This document shows positions 1 to 48,195 of a stretch of DNA of 48,195 nt, one piece after another. The notes beneath the pieces are model-generated. The model did not search any database. It was not told where the DNA came from and saw nothing but the letters and a program-made list of their open reading frames with translations. The DNA comes from Candidatus Omnitrophota bacterium (lineage in GTDB: Bacteria > Omnitrophota > Gorgyraeia > Zapsychrales > Zapsychraceae): positions 1-48,195 of the forward strand of contig JAJDCB010000030.1 of the NCBI GenBank assembly GCA_029261065.1, read 5' to 3'. Made by a program: the position numbers and the translations under genes. The stretch's first letter is position 1. The number at the start of each line of letters is the position of its first letter.

Positions 1-60
1 TATCCTCAACAAGATGTTCATATGCATCAAGCAGCCAATGCTGTTTTAGAAAATGCGTAG
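1..60 (+). CDS. 3' end of an upstream protein-coding gene (partial), ...YPQQDVHMHQAANAVLENA*
   Basis: Frame 1 is open from base 1 to TAG at 58-60, followed directly by a terminator hairpin. Confidence 0.6.
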   Translation, partial: YPQQDVHMHQAANAVLENA

Positions 61-76
61 TTAGTTATTAAAAAAA

Positions 77-112
77 GGGTCGCTTCCCTGGTATGGGAAG
101 CGATCCTTTTTT
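77..112 (+). terminator. Rho-independent terminator
   Basis: gggtcgcttccc-tggtat-gggaagcgatcc stem followed by tttttt. Confidence 0.85.
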
Positions 113-177
113 ATTGTCAAATGCATGCTTTGAAGTTACAATGCTTATAAATTAATCATCACAATATTCCCCATAAT

Positions 178-1521
178 ATGAAAAATAACTCACCTAGTCC
201 TGTTGCTAAATTTATCGATTTTTTAACAACAGATATTTGGCGCATCAGAGCCAGCAAACTCTCAGGACGTAAATCTTTCTGGATCAGACAATTAAGAACA
301 ATTCTTTTAGCGATACGCGGCTTTGGTGAGGATCAATGTCAGTTGCGGGCGTCTGCCTTAACATTTTATTCTCTGCTTTCTGTTGTCCCTGTTGTCGCCA
401 TGGCCTTTGGTATTGCTAAAGGGTTTAATATGGATAAGTTGCTTGAAGAGCGGATTTTAGAAAGTTTGCAGGGTCAAGAAGAGGTGGCGACGCGTATTAT
501 TGAGTTCTCGCATTCCTTTTTAGAAAATACGCAGGGTGGTCTTATTGCGGGTGTTGGTATTGCTGTTTTGTTTTGGACGATTATTAAAATGCTGGGAAAC
601 ATAGAAAGCTCTTTTAATGATATTTGGGGCATTAAAAAATCACGTAGTTTTGGACGGAAATTTAGCGATTACTTATCGATTATGCTTATTTGTCCTATTT
701 TGTTAATTATGTCGAGTAGTATTACTGTGATTATTGCGAGCCAAGTGACCATGATTATGGACAAGTTATCTTTTCTTGGGCCTGTGGCTGATGCCATCGT
801 TTTTTCTTTAAAAATATTGCCTTATGCTGTTCTTTGGGGCGTGTTTACTTTTGTTTATATGTTTATGCCTAACACGGCTGTCAAATTTCGATCAGCTTTT
901 GTAGCTGGTATTATTGCTGGAACGATTTATCAAGGGGTGCAGTGGGCTTACATTAATTTTCAGGTAGGGGTATCGAAGTATGGTGCTATCTATGGGAGTT
1001 TTGCGGCCCTACCGTTATTTTTGATGTGGCTTCAGGTCAGTTGGCTTATCGTCCTTTTCGGAGCCGAGGTTTCGTTTGCCGAGCAGAACGTGGAGACCTA
1101 TGAATATGAACCGGATTGTTTAAAAGTTAGCCATAGCTTTAAACGATTACTTGCGTTAAGCATTGTTCATCTTTGTGTGAAAAAATTTCATCATGCCCAG
1201 GAGCCTCTTACGGCCGATGATATTGCGCATGAATTAGAAATGCCTATTAGGCTGGCACGTGAAGTGTTATATGATTTAACGGAATCTGGGGTGCTTTCGG
1301 AGGTTAAGATTAATGACTCGAAGGTAAGTGCCTATCAGCCTGCCAGTGATATAGAAGATTTCACATTATTTCATATCGTTAATAAACTGGATCAATATGG
1401 AATTGATAATATTCCTATTGCTGAGACAGAAGATGTTAAAAAGTTGAAAAAAAGTCTTGGCGCCTTTCATGATGTCATACGTCAAGCTCCATCAAACATA
1501 TCATTAAAATCACTATCATAA
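178..1521 (+). CDS. YihY/BrkB-family integral membrane protein with C-terminal winged-helix-like extension
   Basis: ORF; SALTFYSLLSVVPVVAMAFGIAKGF and PLFLMWLQVSWLIVLFGAEVSFAEQN are typical of the BrkB/YihY family. Confidence 0.9.
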   Translation: MKNNSPSPVAKFIDFLTTDIWRIRASKLSGRKSFWIRQLRTILLAIRGFGEDQCQLRASALTFYSLLSVVPVVAMAFGIAKGFNMDKLLEERILESLQGQEEVATRIIEFSHSFLENTQGGLIAGVGIAVLFWTIIKMLGNIESSFNDIWGIKKSRSFGRKFSDYLSIMLICPILLIMSSSITVIIASQVTMIMDKLSFLGPVADAIVFSLKILPYAVLWGVFTFVYMFMPNTAVKFRSAFVAGIIAGTIYQGVQWAYINFQVGVSKYGAIYGSFAALPLFLMWLQVSWLIVLFGAEVSFAEQNVETYEYEPDCLKVSHSFKRLLALSIVHLCVKKFHHAQEPLTADDIAHELEMPIRLAREVLYDLTESGVLSEVKINDSKVSAYQPASDIEDFTLFHIVNKLDQYGIDNIPIAETEDVKKLKKSLGAFHDVIRQAPSNISLKSLS

Positions 1522-1536
1522 TATTTAAACAAAACT

Positions 1537-1695
1537 ATGGAACACATTCCCGCTATTATTGTTATTGTTCTAGCCCTGTGGTTAATTGTTAAGGCTCTAA
1601 AAGTTGTTTTTAAAATCGCTGGTTTTATTTTACTTGTCATGGCTGTGGCGTGGTTTTTTCCAGACGTTAAAGATTACGTTATAGGCTTTTTTTAA
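1537..1695 (+). CDS. Small (52 aa) predicted membrane protein
   Basis: ATG..TAA ORF below the supplied ORF cut-off: MEHIPAIIVIVLALWLIVKALKVVFKIAGFILLVMAVAWFFPDVKDYVIGFF; hydrophobic, fills the gap between flanking same-strand genes. Confidence 0.5.
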   Translation: MEHIPAIIVIVLALWLIVKALKVVFKIAGFILLVMAVAWFFPDVKDYVIGFF

Positions 1696-1716
1696 TATTA
1701 AAGGAAAGTTATTTAT

Positions 1717-2679
1717 ATGAAAAAATTAAAGAAAATTGGCTTTATTTGTTTGGCTGTTATTGTTGGGTTAATTTTATTTAGGAATGTCTTAATTAAGAAT
1801 GCTGTTACGATAGGCGCATCACAAGTTATGGGGGCTAAGGTTACCCTAGATAGTTTTAAGATGGGCATTTTTAAACAGAGTGTGAGAATTAAAGGTTTTA
1901 AAATTTATAATCCAAAAGGATTTCCAAAAGAGATTTTAATTGATATCCCCGAGGTAAGTGTTGATTATAGTTTACCTGATTTGTTAGGGGGTAAGATTCA
2001 TCTCCCTTTATTAGTTGTTAATCTTAAAGAGATGTCTGTTGTTAAGAATAAGGAAGGGTTATTAAACGTAAATGCTTTAAAGGTTGCTCAGAAGGATGAT
2101 GAGGCGCCAAAGGAAGATAAAAAAGAAAAAAAGAAGTCTAAGAAAAAAAGTAAACCGTTAAAGATGCAGATTGATGAAATGAAGTTAGTTGTGGGACAAG
2201 TTGTTTATAAAGATTTTACAAAAGGGGATCCTAAGATTGAAGTCACGGATGTGGGTATAGATAAAACATTTAAGAATATCTCGAGTGCGCAGGAGTTGGC
2301 TTCTATTGTTATGGTACAGGCGATGGGGGCAACGGCTATTCAAGGGGTTAAAGTTTATGCGGCGGCCGCTCTTCTTGGTCCAGCTGGGATTGCTGGGGCT
2401 GTGTTAGTGGGTAAGGATGATAGCGTTGAGACTTATAATGTCTCTTATGATAAAGCGTTTAGTGTCGCTTTAGAAGTTATTGAAGGAAAAACAAAGAGTC
2501 AGGATTCCTCTAAAGGGGAGATTAAAGCCAAGGTTGATGGTGCTGATGTCACCATTAAGGTTGTTTCGCTTGAAGAAAATAAAACAGAGGTAACCGTTTC
2601 TGCTAGAAAGTATATGTTACCAAAGCCCAAAATTGCTTCTGGTGTTTTATATCAAATTACCGAGAAACTCGGTAAGTAA
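1717..2679 (+). CDS. AsmA-like N-terminal region with Lys-rich linker and DUF3568-like C-terminal region
   Basis: N-terminal TM plus GAKVTLDSFKMGIFKQSVRIKGFKIYNPKGF (AsmA/DUF748 style); C-terminal ETYNVSYDKAFSVALEVIEGK...DGADVTIKVVSLEENKTEVTVSAR. Confidence 0.6.
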   Translation: MKKLKKIGFICLAVIVGLILFRNVLIKNAVTIGASQVMGAKVTLDSFKMGIFKQSVRIKGFKIYNPKGFPKEILIDIPEVSVDYSLPDLLGGKIHLPLLVVNLKEMSVVKNKEGLLNVNALKVAQKDDEAPKEDKKEKKKSKKKSKPLKMQIDEMKLVVGQVVYKDFTKGDPKIEVTDVGIDKTFKNISSAQELASIVMVQAMGATAIQGVKVYAAAALLGPAGIAGAVLVGKDDSVETYNVSYDKAFSVALEVIEGKTKSQDSSKGEIKAKVDGADVTIKVVSLEENKTEVTVSARKYMLPKPKIASGVLYQITEKLGK

Positions 2680-2729
2680 ATTCGGTTCATCATATAATTG
2701 TTTCATCACGAAATAATTGGAAATAATTC

Positions 2730-3407
2730 ATGCTAAGTGTTGTTATTCCTGTCTATAATGAAGAAAAGGCATTGGTCAATAATAGTCATTTCTTTGACCA
2801 GCTAGCTCAGTCTACGGAAATTATTTTTGTTGATGGCGGCAGTAAAGATCAGACGGTAAGTTTAGTTAAAAAATTTGGGAAAGTTGTTTGCTCTCAAAAG
2901 GGGCGAGCCTTGCAAATGAATGAGGGCGCTCGGCAAGCTACTTCTGAGACAATATTATTTTTACACGCTGATTCTTATTTTCCTTTAGAAGTTCTTGGTC
3001 AGATTGAAGAGGCTATATTGGAGAAAGGTTATATTGGCGGATGTCTTGAACAAGTTTATGATAGCCCGGATTTAATTTATAAGTGGATTGCTTTTACAGG
3101 AAATGTCAGGGCTAAGTTATCACGTGTTTTTTATGGCGATCAATGCATCTTTGTTAGAAAAGATATATTTACGCAATTAGGTGGTTTTCCAAACACAGAG
3201 ATTTGTGAAGATGTTTTGTTTACCAGAAAGCTTCGTAGAGAGGGGAAGGTTGGGGTTTTATCGGCTCCCGTGTATTGTTCAACGCGGCGCTGGAAGGTTC
3301 AAGGCATTCGAAAAACGTTTTTTCAGAATATGCGTATTAATATGGCCTTGGCTTTAAACGATGATTTAAATAAGTTAGCTGATGATTATCAAGATGTCAG
3401 AAATTGA
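2730..3407 (+). CDS. TIGR04283-like family 2 glycosyltransferase
   Basis: LSVVIPVYNEEKAL, EIIFVDGGSKDQT, KGRALQMNEGARQA, LFLHADS, GDQCIFVRKDIF. Confidence 0.9.
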   Translation: MLSVVIPVYNEEKALVNNSHFFDQLAQSTEIIFVDGGSKDQTVSLVKKFGKVVCSQKGRALQMNEGARQATSETILFLHADSYFPLEVLGQIEEAILEKGYIGGCLEQVYDSPDLIYKWIAFTGNVRAKLSRVFYGDQCIFVRKDIFTQLGGFPNTEICEDVLFTRKLRREGKVGVLSAPVYCSTRRWKVQGIRKTFFQNMRINMALALNDDLNKLADDYQDVRN

Positions 3408-3431
3408 TGGTGTTGAAAGACGGATGTTTCA

Positions 3432-4571
3432 ATGAAAAAAAATTACCCATTCATTATAGTATTCTTTTCTTTAATTTTTCCTAGCCATCTTTTGGCTCAG
3501 CCAGCAGACTCACCATTTGATTTTTCAAATACCGTTAATTATCAAGATGCTGTTCCTGTGTTTTTGGATGAGTTAACTCAGGATGCTGCGAGTATTGAAA
3601 ACGGTGAAGAGATTTTGCAATGGCACGACCAAACAGCGCCTCGCCTACCCGAGTTGTTAACCGATTTAACAGAAGCTGCCAAAAATTTTCAACAACAATC
3701 ATTATTTGAAAACGATTTAAGCCAATTTGTTATTCTTGCTGAGAAGTGGAAGGGTGTTATTGATCAATATCCTGGATTACAACAGATGGAGGCGTTGATT
3801 TCACCTGTTTTAGAAAAGCTAATTAACGAATTGCCTCATGTGGAGCTTAGTACAACATCCGGACCTCCTTTTGCTGATCTGGTTGGCTTTTATCAGGCGA
3901 TGGAACAACAAAATCCTTGGGGCTTGGGAGCATTCTATCAATTATTACCTTTATTGGACGAAGAGCGCGCGCGGGGCGTTTCTTCACTTGTACGCGAAGT
4001 CACACGTTCAGGTATAGAACAGCGATTTGTTCTGCAAAAGGAAGTGGTAGAAACTGTTAACGGAGAGGTAACATTTTTCAAGTTGGTCAAGGATGGAGAG
4101 GTTATTGATAAATTTATAAAGCCAAAATTCCCAACGCTGGTTCATGAAATTTTAGCACAGATGAAAGCTAATGGTGAGGATGTTGTTCTTATTAGTGCGA
4201 TTGAAGAACTTGTTACGCTTGTTGATTTTCATTTAGAGAAATCAAACATTACATTTGCTTCTCTGCCCATTTATAATATGAATGAACGACATCAGTCACT
4301 TCCGTCATTGGGAACGGAGATGTCACATCCTTTAGTAGTTGAAAATGTGAATGCCACACAGATAACGAACGAAGGATTGGACTTGCAGAAAGCATCTCAT
4401 GAGGAGAAAATTGCTGGAAAAAAAGGTGCCTTTGCTCCATTAGAACTTACTATGAACCAACACTATCGCGATGCCACAGACCGAGTCTTTGGGTTATGGC
4501 TAATCATTATTATATTTCCACTAATGATATGGGTTGTTATTGATTTCTTTAAGGAGGTGTTTTCATTTTGA
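3432..4571 (+). CDS. Hypothetical exported/membrane-anchored protein
   Basis: N-terminal signal-like segment, C-terminal TM (LWLIIIIFPLMIWVVIDFF); no family recognised. Confidence 0.6.
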   Translation: MKKNYPFIIVFFSLIFPSHLLAQPADSPFDFSNTVNYQDAVPVFLDELTQDAASIENGEEILQWHDQTAPRLPELLTDLTEAAKNFQQQSLFENDLSQFVILAEKWKGVIDQYPGLQQMEALISPVLEKLINELPHVELSTTSGPPFADLVGFYQAMEQQNPWGLGAFYQLLPLLDEERARGVSSLVREVTRSGIEQRFVLQKEVVETVNGEVTFFKLVKDGEVIDKFIKPKFPTLVHEILAQMKANGEDVVLISAIEELVTLVDFHLEKSNITFASLPIYNMNERHQSLPSLGTEMSHPLVVENVNATQITNEGLDLQKASHEEKIAGKKGAFAPLELTMNQHYRDATDRVFGLWLIIIIFPLMIWVVIDFFKEVFSF

Positions 4572-5074
4572 AAAATAATATATTTTTAAAATTGATTTTA
4601 TTTGCCATTTTTTTAACAGGGATGTTATATAGTTTGGAGGGAAGCGCGGCAGAAGATTCGGAGAAAATTTTTAAAGAATTTCAAGAAGCTGTAAAAGAGA
4701 AAGATAATGTAAAGATTACAAAAAGTGTTCTTAAGATCAATGACAATCTTGACGCCAAAAGGTATTTGAGAGACAAGCAAAGGACGCATTATCACCTTTA
4801 TAAGTCATATGATTTGCTTCGTCGAAGAAATCGATTAGAAAATCGTTCAACTGATGCGGCCCCAGAACGTGAGTATAATGATTCTATTGGAAAGGGCAAA
4901 CGAGACAATCAGCGAAAAGCTAAATCATCACCGAATAACAAAAAAAAATCTAACAGAGAAACAACGAAACGTTTTTCATTAAATGACCAGTATAATCGAA
5001 ATCGAGTCAGTAACAGTGAAGCTGCGCGTCGATCGCCAAATCAAAATAGGAAACCTAACAAAGCTAGAAGATAG
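4568..5074 (+). CDS. Hypothetical secreted protein with highly basic, low-complexity Arg/Lys/Asn-rich C-terminal half
   Basis: Signal-like N-terminus; TTG start overlaps the stop of the upstream gene. Confidence 0.55.
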   Translation: MKNNIFLKLILFAIFLTGMLYSLEGSAAEDSEKIFKEFQEAVKEKDNVKITKSVLKINDNLDAKRYLRDKQRTHYHLYKSYDLLRRRNRLENRSTDAAPEREYNDSIGKGKRDNQRKAKSSPNNKKKSNRETTKRFSLNDQYNRNRVSNSEAARRSPNQNRKPNKARR

Positions 5075-5100
5075 TTTGTTTTTTATTATAAATATTTAAT

Positions 5101-5550
5101 ATGATTCGTTGGTCTATAATTGTAGTCGCTATACTTGCTGGTTTGGTATTACCATTTCAGGCGGGTATTAATTCGCAATTAGCTAAAGAGCTTAATCACC
5201 CTTTTGAAGCTGCTGTTATTTCATTTTTGGGTGGGCTTTTGATAATGATGGTTTTCTCAGTCGTGACGGGTGGAGGATTGATGCCTAGTTATCAAAAGAT
5301 GGCTAAAATCTCACCTGTTCTTTTTTTGGGGGGATTTTTGGGGGCTGTGATGGTGTGTACGGCCATTATATTAGCACCTAGATTAGGAGCTACGCTTTTA
5401 GTCAGTTGTTTAATCGTGGGACAACTTGTTACATCTTTAATTTTAGACCATTATGGGTGGGTTGGTTTTCAAGAACATCCTGTTAATATGATGAGATTGT
5501 TGGGCGTTGCTTGTCTTATTGTTGGACTGCTTTTTATTCGTTTTTTTTAA
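5101..5550 (+). CDS. DMT-family transporter of YdcZ/DUF606 type
   Basis: About 150 aa, GLVLPFQAGINSQLAKELNHPFEAAVISFLGGL ... GAVMVCTAIILAPRLGATLLVSCLIVGQLVTSLILDHYGW. Confidence 0.88.
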   Translation: MIRWSIIVVAILAGLVLPFQAGINSQLAKELNHPFEAAVISFLGGLLIMMVFSVVTGGGLMPSYQKMAKISPVLFLGGFLGAVMVCTAIILAPRLGATLLVSCLIVGQLVTSLILDHYGWVGFQEHPVNMMRLLGVACLIVGLLFIRFF

Positions 5551-5573
5551 CCTTAAATAAAGGGGATGTCATA

Positions 5574-5819
5574 ATGAAAAAGTTAATCATTTGTAATATC
5601 ATAATATTTTTAATGACTGTGGGCATATTGTTTGGTTCCCAATGGCGAGTCTCCTCGGCAGATGAGAATGCAAAAGGTAATTATAAAACGATGATCCCTT
5701 TTGCGATGCGAGGAGGGTCTGTCGGATTCTTTGATCAATCGACAGGTGTTGTCTCTGTATATGATCCTTCCCTTAATGAGCTGATAAGAAAAGTAAAGAT
5801 GTCTGGTTTAGGTCTGTAA
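5574..5819 (+). CDS. Small hypothetical exported protein
   Basis: Start at ATG 5574 after aaaggggatg; MKKLIICNIIIFLMTVGILFGSQW signal-like segment; GFFDQSTGVVSVYD. Confidence 0.5.
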   Translation: MKKLIICNIIIFLMTVGILFGSQWRVSSADENAKGNYKTMIPFAMRGGSVGFFDQSTGVVSVYDPSLNELIRKVKMSGLGL

Positions 5820-5828
5820 AAGATTAGA

Positions 5829-6446
5829 TTACGATTTTCTTGGTTTTGTTACAAAGAGGACACTGATTTTTTTAGGAACCAGATGTAGTTCGAGGAAGTA
5901 TTCTGTTTTATATTTGATGGCCAGAAATTTAGCAAAATCTTGGATGTTTGTGACATTTGTTTTGTAATGTTTTACATTATCGAATAGATAAAATTGTCCA
6001 TCTTTGCTGTAAACTGTAAACACATGTGCTTGTTTCCCCTTCCCAAAAGCTAAAACACGTGGTTTGTATTTAAAGTGATCCAAAACAGCTGCGTGTAAAA
6101 AGGCCAAATCTTCACAATCTCCATACTTTTTTTCAATCGTTCGTAACGGGTATGCCCATTTATCTCTATCATGATCAGGGACATATTTAAGATTACTGGC
6201 GGCCCATGCAACATAATTCTCAATATTTTCAATGTTATTTGAACTTAAAAATCCAGGAATGTCATCCAAATAGGGAGGAGTTACTTCTTCTTTGGGAAAT
6301 GTTGGAATCTCAACCGTTGTGTGTTTAATTTCAACATTATTATACCCAAAAGCATAAATTTGGTAGGCAAAGATAGTGCTCCATAGGATGAGACCAATCC
6401 AAAGGACTCGAATTTTGCTAAAAGTTAGTAGTAATTTCCTACCCAT
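5829..6446 (-). CDS. Transglutaminase-like cysteine peptidase (BTLCP-like), membrane anchored
   Basis: KYGDCEDLAFLHAAVL ... QAHVFTVY ... FYLFDNV gives a Cys-His-Asp triad. Confidence 0.75.
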   Translation of the reverse strand: MGRKLLLTFSKIRVLWIGLILWSTIFAYQIYAFGYNNVEIKHTTVEIPTFPKEEVTPPYLDDIPGFLSSNNIENIENYVAWAASNLKYVPDHDRDKWAYPLRTIEKKYGDCEDLAFLHAAVLDHFKYKPRVLAFGKGKQAHVFTVYSKDGQFYLFDNVKHYKTNVTNIQDFAKFLAIKYKTEYFLELHLVPKKISVLFVTKPRKS

Positions 6447-6493
6447 AATCTATATTTTTTCTTTAGCTTTATTCATCTTTTATGCGGAGAAAC

Positions 6494-6523
6494 AAAAAAA
6501 GGGACTGCTAATTTAGCAGCCCC
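6494..6523 (-). terminator. Intrinsic terminator on the minus strand
   Basis: Minus strand ggggctgctaaattagcagtccc followed by ttttttt. Confidence 0.75.
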
Positions 6524-6592
6524 CCGCAAATTTGTTTTATTCCGCTCGTTTTGTGTAACCTTCAGTCCCCCCAAGGACTAAAAGCTTTTCTT
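6494..6592 (-). ncRNA. Candidate structured leader/attenuator RNA upstream of the transglutaminase-like gene
   Basis: Promoter-like elements, a 5' hairpin (6564-6579), a terminator hairpin, and a GGGACTG/CAGTCCC antiterminator-compatible pairing; CDS starts about 48 nt downstream. Confidence 0.35.
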
Positions 6593-6598
6593 AGTTAA

Positions 6599-6627
6599 AG
6601 TATAAAATATTTTCTTCACATCGCCAA
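6599..6627 (-). promoter_or_regulatory. Sigma70-like promoter candidate
   Basis: Minus strand TTGGCG - 17 nt - TATACT. Confidence 0.4.
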
Positions 6628-6710
6628 TTATTTGAAATAATTGAATTACTATAAGTTCATTTATATCAATAGTTTACGATAGCCTTTTAAGGCGGATTTG
6701 TAAGGGAGGC

Positions 6711-8162
6711 CTAAAGAGGCTCTTTTTTTCCAAATAGAAGGATGTGAAGCGAGGCGCCAATGAGGATGAGATACAGCGGTCCAAGGGGTAGGGCAAAGCG
6801 GGCAATGGTCATAAAAAGGGCGTGAATACTGACATGGGAGAAGACAATAAGCCAAGTAAAGAGGAGGATCGTATACCTTAGGGTATTGCTAGATTCAGAT
6901 GTGAGAAGGGTTGGTATTCTTTTTAGCATAAAAAGCGTTATGGTTAGGAATGCTCCGATCGATAACCAAGTGATGAGAAGCCTGCGTGAATATCGAAATA
7001 ATGTATTGTCCAAGATATTCTCAAGCCAATCAGGGTACACAGCAAATCCAATGCGGATCGGTTCCCAAGTAAACATGTTCATGGAATCAACGAGCATTAA
7101 TAAAGAGAATTGGAAGGGGTGAGCGAGGACCTTCTTTTTGGCTTGAGCAATAAGTTCTTTATCCACTTGATCTTTGGGAAAGTTACGGCTTATTTCAATA
7201 CGTTTTTGACTGCCTAGTTCATCCAAATGAGAATGTCCCCAAAAACTGCAGGTTTCTTCTCCAAAGTGATCAAAGCAAAAATGGGGGCCATTAAAATTTA
7301 AGGCCACAAGGGCTAGAAATTTGTTTGTAGAAAGGGGTAATGCCCTGCGTGCACAAGAAGCATAAAGTGCCCAAGGGCCGCGATCTGTAAGGCTGTAAAC
7401 TTGAGAATATTTTTTGTTCATCAGTTTGTAGGAAACAACCACACCTTGCACGCACACGATTAGAGTTAAAAGCGTGATGATGGTATTACGTGTCGCACAT
7501 TTATTTTTTTTCAAAAAGCTAAAGATAAGTAAGCTGATGAAAGGAATCAAATAAAGGTAAAAGATGATTTCATAGACGCCTTTTGTGAAAATGATAAGAA
7601 GGTAGCCGAGGGAAGTTAATATGGCATAAAGAAAAGTTTTAGAAGAGGAATTGGACTTAAGGCCTTCAAATGTTTTTGCACTTAGAAGGATAAGGGCGAG
7701 AAGGATAGGAAAGGTGATGTTCTCTGAATAAAGACTAAAAGCAGAATTAACAATGACAGGTGAGAAACCAAAATAGAGGATAATGCCTGCAATGATATAA
7801 CGGTGAATACGCAGATGTGTAAGAAGAATAAATAAAAGCCATTGTGAACTAAAAAGGGCTAGGAGTTGAATGAATTTTTGAATGGTTTGGTAGGGAACTG
7901 AGAATAGATCGCCGAGTGACATGGATAAAGAAATGATTAAAGGATAGAGCGGTTCACGGTTGGGGCCGGTTTTAAAATAATCAAGGAAATTTCCTTTTTG
8001 AAGCAGTTGCCCTAATTCTTCATAACCAATCGAATCTGCGGCAATGATCATTTGTGTTGTACAAAACAGATATGCCCAATACAAGCCAGTAAGGATAAAA
8101 GCGAAGCTGATCCAGGGGAGCTTAGAAAGATAAGAAGAAATTGTTTTGCTGGAAGTGACCAT
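6711..8162 (-). CDS. Polytopic membrane protein, glycosyltransferase family 39-like
   Basis: Many TM helices; N-terminal IIAADSIGYEELGQLLQKGNFLDYFKTGPNREPLYPLII resembles the first loop of GT39/PMT proteins. Confidence 0.55.
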   Translation of the reverse strand: MVTSSKTISSYLSKLPWISFAFILTGLYWAYLFCTTQMIIAADSIGYEELGQLLQKGNFLDYFKTGPNREPLYPLIISLSMSLGDLFSVPYQTIQKFIQLLALFSSQWLLFILLTHLRIHRYIIAGIILYFGFSPVIVNSAFSLYSENITFPILLALILLSAKTFEGLKSNSSSKTFLYAILTSLGYLLIIFTKGVYEIIFYLYLIPFISLLIFSFLKKNKCATRNTIITLLTLIVCVQGVVVSYKLMNKKYSQVYSLTDRGPWALYASCARRALPLSTNKFLALVALNFNGPHFCFDHFGEETCSFWGHSHLDELGSQKRIEISRNFPKDQVDKELIAQAKKKVLAHPFQFSLLMLVDSMNMFTWEPIRIGFAVYPDWLENILDNTLFRYSRRLLITWLSIGAFLTITLFMLKRIPTLLTSESSNTLRYTILLFTWLIVFSHVSIHALFMTIARFALPLGPLYLILIGASLHILLFGKKEPL

Positions 8163-8246
8163 GCGCGATGGTTATAATAACATATTGTATTTGGTGAAGG
8201 TAGCACTTAAAACTAAAAAGAGTTTTTTTAGGAGAATATTTGGATT

Positions 8247-8960
8247 ATGGTCTTTCCTGTTGGTGCGCGTTTTAGTCTTGTGTTGATAATTGTTACGTTT
8301 GCGTTTATCTGTTGGGTTGAGCTGGCGGATGAGAAATCGGTCAACACCCTTAATAAGGTCCCCCTCGTATCTCAAATAATTAATCAGCGTGAAAGGGTTG
8401 AGCATAAGGCCCGTGTTACAACGCTTAATCATCAAATCCCTGATTTCTCTCTTCTTGTGGCATCCATTTTTAATTCCAATGATTTCGAAGAAAATAATCT
8501 TAAACCCTATGTTCGTTATTATCAAAATGTCATTAAAGCCTTTCCTCAGATGGGAGAGGGCTACCAAATTTTGGGGTTTTGTTATTATCAGATGAAGGAT
8601 TATTCACAGGCGAAGGAGTACTTTTTAAAAGCATCTCTGTTGAGTCAGGATTCTTTTTACGTGTATTACAATTTGGGATTAAGTTATTTTCAACTTAAAG
8701 AGTACGATCGTGCGGTGGCTGTTTTAAAGCAGTCGGTTGAGCTGAGGCCTGAGAAGACGTTGCAAAGTATTATCCGATCCAAGGCTTATCAGCAGATATT
8801 TGCCAAGGCGGATTTAGGGGGCCATTTAAAGCAATTAAAAATTAAAGATCATTACAGGGATGCTGCAGCCCTTCTGCGTGTAAGTCAACAGATGCAAATG
8901 AACCCTCGATTGCTTGAGGCTCCCATCAATGTTAAGCAACTAAGGCCAAGGGTCTTATGA
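8247..8960 (+). CDS. TPR-repeat protein with N-terminal membrane anchor
   Basis: GYQILGFCYYQMKDYSQAKEYFLKASLLSQDSFYVYYNLGLSYFQLKEYDRAVAVLKQSVELRP. Confidence 0.8.
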   Translation: MVFPVGARFSLVLIIVTFAFICWVELADEKSVNTLNKVPLVSQIINQRERVEHKARVTTLNHQIPDFSLLVASIFNSNDFEENNLKPYVRYYQNVIKAFPQMGEGYQILGFCYYQMKDYSQAKEYFLKASLLSQDSFYVYYNLGLSYFQLKEYDRAVAVLKQSVELRPEKTLQSIIRSKAYQQIFAKADLGGHLKQLKIKDHYRDAAALLRVSQQMQMNPRLLEAPINVKQLRPRVL

Positions 8961-11041
8961 TTCAAAGCTGTTGGTCTCGTATCCAAAAACAATTAACATC
9001 CCTTTGGCCTTTTCTCCCGCCGGTTTTCTTGTGGTTATTTCTTTTCAAGAATTTCTTTTTAGGGCATCTTAAATTAATTGTCGATGCCCATATTTGTTTT
9101 ATTTACACGAATCATTATTTTAATCATTTATTGCGTGGTGTGTTCCCTTTGTGGAATCCTTTTAATGTGTGGGGTCGAGCAGATGACTTTGGCATGCGGA
9201 TGATTGGAGAGTTTAATCCCTTTTTATACCTGATTGCGGTTTTAAGAGTGATGGGGGTCTCCTTTAATAATGCGTATTCACTTTATCTGATCAGTTATTT
9301 TTTTGTTGGCGTCCTTGGGTTTTACCTGCTGAGTCAACGTCTATTTAAACGAAAGATTATTTCTTATGTGGCGATGCTTTTATTTATGTTCTCAAATGTC
9401 AGCGGATTGCTTTTTAATGATCTTTTGATCGTTCTTATCTTGATTCCTTCCATTTGGTTTTTTTATTTTCTAGTCAGTTTTACACAAGAACAAAAGGTTC
9501 ATTACTTTTTAGGTGTAGTCTTCTCCTTGATGATCATCGTGACAACCTACATTCCTTTTCATTTTTTAACAGTATTCTTAGTTTTTTTTATTTGTTTTTC
9601 TATTATCTATTATCGTTTGATCGGTGGTATTGCAAGAAGTTACTTTAAGTTTATCTCCTCTCATCTAATCGTTTTTATTTTTGGGTGTGTTTGTTTCACG
9701 ATTTCTCTTGTACCGGGATATTTTTGGTTTCTTGAATCAAAAGCAGGGGAGTATTACGTAGCGTGGCGTAGCGCGCAGGCAGATCCTTTATCATTAAACA
9801 TTAAGCTTATTAATTTAAGTGGATTGATAGGACCTAATTCTTGGGACGGGTTATTTTCCTATTTACAGACAATTGATATTAATCAATTTTATATGCCGAT
9901 CTTTGCTTTTATTCTTTTTGGGTTGGGGGCGTTTGTTCGCGTGACACGTCGGTTGGTGTTATTTTTGGTTTGCGGTGTGTTGATTATTTTGATCAGCTTA
10001 GCAGATGTCACAGGTATTCATGAATTCTTGTTCGATCATATTTTCTTCTTTAAATATTTCCGTAATCTTCATTTTTTACTTTGGTTTGCTTATCCTTTTT
10101 TTATTCTTTTTGTCTCCCAACAAGCCCATCAAGTTTTTTTAACCTTAGAGAACAAGAAAAGTAATAAGGGTCTGTTGATTTTTGCTATTTTTGTTGGGCA
10201 CATGCTATTTATATTATTTCTATTAAGTAAAGATAGCGTTGTTATTAGCTCTTTTCTAACTCTCATATTAAGTTTTGTATTTTTTGTGATGTTGATAACA
10301 TTTAAGAAATTTTGTAAATCTAGTTTTGGCATTTTGTTCTTACTTGCCGTTATTATTTTACAACCGATAGAAGTGTTTAGCCGAATAGCAGAAAAGTATA
10401 AGGGACATGTGTTTTCTTATGCTAAAAATCCTTACACTTTTGAGGAATCCAAACCGAATTTTGAGTATGTGCGTCCTAGAAGGGGGACAGGTCTCGTAGA
10501 AAGAGATACAAAAGGTTTTGGTGATGTACGTGACACGCATGGATTTGTGGATTGGGGGACATTTGATTTTGGTCTTGAAGGGACTCATGTATTGCAAACG
10601 CAACATAATGATCGCAAACTTCAAGAGTACGTTCGTCATAAATTTGTCATTTATGAAGAGGCTCCGAAAGAGGGGGATTTAAAGTTTACGGGAGGACAAT
10701 TTATTAAAGATACTTCCGAAAGTTTTTCTGTTAAAGAGTTTGATATTAATTATATAAAATTTGTTTCAAACTTTAATTCAAGAAAGTTTCTTATCTACAA
10801 CGACAGTTATCATAGCGGATGGAGGGCCATTGTTAATGGTACGCCGAGAGAGATATCTCGTTCTAACATCGCCTTTAAAGGCATTTGGTTGGAGGCGGGG
10901 GAGAATAGTGTTTATATGCATTTTCGATCACATGACCGGTATTACTTATTTGTTGGAACATTTTTTACTTTCTTAACAATTTTTAGCATTATTTTATATT
11001 TGTTTTGGCATGAAACAAAAATTAGGCATGAAAAAAAATAA
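8957..11041 (+). CDS. YfhO-like polytopic membrane protein
   Basis: Many TM helices; NPFNVWGRADDFGMRMIGEFNPFLYL and C-terminal LIYNDSYHSGWRAIVNGTPREISRSNIAFKGIWLEAGENSVYMHFRS are typical of YfhO proteins; ATGA overlap with upstream gene. Confidence 0.8.
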   Translation: MIQSCWSRIQKQLTSLWPFLPPVFLWLFLFKNFFLGHLKLIVDAHICFIYTNHYFNHLLRGVFPLWNPFNVWGRADDFGMRMIGEFNPFLYLIAVLRVMGVSFNNAYSLYLISYFFVGVLGFYLLSQRLFKRKIISYVAMLLFMFSNVSGLLFNDLLIVLILIPSIWFFYFLVSFTQEQKVHYFLGVVFSLMIIVTTYIPFHFLTVFLVFFICFSIIYYRLIGGIARSYFKFISSHLIVFIFGCVCFTISLVPGYFWFLESKAGEYYVAWRSAQADPLSLNIKLINLSGLIGPNSWDGLFSYLQTIDINQFYMPIFAFILFGLGAFVRVTRRLVLFLVCGVLIILISLADVTGIHEFLFDHIFFFKYFRNLHFLLWFAYPFFILFVSQQAHQVFLTLENKKSNKGLLIFAIFVGHMLFILFLLSKDSVVISSFLTLILSFVFFVMLITFKKFCKSSFGILFLLAVIILQPIEVFSRIAEKYKGHVFSYAKNPYTFEESKPNFEYVRPRRGTGLVERDTKGFGDVRDTHGFVDWGTFDFGLEGTHVLQTQHNDRKLQEYVRHKFVIYEEAPKEGDLKFTGGQFIKDTSESFSVKEFDINYIKFVSNFNSRKFLIYNDSYHSGWRAIVNGTPREISRSNIAFKGIWLEAGENSVYMHFRSHDRYYLFVGTFFTFLTIFSIILYLFWHETKIRHEKK

Positions 11042-11714
11042 CATTTTCTCAAATTTAATTTTTTTAACGCAAAGATGCTATGTGCTCTATATCATCGCGT
11101 TTATATCCCTTACGTTGATGATTTCACACAAAAGGGTTGTTTTTAAAACCTTGGACTATTTAAATGTTGTTCCAGGCTATCTGATCTCTTATGCTCAGGA
11201 TCAAGAGGCCCTATTTCTTGAGGAGAGGCAAGGGAAGGTGATACGTTATTATAAAAATTTGAAAAAAATTATGACGCCTTCGGCTTTAATTGAAGGCATG
11301 CTTGGCTTTAGTTATTTTCATGCAGGTCAATATAAAAGGGCAGCAAATTATTATGAAAAAGCAATCTCTTTGGATCAAAGTTTTTTTGGATTTTATTATA
11401 ATTTAGGTGTTATTTATTTTAAATTAGGTGAGTACGACCAAGCCATTAATATTTTTGAACAAGCTGTTAATGTTTCTCCCGCGAAAGCATTAAGTTATGC
11501 TCCGTATATTGATCCTTTTCTTCCAAAAGAAGGCGAGTGGAGTGCAAAAATAAAAGTGATGGCGCTTCAAAAGGCGTATAATAAATGTCTTAAACTAAAA
11601 AAGGCGAGTCAAAAATTTATTAAAGGTGATACGGTATTAGACGTTCAAGTTGAAGAGTTTTTATATTTTTATCCAATTTCACAAAAAAGTCTGATAAGAA
11701 AAAATAATTTTTGA
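11028..11714 (+). CDS. TPR-repeat protein, paralogous to 8247-8960
   Basis: LGFSYFHAGQYKRAANYYEKAISLDQSFFGFYYNLGVIYFKLGEYDQAINIFEQAVNVSP; start uncertain (ORF opens at 11010). Confidence 0.75.
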   Translation: MKKNNIFSNLIFLTQRCYVLYIIAFISLTLMISHKRVVFKTLDYLNVVPGYLISYAQDQEALFLEERQGKVIRYYKNLKKIMTPSALIEGMLGFSYFHAGQYKRAANYYEKAISLDQSFFGFYYNLGVIYFKLGEYDQAINIFEQAVNVSPAKALSYAPYIDPFLPKEGEWSAKIKVMALQKAYNKCLKLKKASQKFIKGDTVLDVQVEEFLYFYPISQKSLIRKNNF

Positions 11715-11725
11715 GTGGAGATTTT

Positions 11726-13192
11726 ATGAGAAAGATTTGGTCTTATTATAATCCGGCATTTGTTGTCGTATTTTTTGTAAGTATTCTAATAAATATTTTT
11801 ACCATTTATGATGGGCATAATTGGGGGGGGGACTTTAGCCAGTTTATTCTGCACGCGCTTAATATTGTAGAATCAAAGGGGTATACCAGTGATATCATGC
11901 TGGATCTCCATATTGTATATCCTCCCGGGTTTCCTCTGATTTTGGCTCCTTGGATCAAACTATTTGGTGTCAACTTTATTATTTTAAAATGTCTTAATAT
12001 TGTTTTTTGGTATGGCACCATTTTATTGGCCTATCCTCTTATTAAAGACAACGTTTCGCAAAGATTAGCTTCGTATGTCTGTATCCTTTTGTCCGTTTCT
12101 TATGAATTTTTTATATTCAAACAAAATGTTCTCTCAGATCTTCCTTTTTTGTTTTTTTTAACAGCGTCTATTTTTTTGTTTATTCGATATATTGAACGTG
12201 TCAATCAGCCACGCGTAATCTATGTGTTACTAACCGTTGTTACAATGGCAGTAGCTTTATTCATTAGATCAGCGGGAGCCGCTCTTTTTGTTGCTACTAT
12301 ATTTTATTTAGGACCTATAAATAGGCGTTGGCTATTATGTGTATGGTTTTTGGCGGGAATGGCGGCAACCTTTTTGTTACAAGGTTATTTGATTGGTGTT
12401 CATTTTGGCTATTTCGAATTGTTATTCGCACATCCCGATAGGTTTTTAATTGGTATCATAGAAAATTTTGATTTGGTTTTTAATAATATATTTGTATTCT
12501 TTATTCCAAACGGAATGTTGATAACACAGAAAATATTTTTAATGTTTAAATCTGGGAGCTACCTCCTGTCTTTATTGATTGTTATCGTGATTATTTGTAA
12601 ATTTTTTAAAGGAGTAAGGGGGCGTGATTTAAGTTTTTTAGCAAGCTTTCTTTGTATTTATTTACTCATGATTACTCTGTGGGCGGGAACACATTATCAG
12701 ATTTTGGGATATACGCGGTATGTGCTGCCGGTGCTTGTTCCTATTATAATTCTTATCGCTAAAGCGGTATCGTTGCCGCGTTTACCGCAATGGGTGAGAA
12801 ATGTCCCTCTTGTTGGAATAGTGATCTCGATATTTTTTAATTTAATAAATATAGGTGTTAATTATCAATCTAATGATGATGTGCTCTTAAGAAAAGACAA
12901 TGTAGAGATGTTTGAATGGGTTAAAACGCATTTGGATGAAGATCAACATTTTATGATATGGCAAACAAAAGTTATTACTTTGATGACGAATCGCGTGGGT
13001 ACAACACCGATTAAGGTCTCCAATCAGTCTGTGGATTTTTTTGACAGGATTAACGAATTTTATATTGATTATGTTATTTTAACTAAGGCCGTTGATCAAT
13101 CCTTTATTCAAGGTCTTCAATCACGCGAAGATATGGCAAGTCAAGTTTTCGAAAATAAAGTTTACAAAATTTTCAAAATTAAAGAGATATAA
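11726..13192 (+). CDS. Glycosyltransferase family 39-like membrane protein
   Basis: GGDFSQFILHALNIVESKGYTSDIMLDLHIVYPPGFPLILAPWIKLFG (GT39/ArnT-like loop); ATG at 11726 after ggag. Confidence 0.75.
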   Translation: MRKIWSYYNPAFVVVFFVSILINIFTIYDGHNWGGDFSQFILHALNIVESKGYTSDIMLDLHIVYPPGFPLILAPWIKLFGVNFIILKCLNIVFWYGTILLAYPLIKDNVSQRLASYVCILLSVSYEFFIFKQNVLSDLPFLFFLTASIFLFIRYIERVNQPRVIYVLLTVVTMAVALFIRSAGAALFVATIFYLGPINRRWLLCVWFLAGMAATFLLQGYLIGVHFGYFELLFAHPDRFLIGIIENFDLVFNNIFVFFIPNGMLITQKIFLMFKSGSYLLSLLIVIVIICKFFKGVRGRDLSFLASFLCIYLLMITLWAGTHYQILGYTRYVLPVLVPIIILIAKAVSLPRLPQWVRNVPLVGIVISIFFNLINIGVNYQSNDDVLLRKDNVEMFEWVKTHLDEDQHFMIWQTKVITLMTNRVGTTPIKVSNQSVDFFDRINEFYIDYVILTKAVDQSFIQGLQSREDMASQVFENKVYKIFKIKEI

Positions 13193-13197
13193 AGATC

Positions 13198-15507
13198 ATG
13201 TTTAAATTTGCGACCATTTTTTATATCGTTATTGGAATTATTACAGGAAGAGTCTTTCTTGAACTTAATCTTTTTGTCTATCCTAAAGAGATTGATCCGT
13301 TTCAGGATATTGCACGATTCTATCTGGAAAATATGTACTACTTTTTGATCGTTTTCTTAACGATGGTCTTTGTTCTTGGTAGATGTCTAAAGATAGAAAT
13401 CCGCGAGGTCGCCAATTTTGCCGTGCGTATGTTCTCCGTTATCCTTTTACCGCCTTTAATTGATTATTTTTTGGTTGGAAGACGCGAAGGTTACGATTAT
13501 GCATCTGTCGAACACATGATGAGTAATTTTTCCAATTTATCTTTTATAAAAGGTGATGCTACGTTGGGTATATCTGTAGAAATCTTGATAGCGTTACTGT
13601 GTATCTTTTTTTACAGTTTTAAGAAATCAAAAAATATATGGAAAGCTTTAGGAGTTACGGTGTTGCTTGATATGCTCCTTGTCTTTATTTCGACCCCAGA
13701 AATATTTTTTCAAGGAGGTCGAGATGATTATTATTATGATCATTTTTTGCCTGCCTATTATTTCTTTCCATTCATTTTTTTAGTGAGCATCTTTTATGCT
13801 TTTGTACACAAAGATAAGTTTAAAGCGTTAATCGGAAATATTAGGATAGTCAGATCACTTGTCTTTATCTGTGCAGTATTAGTAGGAGGGGCCATTAGTT
13901 TTGCGACAACTAAAGAATTTTATATTTGGAATCTGTCTTTGGGATCAGTTGCCATATTTTTTGTCTGGCAAGTGTCCGTCCTATTAAATGATATTTATGA
14001 TATTGAAATCGATCGAATCACGAACAGCCAAAGACCTTTAGTGACAGGGGTGTGTTCTATCGTTGAGTACAGGTTTATTTCCGTTCTTTTTTCTTTTTGG
14101 GCGATATCTTTCGCGGCTGTTATCACTTGGCAAGTCTTCATACTTACTCTTATCACATTAATTTTTGCTATATGTTATTCTGTCCCACCGTTTCGTTTGC
14201 GGAAAAATTTTATGGGTAATATCATCATTGGTCTCTCGTTGATGTTATCGATGCATGCTGGATTGTATTGCGCTTCGTATGGCTATCCCGCTGAGCTCAT
14301 TATCTTTTCTAAACATGGGCTGATGTTATCTGTGGTCATGTTCTTGCTGGGGTGCGTCATTTCTACTGTCAAAGATATCAAGGACATTAAATCTGATAAG
14401 GCTCATGGTATTTCCAATTGTTTTACGGTCTTTGGCAAAACAAAGGGGAAATGGATTGTTTGTGCGCTGGTGTTTATAACATTTGCTCTTTTGGGTCTTT
14501 TGTTAAAAAGTACGTTTGTTATCATTTTGGCTTTTATGATTGCGCTGATATTTTATATCTTTGAAACAATCAAAGGTGTGTATTTGTTGGGTATTTTATT
14601 AACGTTGTGTTCCTTCTTTTTCTTTTATCGCGATGTGCATCAGAACCCTAAGATATATATAGAAATGAGCAATCCGCAGTTAGAAACTGAATTTCCTGAT
14701 AATTATATTAAATTTTCTAGAAATCAAAGACAATTAAACGAAAAGTTCTATGAAATTAACGGGTGGTTATTATTAAAAAATATCTTACTTAAAAAAATGG
14801 GAACGCCCCAGACAACTAAATTTGAAGATATCCTTCTAAGTTTTGAAAATACGAAAGGCATCTACGGCTGGTGGCCAGATAAATATATGAAGAAGGGAAA
14901 GGAATATATCAAAGATATGCCGCCAGTGTATCTCGCGCCTGATTTGGATGATACCGCCTGGATTTACAAACATAAGGGCGTCAATTTACCGGCACCCATT
15001 GTTGAACGTTTTACATCGGATTTAGATTTACCCGATGAGTATCTTGGAATCTGTCATGAATTATCCTGTGATGAAGATTATATTCTTAGGGTTTGGGGGA
15101 CAAGGGGGTGGAGCGAAGATATTGATATTGTTGTCATAGCAAACGCGCTAACCTCTATTGAACCCACGAATCCTTTCCTTAATAAAGTTATTGAAGAAAA
15201 CACGCGACTCATTAACCACATCATCGAGAATTATAATTTTAGTGATTATTTTAAATATTTCGAACCAAAGGTGTCTGGTGTTGCATTATTATTGTTTTAC
15301 GATTCTGAATTTCAACCATACTTGTCAAATGCATCGAGGCAAATTCTTATCGATTATCTCAAAAAAAATATTCAACAATTAAATGATGGACCGATTGTTT
15401 CACGATGGGGGGCTGGGGAAGATGTTTTCTATGGATTAAACATTGTGACGTTTAATGATCAAGTTTCTTCTTTGCTTTATGAGTTTTCAAGAGAATATCT
15501 TAAGTGA
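13198..15507 (+). CDS. UbiA-family prenyltransferase with N-terminal membrane extension and C-terminal DXDDTA-containing (class II terpene cyclase-like) domain
   Basis: NDIYDIEIDRITNSQRPLVTG (13987-) and second Asp motif DIKDIKSDKAHG (14374-) identify UbiA; PDLDDTAWIY at 14938- matches the DXDDTA motif; single uninterrupted 769-aa ORF. Confidence 0.8.
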   Translation: MFKFATIFYIVIGIITGRVFLELNLFVYPKEIDPFQDIARFYLENMYYFLIVFLTMVFVLGRCLKIEIREVANFAVRMFSVILLPPLIDYFLVGRREGYDYASVEHMMSNFSNLSFIKGDATLGISVEILIALLCIFFYSFKKSKNIWKALGVTVLLDMLLVFISTPEIFFQGGRDDYYYDHFLPAYYFFPFIFLVSIFYAFVHKDKFKALIGNIRIVRSLVFICAVLVGGAISFATTKEFYIWNLSLGSVAIFFVWQVSVLLNDIYDIEIDRITNSQRPLVTGVCSIVEYRFISVLFSFWAISFAAVITWQVFILTLITLIFAICYSVPPFRLRKNFMGNIIIGLSLMLSMHAGLYCASYGYPAELIIFSKHGLMLSVVMFLLGCVISTVKDIKDIKSDKAHGISNCFTVFGKTKGKWIVCALVFITFALLGLLLKSTFVIILAFMIALIFYIFETIKGVYLLGILLTLCSFFFFYRDVHQNPKIYIEMSNPQLETEFPDNYIKFSRNQRQLNEKFYEINGWLLLKNILLKKMGTPQTTKFEDILLSFENTKGIYGWWPDKYMKKGKEYIKDMPPVYLAPDLDDTAWIYKHKGVNLPAPIVERFTSDLDLPDEYLGICHELSCDEDYILRVWGTRGWSEDIDIVVIANALTSIEPTNPFLNKVIEENTRLINHIIENYNFSDYFKYFEPKVSGVALLLFYDSEFQPYLSNASRQILIDYLKKNIQQLNDGPIVSRWGAGEDVFYGLNIVTFNDQVSSLLYEFSREYLK

Positions 15508-16507
15508 TGTCGGGATTAAAAATGATAGGAGCGTCTTTGTGGTCATGACGCCAAATATAGGCATCCCAAATGAAGTGGCATAACACTGGGGTTAAAAAAA
15601 TGGCTGTAAGAAAAGCTTTTTTGATTGAGCTTGTAGTTAGTATATAACTATAGTCTAACGTAACGAGCGGTTCTAAAATAATAAATTCTATGACGACTAA
15701 TCCTATGCTACTTAATCCAAGAGTTAAGAAAACTTTTTTTAAATTTAAATATTTTTTACTATTAAGTCGCTTTAAGCTAATTCCGGTAGCGGCCCAATAC
15801 TGAAATCCATGAAGCATAAGAATAGGAAACATGATTTCAGCCGTTGAGTTTCCTTTTAGAAAGCAAATGGCAGATACAATGGATGGTGTCAGAATGGCGA
15901 GAAAACGGTTTAATTCGCGGATGCCTTTCTTAAGCAAGCCTATTTCAAAGATGATCCAGCATCCTACAAGAAGAACATAAACAACTAGTCCTGATTGGAA
16001 CAATTGAGGAGAAGGAAAGAAGATAAAGTCATGATCGGAGTATAATTCAACTTCAACACTTTCTCGGAAATGAAAAATAACAAAAGGAAATATCGTTAAA
16101 GCATACATAAACCTGTTAGAAATTTTGCAAAATCGCTTGTTTAGTTTTTCATACCAACAGATAAACCCATAGAGTTGACGAAAGTGGTGATAAAAGCCAA
16201 AATAAACAACGGCAGACCAAAGGTAGGGGATTTTTAAATAAACCCAAAGAAATACTACAAATATCGCAGCAAGGGGAACGATCCAATAGCGAGGGCTAGA
16301 TTCTCGTTCTTCTTTACGAAATATTGTTCTCCAAAAGGCGAAATAGACATGGCCTGTGTCGGGGATCATTAAGACAAAATAATAGTATATGAGAAAAATA
16401 GCGGATTTTTCGGGTAAGTTAAAGGAAATTAATAGGCCTATTAATCCTGGAAGGTTAATCCATAGTAAATCATTTGTTTTTTTGCCCAATATCCAATTTT
16501 TGTTCAA
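15500..16507 (-). CDS. Hypothetical His-rich polytopic membrane protein
   Basis: DTGHVYFAFWRT, FYHHFRQLYGF, LHGFQYWA, CHFIWDAYIWRHDH; family not recognised. Confidence 0.65.
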   Translation of the reverse strand: MNKNWILGKKTNDLLWINLPGLIGLLISFNLPEKSAIFLIYYYFVLMIPDTGHVYFAFWRTIFRKEERESSPRYWIVPLAAIFVVFLWVYLKIPYLWSAVVYFGFYHHFRQLYGFICWYEKLNKRFCKISNRFMYALTIFPFVIFHFRESVEVELYSDHDFIFFPSPQLFQSGLVVYVLLVGCWIIFEIGLLKKGIRELNRFLAILTPSIVSAICFLKGNSTAEIMFPILMLHGFQYWAATGISLKRLNSKKYLNLKKVFLTLGLSSIGLVVIEFIILEPLVTLDYSYILTTSSIKKAFLTAIFLTPVLCHFIWDAYIWRHDHKDAPIIFNPDIT

Positions 16508-16674
16508 GATTCCCCTCTTTTTTCTAAAGGCTAAGGATTTATACGTGTATAAAGCTATATCACTATAACATTTGTCATAAAAAATGTTTATATCAATTTT
16601 AGAACTTTTGATATTTTGTAGATAAGTAATTTTTGAATTGTTATAATGTTTTCTAATAGAGTTAAGGAGAGTGT

Positions 16675-17439
16675 ATGATATTTTGGAAAATTTATATTTG
16701 GGCTATTTCAGCAGCTTTTATATTTGTGAGTGTTACGGATTTTTATGTCACCGGTATAGTTGAGATGGTCTTTTTTGCTGGTATCATAGCAGCTCTTTAT
16801 CAATATGCTTATAATGGAAAAAAAGTTTTTTCAATGAGTTGGGTTGTATTTTTTGTTGCAGCAATTATTCTTACGCTTTCATTAGATCTTACTAATTTAG
16901 TTGAGACCAAAAAAGAGCTAGCATCCTTTCAAGAAAAATTTATGGATGTGCTTGATTTTCTTTTTGGCGTTCCACTTTTAGTGTTTTTAATAAAGGTCAC
17001 TGTTGACAGTATAAATGTAACGAAAGATAAGGGTTTTTATTGGAGGATTTATTTTTGGGTTATAGCTATTAATCAAGTTATTGTTTCTATGACTAATTTT
17101 GATATGTTTGCAATCGCTTCTCTCATCAGTTTTTCCTTGATACTTTTTTGCATGTATCAGTATGCTTATAAGCATAGAAAAGAATTTTCTTTATTTTGGG
17201 TTATTGCTTTTGTCATTTTTATCGTTATTGCTTCTATCGATGATATATTGGTTCTTTTCGATGTTTATAGGGATCCTGGAAGTTATAAAGAAAATTTTTT
17301 AGAAATATTTAGCACCTTCGTGTACTTGCCTACCTATATTTTCCTTGTTATTATTTGCAAGGACAATATCAATAGAATCATCAATCATGAAGAACCAAAT
17401 GCGTATCTTAAACTAAAAGATGATGTGGACAATTCTTAG
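16675..17439 (+). CDS. Hypothetical polytopic membrane protein with internal tandem duplication
   Basis: FWKIYIWAISAAF...ALYQYAYNGKKVFSMSWVVFFVA versus YWRIYFWVIAINQ...CMYQYAYKHRKEFSLFWVIAFVI. Confidence 0.7.
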   Translation: MIFWKIYIWAISAAFIFVSVTDFYVTGIVEMVFFAGIIAALYQYAYNGKKVFSMSWVVFFVAAIILTLSLDLTNLVETKKELASFQEKFMDVLDFLFGVPLLVFLIKVTVDSINVTKDKGFYWRIYFWVIAINQVIVSMTNFDMFAIASLISFSLILFCMYQYAYKHRKEFSLFWVIAFVIFIVIASIDDILVLFDVYRDPGSYKENFLEIFSTFVYLPTYIFLVIICKDNINRIINHEEPNAYLKLKDDVDNS

Positions 17440-17442
17440 CCG

Positions 17443-19341
17443 TTAATAGATTTTAGGAAAAAATGAGTCAGATAGCGGTAGGGTTGGCCTCATGATAGAG
17501 TTTACACGGTGACTATCGTTGTGTCTTGGTAGTCGTTTCTCTGCAGGAAAAGCAAGATGAAATCTTTTTTCATTTAAAACGTAGAGAGGGATATTTAAAT
17601 TATCATAACGGCGTTTGTTATCAAGAGGTTCTTTTTTAAGAAATAAGAAGGCTGATATACGACTCGTTGTATAAATCTTGATCATTTGTTTTGCTATATA
17701 AGGATCAGAACTAAAATCGATAGAACCTCTCTCAGTTCCTACCCCCGTTTTTTTTAACCAAGCCTTTCCTAAATCTTCAAGGGACATATTGATGACCTCA
17801 AAAGCCTCGGCATTATCTTCTTCAAGGATTGCAAAAAAGGGAAGGATGGTCTTAAAGTTTGCTTGTAAAGTGGTGTTGTAATATATTGGCCACAGCTCGG
17901 GCATTTGACTATTTTCTAAATTTTCTTCATTTAAGGGGCGTGTGCCGGGCATATCGAGGGCGATAAACCCATCTTGCTTTAAACGCCTTTGTGCGATTTG
18001 GTAGAATTCTTTGCTATATAATTTGCTTAAATTGTAATTTTTTGGATCTGGAAAGTCGAGATAAATAGCATCGTAGTTTTCTGTATCTGTTCGGATAAAG
18101 TGGTAACCATCAGCAATAATGGATGTGACCTTCGGATGATTAAGGGCTCCTTTATTTAAGTAACTTAAAACAGGATGTGTTTTAGAAAGCTCGATCATCT
18201 TTTTATCAAGCTCAACATGAACGATGTTTGTGACAAAAGAATGTTTTAAAAGTTCTCGAATAAGACACCCATCACCGCCGCCTATCACCAGAATATTTTT
18301 TGGTTTATGTTGATTTAAAATAATGGGAACGTGGGCAAAATACTCATGATAGATTTCTTCTGAGTTGCTTCCTAATTGGTACGCCCCGTCTAAATGGAGG
18401 GTGTAGTCCCAAGGAGTTTGAGGATCAAGTTTATATTTCTGACTATAAACTTTAGAAAGATATTGAGCAGTCTCTTCAGTTTGAGTGTTATGTTTGACGA
18501 TATCAATTTTTTGATAAGGCGTATGATAGCGTTCGATAGGGGCAAGGGATGAGTCAAATCCGAAATACGTAAATATGTTTTTGGAGCGTTGTGCTTGAAA
18601 GAAATAATCACTGAAATGATAACGTTTATGAAGGAAATATTGTTCTATTGCTTGAGAGAATGTTAAGCCTAGAATAAGTAAAGTTCCAATCCCGAGCGTG
18701 AGTATTTGATGCTTCTTTTGTGATGTCTTGACAAATTGTTGATAAAGAAAAAAAGCGATTGCAAGGTTGATCAATGCTATCGAAAAACCAATAGGTATGA
18801 TATCCCAACGAGGCAGTAGATATAAAGGAAAAATAAGGGCTCCAATAAGAGATCCAAAATAATCGGCTGCTAGCACGCGATTGGTTATTTTTTTCTTTTG
18901 AGAGGATATGTGAGCAATATTTATTAAAAGAGGAAGCTCGATACCAGAAAGAAAACCAATGCTTACGGTGAGGATAATAAAACTTAAACAGTAAATGATA
19001 TCAGCACTTAGATAATGTCCGTGAAGATTCACAAGATATCCCGTCATTTTAACGACATGCATAAAAAATACGGAAAGTCCTCCCACAAAACTAAGAAGAA
19101 GTTCAACATAAAATAAAGCCTTCCATGGATTTTGCGTGTGAGGTTTGTTGCTGCAATAAAGGGCTCCTAAACCCATAGCACCTAGATACAATCCAATGGT
19201 TAACACATACCAATATTCAATATTGGTAGCTAGACTAGATACCGTTTGAGCAATTAATAATTCATAGAGAATGCTGCAAGCGGCGAGAATAAATGTGATG
19301 GGATAAATAAGTTTGGGGCGTTTAAGCTTATTTGCAATCAA
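17443..19341 (-). CDS. speE: Membrane-fused spermidine synthase-like aminopropyltransferase (N-terminal TM domain + SpeE-like domain)
   Basis: NILVIGGGDGCLIRELLKH, HVELDKKMIELSK, YDAIYLDFPDPKNYNLSKLYSKEFY; N-terminal multi-TM domain. Confidence 0.88.
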   Translation of the reverse strand: MIANKLKRPKLIYPITFILAACSILYELLIAQTVSSLATNIEYWYVLTIGLYLGAMGLGALYCSNKPHTQNPWKALFYVELLLSFVGGLSVFFMHVVKMTGYLVNLHGHYLSADIIYCLSFIILTVSIGFLSGIELPLLINIAHISSQKKKITNRVLAADYFGSLIGALIFPLYLLPRWDIIPIGFSIALINLAIAFFLYQQFVKTSQKKHQILTLGIGTLLILGLTFSQAIEQYFLHKRYHFSDYFFQAQRSKNIFTYFGFDSSLAPIERYHTPYQKIDIVKHNTQTEETAQYLSKVYSQKYKLDPQTPWDYTLHLDGAYQLGSNSEEIYHEYFAHVPIILNQHKPKNILVIGGGDGCLIRELLKHSFVTNIVHVELDKKMIELSKTHPVLSYLNKGALNHPKVTSIIADGYHFIRTDTENYDAIYLDFPDPKNYNLSKLYSKEFYQIAQRRLKQDGFIALDMPGTRPLNEENLENSQMPELWPIYYNTTLQANFKTILPFFAILEEDNAEAFEVINMSLEDLGKAWLKKTGVGTERGSIDFSSDPYIAKQMIKIYTTSRISAFLFLKKEPLDNKRRYDNLNIPLYVLNEKRFHLAFPAEKRLPRHNDSHRVNSIMRPTLPLSDSFFPKIY

Positions 19342-19695
19342 CTAAAAACCTCTAGCAATTGTTTTGATGTTTACTGTTTTGGCTTCAAAAGCTTGCTTGA
19401 GGACATCGATAGCGATGTTAGGATCCATAGGACCACAGGTAAAGACATCAAAAGCGGCATATTGGTGTTCGGGCCAAGTATGAATAGAAAAATGAGACTC
19501 TTCAATTAATATCACACCGCTAACACCATCGGGTTGAAACTGATGAAAGTGATGGCTTACGATCGTGGCGTTACTTTCCTGTGCAGATTTTAATAAATTT
19601 AGCTTTACTGTTTCAACATTTTTGAGAGTCTCGGCATTGCATTGCAGAAATTCGACAAGAAAATGTTGTCCAAATGTATTTTTGATGGGTTCCAT
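19342..19695 (-). CDS. speD: S-adenosylmethionine decarboxylase proenzyme
   Basis: GVSGVILIEESHFSIHTWPEHQYAAFDVFTCG (pyruvoyl cleavage-site ESH motif). Confidence 0.95.
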   Translation of the reverse strand: MEPIKNTFGQHFLVEFLQCNAETLKNVETVKLNLLKSAQESNATIVSHHFHQFQPDGVSGVILIEESHFSIHTWPEHQYAAFDVFTCGPMDPNIAIDVLKQAFEAKTVNIKTIARGF

Positions 19696-19716
19696 AAGAA
19701 AAAGTTATCCTACTCT

Positions 19717-20409
19717 TTAAAATAAAACATATTGGTTAAGAAAGTAAAGGTCAATTTCTGCTGCGTTTAAGTAACAAACAGCAATGAGTATCAGAGCCAG
19801 CGATTGGATCGTGTAACTTAATATAAATTTATTTGATGATGGGGTATCTAAGTTTTTTGAAGTATTCCATAGAAGCATGCCGCAGACAGCATTGATGAGT
19901 CCGATAGTTAATGCTGTTGGCATGAGTCCTATCTTTGGGAAAAAGAAATAAGCAAATACGACTGTTCCAGCAAAGGCGCCTAAATAGTTAATAGCTAAGA
20001 CACGATTCTCAGACTTTGATGATTTGTCATGAGATAAAGCCATGAGCAACGGGATTTCCATGCCAGAGAGCAGGCCAATGATAATAATGAGTGCGTGTGC
20101 TATGAGAATAAAAAACATCCGTGATAAGCCTATCATATCAAGAGTATGCAGTGTCATAACTGAAAATCCACCAATAAGTGTTAGTAAGATTTCTACACGA
20201 AGCAAATTGAGGGAGGGGGTTTTGAGCATGCGTCCTTCAGCCATCAAAGCTCCCCAACCAAGAGCAAACATGTAAAGACCAATGGTCACGCTGTATCTTA
20301 GGACCGTATTTTCAAGAAATGCTGAAAGCGCTTGTGCAAAGATAAGCTCATAAACAATGCTACAAAAGGCCAAGAAGAAGATAATAATATTTAATAATTT
20401 GTTATTCAT
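19717..20409 (-). CDS. Membrane protein homologous to the N-terminal TM domain of the adjacent membrane spermidine synthase, lacking the catalytic domain
   Basis: AFCSIVYELIFAQALSAFLEN...SVTIGLYMFALGWGAL and GLLSGMEIPLLMAL align with ACSILYELLIAQTVSSLATN...VLTIGLYLGAMGLGAL and GFLSGIELPLLINI; ORF opens at 20439, ATG used here at 20409. Confidence 0.75.
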   Translation of the reverse strand: MNNKLLNIIIFFLAFCSIVYELIFAQALSAFLENTVLRYSVTIGLYMFALGWGALMAEGRMLKTPSLNLLRVEILLTLIGGFSVMTLHTLDMIGLSRMFFILIAHALIIIIGLLSGMEIPLLMALSHDKSSKSENRVLAINYLGAFAGTVVFAYFFFPKIGLMPTALTIGLINAVCGMLLWNTSKNLDTPSSNKFILSYTIQSLALILIAVCYLNAAEIDLYFLNQYVLF

Positions 20410-20474
20410 TAGGATAGATGTTAAGAGTTGGAATGCCAATAGGGTGGATCGCTCGAGTTCTGAAAAATTTTATT

Positions 20475-20732
20475 TTAAGAACAATTAAGGCAGATGTAGA
20501 CTTGCGAGCTCCAAGAGGGATTTTTTCCACCTCCAATTGTTTCTCCAGTATGGTTGCTTTGAAATCCTGAGGGGCAACTGCAAGTAAGGGTGTATGAATT
20601 GGGGCTTACACAAGGTGCAGTACTTCCTGGACCTACAGCATACATGCCACCTGTTTTACACGGAAATTGAGAGGAGCATATAGAGGGGTTGAAAATGACA
20701 AGTAATGTTATAAGAAAAATGATTTTTTTCAT
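20475..20732 (-). CDS. Small secreted cysteine-rich protein (six-Cys module, copy C)
   Basis: Signal peptide then CKTGGMYAVGPGSTAPCVSPNSYTLTCSCPSGF...YICLNC; ORF opens at 20738. Confidence 0.65.
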   Translation of the reverse strand: MKKIIFLITLLVIFNPSICSSQFPCKTGGMYAVGPGSTAPCVSPNSYTLTCSCPSGFQSNHTGETIGGGKNPSWSSQVYICLNCS

Positions 20733-20747
20733 ATGCAAATCCTTCTT

Positions 20748-21026
20748 TTAAGGTAGATTATCTCCAGAATAAGAGGTACGACAATCCAAACAAAGAAATC
20801 CTTCTGATCCTTTTAGAGTATCATTTTTTAAATCTTGTTCACCCGTGGAGTACGCGGTATAGCCAAACGGACAAGTACAGGACCCTGTTAAAAAATTTGG
20901 GATTAGGCATGCATTAGTTCCTTGGTGGATGGTTAACATACCTCCAGCTCTGCAAGGAATAGCACAGGTGCTTATGGAGGGTGCTATGAGTAGCATAAAA
21001 AATAATAGTGCCATGATTTTTTTCAT
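20748..21026 (-). CDS. Small secreted cysteine-rich protein (six-Cys module, copy B)
   Basis: Signal peptide then CRAGGMLTIHQGTNACLIPNFLTGSCTCPFGY...FLCLDC. Confidence 0.65.
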   Translation of the reverse strand: MKKIMALLFFMLLIAPSISTCAIPCRAGGMLTIHQGTNACLIPNFLTGSCTCPFGYTAYSTGEQDLKNDTLKGSEGFLCLDCRTSYSGDNLP

Positions 21027-21044
21027 AATGGTATTTTCCTAAAT

Positions 21045-21962
21045 TTAACTGTCACAATCTAAACAGATAAAAAATCTTTCATCCCAATATTTTCCTCTAA
21101 GGACCATACCACTTACGATGGGTTGATATCCACCTGATGATAATCCACCTGCGGGACAGCTACATCCGTTTGTGTTGGGATTTGGCTCAGAACAACGACC
21201 TTCGTTGGTTAAAGCATAAACACCGCCATGACGACAATTTGGAGCTGGTTCACATCGATTGCCTGAAATATTAGGTCTGAATTTAGCTTGTCCAGGTGCG
21301 CCACTTGTACTACATTGAATTTCACATTTAGCGGTGGTACATGCTGTAACGGCTGTATAGTTTGTATCGGCGATAAGCTGCACTTCGTCAGCGACGTCGC
21401 CAATACCTGTGCAAAAGGCACCATTAAAGAATGGGTTTATGCATTTATTATCGCATAGACCGGGATTGCTTGTGCAGCGATATTCAGCTGTATCCCCACA
21501 AAATCTTATTTCTTGTTCTTCTTTATTTCCGCAAGCTGGCGTTGCGAGTCCGCCGCAAATACCGGTGGGTTGCCAAGGTGAACAGCAACCTGCATTATGG
21601 GTGCATTGGAAAGCCGGGGGACCGCATAAGACGGGGCTTCCATTTAATGTGTAACATTGTCGTGCAAAAACTTGTTCGTTAAGTTCGCATGTTGTACCGT
21701 CACCACAGCATACGCCAGGAGCACATAAATTTTCAAAAGTACAACTTCCACATCCAGGGAGTGGAATACCTGATGGGGCTTCTTTTAGAGTATCGCTCAT
21801 AGAATCGTCTATGGAGCTATCCCAATCTTTAAGATTTGCATTCCACGAACGAATGACATAAGGGCCCATAACTATGATGCCTGACATCACAAGTGTGACA
21901 ATGAGCAAATACTCCGTAAGGTGTTGTGCTTTTTTATTGAGCTTTTTACGAATACGCACCAT
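21045..21962 (-). CDS. Class III (Flp/TadE-like) pilin-type N-terminus fused to a long Cys-rich ectodomain ending in the six-Cys module (copy A)
   Basis: KKAQHLTEYLLIVTLVMSGIIVMGPYVIRSWNANLKDWDSS then about 28 Cys, ending CRHGGVYALTNEGRCSEPNPNTNGCSCPAGG...FICLDC. Confidence 0.7.
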   Translation of the reverse strand: MVRIRKKLNKKAQHLTEYLLIVTLVMSGIIVMGPYVIRSWNANLKDWDSSIDDSMSDTLKEAPSGIPLPGCGSCTFENLCAPGVCCGDGTTCELNEQVFARQCYTLNGSPVLCGPPAFQCTHNAGCCSPWQPTGICGGLATPACGNKEEQEIRFCGDTAEYRCTSNPGLCDNKCINPFFNGAFCTGIGDVADEVQLIADTNYTAVTACTTAKCEIQCSTSGAPGQAKFRPNISGNRCEPAPNCRHGGVYALTNEGRCSEPNPNTNGCSCPAGGLSSGGYQPIVSGMVLRGKYWDERFFICLDCDS

Positions 21963-22105
21963 GCAAAATCCTTAAATTATAAAATGGTAAGATACTACAA
22001 GTATATGTTATATTAATATCAATTTCAATGAAATATTCTGTTGATCTGTAATCTATTTAAATGTAATATTTACCATATCTATCTAAAAATGTTATATTTA
22101 CGAAA

Positions 22106-23053
22106 ATGAGTATTCAAAAACTACCAAGTCGATTTGTTGAACGATTAAAAAAAATCTTGATGGATTGTCAAATTGAGGGAGAAGTCTCTGATTTTTTTTC
22201 TTCCTCTAAGCTGACAGTTAGGTGTAATTCGCTAAAAATCAGTACAGATGAGTTAAAGAAGCGATTGGATACTTGTGGCATCAGATATAAGGAAATCGAC
22301 TGGTGTAAGACGGGGTTTATTATTGATGTGGATGATAAAGCCTCTTTTCTGGATATGGATTTCTTTAAAAAAGGGGAGCTTTATAAACAAAATGCTTCTA
22401 GCCAATTTGTTCCCTTTGTTGTTGATCCTCAGCCAGGAGAAGAAATTTTGGATATGTGTGCAGCTCCTGGGGGTAAAACCACGCAAATGGCAGCTATGAT
22501 GGCGAATCAGGGGCGAATCGTTGCCATAGAATGTGTGAAAAAAAGGTATTATAGATTAAAATCGGTTATTGATCTGTTGGGTGTTGAAAATGTGCAATGT
22601 GTATTAAAAGATGCACGAAGGTTTAGGGCGGCTGATCGATTATTTGATCGAATTCTAGTTGATGCCCCGTGTAGTTCTGAGGGGCGCTTTAATTTAGACG
22701 ATGAGAAAACTTATAAATATTGGAGTTTAAGAAAAGTGAAAGAAATGGTTCGTAAACAACGCGGTTTACTTTTTAAGTCATTTGAATTACTTAAACCAGG
22801 AGGCACTCTTGTTTATTCTACGTGCACATTTTCTCCAGAAGAAAATGAGGGTGTTGTTGATTGGTTTTTAAATAAAAGTGGTCAAAAGATAGAGATGCAA
22901 ACTATTGATATTCATGATATTATGACGTGTCCCGTGCTAAAGGGATGGAATAAAAAAGTTTTTAGCCAACAGCTTCAAATGTGTGTTCGCATTCGACCCA
23001 GTCAATACATGGATGCTTTTTTTATCGCAAAGATGAAGAAGGTTGTCTCATAA
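22106..23053 (+). CDS. RsmB/NOL1-NOP2-sun family RNA m5C methyltransferase
   Basis: EILDMCAAPGGKTTQMAAMM, RILVDAPCSSEGRF, GTLVYSTCTFSPEENEGVV. Confidence 0.92.
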   Translation: MSIQKLPSRFVERLKKILMDCQIEGEVSDFFSSSKLTVRCNSLKISTDELKKRLDTCGIRYKEIDWCKTGFIIDVDDKASFLDMDFFKKGELYKQNASSQFVPFVVDPQPGEEILDMCAAPGGKTTQMAAMMANQGRIVAIECVKKRYYRLKSVIDLLGVENVQCVLKDARRFRAADRLFDRILVDAPCSSEGRFNLDDEKTYKYWSLRKVKEMVRKQRGLLFKSFELLKPGGTLVYSTCTFSPEENEGVVDWFLNKSGQKIEMQTIDIHDIMTCPVLKGWNKKVFSQQLQMCVRIRPSQYMDAFFIAKMKKVVS

Positions 23054-23074
23054 AACCATGAAAGAACAGAATTA

Positions 23075-24292
23075 ATGATTTACTTTTTATCAGCTGCTTT
23101 TGTCATTTTTGTTGGATTAGATTTATCATTACTTCGGAGACGTCACGAGGAATCTTTTCGAAAAACTAACTTTTTTCCAACGAAGTTTGCCATTCTTTTT
23201 TCAATCTTGATTATTGGCATATTAATTTTTTCTGAAGAAAAATTACGTTATGTTCTTTTTTTCTGCATATGTTTTTTGTTACCCATCTACTTATTAAGGC
23301 GACAGGCTTACTTAAGCAAGCCGGAGCTTAAGCCTGATGAGAACGATGTTCCTTCGATCGTGTTTGCCTCAGATGCCATTGGTGTCATCTTTCAATCAAC
23401 ATTTTGGATTATCTGTTCTGCCATTGTTGTTAAGGGGATAAGCCTTTTTATCAAAAAGGATATTACTTTAATGGGAGATCTGATTATTTCGACATTTGTT
23501 TCTTGGTCTGTCATTCTTTTTTTCGTTTATAAAGCAACGACTAGATTCTCCGATAAAGGATTTCTTTATAATGTTGGACTAAAATGGGCGCAACAATCAA
23601 AGACTAAAATTATTCTTATTGCTGTTGTTTTGGGGTTGTCATTTGCGGCATGTTCCTCATATATCATCTTAAATAGAGATGTTCAGCCTGAAACACCATT
23701 TAGTGAAGTGATGAAGAGTATTGATTCGGTTTGGTTTTTAATGATTTTTTTGTGTTTAGCGGTGGCTGTAGCCCCTTTGACAGAGGAGATTTTATTTCGA
23801 GGGTATTTTTATAAAGTTTTGTATCTGCATAAAGGGCAATGGTTTGCACTTGTCGTTATTTCGTTATCTTTTGCAATTTTACATGTCGGTCAATATTGGG
23901 GCGACTGGCTGGCCATTGCTATGGTGACATTCATAGGTTTTGCTTTGACAGGCCTACGCGCTTGGTCTAAGACTACCATCGCAAGTGCAATTATGCATTA
24001 CGTTTATAATGCAGGGGTCATTATTATTCCTGTTATTGTAATGTCAGTCACGCATTCAGCGTTTATCGAATATAAAATTAAAGAAAGCCAAATGAATCGT
24101 AAAGAAAAAATGACTATGCTTTATAAAGCCATTGATCAAACACCAGATTTCTCAGAAATTTATGTTGAATTAGCAAAGATTTACAAAGACGAAGGGAATG
24201 TAATCAAAGCTTTGGAAATGATTGATAGGGCTTTAGATTTAGATCCAGGCACAAAACGTTTTTTGAATCTGAAGGAAGAAATATTAGAGTAA
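23075..24292 (+). CDS. CPBP intramembrane metalloprotease with C-terminal TPR
   Basis: LTEEILFRGYFYKVL and SLSFAILHVGQY (CPBP/Abi motifs); C-terminal EIYVELAKIYKDEGNVIKALEMIDRALDLDPG. Confidence 0.88.
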   Translation: MIYFLSAAFVIFVGLDLSLLRRRHEESFRKTNFFPTKFAILFSILIIGILIFSEEKLRYVLFFCICFLLPIYLLRRQAYLSKPELKPDENDVPSIVFASDAIGVIFQSTFWIICSAIVVKGISLFIKKDITLMGDLIISTFVSWSVILFFVYKATTRFSDKGFLYNVGLKWAQQSKTKIILIAVVLGLSFAACSSYIILNRDVQPETPFSEVMKSIDSVWFLMIFLCLAVAVAPLTEEILFRGYFYKVLYLHKGQWFALVVISLSFAILHVGQYWGDWLAIAMVTFIGFALTGLRAWSKTTIASAIMHYVYNAGVIIIPVIVMSVTHSAFIEYKIKESQMNRKEKMTMLYKAIDQTPDFSEIYVELAKIYKDEGNVIKALEMIDRALDLDPGTKRFLNLKEEILE

Positions 24293-24299
24293 TATATTA

Positions 24300-24713
24300 T
24301 TACTTGAGATACTTGTGAGGTTTAGAAGGAGAGTCGATTTCTTGGTCGACAAGAATCAGTTCACAGCGGCAACGTTTTTCTTTATGAGAAGGATAATTAC
24401 AGCAGGTCGATGCTTCTTTGGTGTTAGGTAATCCTTGTTTCATCCAATCCGCGATATCCATCGCAGGCCAAGTTGCGCGTTCTTGGCAATCCACGCAGAC
24501 ATGTTTGTCGTTTTTGGTTTTCCATTTATATAATTCAAGCGGATATCGTGATTTTTTAATCGCAAAACCACAACCCCGTAATCCTTCCTTAATACCATCA
24601 TTTAGGGTTTCAAGTGACTTGTCTTTTTTTAATTTGAGTAATAGATAACAAGCTAAAAGAATAGTTGTGGTAAGGAGAAAAAATCTAATAATCATCCAAA
24701 AGATTAATATCAT
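24300..24713 (-). CDS. Small membrane-anchored protein with a Cys-rich CxxC...CRC C-terminus
   Basis: N-terminal TM; DKHVCVDCQERATWPAMDIADWMKQGLPNTKEASTCCNYPSHKEKRCRCEL. Confidence 0.6.
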   Translation of the reverse strand: MILIFWMIIRFFLLTTTILLACYLLLKLKKDKSLETLNDGIKEGLRGCGFAIKKSRYPLELYKWKTKNDKHVCVDCQERATWPAMDIADWMKQGLPNTKEASTCCNYPSHKEKRCRCELILVDQEIDSPSKPHKYLK

Positions 24714-24865
24714 AATTTTGTCGTTTGTTATAAGCGGAAGGTCAATATAACAAAGATTTTTAGGGGCGTCAATCAGGGAATTTGGCTTGACAGAAAAGAG
24801 TAAATATATCAGAATATGTCGCTACTATCCACTTAGATAGTATAAAATCTGAAATTACCCTAAAT

Positions 24866-25102
24866 ATGCGAAATATATACCTTATTAAAGATTTGGCCAA
24901 AATTAGTGGCTACTCGACATACGCTCTTAAGTATTACCTGCGCTTAGGGTTACTAAAAGAGATAGGGCGCAGTCCTGAGACAAATTTTAGGTATTTTGAT
25001 GATACGACCAATGAGAGGCTTAAAGAAATACGGCGTTTGCAAAAGCAAAAATTTTCACTTAAAGAAATCCAAGAGAAACTTGAAAGTCCTTCGAATAATT
25101 GA
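24866..25102 (+). CDS. MerR-type DNA-binding protein (HTH domain only)
   Basis: YLIKDLAKISGYSTYALKYYLRLGLLKEIGRSPETNFRYFDDTTNERLKEIRRLQKQKFSLKEIQEKL. Confidence 0.85.
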   Translation: MRNIYLIKDLAKISGYSTYALKYYLRLGLLKEIGRSPETNFRYFDDTTNERLKEIRRLQKQKFSLKEIQEKLESPSNN

Positions 25103-26643
25103 TGTTTAACATGACTTCTAAAATGATGGTTAAAAAAGAGTACAATTTTGTTATTTTTTTGGGAATGACGCTTTTCCTTTTTCATCCCACCCTATCTTCT
25201 GCCCAAGAACAAAAGATTTCAAATGGTAATGACATAAAATTTGATCGTATCGTTGAAGAATCTTTAGATAATATCCAAAAATATAGACTAGGCTTACAAG
25301 AAGAGACAGAAATAAAGTCACCATTAGAGCAATCACATATCGATGTCTTAGATGTCAAAGATCAAAGTATTCGAGAGGTTATTGAAAGTATTTCTCAGAA
25401 AGGAAATTTGGACATTCGTGTGGATGAAAGTGTTCAAGGGCGGGTCACTATTTATCTTAAAGATCTAAAGGCAAGTGATGCGTTAGCGGTCGTGCTTGAG
25501 ACCAATGGTTTGGCGTTTAAAGAAGAAGATGGGGTTTATTATGTAATGCCCCCAGATAAGTTTCGTGAGAAATACAGTTATGGTTTTGGACAGCAAAAGC
25601 AAATCAAAGAGGTTGTTATCGAACATGCTGATATCCTATCTTTAGAAGAAATTTTAAATGGTATGAAAAGTGAGTCGGGATATATTCATTTTGATAAAGA
25701 GTCGCATTCTTTTATTTTGGAAGATTCTCCAGGAAAAGTTTCTGACATGACGAAATTTATTAGAGATTTTGATGTCGCGAAAGAAACGAAACGTTTTATA
25801 CTAAAAAATCATAAAGCATCAGAGATAGCTTCGTCTTTACAAGAAAGTTTAACGCAAAGTGTAGGACGTTTGGATTTTGAAGGAGATTCTCAAGAAATAG
25901 AAGTTACAGATACAGTCGAGAAATTAAAAGAGTTGGAGAAGGTTATACAAGGATTGGATCAAGTAAAGTCACAAATACTCATTGAGGTAAAGATTTTACA
26001 AATTGCTTTAGATGATGAATACCTAAAAGGGGTCGATTGGGAGGCCATTGTTTCGCAATATCAAAAATATTATTTGGGTCAAATAAATCCGGATAATGGG
26101 CAACGAACGTATTCGGATTTGAGTTTAGGCACAGTAAATGAAGAAGATTACAAGGTTCTTCTTGATGCTCTTGAAGCTGTTGGAGAGATTGCGACGATTT
26201 CAAACTTTAAAGTTATAACCATGGATAACAATAATGCAAGTATTACGATTCATTCTGTTGAAACGCCAGTTACTGAAAATCCTGAAGAAATTCAAAAATT
26301 TGCTAAGAAAAAAGAAGCTGTTTTTCATATTGCTACACAAACAAGTGAAGATGACATATATACGGTAGCCCTTAAACCTGTAATGGTGCGTGAGGGTGTG
26401 AATAAAAATGAAAATTCAAGAAATGCTTATTTTGAAATTGATGAACATGTGGAGTCTTCTGTTGGAGATGGGGAAACACTCGTGGTTGGTGGTATGTTTA
26501 AAGAGCGGGTGGTTGAGGCAACAAGAAAAGTTCCGCTGTTAGGAGACCTTCCGTTATTGGGATTTGCTTTTAGAAATCAGGGAGAGAGGGTGTTAAAGAC
26601 AGAGTTGGTCGTGTTTTTGACATTTAAAACGTTAGAACAATAA
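25102..26643 (+). CDS. Secretin (type II/IV pilus GspD/PilQ-like)
   Basis: STN-like LDVKDQSIREVIESISQKGNLDIRVDESVQGRVTIYLKDLKASDAL; C-terminal VGDGETLVVGGMFKERVVEATRKVPLLGDLPLLGFAFRNQGERVLKTELVVFLT. Confidence 0.92.
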   Translation: MFNMTSKMMVKKEYNFVIFLGMTLFLFHPTLSSAQEQKISNGNDIKFDRIVEESLDNIQKYRLGLQEETEIKSPLEQSHIDVLDVKDQSIREVIESISQKGNLDIRVDESVQGRVTIYLKDLKASDALAVVLETNGLAFKEEDGVYYVMPPDKFREKYSYGFGQQKQIKEVVIEHADILSLEEILNGMKSESGYIHFDKESHSFILEDSPGKVSDMTKFIRDFDVAKETKRFILKNHKASEIASSLQESLTQSVGRLDFEGDSQEIEVTDTVEKLKELEKVIQGLDQVKSQILIEVKILQIALDDEYLKGVDWEAIVSQYQKYYLGQINPDNGQRTYSDLSLGTVNEEDYKVLLDALEAVGEIATISNFKVITMDNNNASITIHSVETPVTENPEEIQKFAKKKEAVFHIATQTSEDDIYTVALKPVMVREGVNKNENSRNAYFEIDEHVESSVGDGETLVVGGMFKERVVEATRKVPLLGDLPLLGFAFRNQGERVLKTELVVFLTFKTLEQ

Positions 26644-26659
26644 TTCGATTATAGTTTCT

Positions 26660-27709
26660 ATGAATTTTTCAACAATATCGCGGTGCTTTTGGTCTTTGGG
26701 TGTTGTTTTATTGTGTTTTAGTGGTTGTAGCAGTATGCCGCCATTGACTTCTATTGATACCCATCAAGAACTATTACTTAAAGATGTGTGTCTTAAAAAT
26801 AATGTGAAGTGGCATTGGGATAGTTCCGCCTACGTTGTGACACTTAGTTTTTATGATATTGAAGCGAGGGCCTTAATTGATAGTGATGTCGTTGTCATTA
26901 ATGATCAACGTATCCAATTAAGCCATCCCATCCGAATGTCTAATAGTGCTATTCTCGTGCCCATTGATTTTGAAAGAAAGGTTGTTCGATTTTTAAAGAA
27001 AAATGCCCAAGTTGAGAAGACAACGAATTTTGTAACATCGAAAGTTCGTGCCATTATGATTGATGCTGGGCATGGCGGAAAAGATCCGGGCGCTTTGGGA
27101 TCACACGGACTTGATGAAAAGGAAGTTGTCTTAGATATCGCTTTACGGTTGCGACGGATTTTAGCGAACAAAGATATTAAAGTAATTATGACGAGGGAAG
27201 ATGATCGTTTTTTGACATTACAAGAACGGACTGAGTTGGCGAGTCGTTTAGGGGTAGATTTATTTATTAGCATTCATGCTAACACCTCACCGGCTAAAAG
27301 TGCCTCTGGTGTTGAGGTTTTTGCCTTAAGAGAGTTGGAAAGTGTTGAAAAGCAACAAGAGCAAAGACAACTTAACGGGGAGATAATGTTTAAAGACCTT
27401 CAGATGAAGAAGAATCATCAAGAATTAAACGAGATGTTAAATGATATGTTGTATACGTATAAACAGGGAGCCTCAGAGAGTTTGGGAGAGCAGGCCTCTA
27501 AAACAACGGCTCAGTTTGCTCGTACGAAAAACCGCGGGCTTAAGCGATCGGGTTTTTTTGTGCTTAAAAATACGTTGATTCCTGCGGTATTAATTGAAGT
27601 GGGCTTTTTATCACATCCCAAAGAAGGTGCTCTTTTAAATTCGAAGGTGCATCGACAAAAAATTGCATTTGGAATTGCGCGGAGTGTTTTAAATTATTTG
27701 GATGATTAA
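26660..27709 (+). CDS. N-acetylmuramoyl-L-alanine amidase (Amidase_3)
   Basis: IMIDAGHGGKDPGALGSHGLDEKEVVLDIALRL, TREDDRFLTLQERTELA, DLFISIHANTSPAKSASGVEVF, PAVLIEVGFLSHPKEG. Confidence 0.95.
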   Translation: MNFSTISRCFWSLGVVLLCFSGCSSMPPLTSIDTHQELLLKDVCLKNNVKWHWDSSAYVVTLSFYDIEARALIDSDVVVINDQRIQLSHPIRMSNSAILVPIDFERKVVRFLKKNAQVEKTTNFVTSKVRAIMIDAGHGGKDPGALGSHGLDEKEVVLDIALRLRRILANKDIKVIMTREDDRFLTLQERTELASRLGVDLFISIHANTSPAKSASGVEVFALRELESVEKQQEQRQLNGEIMFKDLQMKKNHQELNEMLNDMLYTYKQGASESLGEQASKTTAQFARTKNRGLKRSGFFVLKNTLIPAVLIEVGFLSHPKEGALLNSKVHRQKIAFGIARSVLNYLDD

Positions 27710-27724
27710 ATTTATTAAAAAATG

Positions 27725-27942
27725 GCAAGAATAACCAAGTTACAAGATACAAGATATCCCGGCCAATGGCCGGGACCCGTGTCTCTTGACGCTGGGCAAA
27801 TAATATCCAATACATCAATGTCTTAATAACCAGTCAATACTTGGTTATTGAAACATTGTTTCTTGGTTATTTTTTGTAACTTGCCCCGCCTTTGGCGGGG
27901 TCCCGCTAACGGCGGGATACCTTGTAACTTGGTTATTCTTGC
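27725..27942. repeat. Structured intergenic element with 22-bp perfect terminal inverted repeats
   Basis: gcaagaataaccaagttacaag (27725-27746) / cttgtaacttggttattcttgc (27921-27942); internal cttggttatt copies and GC-rich palindromes. Confidence 0.85.
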
Positions 27943-27961
27943 TAGAAATCATTTTTGAACT

Positions 27962-28762
27962 ATGACTAATAAACCCATTGGTGTTTTTGATTCGGGATTA
28001 GGCGGCTTAACAGTTGTTAAAGAGCTTATTAAACAATTGCCGCAAGAAAATATTGTTTATTTTGGAGATACGGCACGTGTTCCCTATGGAACAAAATCTG
28101 AAGACACAATTATACGGTTTTCATTGGAGAATAGTCGTACTCTTTTAAAGCGTCAAGTTAAAATGATTGTCGTTGCTTGTAACTCATCATCCAGCTATGC
28201 GATAAGGACTTTAAAGAAAAATTTTGATATTCCGGTTGTTGGTGTTATATTTCCTGGAGCCCAAAAGGCTGTTGCTAGCTCCAAAACAAATCGTATTGGT
28301 GTTATTGCAACGTCAGCAACTACACATAGTCAGCAGTATACAAAGATTATTAAAGAACTTAGTCCTTCTGCTAAGGTGTTTACTCAGGCTTGTCCTTTGT
28401 TTGTACCTTTAGTTGAAGAAGGGTGGTTAAGTAATCAAGTCACACTTGATATTGTAAAAAAATATGTAAGTCCTTTAAAGAAGTCAAAGATTGATACGCT
28501 TATTTTAGGGTGCACGCACTATCCATTGCTAAAAGGGGTTTTAAAAAAAGCGATGGGACCTAAGGTGACGCTGGTTGATTCTGCTCGTGAGATTGCTGCT
28601 CGCGTGAAATATAAATTAACGCAATTAGAAATGATCAATTCATCGAAAAGAAAAGTTAAGAGAGATTTTATTGTAAGCGATAGACCCATGGAGTTTGAAC
28701 GCATTGCAAAAAAGTTCTTAGGTTTTTCTATTAAAGTAAAAGTGGAGGCCGGAGATGTTTGA
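27962..28762 (+). CDS. murI: Glutamate racemase
   Basis: IGVFDSGLGGLTVVKEL, VYFGDTARVPYGTKS, VVACNSSSSYAI, LILGCTHYPLL. Confidence 0.95.
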   Translation: MTNKPIGVFDSGLGGLTVVKELIKQLPQENIVYFGDTARVPYGTKSEDTIIRFSLENSRTLLKRQVKMIVVACNSSSSYAIRTLKKNFDIPVVGVIFPGAQKAVASSKTNRIGVIATSATTHSQQYTKIIKELSPSAKVFTQACPLFVPLVEEGWLSNQVTLDIVKKYVSPLKKSKIDTLILGCTHYPLLKGVLKKAMGPKVTLVDSAREIAARVKYKLTQLEMINSSKRKVKRDFIVSDRPMEFERIAKKFLGFSIKVKVEAGDV

Positions 28763-29117
28763 GTTATCGATAAAGGGGCACATTGCATCAGCTCATTTCC
28801 TTCGTGGATATGATGGACCTTGCAAAGATTTGCATGGGCACACATGGAAAATAGAACTTACAATTCTTTCTAAAGAATTAAATGACATAGGATTGGTTGT
28901 CGACTTTAAAGAATTAAAGTGCAAGTTTAATTCTTTTTTGGATAGTTTGGATCATGTTAATCTAAATGATTTGCCATATTTTAAAGAAATTAATCCGTCA
29001 ACGGAAAATATTGCCCGTTACATTTACCAGAACTTTTCTAAAGAAATAAATCCTTTAAAATTAAAGCATGTCCAAGTGTGGGAATCAGATACAGCCTCAG
29101 TGACTTATTATGAATAA
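28755..29117 (+). CDS. queD: 6-carboxy-5,6,7,8-tetrahydropterin synthase
   Basis: GHIASAHFLRGYDGPCKDLHGHTWKIELTI; LGLVVDFKELK-like; QVWESDTASVTYYE. Confidence 0.92.
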   Translation: MFELSIKGHIASAHFLRGYDGPCKDLHGHTWKIELTILSKELNDIGLVVDFKELKCKFNSFLDSLDHVNLNDLPYFKEINPSTENIARYIYQNFSKEINPLKLKHVQVWESDTASVTYYE

Positions 29118-29775
29118 AGCCATTATTTTATTATCTGGCGGTCTGGACTCAACAACTATGTTGTATTATGCCAAGTCAAAGAAGTTTAAACCCTACTGCA
29201 TTATTTTTGATTATGGACAAAGGCATAACATTGAAATTGATAAGGCTAAACGCGTGGCGCGACATGCTAAGGTTGGCTACAAGGTTGTTAAAATGAGTTT
29301 TCCGTGGTTGGGCTCGTCTTTGATTGATAAGAGCATGAAAATTCCAAGACATAGTGCTGTAAATTCTAGAAAAATTCCTACCACCTATGTTCCGGCTCGA
29401 AATATCATTTTTTTAAGTTATGCTGTTTCCTACGCCGAGGCTATTAAGGCTGGTGCTGTTTTTATTGGTGCTAATGCCATAGATTATTCTGGTTATCCTG
29501 ATTGTCGTCCAGATTTTTTTAAAGCGTATCAAGATGTTATTAAAAAAGGGTTAAAGAGTGGTGTTGAAGGAAAGATGATTAAAATTCAGACGCCGCTTCT
29601 GCATAAATCGAAAGCCCAAATTATTCGCATGGGATTAAAACTTAAAGTGCCTTATCATTTAACATGGTCATGTTATAACGGAGCAAAGAAGGCTTGTGGT
29701 GTTTGTGATAGTTGTATGTTACGTAAAAAAGGATTTTTGGAGGCAGGGTTAGTTGATCCTGCGATAGCTTTATGA
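29110..29775 (+). CDS. queC: 7-cyano-7-deazaguanine synthase
   Basis: AIILLSGGLDSTTMLYYAKS, TYVPARNIIFLSYAVSYAE, GANAIDYSGYPDCRPDFFKAY, CYNGAKKACGVCDSCMLRKKGF. Confidence 0.95.
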   Translation: MNKAIILLSGGLDSTTMLYYAKSKKFKPYCIIFDYGQRHNIEIDKAKRVARHAKVGYKVVKMSFPWLGSSLIDKSMKIPRHSAVNSRKIPTTYVPARNIIFLSYAVSYAEAIKAGAVFIGANAIDYSGYPDCRPDFFKAYQDVIKKGLKSGVEGKMIKIQTPLLHKSKAQIIRMGLKLKVPYHLTWSCYNGAKKACGVCDSCMLRKKGFLEAGLVDPAIAL

Positions 29776-30461
29776 AAGCAAAGACTGTTGAAACATTTGC
29801 ATCCATTCAAGGAGAGGGTAAGTATGCTGGAATCAAACAAGTATTTGTTCGATTCTTTGAATGTAATATGCACTGTGTTTGGTGTGATACGCCGCATTCT
29901 ATAGGAGATACAACGCAGAAGTTTGATCAATGGAGTATTGAAGAATTATTTTATCAAATAGAGACGTTATGGAAGGACTGTCATTCGGTTAGTTTGACAG
30001 GCGGCGAACCTTTAATGCAGGTTGATGTGATTAAAGAATTGTTAAAAAAGATGAGAAGCGTAAAAATGCTGTCTTATCTGGAAACAAACGGAACGTTGCC
30101 TGAGGCTCTTGATAAAATTATTGATGAGGTTGATGTCATTGCCATGGATCTTAAGTTACCGAGTTCAACACAATGTCAGTCGTATTGGCAGGAGCACGAA
30201 GAGTTTATAAAGATCGCCAAGAAAAAAGATTTATTTATTAAGACGGTTATATCTAGTGATACAAAACAAGAAGATGTGGAGAAGTCTATTGAGATTGTAA
30301 CGAAGATAGATCCAAACATTCTTTTTATCTTGCAACCTAACTTTTTTGATATGCAAAATGGTGTCGTCAAGAAATGTCAAGAATTCCACAAATTGTGTGT
30401 TGAACAACTTGCTGATGTGCGTATTATTCCACAGATGCATAAAATGATGAAACTAAGATAA
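29772..30461 (+). CDS. queE: 7-carboxy-7-deazaguanine synthase (radical SAM)
   Basis: FASIQGEGKYAGIKQVFVRFFECNMHCVWCDTPHS, SLTGGEPLMQ. Confidence 0.93.
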   Translation: MKAKTVETFASIQGEGKYAGIKQVFVRFFECNMHCVWCDTPHSIGDTTQKFDQWSIEELFYQIETLWKDCHSVSLTGGEPLMQVDVIKELLKKMRSVKMLSYLETNGTLPEALDKIIDEVDVIAMDLKLPSSTQCQSYWQEHEEFIKIAKKKDLFIKTVISSDTKQEDVEKSIEIVTKIDPNILFILQPNFFDMQNGVVKKCQEFHKLCVEQLADVRIIPQMHKMMKLR

Positions 30462-30480
30462 GTTGTGATGAGAGGTGGTT

Positions 30481-30885
30481 ATGAAAAAAGTAAAAGGAAG
30501 TTATGAAGATTTACAACAAAAGATAAGATCCTTAAAGACTCCAGAAATTGAGGTGTGGGAGAATAAATATGCAGATCGCGAATATAAAATTCATTTAGAC
30601 ATTCCAGAATTTACCTGTATCTGTCCTAAAACAGGATTACCAGATTTCGCAACGATCATCATTGATTACATCCCACAAAAATCGTGTCTGGAATTAAAAT
30701 CATTAAAGATGTATTTTTTATTTTATCGTGATGTCGGAATTTTTCATGAACATCTAGCTAACAAAGTGCTAGATGATATTGTCAAATCATGTAAACCCAA
30801 GTGGGCGAAGATTGATGTGATTATGAATCCTCGTGGAGGCATCGCGACGCGAGTGGATGCCGAATATAAAAAAGGAAAAAAATAG
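30481..30885 (+). CDS. queF: preQ1 synthase (NADPH-dependent 7-cyano-7-deazaguanine reductase)
   Basis: PEFTCICPKTGLPDFATIIIDYIPQKSCLELKSLKMYFLFYRDVGIFHEHLANKVLDD. Confidence 0.95.
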   Translation: MKKVKGSYEDLQQKIRSLKTPEIEVWENKYADREYKIHLDIPEFTCICPKTGLPDFATIIIDYIPQKSCLELKSLKMYFLFYRDVGIFHEHLANKVLDDIVKSCKPKWAKIDVIMNPRGGIATRVDAEYKKGKK

Positions 30886-30895
30886 AAAGCTTCTG

Positions 30896-30983
30896 TTTAA
30901 GAGAAAAGATTTGTGATCACAAAGCGAGTTACGAGCGTAAGCGAAGTTGTTTGAGCGACTGATCATAAATTATTTCTCTTAAA
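30896..30983. repeat. Long imperfect inverted repeat (hairpin) with GAGCG/GCGAAG-rich loop
   Basis: tttaagagaaaagatttgtgatca (30896-30919) versus tgatcataaattatttctcttaaa (30960-30983); loop carries aagcgaagttgtttgagcga. Confidence 0.8.
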
Positions 30984-31069
30984 TTTGTATGATTACAATT
31001 TTGTGGATATTTGTTTAACATTAATTTAATTGAAAATTTCAAAGAATTAAAAATAAAGGGAGAAAAGGT

Positions 31070-31789
31070 ATGAAGCGTATTGATGGAAGAGATGCTGATG
31101 ATTTAAGAAAAATTAAGGTGACGAAAAATTTTATCACACATGCTGAAGGATCTTGTTTGATTGAATTTGGTGCAACGCGTGTGGCTTGTACAGCCTCTGT
31201 TGAAGATGGTGTGCCACCATTTTTGAAAAATTCAGGAACAGGTTGGGTAACGGCAGAATATGGTATGCTTCCCCGATCGACAAATACACGTATGCGTCGA
31301 TCAAAGGCGGCATCCTCAGGTCGGACAATGGAGATACAACGATTGATAGGCCGATCATTAAGAGCTGTGGTTGATACTGAGAAAATGGGGGAGAAGACGG
31401 TTAAGATTGATTGTGATGTGATTCAAGCGGATGGCGGAACACGAACAGCTGCGATTACAGGTGGTTTTATTGCTTTAGGTTTAGCCTTAAAAAAAGCAAA
31501 GAAAGATGGCTTAATTAGTGTGATCCCATTAAATGATTACGTCGCGGCCATTAGCGTTGGCGTTTATCAAGGAAAGATGTTGTTGGATTTAAATTATGAA
31601 GAAGATTCAAATGCGGATATGGATATGAATATTGTGATGGTAGGATCTGGAGATTTTGTTGAAGTTCAAGGAACAGCTGAGGGAAAGCCGTTTTCCAAAA
31701 AAGAAATGGATGGTTTAGTTAAGTTAGCGGCTAAAGGTATTGGGGAGTTAGTTACTATTCAAAAGAATAATTTAAAATTGGAATTATAA
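31070..31789 (+). CDS. rph: Ribonuclease PH
   Basis: [72 protein letters not shown]. Confidence 0.96.
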
Positions 31790-31792
31790 TAA

Positions 31793-32386
31793 ATGAAAGA
31801 ATTGGTTATTGCTACAACAAATAAAGGTAAACTTCGTGAAATCAAAGAGTTGCTTAAAGATTATGATTTTAAGATTACTTCTTTAGCTGATTATCCTGAT
31901 GCCCCTGAAGTGATTGAAGATGGTAAAACATTTGCTCAAAATGCGATAAAAAAAGCAGCGACCATCGCCCTTTATACAAAAAAACTGACTTTGGGTGAAG
32001 ATTCTGGCTTAGAGGTTAAAGCGTTGAGCAATAAACCTGGAATATATTCAGCGAGATTCTCCGGTGAGAATGCCACTGATAAGAAAAATAATCTAAAACT
32101 ACTACGAAGTTTAAAAAACGTTCCTCTTTTGAAACGAGATGCGCGTTATCGCTGTTTCGTTGCTATGGTTGATGGTCAGAAAATTATTGATGTTGTTAAT
32201 GGCAGGTGCGGTGGATTAATTTTGGAGAGATCGCGAGGTAAGAATGGGTTTGGCTATGATCCACTTTTTTTTATTCCACGTTACAATAAAACATTTGGTG
32301 AATTGGATCCACAAATAAAAGCAAAAATTAGTCATCGCGCGAGAGCATTTAAGAAGGTCCGAGAAATCTTAAAAAATTTCACCTAG
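31793..32386 (+). CDS. rdgB: XTP/dITP diphosphatase (RdgB/HAM1)
   Basis: ELVIATTNKGKLREIKELL, TLGEDSGLEVKALSNKPGIYSARFSGE, GKNGFGYDPLFFIP. Confidence 0.95.
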   Translation: MKELVIATTNKGKLREIKELLKDYDFKITSLADYPDAPEVIEDGKTFAQNAIKKAATIALYTKKLTLGEDSGLEVKALSNKPGIYSARFSGENATDKKNNLKLLRSLKNVPLLKRDARYRCFVAMVDGQKIIDVVNGRCGGLILERSRGKNGFGYDPLFFIPRYNKTFGELDPQIKAKISHRARAFKKVREILKNFT

Positions 32387-35300
32387 TATCGTCCCTACCC
32401 CTTGTTTCAATGTATTTTCCAATATTTTCAAAGGAGACTTTTCCACTTCACATTTAGGGTGATCGAGCGTGCCTGAGCAATAATATGTTACGGCATGTGT
32501 CAGAAGAGAGGTAGGTCCTTTTTTAAAAGATTCCGAACCAGCGATTGTTAGTTGGCTGATGCGTGGATTAAATTTTAAGTTCATTCGTTTTGAAAGATCA
32601 ATCCAACCGGAGGCTAGTAGGTCGAGATTCTCACCATAAAGCACAGTGTTTTCTAAATGAAATCGACTGCGTTCAATTCTAAACCGCGATTCTGCATCTG
32701 TAAAAATTACGTTTGAAAGTTCAGGAATAACAAGTAAGGTACCCCAAACGCCTTCAGTCATGTTTTTCTGCCAGATAATTCCATTTTTTATAACTAGAGA
32801 ACCGTTGCCATCCCACTTTTTTTTATCAATAAGAGATCCGTTAGCTTTTACCAATAGTGTGAGGTCACCGGAAAGAAATTTATTCTTTTTAAGTTTGTCG
32901 TTTCTATATTCGGCAAGACTTAAATTATCAATGCTGGTGTCTATTGATATGGGGAGGGAGTCTTTAGTAAGGTCAACTTTCGAGTTAAGCAAGAGTTGAC
33001 CTCCGTAGAGGGTGGAGGAGACATTCAAAGCTTTAATCTGGTTATTGTTTTGGGCATATTCGACATTGAAATTAGTGAAGGGATAATCTTTAAGAGATAA
33101 TTGATCGGTCTGGGCATTAAAGTTTAAGTCCCAATCTTTCCATTTGTTTAATTGGCCACTTAAATTTCCTTTTAAAGTTAAATCACCGATAAGTTTTAAA
33201 GGTTTTAGTTTTTCATCTAAGCCAGCGTGGATGTCCGTTAAACTTGATAAGGTTAATCCTAGAACACCAGAAAGAGTTATAAGGGGTTGTTCATCTTTGA
33301 CAAACTGGACATCACCTCTTAAATCAAATGGATTTTTGAAATACGCACCGCTTAACTTTTCAATCTTAAATCCGTTTCGTCCTAGTCGTATCTGAGTGGA
33401 TGCAGATAAATTATCCGTTGAGAGATCTGTGGCAATAAAGGGTCTTGAGAAGTTTGAGAGGTATCCTTTTACTAGATAAGAATGGTCTTTGTATTGACCG
33501 CTTAGTTGATCCCAAGTAATTGTATTTCCAGCATATTTGATGTTTCCATTGAGTTGCGTTATAGGATCTGACAATTTTTTTGAAACGACAGTAACTTCTT
33601 TTAAATGGGCATCAAGCTGAATGTCCGCATCACGCGGTTTTTTGGCAAGACCCTTAAAAGAAAGATTAGCAGATGAGTGTCCTTCGACATCAATAACCCA
33701 TTTTTCTTTTAAAGGGGGATAAAATTTGGCAGCGGATGCTAAATTAATTTGATCAGAGTTTAACGTAATATCTAATTGAGGATTGTTAAAATTGGATAAA
33801 CTTCCAGATAGTTGAAAAGATGTCTCTTGTGTATGAAAGGTAAGGTGTTCACTAGAAAAAGTATTTTGATCGTATGTTGCAAAACCTGCGATGTTTGTGA
33901 TGGGACCTGTTTTTTCAAATCCTAGCAAAGAGGCGTCAGCAACTTTAATGTCACCGTCAATAAAATGGGGTGATGATTCATTAGGTTTAAAAGCATAGTT
34001 TATGTTTAGTTCAGGATTACCTTCAAAGCTTAAGGTGGGACCAATATTTAGCTTTGTTTCTTTTATGGTCAGTGAGGAGTTAAGGGATAAATCGTTGTTT
34101 TGATAGTTAAGCTTAAGTTGGTCGCTATGGATGTTTCCTTTAAGATCGATCATTTTACCATAAAGAATGTGACTTTGATTAATGGCAAGTTGACTTTGAA
34201 GGGAGAGCATTTTATCTGTGCGAGTTAGCTTGGTATCATTTAAACTGATATCACCCGTTAGACTATTGTTGGAGCCGAGTTGAAGTTGCGCCTGCTTGAT
34301 GACAATATCACCGCTAGAATCAAAAGAACCAGGTGATGTGTTTAAAACAAGATTGTCTGAAACGACTGTTCCGTAGTATTCCCCTAAGGATCCCCATTTG
34401 AGATGTCCTTTTTGCAAATTGAGTGATCCCTTAATGTTTAGATGATCAGGCTTCCAAGTAAGAGTATTGATAAATGTTTCTGCACTACCTTCAATAAAGT
34501 TTTCTTCGGATAATTTTAAAAGAGCCGATGAAATGAGAAGTTGACCACCAACAGAAAAATTCTGAGGTGTCCAACTAAAGCTTAAGTCTGTTGCATTAAC
34601 ATTTCCCGCAAACTTTTTATTATCATTAAAAATGATATCGGCATTCTTAACGGTTAAATTTCCTTTTAATTGCAATTTGTCTTTTTCATAATTGATGTCT
34701 AGGTTCGGTGCTGAAATTTTTGTTTGTGTGAGGTTAACGTTTGGTTTGAAGTTAAAGAGAGGGAGGTATTTTGCAACCTCGATATTTGAAAATGAAAGGT
34801 TCGTCTTTATGCTTTTTGTCGCTAGGAAATATTTTCCATTCATCGAAAGGGAGGTGTTTAGATGTGCGGATTTCGTACTGATATCAAATAAAACGCTTTT
34901 ATCTAACCCTAAGGTTAGCTCAGCATCGAAATTTTTAAGGGTCTCAAAGAAGGGCTTTTCTAAAGTATTATCGATGTAGTGAATCGTTGCATTATCAATC
35001 TTAAGCGTCCGCATAAGAACTGTGTATTTACTTTTTTCTTCATCGGATTTGGAGGGTTTTAGCAAGTCACTAAAGTTCCATAATTCTTTTTCCTCACGTT
35101 GTATATGGAGTGCGGCCTCCTCAATGGTGACATGGGGGATGATGATTTGTTTGTTTTTAAAAAATGAAGCGATGACGATGTTAAATGATACTTCTGAAAT
35201 TTTGATAAATGGCTTCTTTGGTGCATCTTTTTCTGTGATGACGACATTTTTTAGAATGATACCTTTAAGGGGGGAGTAATCAATGGCAGAAATCGCGACG

Positions 35301-35437
35301 TCTCGTTTAAGAAACTCTTGCGTTTTGTTTATAACAATTTCTTTAAACTTGACCGGTAGAAAGATATTTTTTAGATAAAAAAATCCGATCAAGCCTAACA
35401 TGAGTAATGCCAAGAATATAAAGAAGAATTTTTTCAT
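32369..35437 (-). CDS. Large AsmA-like/DUF748-type envelope protein
   Basis: Single N-terminal TM (MKKFFFIFLALLMLGLIGFFYL), VKFKEIVINKTQEFLKRDVAISAIDYSPLKGIILKNVVITEKD, repetitive beta-rich body; ATG 35437 preferred over 35476. Confidence 0.75.
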   Translation of the reverse strand: MKKFFFIFLALLMLGLIGFFYLKNIFLPVKFKEIVINKTQEFLKRDVAISAIDYSPLKGIILKNVVITEKDAPKKPFIKISEVSFNIVIASFFKNKQIIIPHVTIEEAALHIQREEKELWNFSDLLKPSKSDEEKSKYTVLMRTLKIDNATIHYIDNTLEKPFFETLKNFDAELTLGLDKSVLFDISTKSAHLNTSLSMNGKYFLATKSIKTNLSFSNIEVAKYLPLFNFKPNVNLTQTKISAPNLDINYEKDKLQLKGNLTVKNADIIFNDNKKFAGNVNATDLSFSWTPQNFSVGGQLLISSALLKLSEENFIEGSAETFINTLTWKPDHLNIKGSLNLQKGHLKWGSLGEYYGTVVSDNLVLNTSPGSFDSSGDIVIKQAQLQLGSNNSLTGDISLNDTKLTRTDKMLSLQSQLAINQSHILYGKMIDLKGNIHSDQLKLNYQNNDLSLNSSLTIKETKLNIGPTLSFEGNPELNINYAFKPNESSPHFIDGDIKVADASLLGFEKTGPITNIAGFATYDQNTFSSEHLTFHTQETSFQLSGSLSNFNNPQLDITLNSDQINLASAAKFYPPLKEKWVIDVEGHSSANLSFKGLAKKPRDADIQLDAHLKEVTVVSKKLSDPITQLNGNIKYAGNTITWDQLSGQYKDHSYLVKGYLSNFSRPFIATDLSTDNLSASTQIRLGRNGFKIEKLSGAYFKNPFDLRGDVQFVKDEQPLITLSGVLGLTLSSLTDIHAGLDEKLKPLKLIGDLTLKGNLSGQLNKWKDWDLNFNAQTDQLSLKDYPFTNFNVEYAQNNNQIKALNVSSTLYGGQLLLNSKVDLTKDSLPISIDTSIDNLSLAEYRNDKLKKNKFLSGDLTLLVKANGSLIDKKKWDGNGSLVIKNGIIWQKNMTEGVWGTLLVIPELSNVIFTDAESRFRIERSRFHLENTVLYGENLDLLASGWIDLSKRMNLKFNPRISQLTIAGSESFKKGPTSLLTHAVTYYCSGTLDHPKCEVEKSPLKILENTLKQGVGTILGEIF

Positions 35438-35603
35438 AATGAAAGCTATTATAAGGGAGAGTGCCGGTATCTTCAATGAACTAAGTAATTCTTTTAATTC
35501 CTGTTATTTGGGGGTGCCTTGTTTATCGTTTGCATTAAAAACATTTCATGCTATACTAATCCGAATTTTTGACAGACACCTTTTATGTTTGGCAAATCTT
35601 TAA

Positions 35604-35677
35604 CGGGGAGTAGCGCAGTTGGCTAGCGCACATGCTTTGGGAGCATGGGGTCCCGAGTTCGAGCCTCGGCTCCCCGA
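35604..35677 (+). tRNA. tRNA-Pro (TGG)
   Basis: CGGGGAG/CTCCCCG acceptor stem, CATGC-TTTGGGA-GCATG anticodon arm, GAGTTCGAGCCTC T arm; no encoded CCA. Confidence 0.95.
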
Positions 35678-35929
35678 TTTTTATTCTTTTCTTCACAAAT
35701 GCTTTTTGATTCCTTCAAAAAGTCGCAAATTTTAATATATAACTTGTTGAAAAATAACAGCTTAAAGAATTCGACGGACTAATCTTGAGGCTCAGTGTCT
35801 ATTCTTTTGCCCATCAAGGAGTCTGGACAATATCTTTACTTTTTATATAAATTTTGGTATAACTATATCTTCATTGTAGGTACATTTTTTAAAATATATT
35901 TAGATAAAGCATCAATGATTTACCATTTC

Positions 35930-36003
35930 GACCCCGTAGCTCAGCTGGATAGAGCAACAGCCTTCTAAGCTGTGGGCCGGACGTTCGAATCGTCCCGGGG
36001 TCG
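35930..36003 (+). tRNA. tRNA-Arg (TCT)
   Basis: GACCCCG/CGGGGTC acceptor stem, ACAGC-CTTCTAA-GCTGT anticodon arm, GGACGTTCGAATCGTCC T arm. Confidence 0.95.
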
Positions 36004-36215
36004 CTTTTAACAAAAATTCCACAAACATTTTTTTTCATCGTTTTGAACCTTTCCCTATATAGTTGGTATCAAATAAATTTGATCTGTAAAAATAAACACA
36101 CATCGTTATGATGGATAGCATATTCACTTTTTAAGGTGATGCAAAAATACAAATTTTTATTGAATTTGTTTTTGTTAATACATATAATCACATGTGTAAA
36201 TAGGAAATTAATTTT

Positions 36216-36611
36216 ATGCTGAGTAAAACGAGTACATTAGTTATAAATGCTTTGGTCGAGTTGGCGAGACTTCCGATAGGTGAATGTGAGGGTACTAAAA
36301 GTATTGCTAAGAAAATAAAAGCACCTCAAAATTATTTGGGAAAAATGCTTCAAAATTTAGCTTTTAAAAAAATTGTTATTTCACAAAAAGGGTTAGGGGG
36401 AGGCTTCCGCTTGGCTCGCGATCCCAAAAAAATTTCATTGTATGATATCGTAGAACCTTTTGATAATGTGAGTTTATGGTCAGAATGTGCTTTAGGCTTA
36501 AAGAAGTGCTCTGATTCCTCGCCGTGTGCTGTACATCACAGATGGAAAAATGTCCGTGAGGGCTATTATAAGTTTTTAAAAAAGACATCCCTTTCAGATT
36601 TAGTTAAGTAA
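36216..36611 (+). CDS. Rrf2-family transcriptional regulator with three-Cys putative Fe-S motif
   Basis: IAKKIKAPQNYLGKMLQNLAFKKIVISQKGLGGGFRLARDPKKISLYDIVEPF; CALGLKKCSDSSPCAVHHRW (C-x6-C-x5-C). Confidence 0.92.
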   Translation: MLSKTSTLVINALVELARLPIGECEGTKSIAKKIKAPQNYLGKMLQNLAFKKIVISQKGLGGGFRLARDPKKISLYDIVEPFDNVSLWSECALGLKKCSDSSPCAVHHRWKNVREGYYKFLKKTSLSDLVK

Positions 36612-36758
36612 AATTATAATTATTTTTTATTTTGTTATATAAAGACATAAAGACATGCTATTATATCATTTATGTGGAGCGTTTGAGTGCTAAGCCGTGA
36701 TATTTTTTAGATAGTAAAGAAGCTGTTGGTATAAGTCATAAAAATAAAATGATCAAAG

Positions 36759-38651
36759 TTGATAAACTCAAATTTTATGCCTCTTAAAGTAAAAATCCCA
36801 GATGATAATTATTGGAAGGAACAAATTAAATGTCAGTATGCCTGTCCTGTGCATACGGATGCTCGTGGATATGTGCGTGCTATTGCTGAAGGAAATTTTG
36901 AGAAAGCCTACCTTATTGCTCGTGCTCCCAACCCCTTAGCCTCCATTTGTGGTCGCGTTTGCGGTGCTCCTTGTGAGGCGGCTTGTCGACGAGGGAGTAT
37001 TGATAAAAGTATATCTATCCGTGGATTAAAACGTGCGGCTTATGAAAATGCTGAGGCAACAGAGAAGCCGCTTGAGATTATTCAAAAAATTCGTCAACAA
37101 TTAGATCAAAGGGATTGCACGGATATTGAAGATTTTGGAGCGTTCCTCCTTAATGTTGAGGAGGGGAAATTTCAAAAAGTTAAAGAGAAGAGTGTGGGTA
37201 TTATTGGTTCAGGACCAGCTGGACTGGCTGCCGCTCATGATCTAGCTTTAATGGGATTTTCTGTAACTATTTATGAAATGGAATCTGTTCCAGCTGGCAT
37301 GCTATATTTAGGAATACCCGCCTATCGTCTCCCACGCAAATTAATTGATGAAGAAATAGAAACGATTAAATATTTGGGGGTTAATATTGTTACCAACTGT
37401 ACGGTTGGAAAAGATATCACTCTCACCCAAATGCGGGACAAGTATGATGTGGTTATTATTGCGGTGGGATGCAAAAAGTCTCGGCAGATTCCTATCCCTG
37501 GAAAGGATGCCAAAGGTGTCTATGGGGGTGTTGAATTTTTAAGAGAGGTTGCTCTTAATTTACCAAGAGAAATAGGGCAAAGGGTTGTTGTCATCGGTGG
37601 GGGGAATGTTGCTTATGATGTGGCGCGGTCAGCTTTACGTCAGCAACAAGTAGATATTGCAGAAGCGGCCTTGCATGAAGGAGCAGACATTGAAGTGACG
37701 TTAAGTTGTTTAGAGCCAGAAGATCAAATGCTAGCTGATGAGATTGAAATTTTAGAAGGTGAAGAGGAGGGTGTTAAACGAATTAATGGTTATGGGCCGC
37801 AAGAGATCCTAACGGAGAATGGTAAAGTTAAAGGTGTTGTTTTCTTCAAGGTCAAGTCGATCTTGGATGAAAATAAAAGGTTTAATCCCCAGTATGACCC
37901 ATCGGATGCCATTACGATTGAGGCCGATTGTGTGTTATTTGCTGTAGGGCAGTTTTCAGATATAACATTTGTTGATCCTAAGAAGGAAGGTATAGAAATT
38001 AATGAGAGAGGTATTGTTACGTGTGATCCTAATACATTGATGACAACGGCACAGAACGTTTATTTAGCCGGTGATCTTGCTCATGGACCACGTCTTATGA
38101 TTGATGCCATAGCCAGCGGCAAAAAAGTGGCTCGTTCCATTTATCAAAGTGTAACAGGGGCAAATCTTCAATCAAAACTTACTGTAACGCATACCCCCAT
38201 CAAAAATTACAACAGAGAACATGGTTATGAAAAAATTCGTCGGGCTGTCTTTGAATCCGTAGATGTAAAAGATAGAATTACAGAACATGATGTTGTTGTT
38301 GAGAAGGGTTTTAGTTGCGGTCAGGCACAAATTGAAGGCTCAAGATGTTTTGATTGTAGTGTGAATACTATTTTTGATGGGAACAAATGTATTCTCTGTG
38401 GAGGTTGTGTTGATGTTTGTCCGGAGCTCTGTTTAAAACTTGTTCCCGTCTCTGATTTGGCTGGAGATAAAAATTTTGATGAGTTAACAGACTTTGTTAA
38501 AGAGCAGAAAGAAGCGGATGAGTTAACCGCTATCATTAAAGATGAAGAAAAATGTATTCGCTGTTCGTTATGTGCCATTCGTTGTCCTGTCGATGCTATT
38601 ACTATGGAAAAATTTACCTTCAAGGAGTGTTTCAATGGATGTTCAAAATGA
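36759..38651 (+). CDS. FAD-dependent NAD(P) oxidoreductase, GltD-like, with C-terminal 4Fe-4S ferredoxin domain
   Basis: [103 protein letters not shown]. Confidence 0.92.
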
Positions 38652-39138
38652 TAAAACCTGTAATCATTGTTCTGTGAGTGATTCAGATAAGAAAATAAGT
38701 CGTCGAGATTTCCTAGGGATTGCTGCCTTTTGGAGTTGCATAACAGCGTGGGTTGTGACGATAGCCGGATTAGCAAAGTTTCCTATGCCTGCATTATTAC
38801 CAGATATTTCTAGTGCTTTTAAGATTGGTAAACCAGAAGAAATCCCTGTTGGATCAGAAAAACTTTATCCCGATAAGAAAGTTCTTGTGAAAAGAGATGA
38901 AAAAGGAATTAGTGCCGTGTCTCTTGTGTGCACCCATTTAGGTTGTATTGTTGGAAAAACTGAGCAAGGTGGTTTTTCCTGCCCTTGCCATGGTTCAAAG
39001 TTTGACAGTAACGGTAATGTTGTGGCTGGTCCTGCTCCTAAGGGCTTGAATTGGTTAGAAGTTAGTCGTCTTCCTAATGGAAAGTTAGTTGTTGATAACA
39101 ATAAATTTGTACCAGAGGGAACAACCTTTGTCGTTTAA
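38635..39138 (+). CDS. Rieske 2Fe-2S protein with N-terminal TM/TAT-like anchor
   Basis: [58 protein letters not shown] 38635 overlaps the upstream gene. Confidence 0.94.
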
Positions 39139-39165
39139 TATTTTGAACTTTTAGCGGAGATCTCT

Positions 39166-40704
39166 ATGGCTATTAAAAATTTTATTGAGAATCTAAAAAA
39201 TCTTCCAAAAACATTCCAAGAGTCATTCTTTAGACACGATAAGCCGACGTCTGATCGTTCGCGTAGTCAGGTCGTCTTTGGTAATTCTTTCTTGCATGTT
39301 TTTTCAACGCGCGTTCACCGCTATTCTTTAAAAAAGACTTTTACCTTTGGCCTAGGAATTATGGCCGCCGGTTCGTTTGTTATTCTGATTATTACCGGAA
39401 TTCTTCTCATGGTTTATTATAAACCATCTGTCGAATTGGCCTATGATTCCATCAAAGATATCCAATATATTGTTCCAGGAGGAAATTTTATTCGTAATGT
39501 GCATAGAGCTGCGACAAATGTCATGATTGTTGCGGTTTTTTTGCATATGGCTCGTGTTTTTTATACAGCGGCCTATAAACGTACGAGGCAATTTAATTGG
39601 CTTATCGGAATTATTCTTTTAGCGTTAACACTAATGATGAGTTTTACAGGATATCTGCTTCCCTGGGATCAATTGGCTTACTGGGCTGTCATGATCGCAA
39701 CCAATATTGCCGCTTCCTTTAATGAGCTGACAGATGCGCTAAACATTACGCGATATGTGGATCTGGGCGCATTTATGAAAATTTTTCTATTAGGTTCAAA
39801 GGATGTTGGCCAGGATGCGTTAACAAGGTTTTATTGGCTGCACTGTATTATTTTACCTGTGGCTTTAACACTCTTTCTTCTCGCGCATATGTGGCGGGTA
39901 AGAAAGGATGGAGGGTTAGCGCGACCAGATAAATTAAAAGAAAGTGATTTAAAGGGAACACCCAAAGATGAGCTTTCGGATAAAGTATTTGAATATGCGC
40001 CCCAAAAAACTTATGGATTGATGTGTTTAGTGAAGGGGAAATCTAACGCCGTTTCGCGTGGTCCAGAACAAACCGTTTCGAGTTGGCCGCATATGTTCAC
40101 ACGGATCATTGCCGTCTTTATGTTGACGTTTGCCGTTACGTGCGTGTATGCGTTTTTTGTCGAAGCACCTTTAAAAGAGATGGCTAATCCGTCAGTACCC
40201 GAAAATCCTGCTAAAGCCCCGTGGTATTTTTTGGGTTTACAGGAATTGGTTTCTTATTCTGCGTTTATGGGAGGTATTGGTATTCCAACACTTGTTTTAT
40301 TAGGCCTAGCCTTGATTCCTTATTTAGATCGAGAGCCACAAGAAATAGGGCGATGGCTCAAAGACAAAGAAAGTCGAAAGGTAACCTGGCTTTCGTTTGG
40401 TTGGGCTGCAGTAATTACGCTAGGTATGCTTATCTTTACGGTCAATTGTGGTTGGTTAAGAAATTGGTTTCCTCAAATTCCGCAGCTTGTTATTACTTTT
40501 GTTAATCCAGGAACTGTTTTAGTTGTTTTATTTATTGCTTGGTCCATATATTGTATGGCCAAATATAAATCAACGCGAATGGCAGCCATATCTTTATTTA
40601 CGTGTTTCTTAGTTTCATTTATTATTTTAACTTATTTTGCAACAGTTCATCGAGGACCAAATTGGGATTTTTATTGGTCCAAGGCTCATTGGCCGATGCA
40701 TTAA
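39166..40704 (+). CDS. Cytochrome b (fused b6 + subunit IV-like) of a Rieske/cytochrome b complex
   Basis: GNFIRNVHRAATNVMIVAVFLHMARVFYTAAYK, SFTGYLLPWDQLAYWAV, LHCIILPVALTLFLLAHMWRVRKDGG, APWYFLGLQELVSY. Confidence 0.93.
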   Translation: MAIKNFIENLKNLPKTFQESFFRHDKPTSDRSRSQVVFGNSFLHVFSTRVHRYSLKKTFTFGLGIMAAGSFVILIITGILLMVYYKPSVELAYDSIKDIQYIVPGGNFIRNVHRAATNVMIVAVFLHMARVFYTAAYKRTRQFNWLIGIILLALTLMMSFTGYLLPWDQLAYWAVMIATNIAASFNELTDALNITRYVDLGAFMKIFLLGSKDVGQDALTRFYWLHCIILPVALTLFLLAHMWRVRKDGGLARPDKLKESDLKGTPKDELSDKVFEYAPQKTYGLMCLVKGKSNAVSRGPEQTVSSWPHMFTRIIAVFMLTFAVTCVYAFFVEAPLKEMANPSVPENPAKAPWYFLGLQELVSYSAFMGGIGIPTLVLLGLALIPYLDREPQEIGRWLKDKESRKVTWLSFGWAAVITLGMLIFTVNCGWLRNWFPQIPQLVITFVNPGTVLVVLFIAWSIYCMAKYKSTRMAAISLFTCFLVSFIILTYFATVHRGPNWDFYWSKAHWPMH

Positions 40705-40707
40705 TGA

Positions 40708-40748
40708 ACACTTCATTTAGGGAGCGAAGTGACCTAAATGAGAAGTGT
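40708..40748. repeat. Hairpin with ggagcgaag loop
   Basis: acacttcatttagg / cctaaatgagaagtgt (2-nt bulge). Confidence 0.7.
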
Positions 40749-40754
40749 GAATTA

Positions 40755-40798
40755 ACCCTGCGAAGCTCCAACAGGAAACTATTGGAGCGAAGCAGGGT
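40755..40798. repeat. Second hairpin with ggagcgaag motif
   Basis: accctgc (40755-40761) / gcagggt (40792-40798) and ctccaa / ttggag. Confidence 0.7.
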
Positions 40799-40813
40799 AG
40801 AGATACTCATATT

Positions 40814-43393
40814 ATGAATAAAACAATTTTAATATCAAGCCTCGCCATCATTATCGTCCTTCTCGCTGAAGCTTATCGCGAAAACTTAAGCATGGATTGG
40901 CAAAGGTATCAAAAGACATACAAACAGGAACTTTCGAAAGTTGCGCAAACAGAACAAGAGAAGCAATTAGCCGATCAATATAAAATTAGAATGCGTCAGA
41001 TTGTTTTACCTGAATTAAACCGAGTCGATAGATGTGTGATCTGCCATGTCGCCATGGAAGATTCCAGAATGTCGCATATGTCTAATCCGCTTAAACCTCA
41101 TCCTGAAAAGTTCTTAGAACATCATGATGTGGATAAGGTTGGTTGTACGATGTGTCACGACGGACAAGGGCGGGCCATTACATTTAAGAAGGCCTTGGCT
41201 CATGGGCATGAAGATTACTGGGAGAAGCCGGCGCTTTTACAACCCTTTGTTCAAGCCAATTGTTATCGTTGTCATCAAGGAACTTTAGAAGAAACGCCAG
41301 AATACAATTCTGGAAAAGAATTGTTTGAGGCGAAGGGATGTTTGGGATGTCATCAAGTCAATGGTAAAGGAGGGACTAGGGGTCCTGAGTTGTCCGATTT
41401 AGGAAATGCGAGCTTTCACGTCAAGATGCCTTTAGCCGAAAGTCGTGAACATCTTTTGCATGAATTTGATGAGAATGTTAATCTTGCTTTTATTTATGAA
41501 GCTGTTAAAGATCCTCATGCGCAACCCAAAAATTCTGCCATGGTTGACTACAATTTTACAAAAGAAGAAGCAAAGAAATTAACGGTTTTTTTAAAAAGTT
41601 TAACAGAGGATTCTATTCCGCAAGATCTTATTGCTGAAAGTACAGAGAAAATTTTATCTTCAAGTTTGGAAAGAGGGGCCCAGATGTATGGCATGTATTG
41701 CTCCGCTTGCCATGGCGCTCAAGGAGAAGGAACGCATTTAGAAGAGTTGGGGAAAATAGGGCCTGCCATTGGAAATACAGAGTTTTTGTCTATTGCGGAT
41801 GACAAGTTATTAAATCATTTCATCAGTTATGCACGAGGTGGGGATATGCCTGCCTTTAAAACAACGGGAGGGCTAACGGATGAAGAAATTAATGATATTG
41901 TTGAATATATTCAATCTTTTAGGATGACACCTCCTTCCCTTGAGGAGGTCCGTACTGTTAAGGGCAATGCAAAATACGGAGAGGTCTTCTTTGCTACCAA
42001 TTGTGCGAGCTGTCATGGTTCAGGCGGGAGTCATGACAAAGATCTTATTGGTCCAACGTTAAATAATACAACGCTCCTTGGGTTAGCCACAGAAGAATTT
42101 TGGTATAAAACCATTGTTCATGGACGTCGTGGAACAGCCATGCCTTCTTGGCACTTTTTAGATAAATATAAAATTGCTGATGTCATGGCCTTTCTCGAAT
42201 CGTTAAAACCAGAGCCTCTTAATAGAGAAAGAGTCATGTCTTTGGTGAACCAGTTTCCTATTATAGAAAATGGAGAGAAGATATATAGAGGGAGCTGTGC
42301 GAGTTGTCATGGCAATTTAGGAGAAGGCGGTCTTGCTCCGAGTTTAAACAATCAAGAATTTCAAAGTATTACGGATGCCAATTTTATTCTTACGATTTTA
42401 ACGCATGGCCGTGAGGATACAGCGATGCCGAGTTGGAATCATTTAGCAGAAGAAAATGTGGCTGATTTAATTGCTTACATTAAGTCATGGCAAACCAAAG
42501 AGTCTGTTGTGTTATCTGATGAACGTATCATCGCTTCTGAAGTAGAAGGGGAGATACTTTTTAAAGAATCTTGTCAGAAATGTCATCAAGTGGGACGTGG
42601 AAGCGTTGTGGCTCCAGCGATTCTATCAAAAGGATTTTTATCTCAGGCGAATGATCAGTATATTAAACATTCAATTATGTACGGACGGGGACATACGAAA
42701 ATGCCGCCTGCTCTAACAGGTTTGGCAGGTGTTGTTGAATTAACAGATGAAGAAATTAATTCTATGGTTGCCTATATTCGATCGTTTGAGAAAAATCCTG
42801 TTAAGTTAACGGGAACGTCAACGATTTATGGTGATAATGAAAGTGGCAAAGAATTATTTAAACGAAGTTGTGCGCAATGTCACGGTGATTTTGGTGAAGG
42901 GGGCGTTGGTCCAGCGATTGGTAAGAAAGACTTTTTAGATACCGTTTCTGATGGATTTATTTATGCCATGATGCGCATTGGACGCCCTGGTTCTGAGATG
43001 AGATCGTTTCCTCAACATGGGGATGGGTTTAGCAATTTATCGGACACAGAAGCATCGGATATTATCAGTTTCTTAAGATCAAACGTGGCTGAAGCTGAAA
43101 GCCATACAAAGCAAGTGAGGGGATATTCCCAGCGTGGTGGCGAACTTTTTGCTAGAAATTGTGCGCAATGTCATGGAGCAGAAGGCCAAGGCGGACTAGC
43201 GCCTTCCCTTACTAATAAACTTTTTCTGGAATCTGTTTCAGATAGTTATTTGCAGGCGACCATGTCATTGGGGCGTCATGGTACTCAAATGCGTCCCATG
43301 ATGAAAGGCGGCGGTGGTGTCGTCGAGCTTGATTCGCAAGAGGTCAACGATATCATAAGTTATCTAAGATCATTATCCCGGAATAGGGAATAA
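40814..43393 (+). CDS. Membrane-anchored 10-haem c-type cytochrome made largely of tandem cytochrome c modules
   Basis: Ten CXXCH: CVICH, CTMCH, CYRCH, CLGCH, CSACH, CASCH, CASCH, CQKCH, CAQCH, CAQCH; N-terminal TM. Confidence 0.93.
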   Translation: MNKTILISSLAIIIVLLAEAYRENLSMDWQRYQKTYKQELSKVAQTEQEKQLADQYKIRMRQIVLPELNRVDRCVICHVAMEDSRMSHMSNPLKPHPEKFLEHHDVDKVGCTMCHDGQGRAITFKKALAHGHEDYWEKPALLQPFVQANCYRCHQGTLEETPEYNSGKELFEAKGCLGCHQVNGKGGTRGPELSDLGNASFHVKMPLAESREHLLHEFDENVNLAFIYEAVKDPHAQPKNSAMVDYNFTKEEAKKLTVFLKSLTEDSIPQDLIAESTEKILSSSLERGAQMYGMYCSACHGAQGEGTHLEELGKIGPAIGNTEFLSIADDKLLNHFISYARGGDMPAFKTTGGLTDEEINDIVEYIQSFRMTPPSLEEVRTVKGNAKYGEVFFATNCASCHGSGGSHDKDLIGPTLNNTTLLGLATEEFWYKTIVHGRRGTAMPSWHFLDKYKIADVMAFLESLKPEPLNRERVMSLVNQFPIIENGEKIYRGSCASCHGNLGEGGLAPSLNNQEFQSITDANFILTILTHGREDTAMPSWNHLAEENVADLIAYIKSWQTKESVVLSDERIIASEVEGEILFKESCQKCHQVGRGSVVAPAILSKGFLSQANDQYIKHSIMYGRGHTKMPPALTGLAGVVELTDEEINSMVAYIRSFEKNPVKLTGTSTIYGDNESGKELFKRSCAQCHGDFGEGGVGPAIGKKDFLDTVSDGFIYAMMRIGRPGSEMRSFPQHGDGFSNLSDTEASDIISFLRSNVAEAESHTKQVRGYSQRGGELFARNCAQCHGAEGQGGLAPSLTNKLFLESVSDSYLQATMSLGRHGTQMRPMMKGGGGVVELDSQEVNDIISYLRSLSRNRE

Positions 43394-43410
43394 AAATTTA
43401 GCTATTTGGG

Positions 43411-43624
43411 TGGGTAAGTTAAAGGCTCAGATCTGTTGTCACGCGCAGTTCCGTAGCCGATAGCTTACATTAATTTAAGGGGAAAGACATATGATCATTC
43501 GCTCAGACAACGTCGCTTCGCGACGAACTCACTCGGTGATCATATGTCTTTCCCCTTAAACAGAAGAGCTGTCGAGCGAAGGATGTTTGAGCATGACAAC
43601 AGATCTGAGCCTTTAACTTACCCA
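43411..43624. repeat. Nested perfect inverted repeats (31-bp outer arms, 24-bp inner arms, small central hairpin)
   Basis: Outer tgggtaagttaaaggctcagatctgttgtca (43411-43441) / tgacaacagatctgagcctttaacttaccca (43594-43624); inner tttaaggggaaagacatatgatca (43474-43497) / tgatcatatgtctttccccttaaa (43537-43560); central cgtcgc-ttc-gcgacg (43511-43525). Confidence 0.93.
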
Positions 43625-43685
43625 ATTAAGGATTTATATGGCCAAATATTTTTAACTAAGATTTTATTAACGCAAGGAGATCGTT

Positions 43686-46355
43686 ATGAAAAATAAAAAA
43701 CAGAATATAACGCGTAGAAATTTTTTAAAGGGAGTGGTGGCGGGAACAGCCGCCCTTGGGATGTCGGATACATTGTTTAGTCCAACGAAAGTTCTGGCAG
43801 AAGAATTAGGTTTGGTCGATAAGGTTATTGAGATGCCCGCGCAATGTCCTTATTGTGGCGTTGGTTGTGGATCTATTATTAAATTTGATGCGAAGTCTGC
43901 CAAGATTATCGGCGTTGTTCCAGATAAACAACACCCAACAAATAAAGGCGTTCAATGTATTAAAGGATTAAATGCGGATGAACCGACTTACATTGATCGA
44001 CTTGAACATGTGTTGATTCGAAAAGATATGAGTGATCCGCTTAAAGGTTATGTCTCTAAATCAAAGGGGAGTTTTGATGATAAAGATTTTCATAAAGTGC
44101 CGTTTAAGGAAGCCGAAGAATTGGTTGGTCACAAAATGGCAGAAATTTATAAAGCACATGGAGGAAATTCCATCGGCCTTTACGGTTCTGGACAATTAAC
44201 AGTTGAAGCACAGTGGATAGAAAACAAACTTGTGAAAGGTGTTCTTGGATCTAATCGAATTGAAGCGAATGCGCGGATGTGTATGACCTCGGCGGTTACC
44301 GGATACTTTGCGACATTGGGAAGTGATACACCGCCACTTTCTTATGATGATATTGAATTGGCTGACATGATATTATTTTGGGGGCATAATGCCCGCGGAT
44401 CGCATCCGATCGTTTTTTGGCGGATTGCGGATCATAAAAAATCAAAAGATATTCCAACCGTTGTTTCAGACCCAAGAAGGACAGGAACGGTCCAAGCGCT
44501 TGAAGGGATTAATCCGCGTAATAGTTATCACTTTCAAAGTATTAACGGAGACATCTCTATCCTTAATGCCATCGGGCATGTTCTTTTAACGGAGCATGAC
44601 GATGTGATTGATTATCCATTTCTTAAAGAGCATGTTGTGGGTTGGGAAGAATATATCAAGATGTGTAAAGAAGAATATAAACCTGAAGATGTTCAAGATC
44701 GTTCGATGGTTGATCCCCAACTTATTCGAACGGTTGCGGGTCAGTGGGCTGATGCTACGCGAAAAAGAAAGAAAAATGGAGCAGGAGGTGTTATTTCATT
44801 TTGGGGGATTGGATATAATCAACATCTTCATGGGCAACATAATGTGATTAGCGTCATTAATCTCCATGCGCTTACCGGAGATATAGCTAAGCCGGGTTGC
44901 GGACCTTTTTCTATGACGGGCCAACCCAATGCTATGGGGGAACGACTTATGGGGGGCTTGACGGGAAGACTTCCCTTTAATGTTGGTATCAAAGATGAAA
45001 AGCATCGAGAATGGATTAGAAAAATATGGAACGTCCCCAAAAAACAAATGGATAATGCAGCTCACTCAGAAAATCCAGGAATGATGATTGGATTATTTGA
45101 GGCGGCTATGAAAGGGGATGTTAAGGGAATGTTTTATATGTATACAACCCATATCCATCAGCCAGATCTTAACACGCTGATTCGTCCAGCCCTTTCTAAA
45201 TTGTTTCTTGTCGTTCAGGATATTTATCGCCATGCACCGAACAATCTTTACGGGGATGTTATCTTCCCGGCATTAACGTGGGGTGAATGGCAAGGAGGGA
45301 CGTATATCAGTTCTGAGAGACGTTTTAATGTCGTTGATGGTATTGGGAAAGGGGCCCCAGGTTTGGAAAATTGTGTGCCCGATCTTGATCTAGCGATTGA
45401 TAAAGGAAAAATGCTGGCTGATTTGATAGGCCTTGATGGTAGTAAAATTTTTCCCTACAAGAAAAAGAAATATCATCCGGATGGACCTGAATTGTATGAC
45501 TCTGAAGAAGTCTTTGAAGAGATTGTCAGAGGTTCAAAGGGTACGGATTCGGATTTAACCGGAATGCTCGAGGTTAGAGAACGCGATGGCATTGGCCTTT
45601 ACGATCAGTTGCGACGTTTGCGTGGCATGCAATGGCCTGCGCCTACTTATGACATAGCAAAACAGGGTGGTGTTAAGCGTCGTTATATGGGACAGGAAGG
45701 GTGGAAAGATAAAACTTATGGCATGTTTAGACATACGGATGGCAAGCTGCATATGAAGAGCTGCCGACAGGATTATTCTAAAAGAAAAGAGGTAACAGCG
45801 GAGTTAGAAAAGTTTGGTACGGTGCCTGGGTATTATACGATTGATCATCCGGAAGTTCTTATAAAGGCGCGCGACATGGCGTTAACGCCAGAGATGCCGG
45901 ATATAGAAGAGTTGGGTAAAAATTGGAAGGACATACCAAAAGACAAATATCCATTTTGGTTGGGATTAGGAATTGTTTATGAACATTTTCATACAGCAAA
46001 AACAATTCGTGGAGCAACCACGAGACGATTGGTCCCTGAACAATATGTCGAGATGCATCCTAGTGATGCCGCTGAAAATGGTCTGCGTGATGGAGATCAA
46101 GTAAGAATTATTACGCGTCGCGGACATTACCAAGGTCGTGTCAGTGTTGGTGGTTATCGTAGTAAAGTTAAACCGGCAAGAAATGAAGTTATGAAGGGAT
46201 ATATATTTTCGCCTTGGAATTTATCTGTTGCGGATTCCGCGGATCCAAAGGAGAATAAATGGTTAGTCAATGCGACTTCTCATCGGGCCTATGACCCTGT
46301 GTCTGGCCAAGCGGATTTTAAAAAACTTGCGGCCCGTATTGAGAAAATTGTGTAA
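43686..46355 (+). CDS. TAT-exported molybdopterin oxidoreductase, NapA/NasA-like
   Basis: TRRNFLKGVVAGTAALG; QCPYCGVGCGSIIKFD; ARMCMTSAVTGYFATLG (Cys ligand region as in NapA); FSMTGQPNAMGERLMGG; WGEWQGGTYISSERRFNVV. Confidence 0.85.
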   Translation: MKNKKQNITRRNFLKGVVAGTAALGMSDTLFSPTKVLAEELGLVDKVIEMPAQCPYCGVGCGSIIKFDAKSAKIIGVVPDKQHPTNKGVQCIKGLNADEPTYIDRLEHVLIRKDMSDPLKGYVSKSKGSFDDKDFHKVPFKEAEELVGHKMAEIYKAHGGNSIGLYGSGQLTVEAQWIENKLVKGVLGSNRIEANARMCMTSAVTGYFATLGSDTPPLSYDDIELADMILFWGHNARGSHPIVFWRIADHKKSKDIPTVVSDPRRTGTVQALEGINPRNSYHFQSINGDISILNAIGHVLLTEHDDVIDYPFLKEHVVGWEEYIKMCKEEYKPEDVQDRSMVDPQLIRTVAGQWADATRKRKKNGAGGVISFWGIGYNQHLHGQHNVISVINLHALTGDIAKPGCGPFSMTGQPNAMGERLMGGLTGRLPFNVGIKDEKHREWIRKIWNVPKKQMDNAAHSENPGMMIGLFEAAMKGDVKGMFYMYTTHIHQPDLNTLIRPALSKLFLVVQDIYRHAPNNLYGDVIFPALTWGEWQGGTYISSERRFNVVDGIGKGAPGLENCVPDLDLAIDKGKMLADLIGLDGSKIFPYKKKKYHPDGPELYDSEEVFEEIVRGSKGTDSDLTGMLEVRERDGIGLYDQLRRLRGMQWPAPTYDIAKQGGVKRRYMGQEGWKDKTYGMFRHTDGKLHMKSCRQDYSKRKEVTAELEKFGTVPGYYTIDHPEVLIKARDMALTPEMPDIEELGKNWKDIPKDKYPFWLGLGIVYEHFHTAKTIRGATTRRLVPEQYVEMHPSDAAENGLRDGDQVRIITRRGHYQGRVSVGGYRSKVKPARNEVMKGYIFSPWNLSVADSADPKENKWLVNATSHRAYDPVSGQADFKKLAARIEKIV

Positions 46356-46359
46356 ATAT

Positions 46360-46393
46360 ACGCGATAAGGTTGCAAAGAAAATCTTATCGCGT
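46360..46393. repeat. Intercistronic 10-bp perfect stem-loop
   Basis: acgcgataag ... cttatcgcgt, no T-tract. Confidence 0.65.
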
Positions 46394-46431
46394 TTAGAAA
46401 ATGTTATTTTGTTATCTCAAAGAGCGTGCCC

Positions 46432-47055
46432 ATGGATAGAAGAAATTTTTTAAAGCGATTAAGTGTTTTTTTCTCCGCCTTATTTGTATCAGGGGCGATT
46501 TTAAAAAGAAAACTCTTTGTTGGTTTTTTTTCTAAAGAAGCAGAAGCTGCTGTCAATGCGGTTACGAATGAGAAACTTTATTTAAGACCCCCCGGGGCTT
46601 TAGCTGAAAAAGATTTTCTCTCCACCTGTATCAATTGTCATCGTTGCGCCCAAGCCTGCCCAAGTGACTGTATCAAATATATCAATGACCCTCTTAATCC
46701 TGTCCTGCATGATACCCCTTATATTGAACCGCGTGAGAAAGCTTGTATTCTTTGTATGAAATGCACACAAGTCTGCCCATCGGGTTCTCTTCAACCGATT
46801 GAAGATGATGAAGGCGAGACCATTTTAGAAAACGTTAAGATGGGGATGGCTGTTGTTGATACGAATATTTGTAATTCTTATAACGGGTATTCGTGTGGCG
46901 TTTGTATTCGTGCTTGTCCGTTTACGGAAGTGGCTTTAAAGACAGAAACGTGGGAGCGTCCAATTGTAACAGATCATTGTGTCGGTTGCGGATTGTGTGA
47001 GCAATCCTGTATTCATTATCCGCAAGCGATTCGTGTTGTGCCGATTAGAGGGTAA
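46432..47055 (+). CDS. TAT-exported multi-4Fe-4S ferredoxin, NapG-like
   Basis: MDRRNFLKRLSVFFSALF; CINCHRCAQACPSDC, CILCMKCTQVCPSG, CGVCIRACPF, CVGCGLCEQSCIHYP. Confidence 0.85.
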   Translation: MDRRNFLKRLSVFFSALFVSGAILKRKLFVGFFSKEAEAAVNAVTNEKLYLRPPGALAEKDFLSTCINCHRCAQACPSDCIKYINDPLNPVLHDTPYIEPREKACILCMKCTQVCPSGSLQPIEDDEGETILENVKMGMAVVDTNICNSYNGYSCGVCIRACPFTEVALKTETWERPIVTDHCVGCGLCEQSCIHYPQAIRVVPIRG

Positions 47056-47061
47056 ATATCA

Positions 47062-47156
47062 TGTTGTCATCTTCGGGAAAACTTGTCATTCTCGCGGAAG
47101 CTTGTCACCCTCGAGAAAGTTTGTCATCCCCGCCCTCTATGTCATCCCCGCGAAAG
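47062..47156. repeat. Five degenerate tandem 19-nt repeats (consensus about nNTTGTCATCCTCGCGAAA)
   Basis: tgttgtcatcttcgggaaa | acttgtcattctcgcggaa | gcttgtcaccctcgagaaa | gtttgtcatccccgccctc | tatgtcatccccgcgaaag. Confidence 0.75.
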
Positions 47157-47242
47157 CGGGAATCCTACGGGGTAAACTCCAGCGGGGGATTTCTTTATCG
47201 TGATAATTATTAATTGATCCCCGCTTTCGCGGGGATGACATA
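47138..47242. repeat. REP-like inverted repeat (gtcatccccgcgaaagcggg family)
   Basis: tatgtcatccccgcgaaagcggg (47138-47160) / cccgctttcgcggggatgacata (47220-47242), imperfect extension outward. Confidence 0.85.
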
Positions 47243-47263
47243 GGGGATGGGGATAATACGAAT

Positions 47264-48195
47264 ATGATTACAAAACTTCGATTAGCAACACAGATTACAA
47301 TCTTCCTCGCTATCATTGTTGTCACCTATTTAAATCATTACGAAAATCAAAAAGTGAAATATGGTTGGCAGCATGTTATTGGGGAATCTGTAATTTTAAC
47401 TGGCATTGATAAGGTTGCAGGGAAGTGGGAGAATCGTTCTGAGGTAATGAAGTATGTTCAGGGCGATGTTTGGGCGGCCCAGATTGGTGGTGTCAAAATC
47501 GTTGATCCATTGGCCTTTTTGGGAAACCTTGCACGAACGAAAAAAGTTTATGGTTTGTTGTTTTTTGCCGCTTTGATTCCTATCGTCTTGACATTATTGT
47601 TAGGAAAAGTTTTCTGCAGCTGGATATGTCCTATGGGATTGCTTTTTGAGATGAATGATAAGCTTCGAGGGTTTTTAATCAAAAGGGGGGTTCCGCTGTT
47701 TCAATGGGCGATTCCTTACTGGATTAAGTATGTTATTCTTGCCGGTGGATTGATTTCAGGGGTTCTTCTGGGTGCGCATTTCTTTTTTGTTATTTATCCG
47801 CCGAAATTGGTCTCCGGTGAAATATATTTTTGGGTGACACGGGCTAGTTTTAGTGCGGGCATGTTGTTTATTTTTGCATATCTCGCTGTTGAGCTCATTT
47901 TTGCACCTCGGATTTGGTGTCGTTCTTTTTGTCCGGGCGGGGCGGTGTATACGTTGTTAAGTCGGTTTCGATTGATACGCATCAAAAATGATTTAAAAAA
48001 TTGTACGAACTGTGGTATTTGCGATAAGCTTTGTCCTTATGGGCTTATGCCATCTAAAAGTCATTTGTCGCCTGAGTGTGACCATTGTTCCATTTGCATT
48101 TCAAAATGTCCGGTCCAAACACTTTCGTTTATCGCCGGTCAAGACAGGGGGGTTGCCGTTAATAATAAGACAAAGAATAATAAGAAAAAGTTGCA
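47264..48195 (+). CDS. NapH-like membrane 4Fe-4S protein (partial, runs off window)
   Basis: Open from ATG 47264 to the window end (absent from the ORF track because no stop); CSWICPMGLLFEMND, WCRSFCPGGAVYTLL, CTNCGICDKLCPYGLM, CDHCSICISKCPVQT. Confidence 0.85.
   Translation, partial: MITKLRLATQITIFLAIIVVTYLNHYENQKVKYGWQHVIGESVILTGIDKVAGKWENRSEVMKYVQGDVWAAQIGGVKIVDPLAFLGNLARTKKVYGLLFFAALIPIVLTLLLGKVFCSWICPMGLLFEMNDKLRGFLIKRGVPLFQWAIPYWIKYVILAGGLISGVLLGAHFFFVIYPPKLVSGEIYFWVTRASFSAGMLFIFAYLAVELIFAPRIWCRSFCPGGAVYTLLSRFRLIRIKNDLKNCTNCGICDKLCPYGLMPSKSHLSPECDHCSICISKCPVQTLSFIAGQDRGVAVNNKTKNNKKKL

Follow-up and report, generated by a model that had tools for sequence, protein, structure and literature searches.

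Squalene-hopene cyclase consists of two α/α domains and carries QW repeats. AstC and AsDMS (PDB 22ty and 9mhs) are terpene cyclases with a single TC-β domain in a HAD-TC-β arrangement. In AstC, D273 is the acid and is held by N324 and Y361, and D271 is the base; the N324A, Y361F, D271A, and T274A mutants are inactive (PMC13244436). In the drimenol synthase AsDMS, residues D331, D333, and Y427 are essential, and the D333N and Y427F substitutions kill activity (PMC12365925). A related chemistry is found in the merosterol pathway, in which the product of a UbiA-like prenyltransferase is cyclized by MstE, a monodomain class II cyclase (PMC9401909, PMC5618424).

Here we describe a gene from Candidatus Omnitrophota that lies in a 48,195-nucleotide stretch of DNA, which we refer to as the window. 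Based on sequence comparison, we propose with a probability of about 0.5 that the gene encodes a UbiA–TC-β fusion working as a two-step membrane enzyme. The gene is best read as known parts put together in a new arrangement of domains. The gene occupies positions 13198 to 15507 of the forward strand and is a single open frame of 769 aa starting from ATG, as the sequence-only reading had proposed. Open reading frame, Pfam, and transmembrane analyses divide the product into three parts. A hydropathy scan found six transmembrane (TM) segments ahead of the UbiA domain and nine within it, followed by 291 soluble residues. The N-terminal six-TM domain (aa 1 to 216; 13198 to 13845) belongs to no named family. 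The UbiA domain (aa 217 to 478; 13846 to 14631) carries two Asp-rich motifs, both in predicted cytoplasmic loops: NDIYDIEID (aa 264 to 272; 13987 to 14013) and DIKDIKSD (aa 393 to 400; 14374 to 14397). The C-terminal soluble domain, or tail (aa 479 to 769; 14632 to 15504), is predicted to be α/α and appears to be a divergent TC-β-like domain, judging from its similarity to a toroid family. It contains DLDDTA (aa 582 to 587; 14941 to 14958), in which D584 is the candidate Brønsted acid. The motifs named in the sequence-only reading were all recovered in the translated frame (NDIYDIEIDR as N264 to R273, DIKDIKSDK as D393 to K401, and PDLDDTAWIY from base 14938). The soluble region was also where it had been placed, after UbiA, but is longer than the estimated 270 aa or so.

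The UbiA assignment held up well. The sole Pfam match of the protein is to UbiA (PF01040; aa 227 to 456), with an E value of 2.7e-25 and a score of 89.5 bits against a cut-off of 34.2. This profile match, the two Asp-rich motifs (NDxxDxxxD and DxxxD), and the nine TM helices together place the domain in the UbiA family. Both motifs are kept in the orthologue from a second genome of the same family, G017. The N-terminal TM region had been regarded as an unusual extra. However, the combination of a six-TM block and UbiA is widespread in the phylum and occurs in several genomes, for example at L035:5050-6501, L037:6148-7782, and L042:3459-4985. These proteins have the same first two domains as the window protein but lack the C-terminal domain. 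In genome G211, three such genes lie in one 12-kb stretch (L042 1801 to 3411, 3459 to 4985, and 8311 to 9840), two in tandem and one inverted.

The tail had no direct match in Pfam, NCBIfam, or the PDB. We searched the phylum with a toroid-like consensus, which served as bait only; all later claims rest on the real sequences found. The search recovered real toroid proteins in family f33, from genomes G333, G238, and G309. The G333 protein is a standalone 352-aa toroid from a genome of the same class as that of the window, with the segments GLWSYWP...WTPPDLDDTA, VDCAVTANAL, and HYYLKP. The tail matched it with a BLAST E value of 0.002 and a Smith-Waterman Z score of 5.7, and 0 of 400 shuffles reached the score. 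The aligned blocks come in the same order in both proteins: WWP..APDLDDTA, DIxVxANAL, and YFEP (Y-x-E/K-P). With a three-member profile (G333, Nostoc, and Novosphingobium), the tail was the best nonmember among about 1,800 decoys (E value of 0.071), and hhalign of the tail against the toroid family gave a P value of 0.0024. Profile HMMs built from G333, G238, and G309 did not find the tail. The G017 orthologue alone had no detectable similarity to the toroids, and adding it lowered the profile signal to a Z score of 0.3 to 2.5. The sequence signal between the tail and the toroids is real but weak.

The G333 toroid in turn matched AstC (E value of 3.5e-5 over about 200 residues) and squalene-hopene cyclase (4.2e-6), and the three-member family profile matched AsDMS (5.9e-10). 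Through this family, the tail may be related to the β domains of class II terpene cyclases, as our main reading has it. The motif by itself is weak evidence, with about 0.2 DxDDTA occurrences expected per proteome by composition; in about 274,000 ORF residues (some loci overlap), a single protein apart from the product of this gene had it, and that protein is a toroid. AlphaFold models of the tail, made with one orthologue and then with two distant toroids added, were helix-rich and of low confidence (pLDDT of 39.5 and 43.8), and a PDB fold search with the second of these models returned no match. In the alignment, the tail appears about one helical hairpin shorter than G333 at its end, and its barrel may be incomplete.

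The alignment also placed three residues of the tail, D584, N649 (15142 to 15144), and Y687 (15256 to 15258), on D273, N324, and Y361 of AstC; D582 falls on the AstC base D271, and Y687 also corresponds to Y427 of AsDMS. The spacing from the Asn to the Tyr is 38 residues in the window protein, 35 in G333, and 37 in AstC. Of seven toroids, five have Asp at the acid position, G238 has Glu, and G309 has Ala. The G309 toroid lacks the acid, the Asn, and the Tyr, and therefore catalysis has probably been lost in some members of this group. A class II cyclase-like tail had been proposed from the motif. That proposal gains from the link through the G333 family and from the Asp/Asn/Tyr triad, but no Pfam, NCBIfam, or PDB entry matches the tail directly. 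Kinship with squalene-hopene cyclase, also suggested earlier, has to give way: the tail has no direct match to it, and the relatives are of the single-β-domain AstC/AsDMS and MstE type.

The same three-part layout recurs in the G017 orthologue (780 aa; L006:7-2349), and therefore the fusion is no assembly accident. The two proteins are 36% identical overall and 31 to 33% identical in the tail (E value of 6e-37). We found the tail convincingly nowhere else among the 81 genomes of the order and the 384 genomes of the class that were searched, and a tblastn search of plasmids with the tail gave no match. A match in G170 was judged spurious, as it overlaps an exonuclease-like gene. A scan of genome contigs with the whole protein yielded a single locus, which matched the UbiA residues alone. 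The near-orthologue in G046 ends cleanly after UbiA. The UbiA tree groups the window protein with those of G017 and G046 and, within this clade, pairs G017 with G046 (100/100 and 97/87). This topology suggests that the tail was probably present in the common ancestor of the three and was then lost in G046. Loss of DLDDTA among orthologues, which the sequence-only reading would have counted against itself, is seen in part: the only orthologue keeps the acid Asp, but its motif reads HVDVTM, with D582, D585, and A587 replaced. It also keeps the counterparts of N649 and Y687.

These observations bear on the main rival to a catalytic tail. The tail could be a degenerate, non-cyclizing TC-β toroid that serves as a chaperone, gate, or scaffold at the periplasmic face by binding a partner protein or the prenylated product, and UbiA would then carry out the sole chemistry. 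The decay of the motif in G017 points this way, as do the disappearance of all three catalytic residues from the G309 toroid, the absence of the domain from G046, which suggests that it can be dispensable, and the apparently shortened C-terminal end. However, the window copy retains the full DLDDTA, and D584, N649, and Y687 persist in the orthologue even as the residues around them drift, as would be expected under selection on an acid network. We consider this alternative unlikely, though a serious one.

We then asked where else a UbiA protein and a toroid occur together. A tblastn search of plasmids with the G333 toroid gave two records, Nostoc sp. C052 and Novosphingobium sp. RL4. The Nostoc protein, WP_179070293.1, has 1,218 aa and consists of PhyH, UbiA (E value of 4.2e-19), a toroid with PPDLDDTC, and TPR. 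The sequence-only reading had not recognized the order of UbiA followed by a cyclase-like domain as an existing architecture; this protein is a precedent for it. Its gene (L108 4027 to 7683; NZ_CP040276.1), annotated as a TPR protein, is surrounded by genes for glycosyltransferases and sulfotransferases. In Novosphingobium sp. RL4, a 376-aa toroid is encoded no more than 1 kb from a UbiA gene (E value of 1.7e-16). A single ORF in G309 joins a UbiA-like membrane part to the toroid, a probable fusion, and in G238 the toroid has as neighbors a UbiA-like membrane protein and a gene for a geranylgeranyl reductase (TIGR02032, above cut-off). In these two genomes the UbiA-like call comes from the motif and the hydrophobic pattern, and Pfam recognizes neither protein. 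At the two loci of family f33 (L092 1856 to 5074 and L101 2908 to 6176), a geranylgeranyl-reductase-like gene lies beside the UbiA-like protein and the toroid, which are fused in the case of G309.

The UbiA domains of Nostoc and Novosphingobium fall apart from that of the window protein in the UbiA tree, in which some deep branches are weak. Because the partner UbiA domains are not sisters, the pairing seems to have more than one origin, and such recurrence, in the few cases at hand, would argue for a functional link. To this extent, the earlier idea that prenyl transfer and cyclization are coupled gains plausibility. More tentatively, and at less than even odds, we suggest a bifunctional class in which UbiA is fused to or paired with a TC-β cyclase, which arose repeatedly in bacteria and makes cyclized prenylated membrane lipids, with cyclization on the periplasmic side in the present lineage.

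The fusion gene follows four tightly packed genes on the same strand (8247 to 13192), which encode a TPR protein, a 694-aa membrane protein, a second TPR protein, and a PMT_2-like glycosyltransferase. The glycosyltransferase gene (11711 to 13192) is separated from the fusion gene by 5 bp, and the upstream genes and the fusion gene are probably one operon. The 694-aa multi-TM protein (8957 to 11041), encoded between the two TPR genes, belongs to no named family. The fusion gene is overlapped at its 3′ end by a gene on the opposite strand (15500 to 16507), which encodes a 335-aa membrane protein that falls in no family of Pfam or NCBIfam. In G000, G017, and G046, the UbiA gene is flanked by a trio encoding a TM protein, an AdoMet decarboxylase, and a TM-fused spermidine synthase (SpeD/SpeE) (window 17443 to 20439, reverse strand; L033 12453 to 15402; L035 57 to 4977). 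Many genomes of the order carry the trio but no UbiA gene next to it, and we therefore no longer count it as a functional partner.

The neighborhood raises another possibility, that the UbiA half, in the manner of decaprenyl-phosphate phosphoribosyltransferase, is a polyprenyl-phosphate sugar enzyme that feeds the neighboring GT-C glycosyltransferases. The toroid would then tailor or recognize the polyprenyl carrier. This alternative is about what UbiA acts on and fits either reading of the tail. The PMT_2-like enzyme directly upstream is consistent with this, and a PMT-like enzyme is likewise encoded beside an N-TM–UbiA gene in G252; the Nostoc fusion, as noted, is found among glycosyltransferases. 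However, the NCBIfam model for decaprenyl-phosphate phosphoribosyltransferase scored 12.4 bits against a cut-off of 207 (E value of 0.054), which does not place the protein in that family, compared with E values of 2.4e-20 for PRK12884 and 2e-19 for ChlG, the nearest NCBIfam models, all of which fall far under their own cut-offs. We regard such a role as improbable. Least probable of all is a tail that is an unrelated helical domain, such as a glycoside-hydrolase-type α/α barrel acting on a lipid-linked sugar with a coincidental DLDDTA: a weak rhamnosidase match (E value of 0.32), the operon shared with the glycosyltransferase, and the low-confidence models with their empty fold search would suit it, but the WWP...APDLDDTA, DIxVxANAL, and Y-x-E/K-P blocks recur in the same order in G333, and DxDDTA is rare outside toroids in the ORFs scanned.

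Returning to a UbiA–TC-β fusion enzyme, we propose the following mechanism. From the chemistry of its family, the UbiA domain would prenylate an acceptor on the cytoplasmic side of the membrane. In the known layout of UbiA proteins both Asp-rich loops face the cytoplasm, and the tail, coming after TM 9, is therefore predicted to be periplasmic. The tail would then most likely act on the attached chain, much as MstE in the merosterol pathway takes over after a UbiA-like enzyme. If it works as AstC does, N649 and Y687 would hold D584 in place, and cyclization would begin when D584 donates a proton to the isoprenoid at its terminal double bond. The genome contains no squalene-hopene cyclase N domain (SQHop_cyclase_N model) and no squalene/phytoene synthase, which makes a triterpene substrate less likely. 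If the tail cyclizes, one polypeptide would couple prenyl transfer with class II cyclization across the membrane, and we found no described example of this in the literature searched. D584, N649, and Y687 form a defined candidate triad open to mutation, and the recurrence of UbiA with a toroid in unrelated bacteria provides a sequence handle for mining cyclized lipids or meroterpenoids.

Among known systems, squalene-hopene cyclase shares DxDDTA with the window protein. However, the tail is a single domain of 291 aa and has no match to the SQHop_cyclase models, which sets it outside that family. In the merosterol pathway, the prenyltransferase and MstE are separate proteins, whereas the two parts are fused in the window protein; the tail has no detectable direct sequence match to MstE. 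The Nostoc protein WP_179070293.1 resembles the window protein in having UbiA and then a DxDDT toroid in one chain, but it has PhyH in front instead of the six-TM block, TPR behind, and a UbiA domain of another branch. AstC and AsDMS are like the window protein in that a single TC-β domain stands behind another enzyme, with the acid Asp and the Tyr at matching positions and, in AstC, the Asn as well. Their partner is a soluble HAD-like domain and their substrate is farnesyl diphosphate, whereas in the window protein the partner is a membrane-embedded UbiA domain and the tail is predicted to be periplasmic.
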